Positions 1-64,000 of a stretch of DNA of 64,000 nt are shown here, one piece after another (position 1 is the stretch's first letter; each line of letters starts with the position of its first letter). This DNA comes from Tubulanus polymorphus (lineage: Eukaryota > Nemertea > Palaeonemertea > Tubulaniformes > Tubulanidae). The notes beneath the pieces are model-generated. The model was not told the DNA's origin, did not search any database, and saw only the letters and a program-made list of their open reading frames with translations. A program made the position numbers and the translations under genes. The stretch spans positions 11,367,155 to 11,431,154 of the forward strand of contig NC_134033.1 of NCBI RefSeq assembly GCF_964204645.1. Direction: 5' to 3'.

Positions 1-120
1 ATTTTTCTGTTCAAATTAATCAATAATCAACAGTAAGACCCTCAGTAACATCCTCATATTTCTTTTCAAATTAATCAGTAATCAACAGTAAAACCCTCAG
101 TAACATCTTTCATATTTCTG
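1..120. repeat. Tandem duplication, about 55-bp unit, in importin alpha intron
   Basis: Two diverged copies begin near 4 and 59. They share TTCAAATTAATCA, AATCAACAGTAA and ACCCTCAGTAACATC. The rest of 121-434 is AT-rich intron with nothing I can assign. Confidence 0.7.
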
Positions 121-434
121 TATGTGTCAAACAATTCTAATCAGTATTTCTCATTATAAAAGAGTAACTGAAAATACTGAAAATCAAGAACAGTTAGCAG
201 CTCAGCTGAACAATTGTGGGCAGATAGTAAAACATCATTATTATCCATTACTGATTGTATAGATACTAATATTATAAGTGATAAATCCACAATTCTAATG
301 AGGTCGATTTACTCTACAGTCGATACAGATATCTTTTACTCAAAGCTTTTCATTTGAGAGAAACGGACATGAATTTAAATAACTGTTATCATTGTTTTTT
401 CTTAGACAGAAAACAAGACAGATGACATACGTAC

Positions 435-3400
435 CTCCGTTAGATGGTAAATAATCAATCGAATAAGACCGGCATCGATGACCGCTTGCACCTGACTGAC
501 GTTACCAGCAGTTATATTACTCAAAAACCACACGGCTTCCTATAATAAACAAACAACAGTTTCTATCCGATGCATTTAATGGTGTTTGTTCAGGGAGGCG
601 CCACTTTACACCAATTAACAAATGCACTTGAGTTTTCCCTGATTTTTCCATGTTATAACACAAAATTCCGTAAGTAAATCTGAGGAATTTCTAGGTTTGG
701 AATGTACCAATTAATTCATTTTTTCATGAATCACGTATTGATTAACATGTGGTCAATAGCATTATCCAAATTCCCCAGGTTTTTCAGATCTTTTTGCTAA
801 ATTTATCAAATTCCCTGATTTTTTCTAGATTTTTCCGATTTCATCACAATCAAAAAGAAACCAAATCAAAATCAATACGGCTGCCTCCGCCTACGATCAG
901 AAATGTCCTCATGCAGTAGTATTAATTACCCTCGGACCCTCAAAAAATGAATAGAGCATCTTTACGACTGTTTAAACGTAACGTACCTTGTTGATTTTCT
1001 CTTTGCTATGACTAAGTAAAGCGTGGAAGTGCGCTAACGCGTTATTATTCAACACGACCTGCGTCTGTTCGTCCGTGCCTGTGACGATGTTACCCACTGC
1101 ACGTAACGCAGCCGTCTGCAACAATACAAACAATTCAAACCAATCAGTTTACAGCGTTCAATTCAATTTCATTCAACGACTTTCAAGGACTCTTTTCCCC
1201 GATTCAAGGACATTTTCGACTCCCACCTTCAGGACTTTTTTGAACGGTAAACGAAATTTCCAATTTACAAACAGATATTTGAAAAAGTTTTAAATAGTCT
1301 AAGTAAAGGATTGAATTCACGCTTTAAAGCTTCATCAGGCTTTAAAGCAGCTTGAACTGGAAGAAATTTAAAACGCAGCAAACGTACCTGAACTTTCACC
1401 TCTTGATGACTCAACAGAGGAACGAGAAAAACGACGATTTCCGAATCGATGACCTTTTGTATTTGATCGTTTCCGCCATCAGTTAAATAAGACAACGCCC
1501 AAACTGTATCTACCAAAATCTGTCAATTAGAAAACATCTCAATATTCATCGACATTCAACAGTAAACCGATATAGGCCTGTTATATAGTTCTCAGGTTAA
1601 ATCGCAATCTAGAGTTTGAATTAGTTCATTCGCAATGATTTAACTCTCTTTTCAAAGTCAAATCTGGAACTGGAGGCACAGTGGTTGCGACGATATTATA
1701 GAGAGAATCCCACACAAAGTTTCAACTATATTCAATCGTCATCTTCAGGAATACCGAATAGTACTACTGATGACTGATTTACACTAAGAGATATAGGCTA
1801 GGACCGGTTATAATTCCAATGTTCCTCTTCAGGGGCAGATTACTGTTACACATTGAAATATACAGGATGTGGACAGGGATTACGACATACTAAACCAACT
1901 CGGATTAAATATGGACACAATGATTATAATCAGTCTATATATAATCGCTAATTACTATGAACTTACACTAGTGTCTGAATGATGAATTAATCGCTTCAAC
2001 GCGGGAAGAATTTCGCTGATAGTTTGCATCGGCGGCGGCGGATCTTTGTTACGACACAAGTTAACGATCACCCACGTGACGTTGCGCAGGAACGATATCG
2101 GTATGTCAGCGTCGATGAAGCGCAACAACGGATCGACCGCGTTGTGTTGTATGACGTAGTCACGTAAACACGGCCCGTCGCCGATGATGTTACCGAGTGC
2201 CCATACGGCCTGTTCGCACACGTTCTGATGCGGCGACGTCAGTAGATGCAAGAACAGCGGCACCGCGTTCGCCGATACGACCGCGTTCGTCTGCTCCGAT
2301 GTTCCCGACGCGATGTTCGTCAACGCCCACGCCGCCTCAAATTGCAACGACGGTCTGAAAAATTGTACGTTATCAAAATTATTTTTCAATGAATTTTATT
2401 CGCGGGTGGACACTTTTTATTTGCGTTGCTCTTTTCCCTGACTCGATCTGCTAAGAATCCAATCCATTAACGCAGTCAACTACATAAAAATATATTTTGC
2501 TATAAGTACAGCGTAAACTTAATTCATTCCCTCAACTCACTGAGTGCCACACAGGAGGACCCAGTTTCACAAAAAGGTTTAACTCATAAATCGATTTAAT
2601 TTCTTCATTAATTCAGTTAATCTTAAGTCGATCTAGGCCTTAATCCTTTTTGTGAAACCGGGCCCAGGGGGGCATTATTAGGGGGTTCAATGTTTCTTTT
2701 TGCCAGAATGGAGAGACCAGAGAAAAACCTTCGACCAAGAAACTACGTCACCACCCGGGTTTGAACCCATTAACCCTGGATTGACGAGACCAGTGACCGG
2801 CAGCTTAAACCACTCGCCAACTACCCCATTCATTCATTGAATTCAAATCAGAGCCTTTTAAAGGCTCTGATCCTGAAATTCCATGAGTTTTCCAGGAAAA
2901 GCCCTTAAAAACCCTGAATTTCCAGGCATTCAAGGTCCTGGATTAGGAATTGATTTTGCTCAAATTCCAGGAATTCCAGGAGGTGTATGAAACTGCTTTA
3001 TAAAACCTAGGGCTCAATCATTCAATTCAAACGCTGGAAATCGATATAAAACGAATAAATCTCTACTTACTGGTCATCTCTTCGCAAACACTGAACTAAA
3101 ATCGGTAAAATTCCTGAACCAATTAGATTATCAATCGGTGGATTCCTTTCACTGGATAACAATTTCCTGAATGAAAGACAAAAATAAGAATTAACGTAAC
3201 AATCAATGAGGACACTTTCAATTCCATTTTCGGATTTGCTAAAGCGAAAAAACTATGATTTCCAGAGCTTTTCAAAGGCCCGGATAAAATTCCCATTTTC
3301 TGTTAGTGCCTGCTTTCATTGCGCAATGGCCACAATGAACCATCAGTACTAATCACTTCTACGGTTATAAATCTTGCACGTCGATACCTGGCAGCCTGGA

Positions 3401-4539
3401 CAGCGTTCAATTGTTTTTCTTTATCGGCGCTAGCGGCGTTTTCCACGATCGATTCTAATGACTGGTTGACCGGTTTCTCGTTGTCCTCGGAGTCAGTGCT
3501 GTCGATCGTCGGCACGTTACGTCGCTTCAGAAGATGTTCCTCTCTTTTACTCTAAAGGTACATAAGAAATCACAAATCGAAAATGATGGGCTAACACGTG
3601 ACACCATTTAACAAATTCCCAGACTTTCCACTGATATTTATACAATTATATAACAGGACCCAGTTCCACAGTCCTGAGTCAAATCTTAACTCACAACTGT
3701 GTAACTGGGTCCTGTGGGTTCAGTTGCTCAAAAGTTGGTTACAGATAACACGTGGATAAATGCCGTGGATAAATTCCAATTGTCACTATGTCAACTATCC
3801 GCTGGTTAACTCTAACCAACTTTTGACCAACTGGCTCCAGGTGACAGATAAATAGATGAACACTAAAACTATCTCTCACTCACCTTCCGAAGTTCCACCG
3901 ACACCTCATTTCTGCGTCTCCTCATCTCCTGAAATAAACCAGAAGAAAACAATCATATAACACGTATAGCAGGCTGGAGACTAGGGTAATGTTTTACTGT
4001 TCTTCTTACAATGTAGCAGCAATTTAAACATTGGTTATGATTGATAGACATTTTTGACAAAATTTGTTTTAAATTCCCTGATATATTCTAGATATTCCCG
4101 ATTCCTTGATTTTCCAAGGTCAGTTAAACCCCACTTCTATCTAGATTTCATCAGATTTTTAGATTGAGGAAATTTTGGAGAATTTGAATTGAATTTATTT
4201 CATCCGCATTTAATTGAATGAAAAATAGAGTTAACATCTTGGTAATTTAGGAAAAAAAACTGACCAGCCCCAGCCAACCAACAACTACATCATGCTTCAT
4301 TACATGTGAAACTGACTCATGGCTGGACGTCATTCTGAATCAGTTGGTTAGTTTAGTTAGGCCTAGACAGACAGACAGAGACAGTCGGTGTCAGTCAGTC
4401 ACAACAACACAGTGTCAGTGCGATTTCTAACTTTTTCTCCGATGTCTTTTAGACCAACCTCTAGATCTCTGCCTTGATTTTTGTAGAGTTGGGATCTACC
4501 CTTCATGATATTCTCAGCGGTTGTCGTGTCGTCCATCAT
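435..4539 (-). CDS. KPNA4: Importin subunit alpha, KPNA3/KPNA4 type (5' part, 8 exons; 3' end outside window)
   Basis: This is the nuclear-import adaptor that binds classical nuclear localisation signals through armadillo (ARM) repeats and binds importin beta through an N-terminal IBB domain. Coding exons on the minus strand are 4459-4539, 3884-3928, 3388-3551, 3071-3166, 1967-2354, 1388-1519, 987-1115 and 435-539. All have AG/GT borders, and the frame stays open for 380 codons. Residues 13-60 form the basic IBB ([40 protein letters not shown]). ARM repeats follow with the family signatures [49 protein letters not shown] and [13 protein letters not shown]. The human family is about 520 residues, so roughly the last quarter lies left of the window. 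The start is the first of two adjacent ATGs at 4534-4539. The family call is firm; KPNA3 versus KPNA4 cannot be separated because invertebrates usually have one gene for both. Confidence 0.95.
2557..2665. mobile_element. Foldback/MITE-like element (TTTCACAAAAAGG arms)
   Basis: The left end, GGACCCAGTTTCACAAAAAGG after its first base, is mirrored on the right by CCTTTTTGTGAAACCGGGCC. The element sits in an importin alpha intron. A relative with the same termini lies at 27651-27787. It is non-coding. Confidence 0.65.
2690..2828 (-). mobile_element. tRNA-derived SINE fragment (tRNA-Leu/Ser-like head)
   Basis: On the minus strand an A-box-like stretch (GGCGAGTGGTTTAAG, as in tRNA-Leu/Ser) is followed about 40 nt later by a B box (GGGTTCAAACCC). 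A tail containing CTTGGTCGAAGG follows. The same tail motif recurs at 63365-63420 in a TTC14 intron, which supports a dispersed family. Confidence 0.6.
3654..3714. mobile_element. Short palindromic MITE (CAGGACCCAGTTCCACAG termini)
   Basis: The element starts CAGGACCCAGTTCCACAGT and ends ACTGTGTAACTGGGTCCTG, which is the reverse complement with few differences. It is one of at least four relatives in this window (12850-12966, 28833-28935, 31201-31316) and lies in an importin alpha intron. Confidence 0.7.
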
Positions 4540-7500
4540 TGATTCAGCGCTGATCAGTTTTTCCTTTCAGTAAAATGCGTCGTATCTCGAGTATTCTACG
4601 TATATTCAGCAATCAAAATGCCGGCCACCTCGCGAAAGTACCGAACACTGTTTATAACCGCATCGCCGATTGGCTGAAATATCATCAGCGCGATAAGTAG
4701 TATATGGATTAGGAATGGGAACCGGCACGATTCGGGATAAGGACCGGTTTATGTCGGGGCCGGTTAATCGCACTGTCCACCGCGGCCGGCCGGCGCCTGC
4801 GAAACGTAGTCACGCTGGTGCACTCGACTCGCCCGAGACACTTTGAACAATGACAAATAAACTAATACTTTTTGATATTTGTAAACGGTTGGAACTGAAG
4901 TGTTTATCCATGCGCCTTACATTCGGCCTTTTGATAAACTTACTAGAGGCCGACGCCGCAAAAAATATTTTCAGTGAAAAATTTCTAAACGGTCAGAAAA
5001 TTCTCAGCGTTTCTTCACCTTACATTCGGTTTTCCAATTATGGGCAATGATCGAGACTCTTTTCCAATGAGTGCCAGGTGCAACAAAAGTCTCCCTTTTA
5101 GTCGTGCCGATGAGTGGACGTAGTTTGATAAATATATTTGGAAAAAATCATACAAAATTTCTAAACGGCGAGCAAATCGCTGAAATTCACAGCGTTTGAA
5201 TTGCTTTCTGCGCAAAATTTCCTCCCTTGCAAATTAACCAATCTCAAACATATATATGAGGTTCCACAAACGTGTGTGAACGTCGATGCGCCGTCTTATA
5301 GAAATCTAGTTGTGGGTGTTCGGCAGCATCTCTGTGTCTCATTTATGCCGTGACTTGGTAAAGCATTTAACGCAGCCAAAAGGCAAGTAAGAAATTTTTT
5401 AAAGTACGAAGTTTGGAAATCTCGGTTCCGGGGTTCAATGGAAAAATTCTGTTCTCAACTAACAGAACCAAGATCATGTATTGCAAAATCCGGGGCCGCC
5501 TAGCGGTGTTAACAAGGAAGGTCGTGGCTTACTTCGTGAAAATCGAGCCAGTATTCCCGAAAGTGACTATTTAGGTCGAAGATTAAATAAATTGACAGGT
5601 CAAGCAAACCTTTCAGCTTCATTTCTATTAGTAGTTTATTCAAAATATGTACAAAATATGAATAATTGATTTACATATAACGCAATACTACCTTTCGTCA
5701 TAAACCATTATAATTGGATGAACTTGCGCTAATGCAAACGGCTTGGTTCGTGATAAATAAGGTGTTATTGATATGTGTATTTTTATAGAGATATCTGTTA
5801 ATTATGAAAATATGTATATATTGAAGAAAGTTACTTTTTGATAACAATGTATAGTATGTAAATAGGATTCTGTACCGTTGATTGTATATAATACTCCGAA
5901 TTTAGAAATCAAAAAAATTAGAAAAAAATAAATTAATTGATTAATTAGGAAAAATTAATTAGAAAATTTCTTTTTTGACCTGCAATTTCTCGCTAAAATC
6001 TATTCAGTCCCCCACCTGACTCGGCAGTGGGTGCGATGTAGATGTAATGGAGCTTTCCATTAGAAAATAAAGTAAGATATAAAAAAAAGGTGTTATGTTA
6101 CTGACTTAGTACGTTTAACGCCAAAGAACGTGAAATCGTAAGTCGTTGAAATTTTTTGTTTTAGACCCCAGAGTACATTTATTATTGAAATAAAGTTTCA
6201 ATGTCATTGGTCCGGTTCTTATTCCGAATGATAACGGAACACACCTCTTCACTACGAGCTCGCTGATTGGTTCATTTTAATCAATGGATGCACGGTAGTG
6301 TGATTCCTACTACGTAGCTTTCCCGACACGATTCCTAATCATCATCACCTGATTAATAACTTACACCACCGGTCAGGAATATCAGATCATCTAGCTAAAC
6401 TTACCATTTAGTCTAACTCAACACTGCGTAGTAGGTAAGACCATCAAGGCATCATTAAAACATTTCCGTTTCGACTGAGACGGCCTCATCCTATCCTCTC
6501 CTAACTCGTGTCTAGTCGTGATGATAATGATGGTCTATCATCAGTCTATATGGATTCCATGTTTCTGCTGCGGTCGCCCACGCTCGTTAGTCAGTTTATC
6601 GGGCCGCGTGCTGCTTTTGGAGATGAATATTTTGCTAATATGGCATTTATTCTTGAAGGCCTACGCAAGTTTTTTTGCCAGGCCGTCTCTACGTCGTACC
6701 ACGCTTTTAAAAATGTAATGGTAAATCTGTCAAAATTTTATAATAAGAATTTAGATAATGGAAAAATTGGGGTCTGAATAAGTTTTAAGGGTAAGGATTA
6801 GATTTAATGTGTTAGGATTAGGGTTTGTTTGGCTGATGATTTAAACAGTACAGTACAAAAATTGGAGGTGTCCCCGCATCAGCAGCTGGACTTAACGCGC
6901 GAAGAAGTAGGCGCCTTGAGGTCCTTGTTTCCAAATTTTTTATTTCAAATTAGGTATAGGCCTACATATGAATATTACATTCTTTCAATTGGAAATGATA
7001 GGTTTCAAGATGAGGAATGTTTAAAGCCTGATGGGGTTTTTACTTGAATTGAGGGAACTTTAAATCACTTGACTTTGACATTTATCTTGGGTCCTACCCT
7101 TGAAAGATACGTAATTAGCTTCTCTGTATTAAATTCTGGGCAGTCACTAGTCATCTAAATTAAGTACTGGTAAGTTCAAACTGAGACAACAAAATCTACA
7201 ATAACCAAAAATAGCCTATAATAGATTTTGTGTTGATTTCTTACACAAACACACATTTGATGAGCATTTGAAATCACATTATTTCATTTCGATTTCATTT
7301 AGGTCATTTGGCCTAATCCCATCTGGATGTATGAGAAATCTGGATTGGATCATAAATCCTGTGTAGATCTATGAGAGATCCGGATTAACAATCAGATTTT
7401 AAGTATTTATCCATAGTTGGACCTGTTTGAGCGAGTTTGACTTCAATATTTTTTTTCCTTAACATATATCCCACTCTTTCCCATTACCTTGTAGTCCTGT

Positions 7501-8870
7501 GAAGGCGTAGCTGCTAAATAGTTTTCCTATCGAATTTATTTTGACAAGAATTTCTTAATTTATATTTTAAGGTGTCTGACATCAAGTGCTCTGTAAACCG
7601 CCGGCCTGCTGTGAAGGTCATCGATATATTGTTTCTGAATGTAAGTACCTAAGTACCGTTTAATCGTGTCCATTTTCTCAATCTCATGTTGTGAAGGCCG
7701 GCAAAATCTACAAAATCTATTCGTTCTTGAACACCTACTGGACCCGGCATATCCACAGTTCAATTTAGATTTAGATCTGACACGTTATAGCTCATTTTAA
7801 CTCAGAGAGATAACTCATTGAAAATGAACTGATTTTAACTCTATCTTAGTCTAACGACTATGGAACTGGGTTCGGATCTTTGTCAAATTAATTTGTATTT
7901 TTTTAAGAGACAGTAGTTCTAGATGTTTCTGGCCTATTACGGCATTTGGCGGAAAAGTACCGAGTAGATGTAGGCCTACTACGTCTCCCCTCGAAAAAAA
8001 TCTTGAAACATTCAGATAAGTTCAGCCACGCGCATGAGTTATTTAAAGATTGTCGAATCTAGGTTATTAATAGGGCAACTGTACTTATTTTTGGAAAGCC
8101 CTACTGCAGTTGTATTGTATTTGTAAAACATTTACTATGCGGAGTTTGTTCACCGGGTAAAAAAAAAAGCTGGCGACCCAGAAAAACATGTAAACAAAAG
8201 AGTCACTATTTCCTTCATCATATGACGAACCCAAATGATTTATACAAGTAAATTGTAATTCGGCATCACGAGTGCTCCACATCCTTGTTTGTTATTTTTG
8301 TAACTTACGTAATTTGTTTCTGGTATTTTTTTGCATAGAGGAGTTTATAGAATTCCGATCTAAGGATATCTTTAAAGCCTAGTAATAATGGAAGCAAAAT
8401 CCAGCGATTGAAGACTAAAATTTCCGCAAAAAAATTAAGAAGTTTATGGAGGATGCAGTCATCATTGTTGCTGCTGATGATGGCTGAATAACCAAAATGT
8501 CTCGTAAAACTTTTTGAAATATATTGAATTCTTTTCTTCAATTGTGGGATACATCTTTTGCGGATTAGCGCGTTTCAATAATTGATCGCTATTGAACTTT
8601 ATTAGCCTCAAATTTTGCGGTAACTACAAACGTTATACAACGGTTTCGTTATGCCACGCAATAAGGCTTGTAATTAATACGTATTCTTTTCCTATACGTT
8701 TTCGTTCGTTCAGTAAATTACGCCAAAAAATATCGACAACAAACGATTAGATAGTATGTCATCGCATAACTCAATAAAGGTAAGATCGATTTCACTGAAA
8801 TATTATTATTATTATTATTGTTATTATGTCTTTGGCTGTTTTCTTCTTTAGTTATATGTATGCACGTTGT
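4540..8870. other. Region 5' of importin alpha; no gene recognised
   Basis: The importin alpha promoter should lie just right of 4539; a GC-rich patch at about 4740-4830 is the best candidate. I see no convincing coding exon. Short open frames at 6508-6777 and 6829-7047 match no family I know and lack supporting codon bias. A diverged foldback relative (AACTCAGAG...ATGGAACTGGG) is at about 7785-7870. The rest is AT-rich. Confidence 0.5.
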
Positions 8871-8884
8871 ATATGGTGTATATG

Positions 8885-9095
8885 GCGCTCAGGCTTTGGT
8901 GCATGCACGCTGCTCACTCCTAACACCTGTTCTTACAGATTCAAACTTCGTGGCATTTCTATTGAAACCGATTTGCGAATAGAGTCTACGCAGCTCACAG
9001 CATCCCTCCGGCGGGGATTCGAACCTGATGGCATCGAGACTCGGCACGAAACCCTGCCGCACTAGACTGCTTGTCTGCATGGGTAGCTTCGATAA
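8885..9095 (-). mobile_element. tRNA-derived SINE
   Basis: The minus strand carries an A-box-like TAGTGCGGCAGGG and, about 35 nt downstream, the B box GGTTCGAATCC, then a non-tRNA tail. A close relative with the same spacing is at 21995-22090. Fragments of the same family continue on the plus strand at about 9205-9260 and 9345-9405 (B-box-like GGTTTGAATC). Confidence 0.65.
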
Positions 9096-9419
9096 TATCA
9101 GAAATTGTGTTTTAATTAAGCCCGGGTTTTTCCATATGTAGTTATGACTGAAGTATCTGCCTCAGCGATTATACAAGCAATCTGATTGATGCCGCACCCG
9201 GTCTAGTGTGGCAGGGCCCACACTATCGTGCCCTGGCTGATCAGCGATGCCATCCAGTAAGGTTCGGATCAGCTGAAAGAGGATGAGCTTGCAGACGTGC
9301 CCTAGTCATAGTTAACCCCAATTAATCTTAAGAACTGGGTTCAAGACGGGAGGCAATCGTCTAAACTAGATACAGATGCCATCAGGTTTGAATCACTGCA
9401 AGGGTCGGTTGGCAGTTTC

Positions 9420-10970
9420 TTTTGTCATCTGTTCTCTTTTTCAAACCGTGAAAAAATATCTGAAATAAAATCTTTTGTACGAGTTTATGATCCTCCAGAA
9501 ATACAGAGCAAGAAATCCCAGAACCTTAGGGCTAAAAGCCATCATCAGGTGTTCTGAAAACACATGTTATGAAATCTTGGATTCATTCAACAATGAGGTA
9601 TTCACAGAATTGTTGATAGTAGAAAGATAATTGTACGTAGGTATATATTCTCAAAATTCAGATCTTATTGTTTATTTTGTAAAAAGAGATTGTATTTCGA
9701 ATTGAACTTTTTCCCACCTAGTTAAGGGGATTGATAGGTTTTCGAATGGACATTTTTCTGTAGATCAATCATATGTTTTAGACAATGTTTCCTGCATGAC
9801 GACTTAACCAACTGGAATGTGTTGACTACTCGTAATATCTGTCTCTACGCTGTCTGAGAATTTATAAATATGATATCTTGTATGTTCGTATATATGCTTT
9901 GCTTAAGACGTAATATAGCTGGCAATTTTTTGGTTGGTAAAAATGACGAATACATTTTTTGGTCGCGAGACATTTGTTAGTGTGTCGAGGTTTTATTGTA
10001 TTATACATGTAGGTTTATATCTCATTTGATGCTTCAAATTCTCTAAATAATTCAACTCATATTATAGCGGCCTAGTCGCGTTATTGTTTGCCTAAACATC
10101 TGAACTGACAGATAATTGAGTGCTAAAAAATGTAAATACAGTTGTTTAAACAGCCATCAGTTTTACGCTTGTTTGCGATGATGTCTGTCGACCCTGTACC
10201 AGTACTAAGTGATCTGTTTTGGAAGATGTGTTGGGAAAAGATCATTTATGACGAGGCTTAAAAGGGCTCGGTCTGGTCGTTACGCAATTGTAGGATGTTA
10301 ATTGCCAATACGACCAAAGTCATTTGTCTGAAATGAAATTTGCCGCTAAGAATGGTGCGTTCTCTGCGGGTCGGACAAATATCCGTCATGAACAGTCATT
10401 TTTTTTAGAAATGTTTAAGATAGGCTTCGATTAATGCTGCTAACCTTGTAAAATCCTGAAAGCTCTCAGAAGAACACAGTAAAACCCTTTCGTGAACACC
10501 TCCCAATCTTGAACACCTCTTTACAGTGAATAGTGAAAACTTTTTCTGAAGGTACAGAAGGTTCATTTTACCTCCCTATGGTGAACAGTGGTTTTGTGCC
10601 GCCCATTCAAATCGCTGATTCTGTTCAGGTATTGTTTTGATACTAATCATCGTACATTAAGGTCTAGTGTGTCTGAGTCTAGCAAGGGGCTGGAAGTGCT
10701 GTGTCATGAAGGATAGTGTTTTATCATTTTGCCAACAGATGGAGCCACGGAACAGATGGAAAACCTTTTGAATTTCCACGTTCATTTGCAAACATATATG
10801 CAAATCCTAATCTGAGATTTCTACCTTTTTCATACTTTGCATAGATTATGTTAGTGTACGTAGGTCAATATTATAGTAATAAAACGATATTTATCAAGAA
10901 AAAAGGTTGATCTGAAATTATTCCCGTGGCATGTTAAAAGCGCTGGTTTCATATTCGTTGGTATTAGAAT
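9420..10970. other. Gene-free stretch
   Basis: I find no exon, RNA gene or clear element here. A possible MITE relic (CAGTAAAACCC...GTGAACAC...GTGAACAGTGG) lies around 10479-10600. Confidence 0.4.
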
Positions 10971-10977
10971 ATGGAAG

Positions 10978-11012
10978 TTCCAATTGGTCTATTGGTTAGA
11001 CCGTATGAGGCA
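10978..11012 (+). mobile_element. tRNA-like A-box head of a SINE
   Basis: TGGTCTATTGGTTAGACC is the A-box part of a tRNA-derived promoter. It matches the intact-looking SINE at 40450-40540, which has CTGGTCTATTGGTTAG. Its own B box is the first unit of the adjoining minisatellite. Confidence 0.6.
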
Positions 11013-11598
11013 CGGGTTCTATCCCAGTGTGTCCACTGTCCCAGGTTGATCCAAGGTTGTTCACTGTCCCAGGTTTGATCCCAGCGTGTCCACTGTCCCG
11101 GGTTTGATCCCAGTGTGTCCACTGTCCCGGGTTCGATCCCAGCGTGTCCACTGTCCCAGGTTCGATCCCAGGGTGTTCACTGTCCCAGGTTCGATCCCAG
11201 CGTGTCCACTGTCCCGGGTTCGATCCCAGGGTGTTCACTGTCCCGGGTTCGATCCCAGTGTGTTCACTGTCCCGGGTTCGATCCCAGCGTGTCCACTGTC
11301 CCGGGTTTGATCCCAGCGTGTCCACTGTCCCGGGTTCGATCCCAGCGTGTCCACTGTCCCGGGTTCGATCCCAGCGTGTCTGTCCACTGTCCCGGGTTCG
11401 ATCCCAGGGTGTTCACTGTCCCGGGTTCGATCCCAGCGTGTCCACTGTCCCGGGTTCGATCCCAGCGTGTCCACTGTCCCGGGTTCGATCCCAGCGTGTA
11501 CACTGTCCCGGGTTCGATCCCAGCGTGTCCACTGTCCCGGGTTCTATCCCAGCGTGTCCTCTGTCCCGGGTTCGATCCCAGCGTGTTCACTGTCACTT
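11012..11598 (+). repeat. 29-bp minisatellite, 20 units, each with a Pol III B box
   Basis: The unit is GGGTTCGATCCCAGCG followed by TGTCCACTGTCCC. I count 20 units; most have exactly GGTTCGATCCC, which fits the tRNA B-box consensus GWTCRANNC. One unit carries a 4-bp insertion (TGTC) at about 11380. The array ends in ...CACTGTCACTTCTCTTC, matching the tail of the SINE at 40450-40540 (CACTGTCACTCACTC). Because 29 is not a multiple of 3 and the unit has few stops, long open frames exist in several frames of both strands; these are artefacts, not genes. Confidence 0.95.
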
Positions 11599-12797
11599 CT
11601 CTTCAATCACTATATCATCATTAGCTCAGGCATTTGCTTCGATTCAGTCATGTTTTAATTCAAATCTAGAAAACACCGAAAGTCATTTTAATGTCGAACA
11701 TCGAGAAATGTTTACGTGAATTAAAACTATACTGCGGACCGCTCGGTGCTGGAGTCCGATTTTATTTTTATCTGAAGTAGAAAGATAATATAAAGCTCGA
11801 ACTATTCCGTTATCAGATAGGCATATTTACTACGTTACTATCTACATTGGCTGGATAAAGGTTATACGTGCATTTTAAAAAAGCGGTTCGAATTTGCCCT
11901 GCGCTTGTACTCGCCATAAACCGCTTAAAAAGGTTAGATGGAATCTTGTGATATGCTCGCTGATTAGACCCATAGAATGCTGGGACAACTCCCTGGTTAT
12001 AATACAATACTAGCAGAAACCCGTTATGTGATGAATCGTGGCTATATCCACGCTTGCCAGGGTTTGATTGCCGCCCGCTGAAGCTGATCCTTGCTGATTA
12101 GGCCCGTAGAGTGCTTTGGAGGTATTTGGACAACTCTAGATTAATACAATATGAATATCATAACATTCGGGAAGGACCAAGTTCCGCTGTTTTGAGCTAT
12201 ATTCCAATCTAGAGTTAAAGCATCGGAAAATTAACCCATCTTGATACAGAAATGTGTACCGGGTTGTTTTTTCGTGTATTTTACTGTGCCCGTTACAAAA
12301 ACAAAGATACAATTATAAGTACATCGACCATGTACTATTGTATACGACAATTGTATATTTTTATTTTCGAACTTCCGGGAAAAAACGTTCCTCAATGATG
12401 AGGAAATGCCCGCATTATGATTTTGCTATGAAGTTTTTCAACTCATTTTTTCTGTGGTGTGGTGTCTATTTCAAATTGTCGAATCAGCAAACAATCGACA
12501 ACCTTACTATAGAATTCCAATCTGCCTTTCTGAGTTGTGAATTAGTCAATCTTAAGTCCAACATCTGCCCCAACACCCCCTCCCCCTCCCGACTATTCAT
12601 CATGCGTTTATCTTATCAATCTCAATGTTAAACATTTTATTTACTTGCCCGATTTTTACTAGTGATATCGCATATATCCCAGTGTGATAGTCAGGTTAAC
12701 CTGGTAGAATAATAAAACAGCGTTCAACATGCTGATTAGGTTTTTTTCTCGTAACTAGGTACCTAGCTATATTACTACGTACAAGCCGCTCTCAGTG

Positions 12798-12817
12798 CCC
12801 CCCCCCCCCCCCCCCCC
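12798..12817. repeat. Homopolymer, 20 C
   Basis: An uninterrupted run of C on the plus strand. A second run of 18 C is at 16222-16239. Confidence 0.95.
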
Positions 12818-12849
12818 GTAACCAGCGTCCAAACCTAGCTGGCCTAAAC

Positions 12850-12966
12850 GACTGGATTCAGTACCACAGTTGTGAGTTAGAGTTAACTCTGAGTTAAAAT
12901 TAGTTTATTTTCGATGAGTTAACTCTGACTCGAATCTTAACTCATAACTGTGGAACTGGGGCCTGG
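12850..12966. mobile_element. Palindromic MITE (ACAGTTGTGAGTTA family)
   Basis: The left arm ACCACAGTTGTGAGTTAGAG is mirrored by CTTAACTCATAACTGTGGAA on the right. The central part also pairs (GAGTTAACTCT). It belongs to the family of 3654-3714 and 31201-31316. Confidence 0.7.
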
Positions 12967-13091
12967 TAGATTTGATAGCCTTCGGGTGCTGCTGTGGTTG
13001 AGGTTTCATGTTGCATGGCCCACCCAGAGGAAAACACGTGGGGTTGAATAACAGGGGCCAGCTCTGTAGTTCTTGGTGAATAATAGTTTTA

Positions 13092-13168
13092 AAAATAATA
13101 GTTTTAACTAAATTGAAGAAAGAATAATTCAATTATTCCTTCTTCAATTTAGTTAAAACTATTATTTT
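13092..13168. repeat. Near-perfect 77-bp palindrome
   Basis: Two 38-bp arms are separated by a single C at 13130, with one mismatch (13121 against 13139). The sequence is AT-rich and contains TTTAACTAAATTGAAGAA and its complement. It could extrude as a cruciform. Confidence 0.95.
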
Positions 13169-13265
13169 CTTTCGTAGTACAAAGGTGAATTGATTATAGT
13201 ACAATCGAACTGGGTCCAGAGTTAAAAAAACCAGCGCCGGGAATGTTGTAGGCCTATGATAAACA

Positions 13266-13432
13266 GTAGAATCCGCTTAATTCAGATCATTTGGCACCGA
13301 TGAAATTTATTTGGATTTAACATCATATTTTATTACTTGGATTTATCTTTGGGTTGATCATAAATGATTATCCAGATTCAGTCTTAATCAGGATTTATAT
13401 GATCTGAATTAGATGAGTTTGACTGAGTAGAT
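13266..13432. mobile_element. MITE-like element with TTCAGATCAT inverted repeats
   Basis: The left side CAGTAGAA...TAATTCAGATCAT is mirrored on the right by ATGATCTGAATTA...TTTGACTG. The CAGT-type ends recall Tc1/pogo-like elements, but I cannot see a clear TA duplication, so the superfamily is uncertain. Confidence 0.5.
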
Positions 13433-13839
13433 ACGAGCAGCTTATAAAGCCAAGTGTTCTTTATGAAACTCAGGTGCATTTTGATGTGTTATTCCTATTC
13501 GCTGAAGCAAGGACATGGTCTGATTTAGATTTCTCATTTTTAATCCCCACCACAACGCCACACTTTTGGGGCCTATAGAAAAGCATGATGTTTACAAATT
13601 TACCATTTTCTCACCATTTGGGTAAAGTTTTGCGTGTATTTAATTCCCAGAAAAATGTTGGCGTTAATAGTGAGTGTTAAATGGTAGTGGAACTGTGTGC
13701 GAACAATTTGTCCAGAAATTATACTCGGACCTGACTATTACTTCTACCAGTTGAGAGTAGTTTCTACTGTTTCTGAGAGTTTAACTTCTCCCAAATATAC
13801 TGAAAATACTCTTATAAATCTAGCGCATTTTCAACGGGG

Positions 13840-13912
13840 TACCGGCATTGCTACTGTGGCAAGTGAGGATTCCACCAGGATCACTAGTGGTTACTCGGTA
13901 ACCGCCTTTCAA
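13840..13912 (+). repeat. Dispersed repeat (CTGTGGCAAG...CCACCAGGATC)
   Basis: It shares TGTGGCAAG(T/C)(G/A)AGGAT(T)CCACCAGG with 36495-36560 (inside a hAT-like element). The reverse complement is at about 27365-27420. The nature of the family is unknown. Confidence 0.5.
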
Positions 13913-14251
13913 GTCAATTTTTCTCATTAGTAAAATCTATTTTCAGTAGGCCTAAAACTATACCATACACTAATTATCAATCTTATATCTATTTAATGAC
14001 TTGATTGGCAACATTTCCATTTGGGAGCCTTAAAGTCCAGTTCAAAGTTCTGTATATAACTGAATGCATTGTTACGCCATCTGGTGTCTGCCGGTACCCT
14101 ATTAAGCTACTATTTCTTAATTAAAATTACTCTCATTTCGATGAAAACTACAAATACAGATATAATAGTCTGGTCTGAATGTACCGCTTGAAACGCTAAG
14201 CTTCACAGAATGAATGTCCTTATATATACAGAGTGCTTATCTTTGTTTCAG

Positions 14252-26820
<12,569 letters not shown>

Positions 26821-27650
26821 CGGTGAAAACGGATGATTATCGCGCCACCTATCGACGGGGTAACTGGAACAGACAGAAGACACATTCCTAATAGTCAACC
26901 AACAACAGTTGTAGTATTCGTTAAAATTTCGATTATAGCTTGAAATAACCGCTACCACCACTGCTGCTGCTGCTGCTCAGATCGATATTCATTCCTACCG
27001 CCATTATATATATATATATACATCCATGACTAATTGAAAATATGAGAAGCTGCCAAAAACGGCTCGGATGCATTTGATTTTTGTCGTATGTTTTTTCGGT
27101 CGAAGTGTGCGCGATGTCTGAGGCAAAGCAATTGCTACCACAGTCTGACAGACAGGCAGACAGCAAAGCAATTGCTACTGCAGTCTGACAGACAGACAGA
27201 CAGATAGACGGACTGCGCCGCTTCGTTACGTAAAAGATATTCACTCTCTATCAATGATACAGTAAACCCTGCGTAAGTCGACTATATGACTCAAATTTAA
27301 TGGAAATCTAGACGAAAAAAAAAGCGTTTTAACAGCGTAAACACAATGTCAGTAAACCCAGCATTTCCTCGTGGAATCCTTGCTTGCCACAGTAATGCTT
27401 GCTATAGGCTTGAGTCTTGATAGAAAACGCCTCCAATACCGAAATATCCGACTTACGCATGCGTTATTGTCTCCTTCTAAAGATATCATTATTCAACTAC
27501 AGGAGTGTTTTAATTATTTCGATTTCCAAACCTCAAATATATATTTAGAGAAGTGGATCTCCCAAAAATGAGAATTTTATCTATAAATATATCGTTAAGA
27601 ATGATATTTTCTTAAATTACTTACTGTCTTATGACTGGTTCGACTTGGCA

Positions 27651-27787
27651 ACTGGGCTCGGTTTCACAAAAAAAGTTAAACTCAAATTTCTGGTGTAATT
27701 ACCATTGATTACTTCACGTTTTCAATGAGGACAACAATTCAAACTTAACCGTTTTAGCCTTAAACTTTTTCGTGAAACCGGGCCCTG
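27651..27787. mobile_element. Foldback MITE (GGTTTCACAAAAA termini)
   Basis: CTGGGCTCGGTTTCACAAAA on the left pairs with TTTTTCGTGAAACCGGGCCC on the right. It is a relative of 2557-2665. Confidence 0.65.
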
Positions 27788-28832
27788 GCCCCGGTATTTC
27801 AACAACTAATTTCAGTGATGTGTATCTTCAAAGTGACTTTAACGGACATGCTAGGTTTTCAACTGCTCGTAGTTTTTAGTCCGATTTCCTAATACCGATT
27901 TCCTAATATTTAGAGGGGGTGTGTGTTTAGTTATAAAGTTTCTGAGTGATTAAACGTAATGTTTTCATCTACTAAGTGAAAGCTGTAAAACCCAGATTAT
28001 TATTGTTACAGTAATGACTTGCTTACGTGTATAAAGTACGTTTGTGAATGATGATGATAAAGTAGGTCTGAAAATTTCACACTCCTGTTTTATATTATAT
28101 ATATATATAGATATGTATGTATAACTAACCTACTGTATTATAAGTAACAGGCACAAATAATGCAATTAAATCATCGGTAGATTGATTTACCGTTGATGTT
28201 TACCCAAAGAAACAAAGAAACGCATTGCCGAAGAGCGACGATCTGGCAAAAACTTACGGGAGTAACGAATAACAAAGTTCGTTACGATGCCGCCACCATT
28301 GGTGACTATAGAAACCAGGGCAAATTCACAAAGCTGGTTGAAGTTAACCATCGGATAGTAATTTCATAGTAATTACGTTTTGATTGTCACTATTTTAGTC
28401 ATCTACAACATTTTTGAGCAACTGACTCGAGTTATAACAAATTTGATGTTATTAAGTGTTTTCATCAACTTTGAGTTAGTTTAGGCGTAGATTCCGGCGT
28501 GAGCATTCGAATTACAAAGGAGGCCATTGAAACGGGACTACATCGTTAATGTCTTTAATTCATGTGTTGATAATTGTTCGGTATTTTGTTTCCGGGTTTT
28601 TCGTTAATCGTTAATTGTTTCTATTTTCTATGATTGTTTGCGATGCGGCACAGTCATCTTCCATCGGGCATTAGAGTATACGATTTTCAGTCATATCAAA
28701 TTTGATTGCGGAATAGGTCTATATTCCGGGCGCTGTTTTATAGACCCCGCTGTTTTCTCCGAGTTAAAATACAACTCAGAGTTGAAAATGAACTGATTTG
28801 AGCTGTGATGATTTGATTCTTACTCGCAATTG

Positions 28833-28935
28833 CTCTAGTTCCGCAGTTGTGAGGTAAGAGTTAACTCTTGAGTTCACCCTAGAAAACGAACAAATTCTAA
28901 CTCTAATTCAACTCAGAACTGTGGATCTAGTTCCA
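28833..28935. mobile_element. Foldback MITE (AGTTCC(A/G)CAG family)
   Basis: CTAGTTCCGCAGTTGTGAG on the left mirrors CAGAACTGTGGATCTAG on the right, with AGAGTTAACTCT internal. It belongs to the same family as 31201-31316. Confidence 0.55.
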
Positions 28936-30624
28936 CATTGTGTGTTCGAGTGAACAGATTAGTTGATTAGTCAAGCAGCGGTTACAGTTCATACATGGTC
29001 TATAAAACCAGCCCGCACCAATTCTAAAAATGACCTCAGTCATGGTTGAACAAGCGTGACAAGACACAGCTGAGTGTAATCATCGGCCGGCATACTGCGC
29101 TAATTGAATCATTATCTCCAGTCAGCGCAACACGTGTATAATGTAGATACTTATGTAGTCATCATAATTATTGAGCATTTATAAATCATAATCGATACAT
29201 TCTGGTCAGACCTTGATATAACCGATGTAATCTTTCGAAGGATCTTGTAGTTATATCAGAAAGTGACAATGATATAATCAATAAGGTATATAAACATTAA
29301 TAATATTGATATATATATAATATAAGTATCATATTTGAATCAAAAATGTGCTAGCGTCATCGTCCTCAAACCTCAAAGCCTAATGAACTACGCCATAATT
29401 CGTGCAATGATTTATATTTTGAAAAAATGAAGCTTTAACGATGATTAAACTGTTATCCGCGAATATTTATTCGTTCGCGGTGAAGTCTTTATTGCGCTGC
29501 CATAAACATCGAGTTTTCTCATAATTTCTGATAATCGAAAAGAATTGTCTCGCCGATGACCTGATGTGCTATTATTATCAGCTTTATGGCTGCATAAAAA
29601 CCATCTTGAAAAGTAAATCAATATACGGTGAGTCAAAGTCCGTTATAACGCCACTGTTGGTACCAAGAAAATATGGCATGTAATTTTGAATCGAAAATCA
29701 GTGTATTCCGATCTCCGAAAAATATTAGTGTCAATGTGAGTCAATGTGAGTACGGGCGTAAAAAACCGCATTTCAACAGACTTCGACTGTATTGTGGCAT
29801 TTTGGATGTTGGTTAACAAACGCTCCCTTTAACCGACCGCGTTATTTGACTTCAAAGTTTCACTGTCCTTTCTACTGAAATCTGAAAAATCGTTTATTCA
29901 GTTCGATTAATAATTAAGTTATTTCAATGTGTTTGTATTATATAATTGTTTGCAGTACGATTGCATTTAAGCTTTAGTAGATTAGTTTGATTATAATATA
30001 ACGATTTTATATGATAGATTTAATTAGTTACCGATCCTTCAGAAGGAACGAACGTCATCGTTTCGAACTGCAGGTGTCGTATGAAAAATTCGGATTTATC
30101 GTTGGATTAAGGATCGATTGTTTTATTGAAATGATTTAATTTAGATTTCGTGCGAAAATCGTCAAGTTTTATCTTATTCGAAAAATTGTAATAATCGTCT
30201 CACCTACCGGTATTTAACGGTCGCATTTCGAGTAAATTTCATGTAATCTGATCATCTTATTTATCTTTAGCTTTGTTTGTTTTTCGAATATTTTTTTAAG
30301 TGTAAAATTTGTGTGTAATATTTCCATCGGTAATATGATTTTTAATTGATGAATTCAGTGGCTTTAAATTTCTTATCGTAATCGATTTTGATTTCGATTG
30401 TCTAGTGTTAATCGATAATTTTTTTCGCAATTTTTTCCTCACTCTCCTCCTCAATGTGCGCATTTTCATCGTCGCTCGAATATGAACTCTTTCCCTATGT
30501 AGGTATATATCGATCTGCTGCCTGAACCCATCCCCCCTCGAGGTATTTGATACCTTATAAAGCTTTAAAAAAAATTGAGCATTTTTGACCTGGGTCGAAT
30601 CAGATTTTGCTCAGGTCAGTTGGG

Positions 30625-30840
30625 TCTGTACCTGGTTAACATGTGCCGTATTTGGCCCGACCAAAAATGTTGACTAATGCTAAATCATTCTGGAAGTGAC
30701 CTACCTCACTTGCCACAGCATCGTTTTCATAGCATTTAGTTTGGGGAGTTAGTGATTTGTATGTGGACCTGCTGTCCATTTAGGTGCAGGTCAAATGTGA
30801 CTCGTGTCAAATAGTCTCCATGTGATTGTGGCTATCATGA
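30625..30840. mobile_element. Diverged copy of the TTTGGCCCG MITE
   Basis: It shares with 17874-18155 the stretches TTTGGCCCG, (T/C)GGAAGTGAC, CAAAT(G/T)TGACTC and CTCC(A/G)(T/C)GTGATTG(T/C)GGCTAT in the same order. Confidence 0.55.
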
Positions 30841-31110
30841 GTAATTTGTTTTTGCGCTACGATAGTGAGTGCGTATGAAGGCTCCCGGCAGTAGATCGAT
30901 AGCTACGTTATCTCAAACACGATTTATTGTTTATCTGATCTCAAATGATTGTAAAAACTTAATCGAATTGCGGTTTTAATCTTTATTGTGTTCAAACGGG
31001 GGAAAACAATGACTTAAACTTCTAATACAGTCGATACGTCTATCCGCGCTACGATTTCTAACTAATCCTTGTGATGTAAAACATTTCATATTTATTGCGC
31101 TCTTTATCAA

Positions 31111-31490
31111 CCCTTTCAGTGCTGACCAATTAATACCCTAATAATACCCTAAAGTGCTGGAGATAATTTTAGAATCTGCATGAAAATGAAAAATTCCGCC
31201 CCAGGATCTAGTTCCACAGTTCTGAGTTAGATTCAACTCTAGAGTTAACTCATTGAAATTGAATTGATTTTAACTCTGAGTTGACTCTAACTCACAACTG
31301 TGGAACCGGGTCCTGGGCATTAGATAACTTGCATACCGCAATAGAGCATCTACACCGCAGTGCGGCGTATCATTAGTTACTAATATTGAACTATGTTTGA
31401 CAGGTTGCATTATTCATTTTAGAGATAAAAACGAATTACCAATTACATCAGATTTATACGCCACACTGCGGTATAGATTCAGTGAAAGGG
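31111..31490. mobile_element. piggyBac-like MITE (CCCTTTCA ends), host of a nested MITE
   Basis: The left end CCCTTTCAGTG mirrors the right end TTCAGTGAAAGGG approximately. The flanks are TCAA on the left and TTAA on the right, close to the TTAA target duplication of piggyBac. Inner inverted repeats (CACCGCAGTGCGGCGTAT against ATACGCCACACTGCGGTAT) support one unit. The foldback element 31201-31316 lies inside it. Confidence 0.55.
31201..31316. mobile_element. Palindromic MITE, best copy of its family
   Basis: Ends CCAGGATCTAGTTCCACAG and CTGTGGAACCGGGTCCTGG are inverted repeats. The interior also pairs (TGAGTTAGA...TCTAACTCA; TCTAGAGTTAACTC). Confidence 0.8.
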
Positions 31491-32559
31491 TTAAGATTTA
31501 ATCTGCATTCAAAGCTAGGTGATTCATACAAACGATATATGTTTATGTTTTTGTTGTTTTCAAAGTGATCACTTTTTGTGCCTCTACCGCGTCGTGTTGT
31601 GCGTGATATAGTGTTTCAAACGTACGGAGCTGATCTCCGAAATGAGCGCTCGTTGGTGTAGGGTGAAATGGGAGGCACGGGGTAGATCATTCTTCGATAT
31701 CGAATAATGGTGTCGTCCCAGAGAGAATCCCGAGGGCAGCTTACGTATCATAATCTAGATAATCGCCATGTTCCGTAACCAATCCATGTGTGACTTCTTA
31801 CATTTTTGGTTTTCATGCATTAAATTCAATGTTTCGGCAGGGTGGTGACTAAGATTCTAGAAAACACAGAGAGCCAATTTCTCTCATGGAAATTACAGGG
31901 AATTTGATAAATCTGGAAAACAAAGGAAAATAGTGTTTATTTTGCCCACAAATTATGATTACTGGTCTCCGTGCCTATCACCCGAACTTATCAACTTGAC
32001 AATCTCAGTTTGATATGGTAAATTTTTTGATTACTTTATAATATAAACTGAATATTTGCTGGACTAGTTACTACTTGGGTCCGTCGGAATAACAACTGTC
32101 TGGTGTTTCCTACTGCTGTTCCTCAGAACACTGGGCACAGGTAATTTGAAAGTGGAAGGATTGTGGTCGACCCGTTTGAGGCTTGTCATGAAGAACATGC
32201 ATGCACATACATGTAGCAAACTTGCCACTTATCCCTATGTTCATGTATGGACTCTAAAACGTTCTAAAACTCTTCGTTAAAGAGTCCATGCTTCATGAAT
32301 TGAGAATCAGAGTACATGCGGCATGATAAAGTTTATAGCTTGTTCAAATGCCGGTTACTAATCCTGCAAGTGCATGTAAATATTGTCTGGTTACTGGTTC
32401 TGACGTCAAGCTGCTCTTAGGGTTATCATGACCGTCCTGAGCTCAATGCAAAATAGATTAGAGGTTCCTGTGAATATTGGCCGTCAAATGCGCCAGTCAA
32501 CTCTGACGAGTTTACTACGGTTAGCCAGCCACTCGCACTTGACGGCCTTTATGAAACGG

Positions 32560-32601
32560 GTGTGACGTCATTATTGGCGTGACTGGTGATCGCGCATGCG
32601 C
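32560..32601. promoter_or_regulatory. CRE palindrome with NRF1-like site
   Basis: GTGTGACGTCATT contains the full CREB/ATF palindrome TGACGTCA. Twenty-two bases on is GCGCATGCGC, an NRF1-type palindrome. No gene start is evident next to them. Confidence 0.35.
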
Positions 32602-33654
32602 GCAGTGTAATCTATGTATGTACTGTTTCTGCTTCAATCGAGATGTTTTTCATGATTCAGAGAAGAATTAGAATAAAAATTTTGAAATCAATTATTGGTG
32701 ATAATTATATCAAATAAATAAATACAAGTGTATTAGATATTTGTGTTGTTCAGTGGTTTCTATTAGGCGGATTTGTGCCCGGCGAATGGATTGATCCAGT
32801 CAATATAGAGCGAGTGGAATTCACTTAGTGGGATTGACGACTTACTCATCTGACACGCAAATTGCATGCGTTCCATCGCGAACAATTTTATTACCAGTCC
32901 AGCACTACCTCATTATTATACCTCAGTATTCACTACCTATACAATGTATATTCATGGATTGGCTCCTTTATTATGCATTATTTTACTCTCAGACCTCATA
33001 TTCTACAGATTGATTCAAACTCAAAACAAATCCTTTTTTGCATGTTTCCGGGTTACGAACAAAATGCATGGTCTTCCCTTGACCTATCACGCGTTCTGTG
33101 AATACGAGATCAGACGTATGTCGCCAGCAAGAACCTGAAAACTGTTCCACCACGACGTCATCTTTTAGACAAAACTAGAACAGAACGAATCATGGAATTT
33201 GGGGATTGCAATCTAATGTAGAATGAACTGCACAGCAGTAGCCTATATCTGGTTTAAATGTGTTTATTGAAATGCAGTTTTATCATGTTTTGAAAACTTG
33301 TTTTCATCGAATTTCTCTTCAAGATACGTTGTAGTGTTTTTCGGTGTAAAATCAATCGAACTTGAAATTACTCCCAGTTAATGAGGCTTTATTTGTCGGC
33401 TAGTCGATCCATGCGTAAATTAGATTAGCTCGATTCTGTCAAGTAGTCTCCTGAAGATTGTTGATCTAGGACCGACCTCACGGCGTCTGAAATTACCCGA
33501 CTGTCATATCAATCAAGCAAACGTCTCGTCTGCTAATCTGAGCCAATTATCTAGTGCCAAAGTTTCCCCCGAAGGTGCAGCGCAGTGATCGATTTATCGA
33601 CCCACAGAAAACAAAATGTCGGTGACGTCTGATCAGAGTATTTGTATCGAAAAT

Positions 33655-33760
33655 GGCCTTCGTCCATCGGCAGGGATTCGAACCTATGGCTACACTCAGC
33701 CACGGCACGTACCATGGCAATCTTGCTATCAGGTTTGAATCCCTGCTGGTTGGGGAGGAT
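33655..33760. mobile_element. Head-to-head SINE fragments
   Basis: B-box-like sequences occur in opposite orientation: CAGGGATTCGAACC (minus) at about 33670 and CAGGTTTGAATCCCTG (plus) at about 33731. Both resemble the SINE at 8885-9095. Confidence 0.45.
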
Positions 33761-33855
33761 AAAAATGGCGGGCCCGTGCATTCCGAGGGGAGTTCTATTT
33801 GAAGAAGCAGATTTCTTCCTATTTCAAGAAGAAGGTTTTTTCCTTATGCCGATCT

Positions 33856-34254
33856 CTATGGCATAGATATCCTGTCAAAATTAAACATCAAATTTACCGG
33901 TCAAACTTTCATATTTGACCCGTCAAACTTTCATTTTTTACCCGTCAAAACTAAACATCGAATTTTCTCGTCAACTCAACATAAAATGCTCGTCAAAACA
34001 TCGTATTTGACGCGTCAAATGTGATCTCGCATTACCTAGTTGCTATCGTAGATATACTGTCAAAACTCGTTATCATTTGACGCGTCGAAATCGCTATCGT
34101 AGATATTCTGTCAAAATTAAATGTTCGTTTGACGCGTCAAAATCACTATCGTAGATATACTGTCAAAATTCAAACTTGAAAGTTTGACGGGTAAAATATG
34201 AAAGTTTGACGGGTAAATTTGATGTTTAATTTTGACAGGATATCTATGCCATAG
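33856..34254. mobile_element. 399-bp foldback MITE with about 75-bp or longer inverted repeats
   Basis: The left end CTATGGCATAGATATCCTG is the exact complement of the right end, and pairing continues for at least 70 bp with few differences. The flanking ATCT (33852-33855 and 34255-34258) is a 4-bp target duplication candidate. The interior has repeated TTTGACGCGTCAAA-type palindromes and repeats of TATCGTAGATATACTGTCAAA. Confidence 0.85.
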
Positions 34255-34353
34255 ATCTCTGGCTGTATGGAACTTCACCCAGTCCTGGAAGTGGTTGTAC
34301 TAGTCACAGTGATCTCCGTCGCTCTACGATCCTAAGTATAATACCATGTTCTT

Positions 34354-35229
34354 GTGGTGAACATGGAATTCATCTCATCATCCCTGGTAATGAGTTTGAT
34401 CAGAAAAATATTGAGAAAATCAGTGTCGTTACATCGAGAAAAACAGGAATTCGTGGGCACAGATGTTCACCGAAACTCGACACAAAATAAAAGTACATTT
34501 TATCTTGCAAAACGAATATTGACTCCATTTCGTTCAATCTCATTCACAATTTTAATCAGTGTAAAAATTGTTATTATACATTTGATGCAATTATTCGGAA
34601 TGATGATTCTCAGGAAATACCTGACGCTTAGGACGAATATCTTAGTGAAAATAAATCCGTCCTCAAATCAATTAATCCAACAAATACTGGGACATTTTAA
34701 CAAGATATTCAAAATATCACCACATATCGTACAACCCACATACCATCCCGGTACAACCCACATACCATCCCGGTACAACCCACATACCATCCCGGTACAA
34801 CCCAAATACCATCCCGGTACAACCCACATACCATCCCGGTACAACCCACATACCATCCCGTCCAACCCACATACCATACCCGTACAACCCACATACCATA
34901 CCCGTACAACCCACATACCATACCCGTACAACCCACATACCATACCCGTACAACCCACATACCATACCCGTTCAACCCACATACCATACCCGTACAACCC
35001 ACATACCATCCCCGTACAACCCACATACCATACCCGTACAACCCACATACCATACCCGTACAACCCACATACCATCCCCGTACAACCCACATACCATCCC
35101 CGTACAACCCACATACGATCGGTGCAAAATTCTGTTCGTTTCTCTTCCTATTTCAATAAACGATTCAGAAAACACGCCGATTCCATTAAAGGTCGAATAT
35201 TGATCGATGCAAATACAACATTAAACTGA
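34354..35229 (+). other. Open frame of 291 codons, doubtful gene, half of it minisatellite
   Basis: The frame runs from ATG to TGA, but residues about 127-255 are translation of the 22-bp minisatellite. The preceding 125 residues match no family I know. An 86-codon frame (35229-35489) follows with its ATG overlapping the stop. I consider both unlikely to be genes; they are listed because the non-repeat parts are open. Confidence 0.15.
34729..35117. repeat. 22-bp minisatellite, about 18 copies
   Basis: The unit is ACAACCCACATACCATCCCGGT. The left third has CATCCCGGT, the right part CATACCCGT or CATCCCCGT, so two variant blocks are visible. Confidence 0.95.
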
Positions 35230-35501
35230 TGGCGCACGATTCGTCTCGTTATCCATCTGTCTATCGCACCGAATCTGGCAAGCGAGGATGCATTTACTGC
35301 AGATTAGAGCAAACAACATCGTTGAAGCTTTTATTGACAGACGTCACGTGCGCGTCTTGCCCCTTCGAAACTACGTCGTTCAGATTATTGAACGATGACT
35401 CTATCGGTATGCAAGCTAACCGAGGAAACCTTCACTTGCAAACCATCGCACGCGTCTTCTCGTCTGGCTTTTGTCGTATCGCTGATTAAAGCGGCAAAAA
35501 T

Positions 35502-35828
35502 TGGGGCATCAGCAGTTTGGAACCTCAACAGCTTGGAACATCAGCGGCTTGGAACAACAGCGGCTTGGAGCATCAGCGGCTCGGAGCATCAGCGGCTCGT
35601 GGCATCAGCAGCTCGGAGCATCAGCGGCTCGGAGCATCAGCGGCTCGGTGCATCAGCGGCTTGGACATCAGCGGCTCGGAGCATCAGCGGCTTGGAACAA
35701 CAGCGGCTTGGAGCATCAGCGGCTTGGAGCATCAGCGGCTTGGAACAACAGCGGCTTGGAGCATCAGCGGCTTGGAGCATCAGCGGCTTGGTGCATCAGC
35801 GGCTTGGAGCACCAGCGGTCCGGAACAC
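35502..35828. repeat. 16-bp minisatellite, about 20 copies
   Basis: The unit is GGAGCATCAGCGGCTT, with variants ending CTC or reading GGAACAACAGCGGCTT. The right edge (GCACCAGCGGTCCGGAACAC, then TTGCGCATCACCG) resembles 38254-38286 in the DUF229 coding exon at about 82% over 33 bp. The open frames through it are artefacts. Confidence 0.95.
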
Positions 35829-36314
35829 TTGCGCATCACCGAGTTCACCGATAAACCGGGTTGACGAACCGACAACAACCACGAGGAAAGCGTGGCGACT
35901 ATAGCTTTATATCCAAGATGAGTCAAATATGATATAAGCCCATATGATGCAAACATGAAAACGCAATTGCTCCTTATTACATATATTTACTATTTTGCAA
36001 ATAATTCCTAAAATCGTGGAAGACATAAAGCGTTGAGTAAAACAACAGGCGAACTTCCACCCTAATTCCATAATCTTTTAGAAGAACAATTTGTACTAGA
36101 AGTTTATATCGGTTTTTCATTATGAGTAAACAATATACAAACGTTTATCAGAATAGAAGATATTCTAAATCCAGTAAATGCACGTGAATTTGTTTGGATG
36201 AATTAGTCAAGTTAGTTGGGGGTGTACGTAGCCTACATATACAAATGTATAGGCCTATATCCACAATTTAAAATGTGTAATTCTCTTGTTCCCTGATAGA
36301 AGCTCAACTAAAGC

Positions 36315-36720
36315 TAAGGCGCACACACGAGTTTATATTTTGCCCGATAGCGACGACATGAAAATCGCCGAAAGAAATTCGCCCATCACGGCTACGTCGG
36401 TCGTCGACGATTTTTACGGCCGCTGATTATCCACGATGGCGTATTCTGTCGGGCGATCGATCTTTATAAACCGATAGGATACATAATGGAAACCTCCAAC
36501 GCTCTTGTGGCAAGCAAGGATCCACCAGGTTCATTTCTAGTCACTCGGTGTCCTGGGTTCAATTTCTTCTGCGTTTCAATTAAAACCGAATGAACTTTTC
36601 TGTTAGAATAAGCGGTATACGATTTTGATAACCACGTGCCCGCCCGTTCGCGGGTCTATCAATTCGCAGGCGAATTCGATCGTCGCGATCGGGCGAAAAA
36701 ATTACGCTCGTGTGCCCCTA
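36315..36720. mobile_element. hAT-like nonautonomous element with 8-bp target duplication
   Basis: ACTAAAGC occurs at 36307-36314 and again at 36721-36728. The ends TAAGGCGCACACACGAG and (complement of the right end) TAGGGGCACACGAG are inverted repeats extending through GCCCGAT(A/C)GCGACGA. The 8-bp duplication and YARNG-type ends are hAT hallmarks. There is no transposase frame. Confidence 0.85.
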
Positions 36721-37186
36721 ACTAAAGCGTGGGATTTCAGAGACACTTTTGACATGGAAAGCAACTGAAACGAATTTTATAAATACACGTTCATTGTCAT
36801 TCAATAAAAAGAGAAAGCATGATTGAAGCAAGAGAACATTTCCAAATTTCCCACCTGACTAGTTACTCTTTAGGAGAGCCAGAAACGTCGTTTAAATCAT
36901 TTATATGGGTTTCACAAATACATAGATAGATGTATAGTTTTGATAATATACATTTCCTAATTTGTTTAAGGGTATACATTGATTACGATTTGACATGATG
37001 CGATGATTTTGTTGTATGAAGAGCTACGTATATTGAAGCAATCTCGTCAGGTAAAAGCCTCGGGAAAATCTGAACAACCCTCAGGAACTGCTACATGATG
37101 AAATTTACATTTGATTGAGCATTTCAATGAACGATTTAAGTAATTAAAAATGATCAAGGCATTATTATCACTATCCTCTGGTGCAC

Positions 37187-37199
37187 AATGACGTCACAC
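37187..37199. promoter_or_regulatory. CRE palindrome, same 13-mer as at 32560 and 42101
   Basis: AATGACGTCACAC is the complement of GTGTGACGTCATT. No adjacent gene start is recognised. Confidence 0.3.
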
Positions 37200-37715
37200 C
37201 ACACGTCATATTGACCGCGAAGCGACGGCTATTTGAAGTTTAAGTAACGGTTGGCGGCCAATTGACGGCCAATACATGCCACAAACCTTTATCGCGTGTC
37301 ATTTGATTCGTAATGACGGGAAAGATAAAAAGATGAAAGGCAGATTGACATTCAAACCGCCCGGTATGAGATCAGAATCAGGCTGACGTATCTCTGTATC
37401 GCACGCTTAAAATCAGAACATATTTCACTCCCTGGTTATGTATACACATACGTATTATATCGACATGCAATAATACAATACATACAATACTGATATTGCA
37501 GAGAATTGTCCTGGCCTCGGAAGAAACTGGATTTCTTTCTGCTACCAAAAAATATTTCGGGTTATTTTTTTCAGAAGCCTACGGATGATTTTATAGTTTC
37601 TTTCACTAATTTCATTTTATCGTTTTTTTCTCCGAGTCGACAATTTTTCTTAATTTCATGAATTTTTTACTTTACAGTTCATGATTGGGAGGAAAACGAT
37701 AATTGGAAAATTCGA

Positions 37716-37721
37716 TTTATT
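37716..37721 (-). terminator. Polyadenylation signal for the DUF229 gene
   Basis: AATAAA on the minus strand lies about 115 nt after the stop codon. Confidence 0.6.
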
Positions 37722-37834
37722 TAACATTTCCATGTATCTGTCCGGCCGTCAAAATAAAATTAAATGGATGTAGCCTGTACATTGGATGTATCCGTATGAA
37801 TAACGAACAAATCTATAACAAATTGAACTATTCC

Positions 37835-39850
37835 TTACTCGGCACCGACCAACAACTTACTCCACTTTTTGGTACTATTTTTCTTACAATAACAATACGG
37901 TCGTAGATGCGGATATTGTTTCATCACGCAAGCCGGGGCATCGCCGTATTTGTTCGTCCGACTAATCTCGCGTGGATTCACCGAATATTTGCCAGTTTTT
38001 ATCGAGTATTTAATCGTCGCTTCGAAATGGCCGCCTCCCGGTGTCGTATGCAACGTTACCTGATACAAAATGGCGTCGTTTTTCGTGTTGTCCGATAAAT
38101 CGGCGACGCGTCCATCGGTATCGGCGCTCTTTTTGAATTTCAATACTTGTTCGTTCGGGGAATACATCACGCTGCGCACGATTTCGGCCACTCGTAATTC
38201 CTCGCACTGGCCTCTGAAAGATGACGTCATGGAATTTATAACGCTGACTAGTGCATCAGCGGCTCGGAGCACTTGCGGATCACGGGGCTGAACCGTCTTC
38301 CAATTCAGACACGAACACCAATGCGGCTCTATATCCGCCAGTTTACAAGTTCTATTTCTAGGTATCTCTTGTAATAAACTAATACCGCGTTGAGTGACGT
38401 CACCGAGTTTCTTATTTTGAAAATGTATCAAATCGTGAAACGTAGCATGAATGTCGAACGGTGTCGTTAAACGATACGCATTATTGCGCAGATTATTGAC
38501 GGCGTGTGGATACCTCTCCGAGAACCACGGTGGCGGTCGTATTGAAAAAAACGGATTTCGCTCCTCGTGTTTTCCCTGCACGAATTCGCGAATTCCGCTG
38601 AAACGAGCGCCGTGATCGCTCATCACAACCAGGAACGTGTTGTTGAGAAATCCGCGTTCGTTCATATTTTTCAACCAATCGCGCATATCTTCGTCGACGA
38701 TACTCAACGGGTTGTTGTTATCGTGCGAGCACTCCGAGTGGAAAGTGAAAGTGAATTTCGGTTTGTCTTTGTACAATTCGAACGCGTCGGTGACGTATTT
38801 CATCATCAGTTTGTGCCTCGGTTCCGAACCGAGACAATATTCCTTGTTACGCTTAAAATACTTATCCATTGATAGGTAAAACGGACGCATGAAATGATCG
38901 ACCGGAGCCTTCCTAAACCCTAACATACGATAGTTAAACGTCCCCAGATAAGGCATATCTTCGCCCCATAAAGTAACGTAACCGATATCGCTGAGATCTT
39001 TCCAGATCCACGGATGCCCGTCGACCGGCTTGGCGCCCGAATGTCCTCGTCTGGCTTCGGGTAATTCCGGCTCGGTTTTACCGGTAAGGATCGGTAACAG
39101 AGCTTGCGGCGTTCCGTCACCGACGATGTTATAACCTTCCAAAACCACTGCGCCTAATTGATTCTTTAAATAGTCGAATGTTAACGGCAGTTTCCGCATC
39201 CACGTCATACGCGAAACCGAATCGAAACCGAACATCAATATATCCATGCCGAGCGAATCGGCCGGAAGTGGTTTAGTTTCGTGTCGTCGGACAAGTTCCG
39301 GTTTCTCGGCGATTCCGATATGTAAATTGTCGTATTTGCTGCCGTCGGTCGCGAAACAGCTCGTTTTGAAGAAATCTTCGGTTATTTTCGTACCGTTTTG
39401 AATCGCTCGGATTCTGCGACCGTCCTTTATCGTGTAATCGTCGGATTGGCGAAATAAAGGCACGTAATCGCAGGTCACGTGACCGTGTTTCAAAACGGCC
39501 GATCGGGCGATCATGAAAGAACCGTTATTCACGTAAACCCAATCTTTCTCCTGGTTACAAGTCACTTTCGGCACTTTATAGAAATACTTGGCCAGTTCGG
39601 GCGGGTTCAACTCGACCGCTGGATGTACGCAGGCTAGGCCGCTCTGTTGTTTCAAATGATCGTCGGTCGCGTCGTTATTTTTCAGGGAATCTCGCAAAAT
39701 CACGTCGTCGATCACCATCGGACGAGAGTTGGAGCGCGAAAGATCCTTCGAGTGCGCGAAAAGGAAGTAAGCGCATGTCATCGCTACAGCGCCTAGGAAC
39801 AGCGCGACCACTCGCCTCCGTGAACGGCGTATTCCGCGTAGACAAAACAT
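37835..39850 (-). CDS. DUF229 family type II membrane protein (alkaline-phosphatase/sulfatase-like fold)
   Basis: The 671-residue frame is intact. Residues 1-13 are basic, 14-32 form a single membrane helix (VVALFLGAVAMTCAYFLF), and the rest should face the secretory lumen or outside. The DUF229 hallmarks are visible: MDILMFGFDSVSRMTWMRKL at 202-221 (D210 and S211 at the position of the metal/nucleophile site in the superfamily), EGYNIVGDGTPQA near 244, TLWGEDMPYLGTF near 299, FTFHSECSHDN near 372 and VVMSDHGARF at 408-417 (D412, H413 as metal ligands). Potential N-glycosylation sites are at 109, 152 and 403. Catalytic activity is inferred from the fold; the substrate is unknown. A longer frame to 39904 is open, but a good splice acceptor (TTTTCAG) ends at 39876, so the ATG at 39850 is chosen and a 5' non-coding exon is expected at higher coordinates. 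Confidence 0.9.
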   Translation of the reverse strand: MFCLRGIRRSRRRVVALFLGAVAMTCAYFLFAHSKDLSRSNSRPMVIDDVILRDSLKNNDATDDHLKQQSGLACVHPAVELNPPELAKYFYKVPKVTCNQEKDWVYVNNGSFMIARSAVLKHGHVTCDYVPLFRQSDDYTIKDGRRIRAIQNGTKITEDFFKTSCFATDGSKYDNLHIGIAEKPELVRRHETKPLPADSLGMDILMFGFDSVSRMTWMRKLPLTFDYLKNQLGAVVLEGYNIVGDGTPQALLPILTGKTEPELPEARRGHSGAKPVDGHPWIWKDLSDIGYVTLWGEDMPYLGTFNYRMLGFRKAPVDHFMRPFYLSMDKYFKRNKEYCLGSEPRHKLMMKYVTDAFELYKDKPKFTFTFHSECSHDNNNPLSIVDEDMRDWLKNMNERGFLNNTFLVVMSDHGARFSGIREFVQGKHEERNPFFSIRPPPWFSERYPHAVNNLRNNAYRLTTPFDIHATFHDLIHFQNKKLGDVTQRGISLLQEIPRNRTCKLADIEPHWCSCLNWKTVQPRDPQVLRAADALVSVINSMTSSFRGQCEELRVAEIVRSVMYSPNEQVLKFKKSADTDGRVADLSDNTKNDAILYQVTLHTTPGGGHFEATIKYSIKTGKYSVNPREISRTNKYGDAPACVMKQYPHLRPYCYCKKNSTKKWSKLLVGAE

Positions 39851-40449
39851 CGCTCCACACGCGCAGCAGTCCGATCTGAAAATAGAGAAAATATCAAAGA
39901 TCACCGTTATATTCTTAAATAATACGCTTTATATGTATAGAGCCTAATGGCGATCGTGTAAACTTTTGTCGTAATGTCCTGATCCGTAATTTCCTGTGAC
40001 TTGCGACTCTGAATTTTGTGATCGCGATGAAGTTTTGCGCGTTCCAGATGAATTCTTCTGGCTTTGTGCAAAATCAAAGTAATAAAGTGAACCGTAACAG
40101 CAGCCACATTCTGTCGCACGTGCCAGATGAGGCACTGCGCGATGCCGGTGGAAAATCCAATTTATTCAGCAAGGAAATATGGCATTATGTACTATTCAGA
40201 TGTTGCAAGAATTAATTGAAGTGGTCAATGTATTTATGAAATACCAATTTAACCAATATACATCTGTCTATTTACACATTGTGTATGAAATGGATTTCAA
40301 TTCAGGAAAGTAGTCACAACGAACTATCTACAGCACCGGGAAGTCCGGGATTACTTCGGAGTAGTCGAAATACTGAAAACATGTCTTCATTCCCAGATTC
40401 CCCTCTAATGCAGTACCGCAAGCTGTATGACCACTGACCAGGTAGATAA

Positions 40450-40540
40450 GTTCTACTGGTCTATTGGTTAGTCGCTTACTTTCTACGTGCTAGACCCGGG
40501 TTCGAACCCGGTGTGTGCCGTAATTTCACTGTCACTCACT
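40450..40540 (+). mobile_element. tRNA-derived SINE head, A and B boxes intact
   Basis: CTGGTCTATTGGTTAGTCGC (A box) and GGGTTCGAACCC (B box) are spaced as in a tRNA. The following GTGTGTGCCG...CACTGTCACTCACTC is shared with the ends of the 11.0-11.6 kb array. Confidence 0.7.
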
Positions 40541-40797
40541 CTTAATGGTGACATCGTCTACAGCCGGACACAGAGGAAACGCTGGTATTATTTTGTCTCG
40601 TGTTTCTCTGTGTCCTGTGCGTTGGGCTAATTATACCCACAGCCAAATTGTCATCATATTGAGCTTTAAGCATTGCGTTCCAATTTTTACTAATGATAAC
40701 AAATTATTTGTGCTCCATGTCTATCGAACAAATCACCGACATTTCTATCCATCATACAAATACAAATCTCAGCCTTAAGTTAACCTTTTGTTATTGT

Positions 40798-40944
<147 letters not shown>

Positions 40945-42888
40945 CTGTGGTACTGGACTGAACAGTCTCAGGAACCGAGGTTGGATCTGTCCCTGACAAA
41001 TCTGCATCACCGAAACTACGAAATCTCCAAAATAACTCATTCGTGACAATCTAGAATATGGTATAATGAATTGATGCATTCGGCGCGTCACGATTGGTGG
41101 TTGTTGTCATCCAATCGATGCCTCGGTTCGTCACCAAGAACCAATCGACAAAAGGGTTACTGAATCATGGCTCGGTGTCGTGATCGACAGAGCACGTACA
41201 GTTATTGATGATGGCAATAATTAGTTTACATTCAGTTCGCTGGAAATGCGAAGACATTTTTTCATCGACTAATATAAATCGGATATTACACTGCACAGGT
41301 CATATAGATCGATGATCGTCTCAGTAATATTCTGATAGATCGGTGCAGGGTGACTTACGATGCAGCAAGGACGATGAAAACTTCAAATCGTAAAAGGAAT
41401 CGATTTCTCAGAAGAACGGTCACGTGACATAATGGATATTCATATGTTATAACGAAGGGTTTTGTTTATAATTCGCAAAACCGCTAAGTCTACATTTTAA
41501 TCCTCGGAAGACTTATGAAAATTTAATGACATTGATGATTTCAAATCTCGTTTTAAAACTTCCCTTTTTAAAGAACATTTTATCAACAAATTTAATACGT
41601 ATTCTGCATAGAATATTAGAAATTCTGCATAGCCGAATTTCTATTGTAAACCGCAGTATATAGTGCGGTCTATAAATGTCTATTATTATTACGAAAACGA
41701 TTTTAAAAAAACTTAGATTTTGATTCCTTCTTTTCATCGAATATAAATTTGCTTTTCATCGTGGCACAAAAGCAAAAACGATACTCTTCTCGTCAGGTTT
41801 CGTAAAATTAAAAAGAATTAAGAAGAATTGCTACGAGTATGATTTTTTTTCCATACAAAGCCCAAATCAACTCATAATACATGTGTACATACATATATAC
41901 TGATAAGACTATCACGCTATTCCAGCATCAGCTGCAGCTCTCAGCTAGCTCTCAACTTCCCGCGTCGGCTTAGCGAGAATTATCCGATACGTGCCACGTG
42001 AGCAGACGATTTTGCAGCTAATTACTCGCTATTTTCCCCGTGTTTTCTCTCGTCGACAAAAACACCGGATAATCCTCCGCGCGACGACATATTCATTCAC
42101 GTGTGACGTCATTCCACCTTTAATCAGACAACGTGTAGGTCTTATATTTCAACAAAACAAAATGATTGGCTGCGCGAGTCTGCTGTTGTGAACGTTTGAA
42201 CTCGGAATTATGATTCAAACTTTTCGACTAAATTTAAAACAGTGTTCACAAAACGATCTAACTGATGAAAAAGGCTAAACGAAAGGGCCCAAGTTTGTAA
42301 TTGACGTTGTTCTGAAGAAATTGATAGCAATTTTTGAAAAGCTGCTCAAACTTGACATCGGTATATCGACCGATCGCGAATACGAAACGAAGCGCATCTG
42401 AAATCGAAAATCTTATGCGTAATGACGAAATTTAAAATTGAATTTCTACCAGAATCAACCGTCATCAGATGTACTGACATTTCGTTTAATGAACGAACGC
42501 CGCCGTGTAATTTCCGGTAAAGGGACCTCACACTTCACGCGTATCTGCGCACAACGATGGTTTTTCCAACTTTGTCTCGATGAAATTGGACGGTGATCTC
42601 TCCCAGGCGAAACCTGTAAAATGCCGATAATGCTTAATGGTTTTCCGCATCCACGGTCGTCAACGAACGTCAGATGATTCACGATTGTCGCCCCCCATCT
42701 ATAGCGGAAGAACCAATGACAGGCGACGACGAAGTAAATCTTCAAAGAAGTGTTTTTCTTACCGATTTTCTCTCGTAACGAAACGAGACGAATTTCAACA
42801 ATTTCGTGAAACTAACAATGATTGAAATTGCGAACCAAATTTTGGATAGTATAAAAATAAGAGACATAGCTGAACTAGTCGGAGAGTA

Positions 42889-42976
42889 CCCGGGAGAGGA
42901 ACGGGGGTAGCTCCGGGAGAACACCCGGGAGAACAACGGGGGTAGCTCCGGGAGAGCACACGGGAGAACAACGGGG
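42889..42976. repeat. 35-bp tandem repeat, about 2.5 copies
   Basis: The unit is CCCGGGAGAACAACGGGGG followed by TAGCTCCGGGAGA(A/G)CA. It is G-rich on the plus strand. Confidence 0.85.
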
Positions 42977-43315
42977 AAGAACACACTCAAGAAACTAGGA
43001 AACAAACATTGTAAAAGGTGTCGATACGTAGGAAAGACAAATAAAATCGTTGTGAGTGTTTAGATTTCAAAGTATATACGCCTGAGTTGTTTATTGTCAA
43101 ATGATGTCATTATGTTGGTCTCTGGTCAAAATTCAATTTGTGTCGTTGTGCGGAGCTGAGGAAGGGTACGCTCTCCCACGATATTTCGGTTCCTTCTTTG
43201 GGTCGCATAACAATATCTCCTCAGTATATCTGTGAGAAGCCGCAGTCGAATAAGCATCAATTTTTGCGACCAGTTGCTACCGCTTACAACGCGTTGCGAG
43301 CGGTTAGGGCCACCT

Positions 43316-43410
43316 TCGGTTTTCTGAGTTAGTCGACTATAGTCGAACTAAACGAAACCGAATGTCTGTTAGTCGGAACTATATTCCGGAAATAGTTCGA
43401 AAATCAAGCG
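43316..43410. mobile_element. Truncated copy of the CAGGGCCA MITE
   Basis: It shares GGGCCACCTTCGGTT, CTGAGTTAGTCGACTA, AACTAAACGAAACCGAATGT and ATATTCCGGAAATAGTTC with 16291-16455, then diverges. Confidence 0.8.
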
Positions 43411-43621
43411 CACCAGATTCTACTATTTACCGGTCAGGGGAGCGCCTATACTCACTATCATGACATTACCGATGTTGATAGGAATTATTCAGTCCTGGTC
43501 ATAGAGAGCAATAAAAGCTGTTATTATTTTTTATCATCTTAAAATACGGATTTCCCTTTTATTTAATTGGTCTGATTCGTTTTGATTTGATGTCTCCGAA
43601 ACGGATGGTTTATAATAGGTT

Positions 43622-43681
43622 TGCATCGGCCGGGAATCGAACCCGGGGCCCCGCGTGGCAGGCGATATAGCGAGACGATGC
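43622..43681 (-). tRNA. tRNA-Gly(GCC)-like sequence lacking the D arm (60 nt), probable pseudogene
   Basis: The 3' part matches animal tRNA-Gly-GCC: anticodon loop CTGCCAC (GCC at 43657-43659), T arm CCGGGTTCGATTCCCGG and acceptor 3' strand CGATGC plus A. The 5' end GCATCG pairs with it. Between acceptor and anticodon arms only about 14 nt (TCTCGCTATATCGC up to the loop) remain, so the D arm and the A box are missing (normal length about 71 nt). No T-run terminator follows. It is best read as a deleted tRNA gene or tRNA-derived retrosequence. Confidence 0.7.
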
Positions 43682-46105
43682 TGCTGCTATTGCTGTTATG
43701 ATAATTTGACAACATCCTACTCACTCCCTGAGCCGATGCGCATTACGTTTATATTGCCTCGGCATCTAAAATAATGAATGAATACAAGATGAGTGCTGCG
43801 ACACGTATTCGTATAGAATTCCATCGCGATTTAACGATGGATCCCCGGAGAGACTCGCAACAATTCCAACAATTCATCGTAAAATATTCGGGGTTGTTTG
43901 ATATAATTGGTAAAGAAGGCTAATGAAGCTCTTTTGACTTTCAAATGATCCACATTTTCCACATAGGTGATGCCCATTAGTCGCTAATCATACAGCGAAT
44001 TATCTAGGGATATCGGTTGATAGTTTTAAAGGTTCTTTCTCAAATCAGACTAAGTCTCGCTCTTTCTGAAAAAGGAATTTCGATCGAACGAACAGACATA
44101 CATGACATTAGAAATTTCACGGAAACACGGTCGCGTTTCCCACCACTCAAGGTACATCGAATACTTTCAGATCGAATAACACTTAACGCTGTAATCTGCT
44201 AGTTCCCGTTACGCGAGAGAATATCTATAGCGGATTAGCACCCGAGAAGCTAGGCAAAAAATCGAATCTTAGATACGATCATGACTGTGTTCCAGGCGGA
44301 ATAAAGAAGTTTCGACTTTCTAAGCGCCATGCTGTGGCGGTGTCTAGAGGTGGTCCACATTGTTGCGATAATTTTCACTCTTTTTTTGAAATAAAAGTTT
44401 TCGTGGATTTCACTCTGCAGTCCATCGCTTGATAAACATAACATCATTTTAGAGGAAATGAAATGCAGATTCCTGCTGGCGATTCCCCTGAATTTTTCGT
44501 TCGCAATGTCTGGGTGACGAAGTGATAATAAGGACCGCATATTCTCATTAGCGTGGCTATAATATCTTGTCAGCCAAAGACCGTTTCTTGCGATTAGAGT
44601 CTGCGTTTTTTAATCTTTTGAATATCTATAAGAGGTTGCTTGCACGGAAGGTCATCGGTTGATCCTTTGAGTGAACTCTTTTTAAATGGTGAAATGATAT
44701 CAATCGGTTATTTTGAATGATTTTTCTGTATCTGTGTCAAGGAGCAGCAGATGCACCAGGTCTATATCGTATATACATATATCAAAAAAAAAAAAAATAA
44801 AAAAATACATTCTCTTTATGTATTTTTGATATTATGTCATACACGGACTACATTAACAATCAGTGACTAACTAGACAGGAAATCGTCTGATAAGGTTTTA
44901 TGTGGAAGGTTGTTGATCTACGGAATATCATTTTGCCAATATCAGTTTTAGTAGTTTGACAACGATAAGTAGATACCATACATAAACGTATGGAGTTTGC
45001 TGTTAAGAATTAGAAATCAAGCCCCAGCCGCTAAATTACCGCCGGTCGGTTGAATAAATATTCATACGACGTTTCGACTATAATCAAAAATTCTTTATGA
45101 ATTTCTGCTATAATCCAATAACATTTCGTTCGGACTTTTTTTAAAGATTCCTCGAAACTTCAGTGTAAACACCTGAAACAACAACGTATCTGGGAATTAT
45201 TTATATAAAAATTGGGCGTCATATTCACTGTGAAATACGTAAGACAAATATCACGTATACGTAATATGTTTGGGTTTGTAAAATTTTGATACCTTGCGTT
45301 TCAATTATTTCTTTGCATTTTTTTTACAAAAGGCCTACGAAAAATTCAGGATATATGATACCCATTAACCGCCTTCACGGAAAATCGTTGTTTCAAAATA
45401 ACCTTCGATAACAAATCGAAAATATCTATCAGTTTAAGGATTTTCGTGCCACTGCGTTACTTTTTTTAAATTTCCGTTACGGGCATTTCAAAATGGAAGA
45501 GAACCGGGAGAAAAATTGAAAAACAAAACTTTGTCTATCATTTTTTCACATAAAATCTAAGAAGGACTGCAGAAAATTTTTCAAAAAGAGCGAAAATCTA
45601 TTTGAAATGAAACAAAGATAAAGATTATTTTAAAAACCTGACGGAGGACAAAACAAAGACATTTTTTAATATGGTTGCAGCCGGGGATTCGTGCCCCGAG
45701 TATTCTACAAAGGCCTTCACGAGTGAAGGTGATTGATTTTGTAGCCGTTGATTGGAACAGACGATAGCTTTCTCATCGCGCCGCAGACGACGAAACCGAT
45801 CGATTTTCCGATCCGAACACAAGCAGCATAAACACATCAAGAAATAAATCTTCCGACGAAATGCTATTCATTTATCAACTTTACGTCCGAATGAGCGCCT
45901 GCTACAAAATTATATCCCGAATGGTGCGCGGTGCCTAGCACATTTCTAAGCAATTCGGTCGCTGATAAGACGGGCAGAAATCATTTCATATTCGATTATC
46001 TATCATAGCCCGTAACACAGGGGGCTCTTTGTTCCCGTATCAAACAATGGCACGACGTCTACTCTATAATTCCGTTGATAGAGAAAACTGGTTAACAATG
46101 TTCGG

Positions 46106-46285
46106 CGGTACCTCGCTATAACGATTTATCAGCTATAATAAACGATAAATAAATTATTATAAACCTCGAATTTTTCCGTCCCAAATAGGACTTCACTATG
46201 ATACGATATTGGATATAACGAACGATAAGTTATAAGGAACATATTTTCTGGTCCCCTGAAGTTCGTTGTAACAAGGTTCCACTGT
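46106..46285. mobile_element. Possible pogo/Tigger-like MITE
   Basis: The left GGTACCTCGCTATAACGA and the complement of the right end, GGAACCTTGTTACAACGAA, are diverged inverted repeats. They resemble CAGTGGAACCTCG-type ends of Tc1/pogo relatives. Confidence 0.4.
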
Positions 46286-47821
46286 ATTCAGCGCTGGAAA
46301 AGGTTGTTGGTTTATTTACCCGTACGAGTATGTTCGACATATGTCAAATCGATCTTAGCATACAGTAAGATAATAATTGTCTAGACAATGCTGCGTCTGA
46401 AACCTAATCGGAAAATTAATTTGTCTGTAAAAGGTTTTAGTATATAAAATAGTCAATTAGCTCGATAACATAGAGCGCGTTTCTTCTAAGCATATAGTAC
46501 GCATATATACCCAAACACACATCATCTTCATAACCCATGCAAGACCCGTAGTCAGGGGTTCATCTGTTCGCACGAACGGGTCTTTTCACTTTGCTAGTTT
46601 CCCTCAATTTTCAACATAGAAAATACTATTTACTAAAAACTAATATAACCAGTTGTAAACCATCAAAATCTGTATTTCCTTAGTCAGTTACAACTTCATT
46701 AAGTCTGTCAAACGTATGACTCACAAAGAACGAAAGTTCAACTTGTCTCGAAAATCGAACTTGAGCTTACCATAAAAACCCACCTCTGCCTCAAGCATGT
46801 ACACGCATATATACATAATCAAAGAGCCTAATTCATAATTTCAAATGATTAAACATCTAATTAATGAGTTACTTATTACAAACTAGATAATCATTGTATT
46901 ATGTACTCGTATTGAGGCTCACCGTGCGTGGTTGTTCGCCGAAAGCATCGTTTCAACTCGTACGCGCATTCGCTTTAACAGCACAGTGACGCTGTTTTAG
47001 TTTGTGTGTGTTTTTATTTACAAGCCTTGTTTGATATGATGATTATCACTCATTAGTCTACGCGGTACTTATATTACATTATATACCGTTGCATACATCT
47101 TTCCTGATTATAAATACACAAAGCTAAATGGGTCACTTTCTGAATAATCACTTGAAACACTGAGAAAGGAAAACGAATAAAGTGAACATACATGTATACA
47201 TGTACGTACATATATACATGTTCATGTGCATCTATATGTTCACTTTAACAGTCAACATTAATGATTTAGATGGTTTTAGATAATATGGAGATTGTTCACC
47301 TGTTCATGTATCTATATGACGGAATGTCTATATAAGAGATATGTACATATGCGTCGAGGTGAAATCAATCAAGAATTTTGAAAAGTCGCATCCTAGAATC
47401 TTGGGGCCCGTGTTTCTACCACGGAACGGAGCATATGGTAGGGGTGAATAAAAATCTAATACTCAGTAGACTAAGGAAATAAATTCGAAAAAGCTGACGA
47501 CCCGATATCGCCATGCTGGTGAAGTAATCAGTTGGGAAAAGTTCATTGTAACCATGTTCAGATCCGAGCGTGAACAGGTTTGTATAAGCAGCCTCTATCT
47601 TAGGCGGGTGCGAATTTGGTTAAGGCGGAACCTATTTGACGGTGAAGCACCCCACGGGCAGTTCAGGGGCACTACCCCGAGGGAATTTTGAAAATTTGAA
47701 GCGTATTAGATGCATTTCCGGCGAATGTTAGTGACGCTGCACTTGCACTGGAACACTTATGTTGAATCTGAGAAATTTGAAATCTGAATCTTTGACATAA
47801 AATAGCGAAACTCGGGATCTT

Positions 47822-47955
47822 GTGCGTTCGCACTCAAAACACCCCCTTCTCCCGCGGGCACGAGCCTGGTATCAAATTTGGTGGGGAGGTGCGTTCGCAC
47901 TCAAAACACCCCCTTCTCCTCCCCGCGGGCACGAGCTTGGTATCATAATTTGGCG
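47822..47955. repeat. 67-bp direct duplication
   Basis: Two copies share GTGCGTTCGCACTCAAAACA, CCCCCTTCTCC and GCGGGCACGAGC(C/T)TGGTATCA. They differ by short indels. Confidence 0.85.
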
Positions 47956-48333
47956 GATATTTTTACCTGTTACTGATGGCGTTCGTCTCCATGGTCTTCA
48001 GCATGTATATCAGCATGTACACAACAAAAAGAAACTCGCTTTTGGTGGAGCCAACGTCGTATTTTTTGAAATGTCAGATTGCCCTGATCATAACCATTGA
48101 TGAAACACTCAGCTCGTGTTGAAAAATCATGTAACAAATCCAACGGATGATAATCCGATATAATAAACCCACAGATAATCCGATATAGGCGAGACGAAGA
48201 TGCTGAAGGAAATACTCGGGAGGGGTTTTAGGCCTGACCGCGCCGGGTTCACGCATGAATATGATTATACATTGGTTACACGCGAACTTCGGAATATGAA
48301 GTAGATTTTATCATAGTGTATTTGTTTGCTTAA

Positions 48334-48920
48334 CCCTTTAACTGGCAATCGGTCGCTAGCGACCGATTTGAATAGACCAGCTATAGTGAATAGAATAGTC
48401 AAGTATTGATTTCATTGAAGCATTCTAACTCATTTTCTTATCAGCAAATGGCGACACCAGACGGCCTACAATGTCTAACAAGGCAGGAAAGTGATATTTC
48501 ATACATTTGGCATGTAGAAGGGGGTATGGAAACCACGTGTCACGTGGGTCAGATTTCGAAAATTGAGAATATCGTTAGTAGTAATGGCCAATGCACTAAA
48601 GACGTTCTCTAGTGAGTTTGGCTGATATTTTGGACATAGTAATGAAAGATTCTGATGATAATTCATATTGGAATGAATCTCATGACAGGTTTTTGGGTGG
48701 CCCAAAAATCTGGATGACCTTGGGATCTGTGACCTTGGAGTCAGACCCTGAAGGTAACACCCAAAGTTCGCAAACATGGTATCATTTGAAAGCTTGTGAA
48801 AAGAGCTTTCATAAAATACATACAATATGGGGTTATCCCTCATATCTACTGAGTTATTAAATTTTCCCCTTGCAAGGTCCAAAATCTCTCATAGGCCGAA
48901 AAATACTTGCCAGTTAAAGG
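48334..48920. mobile_element. piggyBac-like nonautonomous element (CCCTTTAACTGGCAA ends)
   Basis: The left end, directly after TTAA (48330-48333), reads CCCTTTAACTGGCAA. The right end, 48906-48920, is its exact complement, TTGCCAGTTAAAGGG. The right flank is TTTTAA rather than exactly TTAA. TTAA plus a CCC start is the piggyBac signature. Short frames inside (48406-48612, 48499-48882) have no recognisable transposase motif. Confidence 0.7.
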
Positions 48921-48949
48921 GTTTTAAAGCGTTCTATTCTCAGTTACGA

Positions 48950-51420
48950 TTCTCTTGCGAGACTACGATTTTTCGAACTAATGATGATGGCGTGTGCATC
49001 CCATTGATTGAGAGCGTGACTAGCGAGACACTCATTTCGGTACCAGAAAATGAAGCGCGACCAACTTTCGACAAATTTTAATAATGGGAAAAATTGAACG
49101 CGCGTAAGCTAGGCGGGAGCGATGCAATTAACGAACTCGAAACGTATACGAAAATAACTCCTTAGCACGAAATAAATCGTTATTCCGCGAAACATACGAC
49201 ATCCTTATCAGAATCAGGTATCGCTAAACAGTGGACTCGGTGTATACTCGGTATGTAAACAGGGTCATTATCTAAGTGACCAGTCTGGTGTCAGATCGTT
49301 ATGTATATTATATAGGCAGTTCATATGCATAGATAATAAATGATACATAGCACCTGCCACGAGTCCAGGCTACAGATTGGTACCTGCATTTACCAGGTCG
49401 AGTACTGTGTATTCTTGAAAAACCTCACCAGTTTTATCTCAGTTTTATTTACGTAAACAATCTTGAGAAACGCCGGAATGCGCTGAAATGTGCTGTCAGT
49501 ATCTGACCACATTTCAGTCGCCATCGAGCCGAAATCCGTTATATAGTGATTGATTAATATCTCTAGTGATATCTATATTATAAAGGGGAAACTCTCATTT
49601 TTCGTAACCAGTTTCCGCGAAATCTCTTCGTTGTTTGGTCATGAAACTTGGCATGTACACGGAGGAATAGTTTCTCATGGTAGAGATAACAATTTCATTT
49701 AGATCCAGGGTCTAAATGTGGGAGAATGTGGGAGATTCTATGGTTTGGGAATAATTGACTGTTTTGTATCGTTACGACAGCGTTTAACTCGCAAACTTGT
49801 GATGAAACTCGCTATAAAGTGTCGATTTGATTAACTTAACAATTAAATATTACCTGTTTTTAATTTTGGAATGGTTTATATTCTATTCGCGATCATTAAA
49901 AAGTCCATACGTATAAGTTCATCACATAGAGTTGTTTATCCGATACTATATGTACACATGAAGAATATCTTAAGACCGAAGAGAAGCGAAATAATATTGT
50001 TCCTAAATATTCCCAGGTCCGATAAATAAATATACATAGTGCTATTTATTCATACATAACCGATCATTTTGAACTATTATATAATACTTACAATTGAATA
50101 GATATCTAGGAAAGATTTAGAATGTGGAAAACATTATGAAATAACTGTATCGACCGTATCAACCAGGACCATTGCGATACCGTGGAACGGGAATAAACTT
50201 CAAGATATTTTGCTCCCTCGCCCAACAAACACAGAACCAAATAAGAATATTTGCACGGTGCAGAAGGCAATTTGATAAGCCAAAATTGTACGGATTACCG
50301 GCGCTCGCTAAATGCTGCATGTCTGTCGTGTTCAGAGCCAAATCAATCATCGACGCAGTAGAAATCGAATTTACGGTTTACATTTTTGCGTTCGGGTAGA
50401 AAACGAACATTAGAATCGTGTTAAACAGATGTACGGATCGGAAATTCCGTAAGACTTCTGAACGACGAGAAATCGCAGCAGCTTCGGAACACTGGATTAT
50501 CAGCAGCCCAGCACAATGATTCTAGACGAGTTCAAATCAATATGTAGTATTTATATTTATACATCTAGTGAAAATCACTTTACCTTATGTTAAGTCATTT
50601 TTAACACGAGAAATGGCTGATGGCTTACAGCGGACCAGTTTCTATCTTCAGAAAAGGCAATCGGTTACAAAACTGCAAGGAAAATCGTGGATTTTACTCT
50701 TGGTTTTATCCAAATACAATACCGAGCAGCGTCTCGTAAATCCTATCAGTTGAAACCACCGGTTTACTCTAAAGACAGAAGTGGTCAAGTTTTATGGAAA
50801 AAAAGCACAGCACTGTCAGCTCTATCGTACAAGATAAGAAGCGAAAACGAGAGTAGTTTGCGTTACTCACCAGTGATCTATCTATGCATATAACATCATA
50901 AATATCAGCCGTATCCAACGAGCATCGCAGCCGTATCCTAGCCGTACGTATACTATCGTCTGCTATAGCAGTGTGTGCTGCGCGTATACCATCAGCATCC
51001 GGGTTTCAGCTGAGAAGCTACTAACAACAGATTCCGTGCGTTGCTGCACCAGACTCCATGGTTGCAGCGTCCACTGTAGGTCGTAGCGGACAGTTCGCGT
51101 ACAGTTGCGCGTACTCAATCCTTAATTGCGTTTACAGCACAGGCTTCTTATCAAAACAACCACGTAAATTCTAGAGCTTTTCTTTTCTATTTATCAATGC
51201 ATTGAATCTAAGAACTTTCGAAATATGAGTATCCGAGATTTTTTAGAAATCACCTCAAGCCATAAACACTACGTAGATTTAAATTTCGCTATATCGATAA
51301 TTAATTATTGCGCTTTTAAATCAATTTCAATATCAGTGGTCTCTTGTAGTTAGTTTGTATTTTTGTTGGGTAACAGATTTTTGTTTATCGTCTCGTTTTT
51401 TCGTGCCATAGAAAAATGAG
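48950..51420. other. Gene-free stretch
   Basis: No recognisable exon or RNA gene. Short open frames near 50159-50893 show no family signature. Confidence 0.4.
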
Positions 51421-51444
51421 TCGTAGACGCTTGTAAAACTTTAA

Positions 51445-52880
51445 AGGGTAACTGACACTTTTTAAAAGATTTTCTACTTTTTACACTAAACGATATATTA
51501 TAGTATACAATAAGGCTAGGTGATTTCATAATTGGACAAATCTTTTCAATCTAGTCAGAATTGATGATTTTGATGTTCGCGCACCTGTTCAGTGTATACA
51601 TTGCTTCTGCTGAACGCGTGGTACTGTGTCTATTAATAGAACTACGTCACTAAAGTAACGGCTCGGAAATGATGTCTATAGAAATGAATAGGAAATAAGC
51701 TACAAGAGCAATTCAACTTAATTTTATACCTATTTGGCATTCGAATTGAGACAAAATGCCTCTTGATTTTGAAAGTCTACATATTAATGATTATACTTAA
51801 CTGTTGAATGGACCATATCCGTTCCAACTAAGCGCAAAAATAGGATTTGAATAGCAATCCATGGCATTTTCTAGTAGACAGCAGGGAACACGGATGTTTA
51901 TATCATCGTTTTGTAATATCATTTAGTGATAGTAAGTAAGATCATGGTTAGATCTAAGAATATTTTGACTAATGAACTGATGATGAAACTTAGACAGAAT
52001 TAGCCGCAAGAATAATTTCAATTCTTTTCTTGAAATATACCTCGTATTGGTAGCGGCTTTGGTCACAAAATAAGAATATTTCCTCATCCATCCTATTTTA
52101 AAACTTAGAAATAACATTTGTGAAAGATTTGTGATGTAATCTATCAAAACTCTTCTGCAGCGTGAAACTTTAATCGAAAAACATTATTCCTTTGAATATT
52201 TGTTGTAAAGCTGTAGAAATTTATGAAAGTTTTTGTAGAGTTTTGAAGTGTTAGTTTTAAAACTAGGCCTACTTAGTCTTAAATGACTTTGAAAAATAGT
52301 AAACGAATATGAATCTATTTATTCTTTAGCGAGATCGAAATCTGTGATTACATAAGACACTGTAGTATGCTTGTGGTGCTGAACTATAGGTGAACTATGG
52401 AGCAGCAGTAACAGTGCTGAGAGCTTAGCATAGTGTACTTTAAAATAGCTTCATAGCAGCGGATTGAAATCTGCATCTTCAATTTGATCGATTTAGCCTA
52501 TTCAAATTACTCATTGATTCTTTGAAATAGGTTTATGCAATAGACAATAGATCCTTTTAACTCCCTGGCCAGTTTCAAAGCTGTAAAACAATCTGGCATT
52601 GAGATATAACAGAAAATACACGCAGTTTCCTCAAAATTCAACACATTTCTATAGACGCTATTTCTCAGCTCTGCCTGTAATGACGTTGCAGCGCGCACCT
52701 GCTGATTTAGCCGACGCTGAACAGTAAGCGATGTAAACAACGAAATGAGGTCAAAAATCTTGTTACAAAATCACAAATTGCGCGTTAACTAAACATTTTG
52801 GAACAGAACGGTTGAAGATGAGTGTATAGATCAATAGAATACATCATATTTTGAAATAAAAAAAAAGTGTCAGTTACCCT
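51445..52880. mobile_element. 1.44-kb TIR element with TTAA target duplication (Kolobok/T2-like or piggyBac-like)
   Basis: TTAA is present on both sides (51441-51444 and 52881-52884). The left end AGGGTAACTGACACTTTTT is repeated as an exact 19-bp complement at the right end. TTAA-AGG ends recall T2/Kolobok MITEs described from Xenopus; the assignment is by analogy only. Frames inside (51923-52147, 52507-52740) are short and unrecognised, so the copy is nonautonomous or decayed. Confidence 0.85.
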
Positions 52881-52947
52881 TTAAGATTCCTGAATCCTCC
52901 AAACAACCAAGATCAATCCGCAAAGAGACACGTTAGTTTACGAGTAT

Positions 52948-53204
52948 GATGATGATTCCAGTTTATTGACGATAGTGAAAGTGTCGAATCGAGAGTCAGA
53001 TCGAGAGTGACCCCGAAAACATATTACAAATCCATTTTTTACATTTCAATGAAAGTATAAATAAATACTGTGTAGTCATGGAGTTGGTCAACGACTGCCT
53101 GATCATGCTAATCGCGCATAATCTGTTTGACCATCTCCATGACTATAATACTAAGACTATAAGAAGCTTAACAAATATATAGTAAATACGGCTTATGCCT
53201 AACA
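52948..53204 (-). repeat. 3' LTR of the Ty3/gypsy element
   Basis: It starts TGTTAG beside the polypurine tract. The left boundary is an estimate from CA-type ends past the polyadenylation signal; no matching target duplication was found. Confidence 0.6.
53073..53145. repeat. Hairpin-forming inverted repeat inside the LTR
   Basis: TAGTCATGGAGTTGGTCAA (53073-53091) and TTGACCATCTCCATGACTA (53127-53145) pair over 19 bp with one mismatch, around a 35-nt loop. Confidence 0.9.
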
Positions 53205-53800
53205 TAGCCCTCCCCTTTCTTAAAAGTTCGACCCGAACTTACAAATAAAAAAATTACATTAAAATGAAAGCATTATACAAGTTTTATAGTTGAGGAAAGG
53301 GGGGTTAAAAAAAGAATTTTAAATACAAAAAAAAAAACAATTTACATAAACAAAAAAAAGGTAATAATATAAAATACATATGTAGATAAAGATAACGAAT
53401 ATGCCAAATATAAAAGAAACTGAGTACCCAAAGACGGATGAAGTAAATTAACGAAATAAGTAAATTACAATTATCATAGATTATCAACAAATAGAATAAT
53501 GCATAAATAAAATATAACGCAGTATAACTGATACCAAATGCCTTTCAACGATTCCTATACTCTCGCCGTTCACGTCCATAACCTCTACATCCACTTACGG
53601 CTGGTGATCGATACTAGATTGAATATCCTTTATTAAATTAAAACTGAATTTTACCAATCATACACTATTAAAGTTACAATAACCGATTACGAGGAAACAA
53701 AAAAATTATTAATGATACACATAAGAAGAAAAATATGAAAATACAAAACGTATAATATGTAAGTTGAATATGGCGTGATTAAAAATAACTGAAACCGCGG

Positions 53801-54223
53801 TCACACCACTTGTATATCTCGTGTATTAATGTCGCGTATGTCTAATTGAACGTCCATTTTTGGTGTGGCCGTCAAGGACCGAAACGATAGCGCTTGTATC
53901 CAGGAAACGGGTATTTGTCGTGGGAGCTCCATTTCTAGATCCGATTCCACGTGAACGACGCGTAGACTTCCCCAGTTACAATCGATCTTCGGACGTGGGC
54001 AATAGACGACATTACTTATTTCGATTGGCGCAGTTTCTCCGACTAACTTATAACTATGGACACAACCAGGCAAGGTTTGTAATTTCACATGCACTTGTTG
54101 GTCCATATATGGTTTAAATAAAATGAAAAACAACGGAACTGTATATCGAAACAAAGAGCTAATGAATATATCGAGCCCGCGGATTGTGAGTAGCATTAAA
54201 TTGCCTGATGAGGTTGGGGTCAT
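53801..54223 (-). CDS. Open frame downstream of the integrase, possible third ORF of the retroelement
   Basis: The 140-codon frame overlaps the integrase frame by 65 bp in another phase and lies between pol and the 3' LTR. It has a hydrophobic stretch near residues 12-40 and later regular alternating beta-like sequence. I do not recognise it. It may be an additional element protein or chance. Confidence 0.3.
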   Translation of the reverse strand: MTPTSSGNLMLLTIRGLDIFISSLFRYTVPLFFILFKPYMDQQVHVKLQTLPGCVHSYKLVGETAPIEISNVVYCPRPKIDCNWGSLRVVHVESDLEMELPRQIPVSWIQALSFRSLTATPKMDVQLDIRDINTRDIQVV

Positions 54224-55922
54224 CGATGTTTTCTTCTGGTTCCCAACTATCTTCTGACGGAGGAAAGCCCAGCCAGCGAATCAGATAGTATGTTTTCTTG
54301 GCATAACTCCTTTTTGCTAGTATTTTCTCCACGAGAAACTGATCTGGTTCCAGTGTTGCAGGTTTAGGATGATCTTTTATCAGTCTTGACTCAGGCCCTA
54401 AAAATTTCTTTAATTTACTGGCATGCTCAGACGATGACAAGAGTTTACCGTCCAATGTTTGTAACTTATACGTAACGGGTTTTAAATTTCCGGCTGGAAT
54501 TTTATCATGTATAATGTACGGTCCCGTGTAGGGGTGCATTAACTTTTTAGATAGGCCGTTACGACTGATCTTAGGCTTATACAAATAAACTTTTTCGCCA
54601 ATTTCAAAACTGATATCACGTGATTTCTTGTCATACTGGGCTTTCATTTTATCCTGACTAGTAAGTTGGTTAGCAATGGCTTCTGTGTGGATTAATTGGA
54701 ATTTTTGTTGTAAGGTCTGTAAATATTCTTCATGGCTGTGCGCTACGAGTTTAGAAGCTGGGAGTAAGAGGGCCGAATCGATAGGTAGGACTGGTTTACG
54801 GCCATAGAGCATCTGGAACGGCGAAATTTTTGTAGACATACTGGGGCTAACTCGATAGGAAAATAAAGCTGCCGGTATAAATTTGTCCCAGTCGGTCTGA
54901 CGGACATTAGCCTGAAATGCTAGCCGAGTAACCAGTGTACCATTAAACTTTTCCACAAGACCATCACATTGGGGATGAAAACTGCTAGTATGGGTTTGAG
55001 ATGTACCCATTTGTTTACAAACAGATTTAACCACTTCAGATAGAAAATTGGTGCCTCGGTCAGAATGCAAAACTCGTGGACATCCATGCCTGCAAAGAAT
55101 CTCGTTAAATAGGAGATTTGCAACCTCTGGGGCTTCGATGGATTTCGTTGCGAAAGCTTCGGGCCAATGAGTTAGATAATCCATGAAAACGACGATATAC
55201 TTTTGACCTGATGTCGTCTCTGGAAGCGGACCGACACAATCAACCCCTAATCGGTCAAAAGGTCTTTCGGCGATGGGCATAGGGACGAGTGGTGGCTGCG
55301 TGGACCTAGTGGGAACCTTCTTGCTGTTGCACTCACTGCACGTTTCAATCCAATTGCATATATCCCGTGTCATTCCTAACCAGAAATATCGTTTTTGAAT
55401 GACACCCAAGGTTTTCTTGAAACAATAATGACCACCAATTGATGAATCGTGACATGCAGTGAGTACATCCGGAATAAGGGTCTCAGGAAGGTACAGTTGA
55501 ATAGCCTTTGGCTCCTTGGTCTTTTTGTGGTTCCACACATGATAGAGCAGCTTTCCATTGCCGACAAAATAATGGTCAGAATGGAGGGCGATATCTCGAG
55601 CCTCTTTCTCATCGATGGGGAGGGTTTTTGACTCGAGATACGATAACATTTTTCCCGCCCAATCATCCTTTTCTAGTTGTCTCCGAATATCCGTTACGTC
55701 GACATTCGGATCACAAATTGTACAGACCTCAGTGAAACTGCAATGATCAGAATCGGACAGTGCGTTACGACCCGGTTGTTTTAAGGAGACCTCGTTATAT
55801 AATGATATGGTGCAAACAGAGTTGAAAGGACAGCGTGAAAGGGTGTCTGCATTGTTGTGGATTTTTCCCTTGCGGTATGTGACCGTAAAGTCCAGATCCT
55901 GTAATTCCAGAGCCCAACGCCC
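54159..55922 (-). pseudogene. Truncated pol: RNase H C-terminus, integrase, chromodomain
   Basis: The frame is open from the deletion junction at about 55922 to the stop at 54159; the longest ATG-initiated part begins at 55649. In order: the RNase H tail (YRKGKIHNNADTLSRCP), the HHCC integrase zinc finger (HDSSIGGH...CNWIETCSEC), the rve core with the DDE residues (D in GVDCVGPL, D in VLHSDRGTNF, E in GLVEKFNGTL), an integrase C-terminal domain, and a chromodomain (EKILAKRSYAKKTYYLIRWLGF, split here as EKILAKRSYA and YYLIRWLGFPPSEDSWEP). The chromodomain places it with chromoviral Ty3/gypsy elements. No stop interrupts this part, so the copy looks recent, but it lacks reverse transcriptase and cannot act on its own. 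Confidence 0.9.
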
Positions 55923-55984
55923 GATACTAAGACTATAAGAAGCTTAACAAATATATAGTAAATACGGCTTATGCCTAACACGCT

Positions 55985-57340
55985 CAAGGTTTTCAAGAAC
56001 GGTTTTCAGCTCTAGGTTTTTTTCTGCTCCCGCGAGAAACCGCTCGAGAAAATCAGCTTAAAAATTGGCGCCGAGCAGGAAAACGTGAGAGGACAGGCAA
56101 ATAAAATGCCGTTGAAACATTTCTCAGGAGGAAATTGCTGAAAAATCAGCCTTAAAAGTGTTCACGTGTATCATTTCATCTGATATCAATGACCAAACGA
56201 TGACCTAAATGTTTATTCAAAATCGAACAATATGGTTGAAAATCGAAGGCGCGTGTTTCAAAGATTTCTAGGATAGATCTCCGAAGGATATGAAGAGTTA
56301 GCCAGAGCTCTCAAGGGAATGGGGACCATGTGTTCATAAATGTGAAGATCCAAGTTGATCCTCACGTGCGATGCATTTATTTAGCTCTTCATTAAACTAT
56401 TTTTGCATCTCTTTACATATATATCATTTTCACGCATTTTAATATATCGATATTTGTTAAGCAACAGCATAGTAGAACGACGTTTTGTGTTACTGGGATC
56501 GTAAACAGAATTAGAAATTGACAAAAAGGACTAGAAATTGATTAAAAAAAAGAATTAACATGTGTTTAAGTTGTATTTTCCAAAGCAATGATATTTTGTC
56601 TATTCTTGCATATACATTTACGTACACTCATAGAAAAATTAGACAAGACTGTGCGATTTATTATTCAGTTGGCCGAACAAACGTGTCAATGACCGTCACT
56701 TTCTATGTACGGGCACGTCCGGGTAGTCGATGACCAACCGATCAGTGTTATGTTTGTATAATGTAATACACACGTAACGGGACATCATCTGAAATAACTG
56801 CGCACGGAAATATAAATGCTATAGGTACGAATATCAAACAAAAACTAATTTATGATAATTTATTCGTCGATATAATGTGCACGATTTATTTGTCATCAGC
56901 TGTTCTACATAATTAATACAAAACATCCTACTATATTTTAGGCTAAAAAGATTGATAGGTTGTTTCTCATTTCTGCTGAGCTTAAAAATGTTGACCCGGC
57001 CGCCTATCTTCCATGTACCCTACTTAAAATCATCATCAAGCTAACAACAACAGACCCGGCAGCTATAGAAATGAACTGATTACTTATTGCAGTTTACAAA
57101 AGTGACCCAGCCAATTGGGAGAAACAAGGCATCATTTCTCTAGCCTTAAGATATATTTGTGGGTGTTGATGATTTCTGTTTAATTTCAAAAGTAAATGAC
57201 GATTTCATTAGTTTATATTTTCAAATTAAAAACTATTTAATCCTTGCGCGCACTGAGGACTTCTATTCCATTGGAAATACTGATAGAAAATTAAACGAAA
57301 ATATCATCAGGACGAGAATTTCTATTTCTTTTTAAGGTCT
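55985..57340. other. Gene-free stretch between the retroelement and the repeat-protein gene
   Basis: AT-rich sequence without recognised exons. The promoter of the 57360 gene should lie at its right end. Confidence 0.4.
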
Positions 57341-57359
57341 TTATATAGAAGCGCTGAAT

Positions 57360-58695
57360 ATGGACATATTAAAAATGAAACGTCGTATGCGGCGATCAAC
57401 GCAACAGAAAATAACACTATTCGTTGCCGCATTCATATTCGGGGTCGCTCTATATCTGATTGTTAAACGTAGTTGTCATAACAGCGACATAGGAGAACAA
57501 GTCGAAACGCAAGGTGCAAAAGTCTATGCGGCAAGATACGCGAAGGCCTTACCGTTGGCTTCGCATGAAGGTAACATTCCAAATCAGGCATCACTACGTC
57601 GGCGCAAGAAAAAACATATTCCGAAAGATAAAGAGCGCTTAATTGGTGACGCCAGACTTGCACGTTTCGGGGATAAAGATCATGAAAGCTACGCTGGGGA
57701 ATCAGAATCGTTTCAACTCGTGGAAATGTTGGAGGAAAAATTTCCTGAGGCACATAAAGACACCGATCGCGTAGTTCCGGGTGATTCAATAGCGAGAGAA
57801 CAGCCTCTCGAAGAGCAGAGCATCGATGCTGAACTATCAAAAGATCCTAGCGACAAAAAGGGAAAAGAACAGAGTCATAAAGAGCAAAGGGTCGGTGCTC
57901 AACTATCAAAAGATCCAAGCGACAAAAAGGGAAAAGAACAAAGTCATAAAGAGCAAAGCATCGATACTGAACTATCAAAACATCCTAGCGACAAAAAGGG
58001 AAAAGAACAGCCTCCCATAGAGCAAAGCATCGATGCTGAACTATCAAAAGATCCTAGCGACAAGGGGAAAGAACAGTCTCCCAAAGAGCAAAAGGTCGGT
58101 GCTCAATTATCGAAAAATTGGTAACAGTAAGGAAAAAGAAAAGTCCCCCAAAGAGCAACAGGTCGTCGGCGCTGAACTATCAAAAGATCATAGCGACGAA
58201 AAGGGAAAAGAACAGTCTCTCAAAGAGCAACAGGTCAGCGCTGAACTGTCAAACATTGATAACGACAAAAAGCAAACAGAACAGTCTCCCAAAGAGCAAA
58301 GGGTCGATGAGCTATCAAAGGATCTTAGCGATAAAAAGCTTCCAGACAAGATGTCAAATCGGGATATAGTACGTAAAGGACAGGTTCTTGACCAACGTCC
58401 AACTGAAGTATTACTGGATAAACGGGAAGTTATCGAGCAACCATTGAAAACAACGAAAAACATTACTGATCGTGGAATACTTACGAAAGAACGGACTATA
58501 AAAGAACCAGAAGATGCTAAGTTATCATTAAACAAACGGATAGAAAGTGAAGATACGCCTAGTAACATCCGTACTGTAGAAAGAGTCTCCGAACGACCAA
58601 TCGTCGAATTAAGTAAAAAGCAACCTATGAAACAAAAAATGACCGAACCCAAAATTCAGCAGATATATCCGCATATCTCAGACGAAAAACTGTAA
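57360..58695 (+). CDS. Single-pass membrane protein with 23-residue charged repeats, broken by a frameshift
   Basis: The N-terminal frame (57360-58124, 254 aa) has a basic start, a membrane helix at about residues 19-35 (ITLFVAAFIFGVALYLIV) and then a long hydrophilic region, so it is a predicted type II protein. From about 57810 a 69-bp unit repeats roughly eight times, encoding variants of EQSIDAELSKDPSDKKGK. At about 58110-58120 (ATCGAAAAATTGG) the repeat shifts to another frame, which stays open to 58695, ending ...HISDEKL. Repeats continue on both sides of the break, so the two frames were one reading frame. The break may be a real indel in this allele, a sequence error in the A run, or loss of function. 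I recognise no family; the repeats look lineage-specific and coiled-coil/disordered. Confidence 0.6.
57811..58350 (+). repeat. 69-bp coding tandem repeat, about 8 copies
   Basis: Typical pieces are GAGCAAAGCATCGATGCTGA, CTATCAAAAGATCCTAGCGA and CAAAAAGGGAAAAGAACAG. Units are diverged but stay in frame except at the break near 58115. Confidence 0.85.
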
Positions 58696-58699
58696 AAAC

Positions 58700-60280
58700 T
58701 CGGGACAAACTAACAATGGCGATGCCGCGGCTTTTGTGATAAAATCAATATCCGTAGTTGTATTAACACTAAAGACGGTTAATTGTTCAACTCGTGCGTC
58801 AAATAATTGTATTTCATACATAATACCGTATGACTGGGAATGGGTAGCTGCCAGTACCAATTTTCCCCCTCCATTCCTTGGATAAATTCAAGGCTCTAAA
58901 TTCAATTTCTTATTATGGTTTTGACATTCTCGTCATAGTGAATTCTAAATTAGGTCTTGGTCATGATTTGATTTGACTCAGAGTTAAAAACACATTGCTG
59001 CATAGGAACTGATTTTAACTAGTCTAATGAAGTCAAACTTCTCAATGTGAGTCCAGAATCGGATTCAACAGTTTGCAGATTCACAACACTGTTTTATATC
59101 AAAAATATATTTTTTTTAGTGTTCAATGAAAATAAAGATAATTTTTCTTACATTTAAGTCTTGTTTAACTTGGGCTGGGCGCCTTTTGTGATGCGAACGA
59201 AACTTTGTTCCATCAAAGTCGGGTCCAATATGGAAGGGGGAATATCTCTATATTTCAAAGACACGAAAATCTGTATCCATATAACATTATCTGTCGTCAA
59301 AAACAAACCTATTATGGGCTACACTTGATCTTTAACGATCAAATCTTTCCATTATGAGTTAATCGATGGAAAGACATTATCGTGCACATTCATTGTTTGT
59401 CATCGTCAGCGTCAAAAAAATGTTTTTTTTCAAAAACTTAAGACGACGAAGGATAGGAACTTGAGGAAGGAATAGACAGAAGAAGCTTAGGGAGCCCGGA
59501 GCATATCGACCACATGGAGCCACCCTAAATAAACTCATCCGCTACAGTTGCACGACTTCCCTCTCCATCTAACAGCCGTTTTTGACAGTAAGCCGCGTGG
59601 CAACAAAAAACCCGGGAAAAATGTAACTGCCGTAGCAATTTTTCTGAGGCGACGTGGTCTCTGCCGTCAATGGGCCCGGTCTCCCCTGCGTTCCGATTCA
59701 CGGTTGTTTCGCGTTCATGAGCTGAGGTCACCGCCACGTTAGCTCAAACGGTACGGGTTGAGCTAGTTCCCGGAGCCCGCCTGTTCGGGTCCCGTTATTT
59801 TTGTCAAGTTGTGCGGTGAGCTGACGTCGTACTCCGAGGGACGGAAACTAGCGCCGACCATGTAGATTGTAGGTGGTGCTAGTGTCGATTATGAATTGGA
59901 TGAAAATTCGAAAAATGAGACTTCTATAGCCTTTTTTTAAAGGATTTGATGGTAATAATGTAAGTTTTATGCGGTGAAATGAGATGTTCATTGCGCCTCA
60001 TGATTGTTGTGACAGTTGTGTGTTACATTCATTTAGATTGAATACTTTAATCCGATTGAATACGGCACTTAAATTCATTTAACCCCTTTCAGTGAAGACT
60101 TTTTGCAATTTTGGATATCCTTCAATACAGTTTCAAATGGATTAGAAAATGATGATTTAGGTCTACTGCCAGTCCTAACTACAGTCCGTTTACACTTCAG
60201 TTTGGTTGCCGACTTATCACACAAAATCTCTTTTCAGTAGCTCATTGTTTTATGATCTAGCAGCATTCTGAAGAACGCCA
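58700..60280. other. Spacer before TTC14; SINE-like sequence only
   Basis: AATAAA-type sequence (AAAATAAAG) near 59130 could end the 57360 transcript. No exon is recognised. The TTC14 promoter should be at the right end. Confidence 0.4.
59725..59812 (+). mobile_element. tRNA-like SINE head
   Basis: TTAGCTCAAACGGTA fits the A-box consensus TRGYNNARNNGG. About 45 nt on, CTGTTCGGGTCCC is a one-base-off B box. Confidence 0.45.
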
Positions 60281-60286
60281 GCCGAC

Positions 60287-63200
60287 ATGGCATCAATGAT
60301 ATCGCATTTAGACAGTTCACTGATTGAAGCCGCAGTCGAATGTCACGGGCTCGAGTTATTAGAATTAATACACCGAGAACAATCATGTTCATCCGCGTTA
60401 CCCAGTCTGATGGGTACCGGAATTACTTCACTGTTTGGCGGAAAGTAAGTACTTATAAGAAATAGGGCTACAGTTATCTAAAAGAACTCCGGAGTAATCT
60501 TCACTGCGGGGAAATCTGACTTTTCTCGGAAATGCGTGAAAAATCATGGTTCAGTTGCTCAAACTTAGCAGGTTTACTATTCCTGCATAATATTTTTGTT
60601 CATCACTTTGAAAACTTACTTCACAGTCCTTATCATCTGCCTGGTATTTCGTCCTTATTTAGCTAGTATGAGAAAACCTTTTCTTAAAATGTAAGTTTAA
60701 CTGATCATTTGTGACATGGTGTTTTGATTTAAACAATTCATAGGGAAGAGGATCAACGTAAGAAATTTCAGCAGTTTATCGCGCGTAAAGCCGACATGTT
60801 GTTTCATCCGTCTCAGTTGGAACAGCCTTCTCCAGCTCTGCCGATATCGGATTTGGACGAAAAAGGTAATATCGCCATTTACAATGAATTATTCTGTCAA
60901 ACGAGTAGTTCGACTATTTCTGAGTGACTGTTTTTTATTGTTGATCTGTATTGAAGTTACAAATACGTCACGAATATTCAGTTAACCTTTAAACATCAAT
61001 GGTAACTCCTATTGATACAAGCACCTGAAATATCAGTCATGTTTTGATATCGATTGAAGAATGTTCGTTGTTCAATGCGACTGAATTGTGAATGTTTTTG
61101 TTTTATGATTAATTCTAGAACTATACGTTGTGTTGCCACCATTGGAAAGTTTTATGGATTTAAGCGCTGCCGATCGGAAGAACCACTTCATGAAGGTACA
61201 TATGTTTGTTTACTATCTTATACCCTTGTGATGCTGGTTTCAGAATATAGTAGACTGACTCTGTTTACCCAGGATTTGAAATGCTTCAGATTATCGTGTG
61301 CTCCGCCTGATAATATATTACAAATTTCTCGCTCCAATAGATCATGATAATGACTGCTCCCTGCCCCATGATTGGTCCTGAAACATCCAAGGCAAGCGGG
61401 AGTTAACTGCACAGGCTAGCTATAATCAATTAACAGTTTGCTTCAAACTTTTCAGTCTAGAAAATGCTTGACAAATGCTCACTTTTGCCAGAGCTTGCTG
61501 CCACCCTCAGGCAGTATCTGATATTATTGTCTTGTATGTTTTATTTCCAGAGTATTCGAAAAGGCGACATTCTAATCGGAAGCGTTTTGTCGGTGCAAGA
61601 CAGCGGACTGACGATACAAGTGTTATGTATGGACGCTGGTAAAGCGAGATATCTCGACCAAACACGAATAGTGGTATGTCAGGAATTAGGCAAATCACAT
61701 CTCTTGATGAGCCGGATGCCTGTAGACGCTAACCTTATTCATGTTGTTTTTCAGGGATTTTGTCCGGTGCGCGAGCTGCCGAAGTATTACGCGCACGAAG
61801 ATCCGCTCGATTTGATCAAGATCAAAGATAAAGTGAGAGTTATCGTCATCGGCGTAGCAGACGGACGCCTGACGTTCTCGATGCATCCGCACGCCCTCGC
61901 CGAAACTCAACGTACCTTCAAACTGGTAAATATATCGATGAAATTTCTTTTCTGCGCTGTTCATTGAAGAATAATTTGGAGGTTAGAAAATTTCCATTTT
62001 CTTTTTGAATATATGATCTGGTCGATAAACTGCCCAAATGTGAAATCATCGACGTTATTTTGAGTTTTCATACATAATGCTAGAATATCTACGCACACAC
62101 GGATCCTGCTTACAGTTATGCAGATAATCTTGAACCAAATTTAGTGTGCGATACATTTAGATTAATTATCATATAATTCAACATACATTTATAAAGGCAT
62201 GTAGTTGAACCATAGATATCATCCTGATCAAATCAAAATCGCGATCTGGATTAAGCAATGTTGATTGTATAAGTATTTTTACTATTTTTCAGGGAGTATT
62301 CGATGATAACGAAGAAATGCCTTTGCATTATCGGTAAGATATTAGATACATTTTACTTGTCTATAGCCATATAAACAGATATTTTCAAGCACTGGCTGGA
62401 CCCCAGTAGTAATCTAATGACATGGCTGCTATATCTGAAAAATATCTTTTCACCGTATTCCGATTTGCCTAGATCTGCCCCTGTAGATGTTCTTAACAAA
62501 GAGTAGTTTCAATTTGGATTTGTATTTGCAATGCTAGATTTATTTTACCGGTCCGAACTTCGACAGCCTGCTCTAAAGGCTCTTGTTCGTTTTCCCAAAT
62601 TGTCTAGAACTTCCCGATTTTCTCGATGAAGTCTCAACATTCACGGACCTCACATGATTCTCAATTCTGAAACGTATTTAGGCATCATTTATTTAAATGT
62701 ACGCATAAAATTTGAATTTTTCAACCCCCCTTCCCCCTCTGTACGCAAAATCGGCCATTTTCTCATATACATTAAGCATTACAGTACGCAATTGCACTGA
62801 CCCCTCCCCTAATGCGTACGTAATAAATGAATGACTCCTTACGATGTTGTTGTTCAGGTTAAGCGAGTCGGTGATCGGAAAATCTTACAGTCGAATGCTG
62901 GAGACGACTTCGTCGTTCAACAACCAGAACAACGTCGCGTATTTAGGAAATTTTTTCCGCCTCGACGAAAGCGCGCCGCCGTCGTTGATGAGAGGACTGC
63001 GACGGTTAGAAATACCGAAGCACGAATACGCCGACTCGTTGCAGAAAACGCAGTCGTACAAGTTTTCGTTGAGAAGCGTCGCGGATGGCGTGCGAGAATT
63101 CAAGGCGGGAAACTGCACTGAGGCGATACAACACTTGAACAAGGCTTTGAAAATCGACCCGCAAAATGTTGAGGCTCTCGTCGCGAAAGGTGCCCTGTAA

Positions 63201-64000
63201 GTAGAGAAATCCAGATCTGACTAAAATTTCTATTTGAGAGTAGTTTTTTCATTTTAGAGCTTACTCTATGATCCTGGGTCCTGTTGTTCAAAAGTTTGCT
63301 TAGATTTAAACAAGTAATAGTTGACATAATGACAATTAAAAGTGCATTGTTACTATGATACTCTCCCCTGGTGGTAGTTGAGTTCCTTGGTCGAAGGAAA
63401 AATCTTCCTCTAATCCGCGCGAATGAGTGGTTGCTGGTTTGGGATGAAGAAGAAACTCTACTCAAATCTGTTTATTATTTCTCTTAGTTTCGCCAATAAC
63501 GAGAGCTACCTGAAAGCGATAGAAGATTTTGAGAAGGCGCTCGAACTGAATCCTCACCATGTGAACGCTCGAAAGTATATCTGCCAAACGCTGGTCGCGT
63601 ATGGAAGAAGGTGAGAGAATCTCTCGTGTAGTCTTTGTGTTTCCATTTCATGTTTCACATGGAACAGCTCTTCAGGAACCGAATGATTGAATCATTAACC
63701 CAAAGATCAATTTCAGCATACAAAGGGAGAAATGTGGCTTAGCCATGTTCTAGTTGAAGGTTGTTTTAAAATTGGATTGGATTTTAATTGAAATGTAGAA
63801 AGAATTCTGAAAGATGTTTCTGTGAGTGTTTTTTTCTGGAGCATTCACTGTAGAGAGGTTTCACTATTCCTCGCTTGCCTCAATGGCGGTGCCAGTATCC
63901 CTTCGAATTGAGTTAAGTTTAAGTCTTTGTTTTGATTGAATTGTAGCTTACAAGAAATGAAAAACTACAAAGATGCGATGGCTTTTTACCGACGAGCTCT
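60287..64000 (+). CDS. TTC14: Tetratricopeptide repeat protein 14 (5' part, 9 exons; 3' end outside window)
   Basis: Coding exons are 60287-60444, 60744-60865, 61119-61195, 61551-61673, 61755-61925, 62293-62333, 62858-63196, 63488-63610 and 63947-64000 (continues). Phases agree and give 402 residues so far. The family order is clear: an N-terminal helical part ([26 protein letters not shown]), [20 protein letters not shown], an S1 RNA-binding domain at about 120-205 ([14 protein letters not shown], split from [17 protein letters not shown]), [15 protein letters not shown] in the linker, then TPRs from about 310 ([20 protein letters not shown], then [17 protein letters not shown] and [13 protein letters not shown]). 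S1 plus TPR suggests an RNA-associated nuclear role; the molecular function of the family is poorly known. The lysine/serine-rich C-terminus seen in vertebrates would lie beyond the window. Confidence 0.93.
63365..63420 (+). mobile_element. SINE tail fragment in TTC14 intron
   Basis: GGTGGTAGTTGAGTTCCTTG followed by GTCGAAGG matches the tail region of the minus-strand SINE at 2690-2828. Confidence 0.45.

Follow-up and report, generated by a model that had tools for sequence, protein, structure and literature searches.

Helenus elements (TRIMp3) have been described as TRIMs with a tRNA-like LTR, a primer-binding site and a polypurine tract, which are associated with 4-bp duplications in animals and are reported from six animal phyla (PMC10886601). 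Cassandra likewise carries a Pol III promoter in a TRIM LTR, but this promoter is of the 5S rRNA and not of the tRNA type, and the element belongs to plants and not to animals (PMC10886601). Tandem growth involving a B box is known from snakes, where B-box-containing tandem units derived from a tRNA SINE have already been published; in these squamate SINE-derived satellites, Squam3, what is repeated is the 3' portion of the tRNA-related head with its box B (PMC10702118). Mouse Ms6-hm in MaLR LTRs and the human Alu minisatellites are examples of a minisatellite grown within a dispersed element, although their parents have no tRNA-type LTR and B-box arrays are not described in the accessible text of the review that covers them (PMC6947457). 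Lastly, B boxes also occur in groups, and apart from any tRNA gene, at the fission-yeast IR boundary, which is supported by five of them (PMC4502379), and at extra-TFIIIC (ETC) sites (PMC4226948, PMC6950938).

The array considered here lies in a window of 64,000 nucleotides (the whole stretch of DNA analysed) on contig 9 of a source genome of 267.8 Mb and 77 contigs, which was searched as well. It is probably a minisatellite which arose by tandem growth within the decayed LTR of a Helenus-type TRIM, a short non-autonomous LTR retrotransposon with a tRNA-like Pol III promoter in its LTR, and it presumably serves no selected function. It thus differs from Squam3, which has a SINE parent, many loci and a 67-nt unit (PMC10702118), by its TRIM LTR parent, its single locus and its 29-bp unit. 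Compared with the published Helenus elements, the array copy is a fragment in which an interior segment has expanded in tandem; in the accessible text of PMC10886601, the words minisatellite and VNTR are absent and "tandem" occurs twice. At the IR boundary and the ETC sites, binding or boundary activity was measured, whereas the present array is known from sequence alone. A literature search for tandem B-box arrays or tandem growth in Helenus gave none for a TRIM among the matches listed, the snake SINE being the nearest.

Structure and Genomic Setting of the Array

Twenty head-to-tail units of about 29 bp occupy positions 11011-11593 (+ strand), as delimited by TRF, motif matching and segmentation. 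According to the segmentation, 18 units are exactly 29 bp long, one is 28 bp and one 33 bp; TRF reports the interval 11013-11594 with a period of 29, 20.0 copies and 91% matches. A perfect B box, GGTTCGATCCC, is present in 14 of the 20 units. The preliminary description of this DNA had counted 20 units of 29 bp, most of them with a perfect box, and both statements hold. The 14 canonical boxes all lie on the same strand within 450 bp (11130-11579, +), together with two damaged units, and the motif GGTTCGANYCC is matched 19 times in the window, where shuffled sequence gives 0.15 on average. In the whole genome, a pattern of the 29-bp unit allowing up to three mismatches matched 18 times, every time inside the array, which is also the most-boxed B-box array of the genome as far as a strict search for B-box pairs goes. 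Two of the three types of interior variant recur in several units, and units 1 and 2 rank among the most divergent of the array, a behaviour which is that of a minisatellite.

Exons recognized by their Pfam domains place the array between two divergent genes, importin alpha (IBB/Arm, 1955-3551, - strand) and an ACSL-type gene (AMP-binding, from 19174, + strand), which are the neighbours initially named for it. The window also contains an intronless-looking open frame of 697 codons with a DUF229 domain (37838-39928, -). Another open frame (54162-55943, -), with integrase zinc-binding, integrase core and chromo domains, represents a Ty3/gypsy-type element. Animal Helenus elements are thought to be mobilised by Gypsy elements.

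The Parent Family

With the related copy (40440-40640) as query, at least 42 matches were obtained, 40 of 96 candidates being scored. Alignment of 29 of the matched copies with the window copy provided the family consensus, a dispersed element of 153 bp with TG..CA ends (TGTTACG...CGTTACA), an A box, TGGTCTACTGG, and the B box GGTTCGATCCC. Patterns for the 3' and 5' ends matched 69 and 72 times, respectively, with 21 pairs, which amounts to at least 120 loci. The second copy in the window, without tandem expansion, extends over 40416-40552 (+) and matches profile positions 14-152 with 108.3 bits; a perfect (TA)70 tract is found a little downstream (40801-40941).

Target-site duplications were looked for among 62 profile hits, of which 32 lacked an end and 30 were two-ended, two of the latter being dropped because of shared flanks. 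Exact 4-bp duplications flank 11 of the 28 unique two-ended copies, whereas the control averaged 0.28 and never exceeded 4 over 20000 permutations, and flanking duplications of 5 and of 6 bp were observed at none of the 28. We read six of these 28 copies as LTRs of longer copies, or as lying beside internal sequence, so that a duplication around the single LTR is not expected there.

Copies with the LTR-internal-LTR organization are indeed present. The complete one (L015) consists of a 153-bp LTR, an internal part of 139 bp and a second LTR of 148 bp, 440 bp in all; its LTRs are identical at 135 of 145 aligned bases and the outer 4-mers are CAAA/CAAA. Three others (L096, L032 and L036) have one complete and one partial LTR each. 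One base past the 5' LTR, the internal sequence is TGGTGGAGAACCCG or a variant of it. The primer-binding site expected for tRNA-Ala, defined as the 14-mer complementary to its 3' end with CCA added, is matched at 13 positions in L010, L036 and L096, 12 in L015, 10 in L033 and 4 in L031. A tRNA-3'-end pattern has 38 matches, 25 of them a single sequence, and ARAGORN assigns tRNA-Ala at all three examined loci (anticodon AGC four times, TGC once). Ahead of the 3' LTR, a polypurine tract, AGAGGGGAGGG or near it, followed by CAG/CCG, is seen in the four copies inspected (L015, L096, L032 and L036). Another locus (L100), with two LTR copies in the same orientation about 2.45 kb apart, was considered as a longer element and rejected; no primer-binding site was seen after its first LTR.

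The TG..CA ends, 4-bp duplications, LTR-internal-LTR copies, primer-binding site and polypurine tract argue together that the family is not a SINE. The parent had initially been taken for one, which would imply a SINE moved by a LINE. Its tRNA-like A and B boxes and short dispersed copies are in keeping with such an origin, but the 4-bp duplications, with none of 5 or 6 bp, the precise ends, the copies with two LTRs and the fact that no A-rich or simple-repeat tail was seen in the aligned family copies already contradict it, and this view is now hardly tenable. A tRNA-derived SINE (SINE2) was rejected as parent, given the lack of long variable duplications and of a LINE-like or simple-repeat tail. 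ARAGORN found no tRNA in L010, L015, L096 or the window, and Rfam at gathering thresholds gave no match on the window.

The family would instead be a new Helenus-type TRIM family, placed by published features. It shares with Helenus the tRNA-like LTR, the 4-bp duplications, the primer-binding site, the polypurine tract, a total length of about 440 bp (L015) and the published GGTTC of the B box (PMC10886601). It differs by its box A, TGGTC, which is one base off the usual TRGCY, and by its tRNA-Ala primer, which section 3.6 of that paper does not list for animals (PMC10886601). As parent element, the SINE is thereby replaced by a tRNA-promoter TRIM. This class received its name only in 2024, and it would gain a tRNA-Ala-primed family from animals.

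Two further loci of the family deserve mention. At L028 (G000:C11:8822654-8825744, positions 1555-2208), the family LTR has been amplified as a 218-bp unit repeated 3.0 times, with an A and a B box in each unit. Over G000:C4:27172734-27296746, seven identical 3'-end matches of one LTR subfamily are found, five of them spaced 10-11 kb, which suggests a large tandem block carrying the LTR copy along.

Remnants of the Parent Element on Both Sides of the Array

On the left side, profile alignment and shuffle control delimit an LTR remnant at 10977-11010 (+), which matches the profile from position 48 and includes an A-box match, TGGTCTATTGG (TRGYNNANNNG), at 10985-10995 (+). The tRNA-like A-box head attributed to this side was thus correctly recognized. 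On the right side, a remnant of the LTR tail (11594-11605, +) follows the profile up to position 145, the LTR end itself being unrecognisable. With respect to the family, the array copy has lost 13 bp from the interval separating its A box from its B box, and about 10 bp more past the latter. The family profile detects the head (10981-11036) with 14.9 bits (E 5.4e-4) and the last unit with its tail (11563-11605) with 19.2 bits (E 2.5e-5), and the joined head, one unit and tail reach 37.3 bits (E 6.7e-11). It follows from these matches that the array did grow within an interspersed element.

Shuffle controls were performed by pairwise alignment against the family consensus. The head without B box (10940-11013) scored 40.0, a value reached by none of 2000 shuffles (maximum 38.0) and by 8 of 6273 other window segments. 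The tail that follows the last B box (11580-11680) scored 41.5, reached by none of 2000 shuffles (maximum 41.0) and by 21 of 6269 segments. Past the last CACTGT, the tail alone (11594-11680) was not significant, since 527 of 2000 shuffles and 1829 of 6271 segments scored as high. The right edge had been proposed to run into the tail of the element at 40450-40540. The last unit with its tail does match the family, whose copy at that place is slightly wider than stated, but what follows the array does not reach significance by itself.

Direct DNA searches with the left flank (10930-11045) and the right flank (11585-11760) matched only the array locus, which indicates that the array copy is too diverged for this kind of search. 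As the flanks are weak singly, its placement in the family relies on head, box and tail together. In the array's own copy, neither the LTR ends nor a target-site duplication could be recognized. The profile match covers positions 48-145 of 153, and the copy is for this reason filed as an LTR fragment, which would belong to the family by its interior alone. A subfamily ending TCTCAATCGTTATA/G (L093-L095), the tail of which resembles that of the array, was considered as a closer parent and rejected, with a total score of 83.5-88.0 against 100.5 for the main consensus. As in other element-derived minisatellites, the unit is homologous to the element and remains of the latter stand on both sides, the right one being weak without the last unit.

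Integrity of the B Boxes and Promoter Potential

The B box is damaged in six of the 20 units, by G to T in units 1 and 19, C to T in units 3, 4 and 11, and a one-base deletion in unit 2. The five substitutions fall at two positions only, C69 and G70 in human TFIIIC numbering, and the deletion takes C69 or its neighbour; C69 and G70 are bases contacted by human TFIIIC (PMC11811891). The first four units (11011-11125, +), nearest the A box, are all damaged at one of these two positions. Conservation was analysed in the 18 full-length units, the 28- and 33-bp units being omitted. Substitutions affect 5 of 198 sites in the box and 17 of 324 in the rest of the unit (Fisher p=0.18); of the 11 sites of the box 2 are variable, as are 5 of the 18 others (p=0.68). 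The substitution rate in the box is thus about half that of the rest, which is the direction that conservation would give, but the difference is not significant and the changes are few.

The canonical B box nearest to the A box is 134 bp away, to be compared with the 30-67 bp that separate the two boxes in human tRNA genes (PMC11811891). No intact B box is thus placed as in a tRNA-type Pol III promoter, and the array would no longer be one. The locus could still be imagined as a live Pol III transcription unit, in which a consensus A box is followed on the same strand by 14 canonical B boxes, ending at the first four-T run downstream (11653-11656, +), the nearest candidate Pol III stop. This is very improbable in view of the above spacing (PMC11811891) and of the damage to all four boxes closest to the A box.

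TFIIIC Binding and a Possible Boundary Role

Another proposal is that the array is a working ETC cluster, which would part or organise the importin-alpha and ACSL neighbourhoods through the recruitment of condensin or cohesin by bound TFIIIC. The density of canonical boxes fits this scheme. ETC sites in Drosophila and mammals occur with cohesin and condensin, and at domain borders (PMC4226948), and 44.6% of the extra-TFIIIC sites of C. elegans overlap repeats, nearly all of them CeRep3, which are suspected tRNA pseudogenes (PMC6950938). However, the six damaged boxes are hit at bases contacted by human TFIIIC, and B-box arrays are not in excess in the genome. In addition, 35 bp of DNA are resolved in the human tauB complex (PMC11811891), which exceeds the 29-bp unit, so that no more than about eight of the 14 boxes could be occupied at the same time. 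A working cluster of this kind appears quite unlikely. The same low probability is given to the combined scenario, in which B-box-only tandem growth would have turned the TRIM LTR into a B-only ETC cluster, with at most about eight simultaneous complexes, anchoring or insulating the interval between two divergent housekeeping genes.

At the level of the sequence, the balance is more against than for a maintained TFIIIC platform, the 134-bp distance from the A box and the lack of significant conservation of the B box pointing the same way, and a selected boundary role finds no support. Some TFIIIC could nevertheless bind passively at the array, since 14 canonical boxes are left and TFIIIC is known at dead tRNA-like repeats. 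Should TFIIIC be recruited by the number of B boxes alone, simple slippage could allow Pol III-type mobile elements to seed architectural sites. With its many B boxes and no usable A-box promoter, the array is a clean natural substrate for the question of TFIIIC recruitment by box number in an animal.

Origin of the Array

The array is most likely an ordinary copying accident and not a purpose-built control element. The repeated unit corresponds to the B box of the LTR fragment and about 18 bp downstream, with the tRNA-like head and tail flanking the array. This segment would first have been duplicated by replication slippage or unequal exchange; repeated duplication and homogenisation would then have led to about 20 copies, presumably without any selected function. 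The reading as a minisatellite in a decayed LTR fragment stems from the match of head and tail to the family and from the Helenus features of the latter. It is supported by the profile match of unit, head and tail, and by L028, where the same family is also tandemly amplified. The halved substitution rate in the box, the unrecognisable LTR ends and duplication, the non-significant tail taken alone and the top rank of the array in box number would count against it. The mechanism initially proposed, an expansion of the B-box segment within one SINE, holds in its main lines, since a tRNA-like interspersed element has indeed seen its B-box segment expand, but this element is a Helenus-type TRIM LTR.

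Other B-Box Arrays and Minisatellites

The strict B-box pair search over the genome gave 84 rows, and its reversed control pattern none, which shows only that B boxes are common in this genome. Eleven of these rows (for example G000:C1:15698716) correspond to a dispersed repeat (GGTTCGAATCCCGCAATGTCTCAACAGGG...), in which two B boxes occur 59 bp end to end. Tallied by hand from the same search, at least seven arrays contain three or more strict B boxes, with a spacing of 19-49 bp and differing unit sequences: that of the window and those at C5:24739498, C7:792827, C8:840946, C8:7904451, C11:2152373 and C12:4303438. The arrays with strict B boxes other than that of the window include some with unrelated units, of 40 bp repeated 8.9 times (L071), 43 bp repeated 7.7 times (L072), 46 bp repeated 5.4 times (L073), 27 bp repeated 9.1 times (L074) and 21 bp repeated 4.4 times (L075). 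In L072 (G000:C8:7902500-7907000), seven strict B boxes lie at positions 1939-2268, and the sequence 124 bp downstream is a diverged relative of the LTR family, with 31.6 bits; the L072 unit presumably resembles the 3' half of tRNA-Ser.

Minisatellites of five copies or more are common and ordinary in this genome, the window containing five and the other loci, 89.9 kb in total, as many. A rough expectation was derived from these 10 in 153.9 kb, a sample which includes the array itself and 29 loci chosen around family copies. It corresponds to about 17,400 minisatellites genome-wide, with a period of 19-49 in five of the 10 and units of about 33 bp. Taking the background density of seven B boxes in 141.6 kb, about 14 B-box arrays of period 19-49 are expected, against the seven observed with three or more strict boxes, figures which, because of the small samples, indicate an order of magnitude only. 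B boxes are thus apparently not favoured in tandem growth. Similar arrays, for which a genome search had been suggested, do exist (at least seven, counting that of the window); their units differ and their number shows no excess over the rough expectation.

These figures bear on a further mechanism, in which the TFIIIC/Pol III machinery bound at B boxes would stall replication forks and drive tandem growth, making B-box segments nurseries of minisatellites. The seven or more arrays, with their spacing of 19-49 bp and different units, and the presumed likeness of the L072 unit to the tRNA-Ser 3' half would be in line with it. The Squam3 satellites of snakes likewise repeat the box-B part (PMC10702118). 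With about 14 arrays roughly expected, the seven found represent no excess, however, and this mechanism is unlikely, if somewhat less so than the ETC cluster.

Besides the array, the window contains minisatellites at 24280-25129 (34-bp unit), 34728-35120 (22 bp), 35501-35818 (16 bp) and 57797-58338 (69 bp), the last of which overlaps an open frame with Lys/Glu-rich repeats (57336-58124).
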